This document shows positions 1-14,190 of a DNA stretch of 14,190 nt, piece after piece. Numbering within the stretch: position 1 is the first letter of the stretch; each line of letters starts with the position of its first letter. Source of the stretch: Acetobacteraceae bacterium (GTDB taxonomy: Bacteria; Pseudomonadota; Alphaproteobacteria; Acetobacterales; Acetobacteraceae); contig CANJXD010000093.1 of assembly GCA_947478535.1 (NCBI GenBank), positions 1 through 14,190 of the forward strand, in the 5' to 3' direction. Under the pieces are notes generated by a model that worked only from the letters and a program-made list of their open reading frames with translations, made no database searches and was not told where the DNA came from. The position numbers were made by a program, and so were the translations under genes.

Positions 1-147
1 CAAGGTCTACGCCGCCGCGGCCAGCGTCATCGCCACAGGGCGCCTGCATGGAAGGACCGCCCTCGAGGCGTTGCGCGCCGCCCTCGCGGGCGTGGCGATC
101 ATACGACCTGCGTGAGGCACGACCGGAAGGGGGGGGTGAGCAATTAC
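1..147 (+). mobile_element. Right end of an IS66-like insertion sequence (partial)
   Basis: The left edge of the window holds the end of a transposase-like reading frame and then ~30 bp of non-coding sequence ending in ...TTAC at 144-147. Read outward on the other strand the end begins GTAATTGCTCACC, and IS66-family elements characteristically start with GTAA. Immediately after 147 the sequence becomes recognisable bchE coding sequence in one frame. A junction near 147 is therefore the simplest reading, with an expected 8-bp target duplication of which one copy would be 148-155. The left end and most of the element lie outside the window, so the family assignment and exact terminus are inferred. 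Confidence 0.42.
2..115 (+). CDS. C-terminal fragment of a transposase, probably IS66 family
   Basis: An open frame enters from the left edge and ends at TGA 113-115, giving 37 visible residues. Its tail contains SVIATGRLHGRTALEALRAA followed by LAG and a final IIRPA. This resembles the end of IS66-type transposases, where a pattern like S-x-I-x-T-A-R-x-x-G-x-x-x-L-x-A-L precedes a short LAG-x-P tail. The catalytic DDE residues would lie upstream and cannot be seen. The frame stops about 32 bp before the presumed element end. With so few residues another family is possible, but its position directly against a broken bchE supports a mobile-element origin. Confidence 0.45.
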   Translation, partial: KVYAAAASVIATGRLHGRTALEALRAALAGVAIIRPA

Positions 148-613
148 CCGCGCCACGCTGCTGGACCGGACCATGGCGAATTACCGCCGCTTCTACCTGC
201 GCAAGACCTTCCTCGGCTATCCCTGGATCAAGGATAAGGTGAAGCGGAAATACATGCTGGGCTGCCTCTGGGCCTTCGCGAAATCCGGCTTCCAGCGCAC
301 CTTCTATGACCTCGGCAAGGTCGGCTATTGGGGCCCGCAATCGAAGAAGAACGTGGACTTCCACTTCGACGAGACGAAGCACCTGGATACCGAGGCGGCG
401 CGCGCCCCACATAATGCGATGTGGAAGACGATGCATCGCCCGAAGGTGAAGCTGCCCGCGGCGAACCAGGGCGTGATCAAGGCCTGCGGTGGCGGGACGG
501 AGCAGATGGAGGAGGAAGCACCACCCGTCGTCGCAGGGGCGGCACGCGCCATGTCCTTTGGCGGTGGCACGCAGCAGCGCCCCGAATCGGTGCACGCCGC
601 AGCGCGGGAATAG
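148..613 (+). pseudogene. bchE: bchE 3' remnant (oxygen-independent Mg-protoporphyrin IX monomethyl ester cyclase), truncated at its 5' side
   Basis: BchE is a B12-binding radical-SAM enzyme that closes ring E of bacteriochlorophyll without oxygen. Only the C-terminal ~155 codons are present. The frame reads [19 protein letters not shown], then a YPW segment and [20 protein letters not shown] followed by [11 protein letters not shown], which is the conserved BchE tail. It is closed upstream by TGA at 137-139, inside the adjacent insertion-sequence end. The B12 domain and the CxxxCxxC radical-SAM motif, roughly the first 400 residues, are absent here. ATG 173 could initiate a 146-residue peptide, but it would lack all catalytic parts. 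Homology resumes right after the IS end, so insertion into an intact bchE is likely, with the 5' part possibly surviving beyond the left edge. bchJ follows 4 bp after the stop, the usual bchE-bchJ arrangement. Confidence 0.78.
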
Positions 614-617
614 CGCC

Positions 618-1220
618 ATGGATGGCGGCTACGCCCCCGATGGTGGGCGCATCGGCCCGAACGCGATCACCCGCATGGCGGAAGCCATGCGGGCGGCGCT
701 CGGCGAGGAGGCAACACGGGCCATCTTTCGCGCCGCGCTGATCGAACGTCACCTGGATGCACCGCCCGGCCGCATGGTGCCGGAACGTGATGTCACGGCG
801 CTGCACCGCGCCGGCCGCGCCGCGCTGGGCGAAGCCCGGCTGGCGCTTCTGGCGCGCCATGCCGGGGCACTGACGGCACGCTACCTCCTGGCGCACCGCA
901 TACCCCGCCCGGTGCAATGGCTGCTGCGGATGCTGCCACCTGGGCTCGCTGCCCGCGTGCTGCTGCGGGCCATCGGCGCGCATGCCTGGATCTTTGCCGG
1001 CAGCGGCAGCTTTCGGGTTGCATGGGGCCGCCCCTTGCGCCTGGAAATCGCCGGCGGGCCGATCGCGGCTGCCGGCACGGCGGAGGAGCCGGTCTGCGAC
1101 TATTACGCCAGCACCTTCGAGACACTGTTCGCCACGCTGGTCAGCCGCTATGCGCGGGTCAGGGAAGTGGCCTGCTGCGCCACGGGCGCCACCGCCTGCG
1201 TGTTCGAGGTGACCTGGTAG
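618..1220 (+). CDS. bchJ: BchJ, V4R-domain bacteriochlorophyll biosynthesis protein
   Basis: A 200-residue protein matching BchJ in length and character. Residues 11-130 are a helical region (IGPNAITRMAEAMRA near the N-terminus). The C-terminal part is a V4R-type domain, with DYYASTFETLF at 161-171 and cysteines at 160, 186, 187 and 194. BchJ was first named a 4-vinyl (8-vinyl) reductase. It is now thought more likely to help channel porphyrin intermediates, because BciA or BciB do the reduction, so its reaction is uncertain. ATG 618 lies 4 bp after the bchE stop, and the frame is open further upstream only as an overlap with bchE. No strong ribosome binding site is visible. If the IS upstream carries a terminator, bchJ may have lost its normal promoter. 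Confidence 0.88.
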   Translation: MDGGYAPDGGRIGPNAITRMAEAMRAALGEEATRAIFRAALIERHLDAPPGRMVPERDVTALHRAGRAALGEARLALLARHAGALTARYLLAHRIPRPVQWLLRMLPPGLAARVLLRAIGAHAWIFAGSGSFRVAWGRPLRLEIAGGPIAAAGTAEEPVCDYYASTFETLFATLVSRYARVREVACCATGATACVFEVTW

Positions 1221-1273
1221 GCCGGCGCAACTTCTTCGCGGCTTCGGATCGGAACGCGGCAAAAGCCGTTGAC

Positions 1274-1301
1274 TTGAGTGTCAAGAAAGCATGACACTCA
1301 A
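1274..1301. promoter_or_regulatory. PpsR/CrtJ operator upstream of crtE
   Basis: A perfect inverted repeat with 10-bp arms, TTGAGTGTCA (1274-1283) and TGACACTCAA (1292-1301), around an 8-bp spacer. It contains TGT-N12-ACA at 1279-1296, the recognition sequence of PpsR/CrtJ, the redox- and light-responsive repressor of photosynthesis genes. It lies in the 197-bp non-coding stretch between bchJ and crtE. A possible -35 (TTGACT, 1269-1274) is adjacent, with only a poor -10 at 1292-1297 inside the operator, so the exact promoter is unclear. A second full site was not seen nearby. The rest of the stretch (1302-1400) shows no gene. Confidence 0.82.
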
Positions 1302-1400
1302 AACCGACAACAAAAGATGACGGTTGACCCTCCGGCACCCGCCGGCGGCAGGCCGCATCGCCATACCGGGCCCGCCAAGGCGGCCACGTCCGGGATGCGA

Positions 1401-1409
1401 AGGTGGGAG
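1401..1409 (+). promoter_or_regulatory. Ribosome binding site of crtE
   Basis: AGGTGGGAG ends 8 nt before ATG 1418. It decides for that start over the in-frame GTG at 1403, which lies inside the site. Confidence 0.7.
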
Positions 1410-1417
1410 CGGCCCGG

Positions 1418-2281
1418 ATGGATGTCTCGACGCGGATCGAATCGACCCTGGCCGACGCCGTGCTTTATGCGGAGGCATCCGGCGCACCGCCGCGCCTGGC
1501 CGCGGCCTTGCGCCATTCGGTGTTCCCGAAGGGCAACCGCATCCGCCCGCGGCTGACCCTCGCCGTGGCCGCTGCCTGCGGGGATGACAAGCCGGCCTTG
1601 GCCTCTGCCACTGCCGCGGCGATCGAGTTGCTGCACTGCGCCTCTCTCGTGCATGACGACATGCCCTGCTTCGACGATGCGGCGACGCGGCGCGGCAAGC
1701 CCAGCGTGCACCGCGCCTTCGGCGTGCCGCTGGCGGTGCTGGCCGGCGATGCGCTGATCGTCCTCGCCTTCCAGACCCTGGCTCGCGCCGCCCCCTGCGC
1801 GCCGGAACGCCTCGGCCCCTTGATGATCGCGGTCGGCGATGGCGTCGGCGTGCCCTTCGGCATCGTCGCCGGCCAGGCCTGGGAATGCGAACCCCGCGCC
1901 GACCTGTCCGAATACCAGCGCCAGAAGACCGGGAGCCTGTTCGCCGCCGCCACTATCGCCGGCGCTGCCGCCTGCGCCCATTCCGAACCCGAGGCATGGC
2001 GCCTGCTCGGCGATCGGCTGGGGGAGGCCTACCAGGTCGCCGACGATCTGCGCGACGCGGTGGAGGATGAGGCGACGATCGGCAAGCCGGTCGGCGTGGA
2101 CAAGGCGCTCGGCCGCCCGAGCGCCGTCGCCGAATTCGGCCTGCAAGGCGCCGTGGCGCGCCTGCGCCGCCTGTCGCAGGACGCGGTGGACAGCATCCCC
2201 GAATGCCGCGGCCAGTCCATGCTGCGCGGCCTGATCCTGCAGGACGCGGGGCGCCTGCTGCCGCAGAAGCTCGCCGCCTGA
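1418..2281 (+). CDS. crtE: CrtE, geranylgeranyl diphosphate synthase
   Basis: A 287-residue trans-prenyltransferase that condenses isopentenyl diphosphate onto allylic diphosphates to give C20 geranylgeranyl diphosphate. This is the precursor of carotenoids and of the bacteriochlorophyll tail. The first aspartate-rich motif is at 80-87 (DDMPCFDD) after LLHCASLVH. The second is ADDLRD at 208-213. The KGNRIRP substrate-binding segment is at 38-44 and KTGSLF at 170-175. Length and motif spacing are normal for CrtE/IspA-type enzymes; CrtE rather than the C15 enzyme IspA is chosen because of the photosynthesis context. It is the first gene after the PpsR operator, and crtF follows within ~20 bp, so they probably form one transcript. 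Confidence 0.93.
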   Translation: MDVSTRIESTLADAVLYAEASGAPPRLAAALRHSVFPKGNRIRPRLTLAVAAACGDDKPALASATAAAIELLHCASLVHDDMPCFDDAATRRGKPSVHRAFGVPLAVLAGDALIVLAFQTLARAAPCAPERLGPLMIAVGDGVGVPFGIVAGQAWECEPRADLSEYQRQKTGSLFAAATIAGAAACAHSEPEAWRLLGDRLGEAYQVADDLRDAVEDEATIGKPVGVDKALGRPSAVAEFGLQGAVARLRRLSQDAVDSIPECRGQSMLRGLILQDAGRLLPQKLAA

Positions 2282-2302
2282 GACATGCCCGGCGGTGATG
2301 TC

Positions 2303-3433
2303 ATGACCGCCCCCGCACCCGGGTGGCGCGATCGGTTCCGGGAGTGGCGCGAGAGTGTGACCGCGAGCCCCCGTTTCCGGTCCTGGGCGGCGGCTTTCCC
2401 ACTGACGCGGCCGATGGCGCGGCGTCGGGCGCGGGAGTTGTTCGATCTCTGCGCGGGCTTCGTCTATTCGCAGGTGCTGTTGGCTTGTGTGCGGCTTCGC
2501 CTGTTCGACATGCTGCACGAAAGCGGTCCGATGACGGAAGCGGCGCTGGCGCTCCGCTTGTCCCTGCCGCCGGAAAGTGCGGCGCGCCTGCTGGCCGCCG
2601 CGGCGTCCCTGCAGCTGACCCATCGCCGTGCCGATGGGCGCTGGACACTGGGGCCGCTGGGTGCCGCGATGATCGGCAATCCTGGCCTGTGCGCGATGGT
2701 GGAACACCATGCGCTGCTCTACGCCGATCTCGCGGACCCCGTGGCGCTGCTGCGGCGGGAACGCGGGGGCAATGCGCTGTCGGCCTATTGGGCCTATTCC
2801 GGCGCGGAAAGCCCCGAGTCGCTGGCGGGGGAGAAGGTCGCCGACTACTCCGCGCTGATGGCGGCCTCCCAGCCCATGGTCGCGGAGGAAGTGCTCGCTG
2901 CCTATGATTTCCGGCGCCACAAGGCGCTGCTGGATGTCGGTGGAGGAGAGGGTGCCTTCCTCTCCGCCGTCGGTGCCGCGGCGCCTTCCCTGCGGCTGAT
3001 GCTGTTCGACCTGCCGCCGGTGGTGGCGCGCGGTGCCGCGCGCTTCACGACCAACGGCATGGCGCCCCGTGCCAGCACCCATGGCGGCGACTTCACCATG
3101 GATGCGCTGCCGGCCGGCGCCGATATCGTCAGTCTGGTGCGTGTTCTGCACGACCACGACGACGATGTCGTGATGGGCCTGCTGCGCCGCGTGCGCGCCG
3201 TGCTGCCGCCAGGCGGTCGCCTGGTAGTCGCGGAGCCGATGGCTGGCACCAGCGGGGCGGAGCCGATGGGCGAGGCCTATTTCGGTTTCTACCTGCTCGC
3301 CATGGGCCGCGGCCGGCCCCGGCGGCCCGAGGAATTGCAGGCGATGCTCGCCGCCGCCGGTTTCGGCGCCAGCCGCCTGCTGCCGACCCACACTCCGTTG
3401 CTCACCCGCGTGCTGCTGGCCGACGCCATCTGA
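2303..3433 (+). CDS. crtF: CrtF, carotenoid O-methyltransferase (demethylspheroidene/hydroxyneurosporene methylase)
   Basis: A 376-residue SAM-dependent methyltransferase that methylates the 1-hydroxyl groups of carotenoids in the spheroidene/spirilloxanthin pathway. Residues 44-130 form the dimerisation and winged-helix region typical of plant-type O-methyltransferases. The SAM-binding motif I, LLDVGGGEGAF, is at 209-219. The DLPPV acidic motif is at 236-240, and RVLHDHDDD at 280-288 carries the likely catalytic His. The start is a choice: ATG 2303 has GGTG a few bases upstream, whereas ATG 2285 (six codons earlier, 3 bp after the crtE stop) has none. Its presence implies methoxylated carotenoids, such as spirilloxanthin. 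Confidence 0.92.
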   Translation: MTAPAPGWRDRFREWRESVTASPRFRSWAAAFPLTRPMARRRARELFDLCAGFVYSQVLLACVRLRLFDMLHESGPMTEAALALRLSLPPESAARLLAAAASLQLTHRRADGRWTLGPLGAAMIGNPGLCAMVEHHALLYADLADPVALLRRERGGNALSAYWAYSGAESPESLAGEKVADYSALMAASQPMVAEEVLAAYDFRRHKALLDVGGGEGAFLSAVGAAAPSLRLMLFDLPPVVARGAARFTTNGMAPRASTHGGDFTMDALPAGADIVSLVRVLHDHDDDVVMGLLRRVRAVLPPGGRLVVAEPMAGTSGAEPMGEAYFGFYLLAMGRGRPRRPEELQAMLAAAGFGASRLLPTHTPLLTRVLLADAI

Positions 3434-3480
3434 CGGAATCCGGGGAGTTTTCGCCTCGCCGCCGTTATGGTCGCGCGGTC

Positions 3481-3498
3481 TGTCAGTTTCGCTTGACA
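3481..3498. promoter_or_regulatory. PpsR/CrtJ operator 1 of bchC
   Basis: TGTCAGTTTCGCTTGACA is an exact TGT-N12-ACA site. Its last six bases are the -35 hexamer TTGACA, so a bound repressor would block sigma-70 recognition. It is followed after exactly 8 bp by a second site. Confidence 0.88.
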
Positions 3499-3520
3499 AT
3501 AATTGCTGTCATCTTACCCT
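3493..3520 (+). promoter_or_regulatory. Sigma-70-type promoter of the bchC operon
   Basis: A perfect -35 TTGACA (3493-3498) is followed, after 16 bp, by TACCCT (3515-3520) as a weak -10. Transcription would begin near 3527, ~25 bp before the bchC start. The -35 lies in operator 1 and the -10 in operator 2, the arrangement known for the Rhodobacter bchC promoter. The 117-bp gap 3434-3550 holds nothing else recognisable. Confidence 0.72.
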
Positions 3521-3524
3521 TACA
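3507..3524. promoter_or_regulatory. PpsR/CrtJ operator 2 of bchC
   Basis: TGTCATCTTACCCTTACA is a second exact TGT-N12-ACA, covering the presumed -10 region. The 8-bp gap to operator 1 matches the spacing that permits cooperative tetramer binding of CrtJ/PpsR in Rhodobacter. Confidence 0.87.
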
Positions 3525-3550
3525 CTCAACCATGGGAGCAGACAGTCCAG

Positions 3551-4501
3551 GTGGACACCGTCGCCGTACTACTGGAAGCGCCTGAAAGGCTGACGCTCAG
3601 CCGCCTCGAACTCTCGCCCCCGGGTGAGGAGGATGTGGTGGTCGACGTCGAATGGAGTGGCATCAGCACCGGCACGGAGCGTCTGCTCTGGACCGGAACG
3701 ATGCCGCCCTTCCCGGGCATGGGCTATCCGCTGGTGCCTGGCTACGAATCCGTGGGCCGCGTGGCCTCTGTCGGTGCCCGTTCCTTGCGCCGTGTCGGTG
3801 AACGGGTGTTCGTCCCCGGCGCCAAGTGCTTCGGTGAGGTGCGCGGGTTATTCGGAGGCGCGGCCTCGCGCCTGGTCGTTCCCGGTGCGCGCACCGTGCA
3901 GATGGATGAAAGCCTCGGCGTCGATGGCGTGCTGCTGGCGCTGGCGGCGACGGCACAACACGCCATCGCGCCGCCCGCCCTCCCTGGCATCCTGCCGCCG
4001 GACCTCATCGTCGGCCATGGTGTGCTTGGCCGGCTCGTCGCGCGCCTCGTCATCGCCGCCGGTGGTCCCCCGCCTACGGTGTGGGAGAAGAACCCGCAGC
4101 GCTTCGCAGGCGCTGCAGGCTACTCGGTGGTGGATCCCGACAACGATCCGCGCCGGGACTATCGCAGCATCTGCGATGTCAGCGGCGATGGCACGCTGCT
4201 GAACACCTTGGTGCAGCGGCTCGCGCCGGGTGGGGAGATCATCCTCGCCGGCTTCTACCACCAGCCGCTGTCGTTCAGCTTTCCGCCCGCCTTCATGCGG
4301 GAGGCGCGCTTCCGAATCGCCGCCGAATTCAAGGAGCCGGACCTCAACGCGGTTCGCGACTTCCTGAGCAGCGGCAAGCTTTCCCTCGATGGCCTTGTCA
4401 CGCACCAGCGCGATGCGAGCGCCGCCGAGGATGCCTATCGGACAGCCTTTTCCGATCCCGCGTGCCTGAAGATGGTCCTCGACTGGAGAAAGACGCAATG
4501 A
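3551..4501 (+). CDS. bchC: BchC, 3-hydroxyethyl bacteriochlorophyllide a dehydrogenase
   Basis: A 316-residue oxidoreductase that oxidises the C3 hydroxyethyl group to the acetyl group of bacteriochlorophyllide a. The N-terminal GroES-like part holds GISTGTERLLW (38-48) and MPPFPGMGYPLVPGYE (51-66), which are hallmarks of BchC. The nucleotide-binding fold follows, with VGHGVLGRL at 154-162. The start is GTG 3551: it gives the typical VDTVAVLLEAP N-terminus and ~315-residue length. The frame is open further upstream, but only through the -10 and operator sequence. GGGAG at 3534-3538 is a rather distant ribosome binding site (12 nt). The stop overlaps the bchX start by ATGA, suggesting translational coupling. 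Confidence 0.93.
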   Translation: MDTVAVLLEAPERLTLSRLELSPPGEEDVVVDVEWSGISTGTERLLWTGTMPPFPGMGYPLVPGYESVGRVASVGARSLRRVGERVFVPGAKCFGEVRGLFGGAASRLVVPGARTVQMDESLGVDGVLLALAATAQHAIAPPALPGILPPDLIVGHGVLGRLVARLVIAAGGPPPTVWEKNPQRFAGAAGYSVVDPDNDPRRDYRSICDVSGDGTLLNTLVQRLAPGGEIILAGFYHQPLSFSFPPAFMREARFRIAAEFKEPDLNAVRDFLSSGKLSLDGLVTHQRDASAAEDAYRTAFSDPACLKMVLDWRKTQ

Positions 4502-5517
4502 ACGGTCCCGCAGCCATCACCCCGGCACGTTCCGCGCAGGCCAGCATGGCCGAGGCGCTGAGGGCGGAAGCCGAGCAGGGGCCCGATCCGGTCTCCACCG
4601 AGCCGGTGAAGAAGGAAACGCAGATCATCGCCATCTACGGCAAGGGTGGCATCGGCAAATCCTTCACCCTGGCCAATCTCAGCTACATGATGGCGCAGCA
4701 GGGCAAGCGCGTGCTGCTGATCGGCTGCGATCCGAAATCCGATACGACGAGCCTGCTGTTCGGCGGCCGTTCCTGCCCGACGATCATCGAGACGTCGTCC
4801 CGCAAGAAGGCCGCGGGTGAGCCGGTTGCCATCGGCGATGTCTGCTTCAAGCGCGATGGCGTCTTCGCCATGGAACTCGGCGGGCCGGAAGTCGGCCGCG
4901 GCTGCGGTGGGCGCGGCATCATCCACGGCTTCGAATTGCTGGAGAAGCTGGGCTTTCATCAGTGGGACTTCGACTACGTGCTGCTGGACTTCCTCGGCGA
5001 CGTGGTCTGCGGCGGCTTCGGCCTGCCGATCGCCCGCGACATGTGCCAGAAGGTGATCGTTGTCGGCTCGAACGACCTGCAGTCGCTCTATGTCGCGAAC
5101 AACGTCTGCTCGGCGGTCGAGTACTTCAAGAAGCTCGGCGGCAATGTCGGCGTGGCCGGCATGGTCATCAACAAGGATGACGGCACGGGGGAGGCGCACG
5201 CCTTCGCCGAAGCCGCCGGCATCCCCATCCTGTCCGCCATTCCGGCCGATGACGATATCCGCCGCAAATCCGCGAACTATGAGATCGTCGGCGTGCCCGG
5301 CGGTCCCTGGGCCAGTGTGTTCGAGCAGCTTGCGACGCAGGTGGCGGAAGCGCCCCCGCTGCGCCCGAAGCCTTTGACGCACGATGCTCTGCTCGGCCTG
5401 TTCAAGGGCGATGCGGTGGGCCGTGGCGTGGTGCTGAATCCCGCGACGATGGAAGACATGTGCGCGGCCGATGTGCTGAACAAGCCGTCCCTCGAAGTGG
5501 TCTACGAGGGCGCCTGA
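4498..5517 (+). CDS. bchX: BchX, iron protein of chlorophyllide a reductase
   Basis: A 339-residue ATP-dependent reductase subunit related to nitrogenase NifH and to BchL. It passes electrons to BchYZ for reduction of ring B (the C7=C8 bond) of chlorophyllide a. A P-loop YGKGGIGKS is at 47-55, and the switch segment GCDPKSDTTSLLFGG at 76-90. The [4Fe-4S] cluster cysteines are C136 (GRGCGGRG) and C171 (DVVCGGFG). The first ~40 residues are a variable extension before the conserved KKETQIIAIYGKG. GGAG at 4485-4488 lies 9 nt before ATG 4498. Being BchX rather than BchL is supported by its position between bchC and bchY. Confidence 0.95.
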   Translation: MNGPAAITPARSAQASMAEALRAEAEQGPDPVSTEPVKKETQIIAIYGKGGIGKSFTLANLSYMMAQQGKRVLLIGCDPKSDTTSLLFGGRSCPTIIETSSRKKAAGEPVAIGDVCFKRDGVFAMELGGPEVGRGCGGRGIIHGFELLEKLGFHQWDFDYVLLDFLGDVVCGGFGLPIARDMCQKVIVVGSNDLQSLYVANNVCSAVEYFKKLGGNVGVAGMVINKDDGTGEAHAFAEAAGIPILSAIPADDDIRRKSANYEIVGVPGGPWASVFEQLATQVAEAPPLRPKPLTHDALLGLFKGDAVGRGVVLNPATMEDMCAADVLNKPSLEVVYEGA

Positions 5518-5520
5518 ACA

Positions 5521-7035
5521 ATGGACACGCTTCCCCCCGCCGCAGTGCCTGTTGCCGCCGAAGGTGCTGGCTGCCATGGCGGCCGGGAAACACTCGACGC
5601 CGCTGCGCGCGCTGCGGGCAAAAGCGCCACGATGGACAAGCTCGCCGCGGATTACCCGCGCGGCCCGCATGACCAGCCGCAATCCATGTGCCCGGCCTTC
5701 GGTTCGCTGCGCGTCGGCCTGCGGATGCGGCGCACGGCGACGATCCTCTCGGGCAGCGCCTGCTGCGTCTATGGGCTGACCTTCACCAGCCATTTCTACG
5801 GCGCGCGCCGTACCGTGGGTTATGTGCCCTTCAATTCGGAAACCCTCGTCACCGGCAAGCTGTTCGAGGATATCCGCGACGCCGTCCATGCCATCGCCAA
5901 GCCCGAGGATTATGACGCGGTCGTCGTGATCAATCTCTGCGTGCCGACCGCGTCCGGCGTGCCGCTGGACCTGCTGCCGAAGCAGATCGATGGTGTGCGG
6001 GTTATTGGCATCGATGTGCCAGGCTTCGGCGTGCCGACGCATGCGGAAGCGAAGGACGTGCTGTCCGGCGCCATGCTGCGCTATGCCAGGGGCGAGGCCG
6101 AATCCGGCCCCGTCGCGCGGCCGCGCCAGATGGTGGCTGGTGCGCGCACCGTAGCCTTGATCGGCGAATTGTTCCCGGCGGATCCGATGGGCGTCGGCGC
6201 GATGCTCGCCCCGATGGGCCTGGCGCTGGCGCCGCAGACACCGTCGCGCGAATGGCGCGATCTATACGCTGCGCTGGATTGCGAAGTCGCCGCCGCGGTG
6301 CATCCCTTCTACACCGCGAGCATCCGTGAATTCCGTGCCGCCGGCCGTCCAGTCGTCGGCTCCGGCCCTGTCGGGCTTGAAGGCACGGAAGCCTGGCTTT
6401 CCGCCATCGGCCGCGCGGCCGGTGTTGCTGACAGTGCGGTGGATGCCGCGAAGGCGCGCATCCTGCCGGCCATCCGAGGCGCCCTCGCCGGCGCGCCCAT
6501 CAAGGCCCGCGTCACCGTCTCCGGCTACGAAGGCTCCGAGCTGCTGGTCGCGCGCCTGCTGATCGAGGCCGGCGCCGAGGTGCCCTATGTCGGCACCGCC
6601 TGCCCGCGCACGGAATGGAGTGCCGCGGATCGCGAATGGCTCGAAGCGCATGGCTGCCACGTGCAGTATCGCGCCAGCCTGGAGCAGGACATCGCCGCCA
6701 TGCGCGATGCGAAGCCGGACCTCGCCCTTGGCACCACGCCGTTGGTGCAGAAGGCGAAGGAGATGGGCACGCCGGCGCTGTATTTCACCAACATGGTCTC
6801 CGCCCGTCCGCTGTTCGGGCCGGCAGGCGCGGGTTCCATGGCGGGTATCGTCGCGGCGCAGACGCGGGGGCGGGAACGCTTCTCTCGCATGGTGTCCTTC
6901 TTCGAAGGTGTCGGCACGCCGGATGGCGCGGGCTACGGCTTCAAGGACAAGCCCGTCGATCCGCCAGGCTTCCGCGACCGCCAGCGCAAGCTGCGTATGG
7001 CCAAGGCGAAGTCTGAAGAAGCGGTGGGGACCTGA
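5521..7035 (+). CDS. bchY: BchY, chlorophyllide a reductase catalytic subunit
   Basis: A 504-residue subunit of the nitrogenase-like BchYZ heterotetramer, which binds chlorophyllide a and an Fe-S cluster. Three cysteine sites fit the cluster ligands: C57 ([10 protein letters not shown]), C81/C82 ([11 protein letters not shown]) and C140 ([10 protein letters not shown]). The C-terminal half carries [20 protein letters not shown] and a normal C-terminus. The first ~50 residues (Ala/Gly-rich) are variable, so a slightly later start, such as the ATG at residue 38 (position 5632), is possible. ATG 5521 follows the bchX stop by 3 bp, and bchZ begins 1 bp after the bchY stop. Confidence 0.94.
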
Positions 7036-7036
7036 G

Positions 7037-8560
7037 ATGCTCGTCCTCGATCATGATCGGGCTGGTGGATACTGGGGCGCGATCTACGCCTTCTCCGCCG
7101 TGCGTGGCCTGCGGGTAGTGATCGACGGCCCGGTGGGCTGCGAGAACCTGCCGGTGACGGCGGTGCTGCACTACACTGACGCGCTGCCGCCGCACGAACT
7201 CCCGATCGTCGTCACCGGCCTCGATGAGGACAGCCTCTCGAAGAACGGGACCGAGGATTCGATGCGGCGCGCCGCATCGACGCAGGACCCGGATCTGCCC
7301 GCCGTCGTCGTCACAGGCTCGATCGCCGAAATGATCGGCGGTGGCGTGACGCCACAGGGCAGCAACCTGCAGCGCTTCATCTGCCGCACGATCGACGAGG
7401 ACCAGTGGCAGGCCGCCGACCGCGCCATCATGTGGTTGTGGACCGAATTCGGCGCCCGCGGCCGCAAGATGCGCGCGCGCAACGCGAAGCTCGGCCCGAA
7501 GCCGCGCGTCAACATCATCGGGCCGATCTACGGCACCTTCAACATGCCCTCCGACCTGGCGGAAATCCGCCGGCTCGTCGAAGGCATGGGCTGCGAGATC
7601 AACCTGGTCTTCCCGCTCGGCAGCCATGTCGAGGATATCGCGAAGCTGCCCGATGCCGATGTGAACATCTGCATGTATCGCGAATTCGGACGCAAGCTGT
7701 GCGAGGAGCTGGAACGCCCCTGGCTGCGGGCGCCGATCGGGCTGTTCGCGACGACGAATTTCCTCCGCAAGCTGGGCGAGCTCACGGGGCTGGACCCTGA
7801 GCCCTTCATCGAGCGCGAGAAGCACACCACGATCAAGCCGATCTGGGATTTGTGGCGCAGCGTGACGCAGGATTTCTACGCCAGCGCGTCCTTTGCGGTG
7901 GTGGCGACGGATACCTACACCCGTGGCCTGACCCGTTTCCTCGGTGAGGAAATGGGCGTGCCCTGCGCCTTCTCCTTCGCCCGCGTGGCCGGTGAGAAGC
8001 CGGACAATGCCGCGGTGCGGGAGGCGATGAAGAAGAACCCGCCGCTGGTTCTCTTCGGCAGCTACAACGAACGCATGTATGCCGCGGAATTGCGGAGCCG
8101 CGCCATGTACATTCCGGCCAGTTTTCCGGGTGCGATCATCCGCCGCGCCACCGGCACGCCCTTCATGGGCTATGCGGGCGCGACCTACATCATCCAGGAA
8201 TACTGCAACGCGCTGTTCGACGCGCTGTTCCACATCCTGCCCCTCGGCACTGACCTCGACCGCGTGGAACCCACGCCGGTCCGCAAGTCCGAGCCCTGGG
8301 ACGACGATGCGGTGGAACTGCTCGACGCGCATGTGCAGGCTGAGCCCTTCCTGCTGCGCATCTCCGCCTCCCGGCGGCTGCGTGAGCAGGTGGAACGTAT
8401 GGCACGCGAGGCTGGGGAGCCGCGCATCATACGGGACCGCGTGCTGGCGACATTGGGGGAGGTGGTGGCCGAAGCGCCCGCCGAAGCCCCGTTGCCCAGC
8501 GCGATGAGACACACCGCGGTGGATTCCGCCGCGGCCACAACTGCGGAGGGCGTCGCTTGA
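7037..8560 (+). CDS. bchZ: BchZ, chlorophyllide a reductase catalytic subunit
   Basis: A 507-residue partner of BchY. The N-terminus [20 protein letters not shown] is the typical BchZ start. C35 in [10 protein letters not shown] is the expected single cluster ligand contributed by BchZ. Conserved blocks include [16 protein letters not shown] (about residues 94-109), [19 protein letters not shown] and [19 protein letters not shown]. The last ~40 residues are alanine-rich and probably variable. The start lies 1 bp after the bchY stop, with GGTGGGG ~10 nt upstream. Together with BchX it completes the ring-B reductase that distinguishes bacteriochlorophyll a from chlorophyll. Translation is likely coupled along bchCXYZ. 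Confidence 0.95.
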
Positions 8561-8643
8561 CGATGCCCCTGCGTCCTTCCGATCCCGGTCTCCCCGAACC
8601 TTGCGGCACACACTGCCGAAGGTAACGGGATCCGGGTCGGCCA

Positions 8644-8706
8644 TGGCGGTTTCCCGCCACGCCGTACCCTGCCGCGCGGGCTGTGCGCGGTAACGGCCGA
8701 AAGGCC
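8644..8706 (+). other. Hairpin-rich leader upstream of pufB
   Basis: Three consecutive potential RNA hairpins occupy the 163-bp gap between bchZ and pufB: TGGCGG/CCGCCA with a TTTC loop (8644-8659); CCGCGC/GCGCGG with a 7-nt loop (8672-8690); and GGCC-GAAA-GGCC, a GNRA tetraloop, at 8695-8706, ending 4 nt before the pufB ribosome binding site. No T-run follows any of them, so they look more like mRNA processing or protection elements than terminators. No pufQ and no convincing promoter were found in 8561-8723; the only ATG-started ORF there is ~20 codons. Confidence 0.45.
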
Positions 8707-8710
8707 AGTT

Positions 8711-8714
8711 GGAG
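8711..8714 (+). promoter_or_regulatory. Ribosome binding site of pufB
   Basis: GGAG lies 9 nt before ATG 8724. It overlaps the in-frame TTG at 8709 and so rules that start out. Confidence 0.6.
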
Positions 8715-8723
8715 ATCAATGTG

Positions 8724-8903
8724 ATGGCCGAAGGTTCAAGGACCGGCCTGACCGAAGGCGAAGCGCGCGAGATTCACCAGCTCATGATTCAGGGCTGGGC
8801 ATTCTCCGTCTTCGCGTCGATGGGGGCGCATGTGCTGACGTGGCTGTGGCGGCCGTTGGTGTACGGCAATTCCGTGGTCCCGCCGGACTGGCGCTTCTTC
8901 TGA
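8724..8903 (+). CDS. pufB: PufB, LH1 light-harvesting beta subunit
   Basis: A 59-residue single-span antenna polypeptide. The acidic N-terminal LTEGEAREIHQLMIQG (residues 9-24) and the transmembrane GWAFSVFASMGAHVLTWLWR hold the LH1 beta signature. The His in GAH is the axial ligand of a bacteriochlorophyll. After it the order is H-VLTWLWRP-L. The residue nine after the ligand is Leu, where LH1 beta usually has a Trp that binds the 3-acetyl group. The tail (LVYGNSVVPPDWRFF) is longer than the usual RPWF-type end. It is the first gene of pufBALMC, and pufA follows after 66 bp. Confidence 0.95.
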   Translation: MAEGSRTGLTEGEAREIHQLMIQGWAFSVFASMGAHVLTWLWRPLVYGNSVVPPDWRFF

Positions 8904-8969
8904 GGCAATACCGGGCCATGCGGTGTCCGCCGTTGGTCCGGGCCCGAAGACAGATAGGAGAGAAAATCC

Positions 8970-9149
8970 GTGCATAAGATCTGGATGGTCATCGACCCTC
9001 GCCGGTCGCTGTTCCTTGCGATGGTCGCGGTGCTCGCAGTCGCGGCGCTGATTCACATCGTCGTGCTGAGCTCGCCCCGCTACTGCGATCACTTTGGCTG
9101 GTGCGCGACGGCCCCGACCTTCACCCCGGGCCAGCCCGTGGGTCGATAG
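8970..9149 (+). CDS. pufA: PufA, LH1 light-harvesting alpha subunit
   Basis: A 59-residue LH1 alpha polypeptide, GTG start, with AGGAG at 8956-8960, 9 nt upstream. MHKIWMVIDPRRSLF is the conserved alpha N-terminus. The membrane span runs about residues 13-34, and the bacteriochlorophyll ligand is H29 (AALIHIVVLSS). After the ligand the sequence is SSPRYCDHFGWC. The position 11 residues past the His, normally Trp, is Asp, and the first Trp is at +15. Two cysteines (39 and 45) and a His flank this unusual stretch. It pairs with PufB in the LH1 ring. It is too short for many gene finders but unambiguous. Confidence 0.95.
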   Translation: MHKIWMVIDPRRSLFLAMVAVLAVAALIHIVVLSSPRYCDHFGWCATAPTFTPGQPVGR

Positions 9150-9173
9150 GCGGGTCACGCCGGTGTCGCTCCG

Positions 9174-9216
9174 CGGCAGCGGGCGAAACAAGCACAGCGG
9201 GTTTCGCCCGCTGTCG
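9174..9216 (+). other. pufA-pufL intercistronic stem-loop
   Basis: An RNA hairpin with a 13-bp perfect core, CAGCGGGCGAAAC (9177-9189) against GTTTCGCCCGCTG (9201-9213). One G-U and two G-C pairs extend it to 16 bp, and the loop is 11 nt. It sits 24 bp after pufA and 53 bp before pufL. In Rhodobacter the equivalent pufA-pufL hairpin blocks 3' exonucleases and stabilises the pufBA message, giving LH1 excess over reaction centre. The same role is inferred here. There is no T-run, so simple termination is less likely, though partial termination is possible. Confidence 0.85.
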
Positions 9217-9269
9217 AGGACGGCACGGCACGGCGGGCACTTGTCCCGTCCTGATGGGAGCGTCATGCG

Positions 9270-10094
9270 ATGGCGATACTGACATTCGAGCGGAAATATC
9301 GCGTCCGCGGGGGCACCCTGGTGGGCGGCGACCTGTTCGACTTCTGGATAGGGCCGTTCTGGGTCGGCTTCTTCGGGGTTACCACGGCCTTCTTCACCTT
9401 CGTCGGTGTCGGCCTGATCCTGATGGGCGCGTCCATCCAGGGCACCTTCAACCCCTGGCTCATCAACATCCCGCCGCCGGACCTGGCCTATGGCCTGCGT
9501 TTAGCGCCGATCCGGGAAGGTGGGCTGTGGCAATGGATCACGCTCTGCGCGCTTGGCGCCTTCGTCTCATGGGCCCTGCGCCAGGTGGAGATCTCCCGCA
9601 AGCTCGGCATGGGCTACCATATCCCCATCGCCTACAGCGTCGCGGTGTTCGCGTATTTCACGCTGGTCATCATCAGGCCGATCCTGATGGGGGCGTGGGG
9701 GCATGGGTTCCCCTACGGCATCTGGTCGCACCTCGATTGGGTGTCGAACGTCGGCTACCAGCACCTGCACTTCCACTACAATCCCGCACACATGATCGCC
9801 GTCAGCTTCTTCTTCACGACAGTGCTGGCGCTGTCGATGCATGGCGGGCTCGTGCTGTCGGCGCTCAACCCGCCGAATGGCGAACCGGTGAAGACCGCGG
9901 AACATGAGAACACCTTCTTCCGTGACCTGATCGGCTACTCCATCGGCACGCTCGGCATCCATCGCCTCGGCCTGTTCCTGGCCTTGTCGGCAGCGTTCTG
10001 GAGCGCGGTCTGCATCGTCATCAGCGGTCCCTTCTGGACGCGCGGCTGGCCTGAGTGGTGGAGCTGGTGGCTCAACATGCCGATCTGGCGCTGA
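9270..10094 (+). CDS. pufL: PufL, photosynthetic reaction centre L subunit
   Basis: A 274-residue five-helix membrane protein that binds the special pair, accessory pigments, non-haem iron and quinone B. Using Rhodobacter numbering (index minus 1), the key ligands are present: L153 His (SHLDW), L173 His (NPAH), L190 His (SMHGG), L230 His (GIHRLG). L168 is His, as in Mg-bacteriochlorophyll centres and not the Glu of Acidiphilium. L212 is Glu but L213 is Asn (EHENTFF). L104 is Gln (ALRQVE) where Glu is usual, and L164 is His (GYQHLHFHY) where Tyr is usual. GGGAG at 9256-9260 lies 9 nt before ATG. pufM starts 11 bp after its stop. Confidence 0.97.
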
Positions 10095-10105
10095 GGGAGG
10101 GAACG

Positions 10106-11092
10106 ATGTTTAAGCCCGAATACCAGAACATCTTCACCCGCGTGCAGGTCCGTGGCCCGACACCCTATCCGGGTGTCCCGCTGCCGGCCGGCGACGTACC
10201 CCGCGAAGGCACGCCCACCGAAGTCTCGCTGTTCGGCAAGATCGGTGACGCGCAGGTGGGGCCGATCTACCTCGGCACCCTCGGCATCCTCTCGATCTTC
10301 TTCGGCTTCATTGCCTTCGAGATCATCGGCCTGAACATGCTGGCGTCGGTGGGCTGGGATGTCCGCCAGTTCGTCAAGCAGCTGTTCTGGCTCGCGCTCG
10401 AACCACCGCCGGCGCATTACGGCCTGCGCATGCCGCCGCTGCGCGAAGGCGGTTGGTGGCTGGTCGCCGGCTTCTTCCTCACGATGTCGATCATGCTCTG
10501 GTGGCTGCGCACCTATCGCCGCGCACGCCAGCTTGGCATGGGCACGCATGTCGCCTGGGCCTTCGCGGCCGCGATCTGGCTCTACCTGGTGCTGGGCTTC
10601 ATCCGCCCGATCTTGATGGGGTCCTGGAGCGAGGCGGTGCCCTTCGGCATCTTCCCGCACCTCGATTGGACGGCGGCTTTCTCGATCCGGTACGGGAACC
10701 TGTTCTACAACCCGTTCCACGCACTCTCGATCGTCTTCCTCTACGGCTCGACCCTGCTCTTCGCCATGCACGGCGCGACGATCCTCGCCCTCGGCCGCTA
10801 CGGCGGTGAGCGTGAGATCGAGTTGGTGCTCGACCGTGGCACGGCCGCCGAGCGCGGCGCGCTGTTCTGGCGCTGGTGCATGGGCTTCAACGCCAGCTTC
10901 GAGAGCATCCATCGCTGGGCCTGGTGGTTCGCCGTTCTCTGCCCGCTGACCGGCGGCATCGGCATCCTCCTCACCGGCACCGTCGTCGACAATTGGTACC
11001 TCTGGGCGGTGGATCGGCATTTCGCGCCGTCCTACCCCGCGCTCTGGGCCCCGGTTGCCGATCCCGCCGCCCTGCAAGGAGCCGCCCGATGA
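10106..11092 (+). CDS. pufM: PufM, photosynthetic reaction centre M subunit
   Basis: A 328-residue partner of PufL. It begins [18 protein letters not shown], the usual M-subunit start, and GAGGGAGGGAA lies just upstream of ATG 10106. Special-pair and accessory ligands are at 205 (NPFH) and 185 (PHLDW). Iron ligands are at 222 (AMHG), 237 (GEREIE) and 269 (SIHRW). Tyr M210 (index 213) and Trp M252 (index 255) are kept. Residue 48 is Asp (GDAQVGPIY), equivalent to M44, which is Asn in R. sphaeroides. The C-terminus is ~20 residues longer than R. sphaeroides M, as in species with a PufC cytochrome. The stop overlaps the pufC start by ATGA. Confidence 0.97.
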
Positions 11093-12162
11093 GGTTCTCC
11101 ACCCAAGTCCTGCTCGGCCTCGCCGCGCTGTTCTGCACGGTGGTGATCGTGCTGACCTTCGAGCGTCCGCCTGCGCAGACCACGCAGATCGGCTTCCGTG
11201 GCGTCGGCATGCATGACCTGAACAACCCCCGCACCCTGGCGGTGCGGGTTGCCGCGAACCAGCTTCCGGAAGTGCCGGAAGCCGCCGATACCGACGGCCC
11301 GAAGGCCAGCGAGACCTTCGAGAACGTCCAGGTGCTCGGCGAGCTGAGCGTGGGCCAGTTCGGCCGCCTGATGCAGGCGATGACCGAATGGATCGCGCCC
11401 GGCCAGGGCTGCACCTATTGCCACAACCCCGAGAACATGGCCTCCGACGAAGTCTACACGAAGGTCGTCTCCCGGCGGATGCTGCAGATGGTGCGGCGGA
11501 TCAACACCGACTGGACAAGCCACGTCGCCCAGACCGGTGTCACCTGCTACACCTGCCATCGCGGTCGCCCCGTGCCGGAACAGGTGTGGTCCACCATCAC
11601 CGAGAACCGCCCGGGCCTGCAGGCCAGCCGCGGCCAGAACCACCCTGCGCCGGTGGCCAATGACAGCTCCCTCCCCGCGGAGCCCTTCACCCGCTACCTC
11701 CTCGGGCAGGACGAGATCCGCGTGATCAGCGGCACCTCGCTTCCTGGCCGCAATCCCGCCGGCATCATGCAGGCGGAATGGACCTACTCGCTCATGATGT
11801 CGATGAGCGAAGGGCTCGGCGTGAACTGTACGCATTGCCACAACAGCCGTTCGTTCGCGGATTGGGCGACCAGCCCGCCGGCACGGCTCACGGCCTGGCA
11901 CGGCATCCGCATGGTGCGGGACCTGAACACGGCCTTCATCACGCCGCTGACCCCGCTCTGGGTGGCCAATCCGGGTGGCCCCCCGGATGCCCCGCACATG
12001 GCGCGCCTCGGCCCGCAGGGTGATGCGCTGAAGGTCAATTGCGCGACCTGCCACCAGGGGGCCAACAGGCCCTTCTACGGGGCGCCAATGCTGAACGGGT
12101 ATCCGGAACTGCGCCTGATCAGCGCGGGGCCTGCCCGGGCGGCGGAAGCCACCCCGCAGTGA
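11089..12162 (+). CDS. pufC: PufC, tetraheme cytochrome c subunit of the reaction centre
   Basis: A 357-residue periplasmic cytochrome that re-reduces the special pair. Four c-type haem motifs are present at 108-112 (CTYCH), 153-157 (CYTCH), 247-251 (CTHCH) and 318-322 (CATCH). The usual helix with a Met ligand precedes each pair. Residues 5-23 form a hydrophobic N-terminal segment. C16 (ALFC) does not fit a good lipobox, so the protein is more likely membrane-anchored by an uncleaved helix than lipidated; this is inference. AAGGA at 11076-11080 and an ATGA overlap with pufM suggest coupled translation. Confidence 0.97.
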
Positions 12163-12175
12163 TCGGGGTGGGCAT

Positions 12176-12197
12176 CCCCGGGGCCAGTGCCCCGGGG
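12176..12197 (+). terminator. GC-rich hairpin after pufC
   Basis: CCCCGGGGC and GCCCCGGGG form a 9-bp perfect stem with a CAGT loop, 13 bp after the pufC stop. There is no clear T-run, so it may end or protect the puf mRNA rather than act as a textbook terminator. Confidence 0.55.
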
Positions 12198-12222
12198 CGC
12201 GCCCTTCCCGCCACGCGACCGG

Positions 12223-12256
12223 CGCGGCCGGCTGCCCCCAGGGGTGGCCGGCCGCG
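12223..12256 (+). terminator. Second GC-rich hairpin between pufC and the yqaA-like gene
   Basis: CGCGGCCGGC (12223-12232) pairs perfectly with GCCGGCCGCG (12247-12256) around a 14-nt loop that can itself pair CCCC with GGGG. It is followed by TCGCATTTC, only weakly T-rich. In tandem with the hairpin at 12176 it probably marks the end of the puf transcript. The remaining intergenic sequence up to 12314 shows no operator or other gene. Confidence 0.5.
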
Positions 12257-12314
12257 TCGCATTTCAGGCCAGGGACCATTGGTGGAGGCCGCGGGATGAG
12301 GCATAGCGCGCCGC

Positions 12315-12752
12315 ATGGGTGGCATCGCCGAAATCCTCGGGCTGTTCCTGGCCGCGCTGGGCGCCGCCAGCCTGCTGCCGATGCAGTCGGAACCCGTGCT
12401 CGTCGCCCTGTTGCTGCTCGGCGAGACGCCGGCCTGGCTGCTGGTATTGGTGGCGAGCCTCGGCAACACGCTCGGCGCGGTCATCAATTGGGCGCTGGGC
12501 TGGCAGGTGGAACGCTTCCGCCATCGCCGTTGGTTCCCGGTGCCGGAAGCGGTGCTCGAACGCGCGACGGGGTGGTATCGCCGCTGGGGCCGCTGGTCCC
12601 TGCTGCTGAGCTGGGCGCCCATCATCGGCGATCCTCTGACGGTCGTGGCCGGCGTGCTGCGGGAGCCGATCGCGAGCTTCGTCATCCTCGTCGCCATCGC
12701 CAAGACGGCACGCTACGTCATCCTCGCCTTGGCGACCTTCGGCATTGCATGA
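12315..12752 (+). CDS. YqaA/DedA-type (VTT-domain) small membrane protein
   Basis: A 145-residue, strongly hydrophobic protein. GNTLGAVINWALG (residues ~52-64) and SWAPIIGDPLTVVAGVLRE (~99-117) are the two conserved blocks of the YqaA branch of the SNARE-associated/VTT family. These are small membrane proteins related to DedA flippases, of poorly known function. Four or so membrane segments are visible. The ATG 12315 start has only a weak ribosome binding site, and the frame could not be extended convincingly. crtI starts 31 bp after its stop, so the two may be co-transcribed. It has no known role in photosynthesis. Confidence 0.82.
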   Translation: MGGIAEILGLFLAALGAASLLPMQSEPVLVALLLLGETPAWLLVLVASLGNTLGAVINWALGWQVERFRHRRWFPVPEAVLERATGWYRRWGRWSLLLSWAPIIGDPLTVVAGVLREPIASFVILVAIAKTARYVILALATFGIA

Positions 12753-12783
12753 CCGCGCCGCGATGCGCGTTGCAGGGAAACCC

Positions 12784-14190
12784 ATGATGGACGGCATCGA
12801 CTTCCACGCCATCCCGGATACGAACGCCGGGGCGCGCCCGCATGCCGTCGTCATCGGTGCCGGCTTCGGCGGGCTCGCCGCCGCCATCCGCCTCGGTGCG
12901 CGGGGCTGGCGCGTGACGGTGCTGGACAAGCTCGATGCGCCGGGTGGCCGCGCCTATGTGCATCGGCAGGATGGCTTCACCTTCGATGCCGGTCCCACCA
13001 TCATCACCGCCCCCTACCTGCTCGAGGAATTGTGGACGCTGTGCGGGCGCCGCATGGCGGATGATCTTGATCTGCGGGCGATGAACCCGTTCTACCAGAT
13101 CCGCTTCGATGACGGCACGACGATGAATTGCAGCGCCGACCTCGACGCGACGCGCGCCGAGATCCGTCGCATCGCGCCGGAGGATGTGGCGGGGTTCGAG
13201 CGTTTCATTCGCGACAGCGAAAGCATCTACCACGTTGCGTTCGAGAAGCTGGCGGACCAGCCCTTCCACAAACTGTCCGCGCTGCTGGCCGCGGTGCCGG
13301 ACATGCTGCGCCTCGGCGGCTATCGCACCGTCTTCGGCAAGGTCGGCGACTATTTCAGCAATGACAAGCTGCGCGTCGCCTTCAGCTTCCATCCGCTGCT
13401 GATCGGCGGCAATCCGATGACGACCACCGCCTATTACTGCCTGATCGCGCATCTCGAACGGCTGCACGGCGTGCACTATGCCATGGGTGGCATGGGCGCG
13501 GTGGTGCAAGGGCTGGTCGGCCTGATCCAGGGCCAGGGCGGCACGCTGCGCTGCGGGGTGGAGGTGGAGCGCATCCTTGTCACGGAAGGCCGTGCCGCCG
13601 GTGTGCGCCTGGCCGATGGGCAGGAGATCGCGTCCGAGATCGTCATCTCCAACGCCGATGTCGGCTGGACCTATTCGAAACTGCTCGCCCATCATCCCCG
13701 CCGACGCTGGACGGATGCAAAGGTGAAGCGCACGCGGTATTCGATGAGCCTCTTCGTCTGGTATTTCGGCACCGATCGCCGGTACGAAGACGTCTATCAC
13801 CACACGATGGTGCTCGGCCCGCGCTACGAGGAATTGCTCGGCGACATCTTCAAGCGGAAGAAGCTGGCCCGCGATTTCTCGCTGTATCTGCATCGGCCGA
13901 CCGCCACCGATCCATCCCTGGCACCGGCGGGATGCGACAGTTTCTACGTCCTTTCCCCCGTGCCGCATCTCGGCAGCGGGACGGATTGGGCGACGCAGGC
14001 CGAACCCTATCGCGCCGCCATCCAGAAGCGGCTCGAGGAGACGGTGCTGCCCGATCTCGGCCGGCATGTCGTCACCTCCCGCATCCTGACGCCACAGGAT
14101 TTCCGCGATCGGCTGCTATCCGTGAATGGTGCGGCCTTCTCGCTGGAACCGCAGCTGTTCCAATCCGCCTGGTTCCGCCCGCACAATGTC
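12784..14190 (+). CDS. crtI: CrtI, phytoene desaturase (partial, runs off the right edge)
   Basis: An open frame of 469 codons with no stop inside the window. It encodes the FAD-dependent desaturase that adds double bonds to phytoene on the way to neurosporene or lycopene. The dinucleotide-binding motif VIGAGFGGLAAAIRL is at 23-37, followed by DKLDAPGGRA (48-57) and FDAGPTIIT. Late in the protein FQSAWFRPHN introduces the conserved C-terminal FAD segment, most of which lies beyond 14190; about 40-50 residues are missing. AGGGAA at 12774-12779 precedes ATG 12784; the next ATG codon (12787) is an equal choice. Lycopene-type four-step desaturation would fit the spirilloxanthin series implied by CrtF. 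crtB commonly follows. Confidence 0.94.
   Translation, partial: MMDGIDFHAIPDTNAGARPHAVVIGAGFGGLAAAIRLGARGWRVTVLDKLDAPGGRAYVHRQDGFTFDAGPTIITAPYLLEELWTLCGRRMADDLDLRAMNPFYQIRFDDGTTMNCSADLDATRAEIRRIAPEDVAGFERFIRDSESIYHVAFEKLADQPFHKLSALLAAVPDMLRLGGYRTVFGKVGDYFSNDKLRVAFSFHPLLIGGNPMTTTAYYCLIAHLERLHGVHYAMGGMGAVVQGLVGLIQGQGGTLRCGVEVERILVTEGRAAGVRLADGQEIASEIVISNADVGWTYSKLLAHHPRRRWTDAKVKRTRYSMSLFVWYFGTDRRYEDVYHHTMVLGPRYEELLGDIFKRKKLARDFSLYLHRPTATDPSLAPAGCDSFYVLSPVPHLGSGTDWATQAEPYRAAIQKRLEETVLPDLGRHVVTSRILTPQDFRDRLLSVNGAAFSLEPQLFQSAWFRPHNV

Follow-up and report, generated by a model that had tools for sequence, protein, structure and literature searches.

The window, which is a complete contig of 14,190 bases, holds a series of photosynthesis genes that begins with the end of bchE directly behind a piece of mobile DNA. 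This arrangement raised the questions of what separated this remnant from the rest of its gene, and of how the organism would form bacteriochlorophyll if the oxygen-independent cyclase were lost.

Organization of the contig and its closest relatives

Base 1 of the window is the contig start and already belongs to an IS66-family element, of which only the 3' end is present; the features that follow are collected in Table 1. The genes at 1403..2281 and 2285..3433 are presumably crtE and crtF, names that we gave them from their position. The original prediction described an otherwise intact photosynthesis cluster, but the contig covers only bchJ through crtI, and acsF and much of the cluster are not on it. 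A scan of bases 1-1420 detected neither a sigma-70-like promoter nor a terminator. A plasmid origin was considered and rejected, as the whole window matched five plasmid records, none with 80% coverage, and no plasmid matched bases 1-160.

Table 1. Features of the 14,190-base window
Feature	Position	Strand	Evidence
IS66-family insertion sequence, 3' end (transposase C-terminus, then right terminal repeat)	1..147	+	DNA identity 98% to G126 copy; IS66 domain in homologous copies; five-copy alignment
Terminal repeat of the element, GTAATTGCTCACCC	134..147	-	Resembles ISDge4 end GTAACTGCTCAGCA (PMC12898284) and both ends of the 1494-base L115 relative
CCGCGCCA, predicted 8-bp target duplication (second copy beyond contig)	148..155	.	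Predicted from element end at 147
bchE 3' remnant, open over 154 codons	149..613	+	TIGR02026 profile 414-492/497, E 8e-24
bchJ, complete	618..1220	+	TIGR02019 195.9 bits vs cut-off 74.3
Polyprenyl diphosphate synthase, crtE-like	1403..2281	+	PF00348; NF045485 under its cut-off
Methyltransferase, crtF-like	2285..3433	+	Weak TIGR02716 match, E 4.7e-12, under cut-off
bchC	3503..4501	+	TIGR01202 443 bits
bchX	4498..5517	+	TIGR02016 423.5 bits
bchY	5521..7035	+	TIGR02015 678.9 bits
bchZ	7037..8560	+	TIGR02014 734.9 bits
pufB	8709..8903	+	NF040862 E 7.8e-12, under its cut-off
Short ORF flanked by pufB and pufL, probable pufA	8970..9149	+	ORF; name from position only
pufL	9270..10094	+	TIGR01157 428 bits
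pufM	10106..11092	+	TIGR01115 537 bits
pufC	11092..12162 (start codon approximate)	+	NF040706 441 bits over 11092-12159
crtI-family desaturase, runs past contig end	12787..14190	+	TIGR02734 556 bits

Eighty related loci were gathered via bchJ. The closest by summed DNA score were those of Roseomonas ponticola (L004), Falsiroseomonas algicola (L005), an Acetobacteraceae MAG (L001) and F. stagni (L002), at approximately 82% identity over 8.6-8.9 kb. A full, single-frame bchE was present in 42 of the 80 loci, the closest relatives included, and was not seen within the fetched stretch in 31. The remaining seven had a partial bchE: five lay at a contig start, one (L041) had a frame change and in one (L046) a stop occurred just where the alignment finishes. 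In a chosen set of 21 relatives, acsF was found in all and bchE above the cut-off in 18; in the remaining three, a contig end truncates bchE.

The similarity to these relatives is uneven along the window. The crtE-like gene, bchX and bchY are 92-98% identical to those of the four Falsiroseomonas-type loci named above, whereas the bchE C-terminal part is only 73-74% and bchJ only 64-66% identical to theirs, and the bchE remnant is closer to another locus, L079 (87%). This contrast in identity between bases 148-1234 and 1256-9016 hints at a mosaic cluster. Additionally, two minus-strand genes separate bchJ from crtE in the R. ponticola locus (L004:10578-12825), with a similar gap in the other Falsiroseomonas-type loci; the window (1220-1403) and the Neoroseomonas-type loci have no such intervening genes.

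Identity and end of the insertion sequence

Frame 2 encodes the C-terminus of a transposase from base 2 to a TGA stop at 113-115. Taken alone, this fragment gave a weak NCBIfam IS66 match (E 0.047, profile 359-386 of 387), and its best Pfam match was an unrelated phage zinc-binding model (E 0.079). At the DNA level, bases 1-146 were 98% identical (E 3.5e-66) to a copy in G126, a genome from the family of the relatives, and four more matching stretches of at least 125 bases occurred in three genomes at 73-94% identity, one in G223 at 94% and three in two genomes at 73-76%. Some match was returned from 77 of the 299 genomes searched, mostly of just 20-60 bases. The copies that are 98% (G126) and 76% (G238) identical to the window encode IS66 transposases (PF03050, E 5.2e-25 and 4.8e-38, respectively). 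The window piece is thus assigned to the IS66 family on the DDE_Tnp_IS66 domain of these homologous copies, through the DNA matches and not through the score of the fragment itself. The proposal that the contig starts in an IS66-like element was thereby borne out.

The right end of the element was placed with an alignment of five copies, that of the window included. Similarity stops at base 146-147 and the copies diverge beyond, making base 147 the last of the element (...GGGTGAGCAATTAC), as had been predicted; the terminus at 134-147 agrees. The TTAC end is exact in two of the four other copies, and the remaining two deviate at the final base or two. The sequence GTAATTGCTCACCC was found without mismatch once in the window, on the minus strand at 134-147; at three or fewer mismatches, 0.63 matches would be expected by chance. 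Of the GTAA...TTAC terminal inverted repeats the window holds the right end, and both ends were seen only in the L115 relative, which is 1494 bases long with a single transposase ORF and no accessory genes. The element in the window is probably of the single-transposase ISBst12 kind. A search for an 8-bp duplication at the ends of the L115 relative yielded no matching 8 bases.

Such a transposase was found in none of ten close phototrophic relatives (E <= 1e-30), so this lineage probably gained the element after their split. A similar transposase is present in G126 and G223, both of which are outside the list of acsF genomes.

The junction and the bchE remnant

Directly after the element, bchE resumes in register at base 148 and stays open through 613. 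Bases 148-172 are identical to F. stagni bchE, and the cut falls after an Asp whose counterpart is residue 413 of 552 in the BchE of L079 and 414 of 570 in that of L004. An in-frame TGA at 137-139, within the end of the element, precedes the remnant, and the first ATG of the remnant is at 173. Translated bases 149-610 matched the BchE model TIGR02026 with 84 bits (E 8e-24), under the whole-protein cut-off of 481, and covered only profile positions 414-492. These observations confirmed three parts of the original prediction, namely that bchE is truncated, that a stop stands in frame ahead of the remnant and that the frame of the remnant is undecayed, with no stop in 154 codons.

No Pfam domain was found in the remnant. 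In the intact BchE of L079 the B12-binding (14-132) and radical-SAM (201-362) domains are both upstream of the cut, and their counterparts here would consequently lie beyond the contig. The claim that these parts are missing holds for the contig but does not extend to the genome, since a simple insertion would leave residues 1-413 on the other side of the element. A PDB sequence search identified no BchE structure, the best match being another radical-SAM enzyme (E 3e-11). The variable tail of BchE (window 450-600; proteins P0002, P0006 and P0246) has a repeated ACGGGxxQLPE-like motif whose second copy in the window is without its Cys; the tail reads FGGG where related proteins have CGGG.

The reading that we favor, to which we assign a probability of about 0.87, is a simple insertion of an IS66-family element at bchE residue 413, with the 5' part of the gene beyond the element, an inactive cyclase and AcsF taking over. 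The element would have entered after the Asp codon, in the same direction as bchE, and would interrupt both transcription and translation of the gene. The BchE 5' part, which includes the B12-binding and radical-SAM domains, would run into the element and stop there, while some 140 C-terminal residues would be severed behind the in-frame stop. This most likely inactivates the oxygen-independent cyclase. Based on the presence of acsF in all 21 chosen relatives, bacteriochlorophyll synthesis very probably continues as these relatives are equipped to perform it, with the oxygen-dependent AcsF carrying the step.

The position of the contig end also bears on whether the joint is real. The contig stops 147 bases into a mobile element, as happens when an assembler meets a repeat, and the element and bchE could have been misjoined, or only some cells of the sampled population could carry the insertion. 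We consider an artefact of this kind improbable because the joint falls exactly on the last base of the element, a precision not expected of a random misjoin.

A second alternative, somewhat less improbable than a misassembly but still unlikely, is that the element did more than insert, and that homologous recombination between copies or an adjacent deletion removed the bchE 5' part, perhaps with neighbors including acsF. The contig holds nothing to the left of the element, and because it stops within the element, an adjacent deletion could have gone unseen. Deletions also occur in this region, as in genome G104, where residue 368 of bchE is followed directly by the 3' half of bchJ. Against this, everything visible on the contig is consistent with a simple insertion, and the rightward gene order matches that of relatives, apart from the two genes between bchJ and crtE in some of them.

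Search for the rest of bchE and for a second copy

Protein searches were evaluated on the 120 matches listed in each of three sets (of 142, 783 and 1897, respectively). No bchE 5' part running into the element was identified among the 120 of 783 matches listed. An uninterrupted sister allele was sought and rejected, as the nearest full-length BchE among the matches listed was ~75-83% identical over 130-157 residues.

An intact second bchE elsewhere in the genome, sustaining the oxygen-free route, has a precedent in G162, a genome of the family that carries two full bchE copies. We regard this as highly improbable here: among the 57 genomes listed, G162 alone had two matches above the cut-off, and of 351 proteins fetched from the matches listed, none except the remnant itself was more than 79% identical to it. 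G162 also has a degenerate third copy (L129, G162:C1:3604000-3606500).

Age of the truncation

The insertion had been predicted to be recent. Over 84 codons, dN/dS between the remnant and its six most similar relatives was 0.095-0.182, and in comparison with five further relatives it was 0.227-0.304; these values lie within or near the range among intact relatives (0.073-0.333). The open frame and these ratios are compatible with a recent event and weakly support it, but 84 codons are insufficient for dating.

The undecayed frame and dN/dS resembling that of intact genes would also fit an older truncation common to more than one species, with the 146-residue C-terminal piece of BchE (from the Met at 173) retained as a separate protein. 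Two metagenomic proteins, P0002 (146 residues, 79% identical) and P0004 (123 residues), start at the methionine of the remnant's first ATG. Contig edges could explain both start points, and we give retention of such a protein very little weight.

Loss of bchE in the family

To place the truncation in context, we surveyed 397 genomes from the family of the R. ponticola genome (G004), which we take to be Acetobacteraceae. An acsF match was present in 120 of them (119 above the cut-off). In these 120, bchE was full in 48, broken inside a contig in three and cut by contig ends in four; 65 had none, defined as no bchE at 60% identity or more, and some of these may be incomplete genomes. Above its cut-off bchE was found in 52 of the 397 genomes, 50 of which also belonged to the 120 acsF-matching genomes (exceptions, G025 and G390).

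The three genes broken inside a contig differ in their lesions. In the acsF-bearing G104 (L122, G104:C41:6000-10500) a deletion into bchJ fuses residue 368 of bchE with residue 110 of bchJ, so that neither gene is left intact; in G107 (L123, G107:C79) bchE is spread across three frames; and in Elioraea tepida (G065; L121, G065:C1:656000-659500) there is a frameshift near residue 387, for which a sequencing error is possible. Several other candidates were dropped, as their breaks coincide with contig ends: a possible disruption of bchE by an element in Roseococcus thiosulfatophilus (G010), and the interrupted genes of G009, G012 and G285. Genomes with TGA marks were counted as full, these being taken as ordinary gene ends: in G338 and G256 the stop lay in the C-terminal tail, and in G162 (also full by its other copy) and G214 the aligned part contained no stop. 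G307 was counted as lacking bchE, since its full-length homologue (38% identity) is under the BchE cut-off.

The count over 120 genomes suggests that bchE is dispensable in this family once acsF is present. It also tempers the prediction that the insertion would bind the strain to oxygen for pigment synthesis: many relatives with acsF have no bchE, and losing it may therefore carry little cost. The window thus records a real but ordinary gene loss, one more loss of bchE, with the insertion sequence still in place. It provides a concrete route by which an aerobic phototroph may lose the oxygen-free cyclase, insertion first and erosion later. The dispensability of bchE was a trend already described, and the general picture is unchanged.

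Comparison with known systems

The nearest parallel for the element is ISDge4 of Deinococcus geothermalis (IS66 family, ISBst12 group), as described in PMC12898284. The two share a transposase family, judged for the window from the 98% and 76% identical copies, as well as the terminal sequence GTAAyTGCTCA, and both are inserted within a pigment gene. They differ in that the window shows only 147 bases, and the left end, the full transposase and the predicted second copy of the 8-bp duplication would lie beyond the contig.

For the loss itself, Elioraea tepida MS-P2 is comparable in that bchE is interrupted in an acsF-bearing relative, although by the frameshift near residue 387 and not by a mobile element. 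The presence of acsF and bchE in E. tepida is said to permit synthesis with and without oxygen (PMC8781829). More broadly, a review states that most aerobic phototrophs have no bchE and bchJ in the cluster or genome, and ties this to the small benefit in air (PMC12654162), and acsF was present in every aerobic anoxygenic phototroph examined by an earlier study, according to PMC4944227. The window resembles these phototrophs in that bchE is out of use and its relatives bear acsF. In contrast to the losses described in that review, it keeps bchJ and the 3' end of bchE, so that here the loss appears to have been caught early, with its cause still visible.
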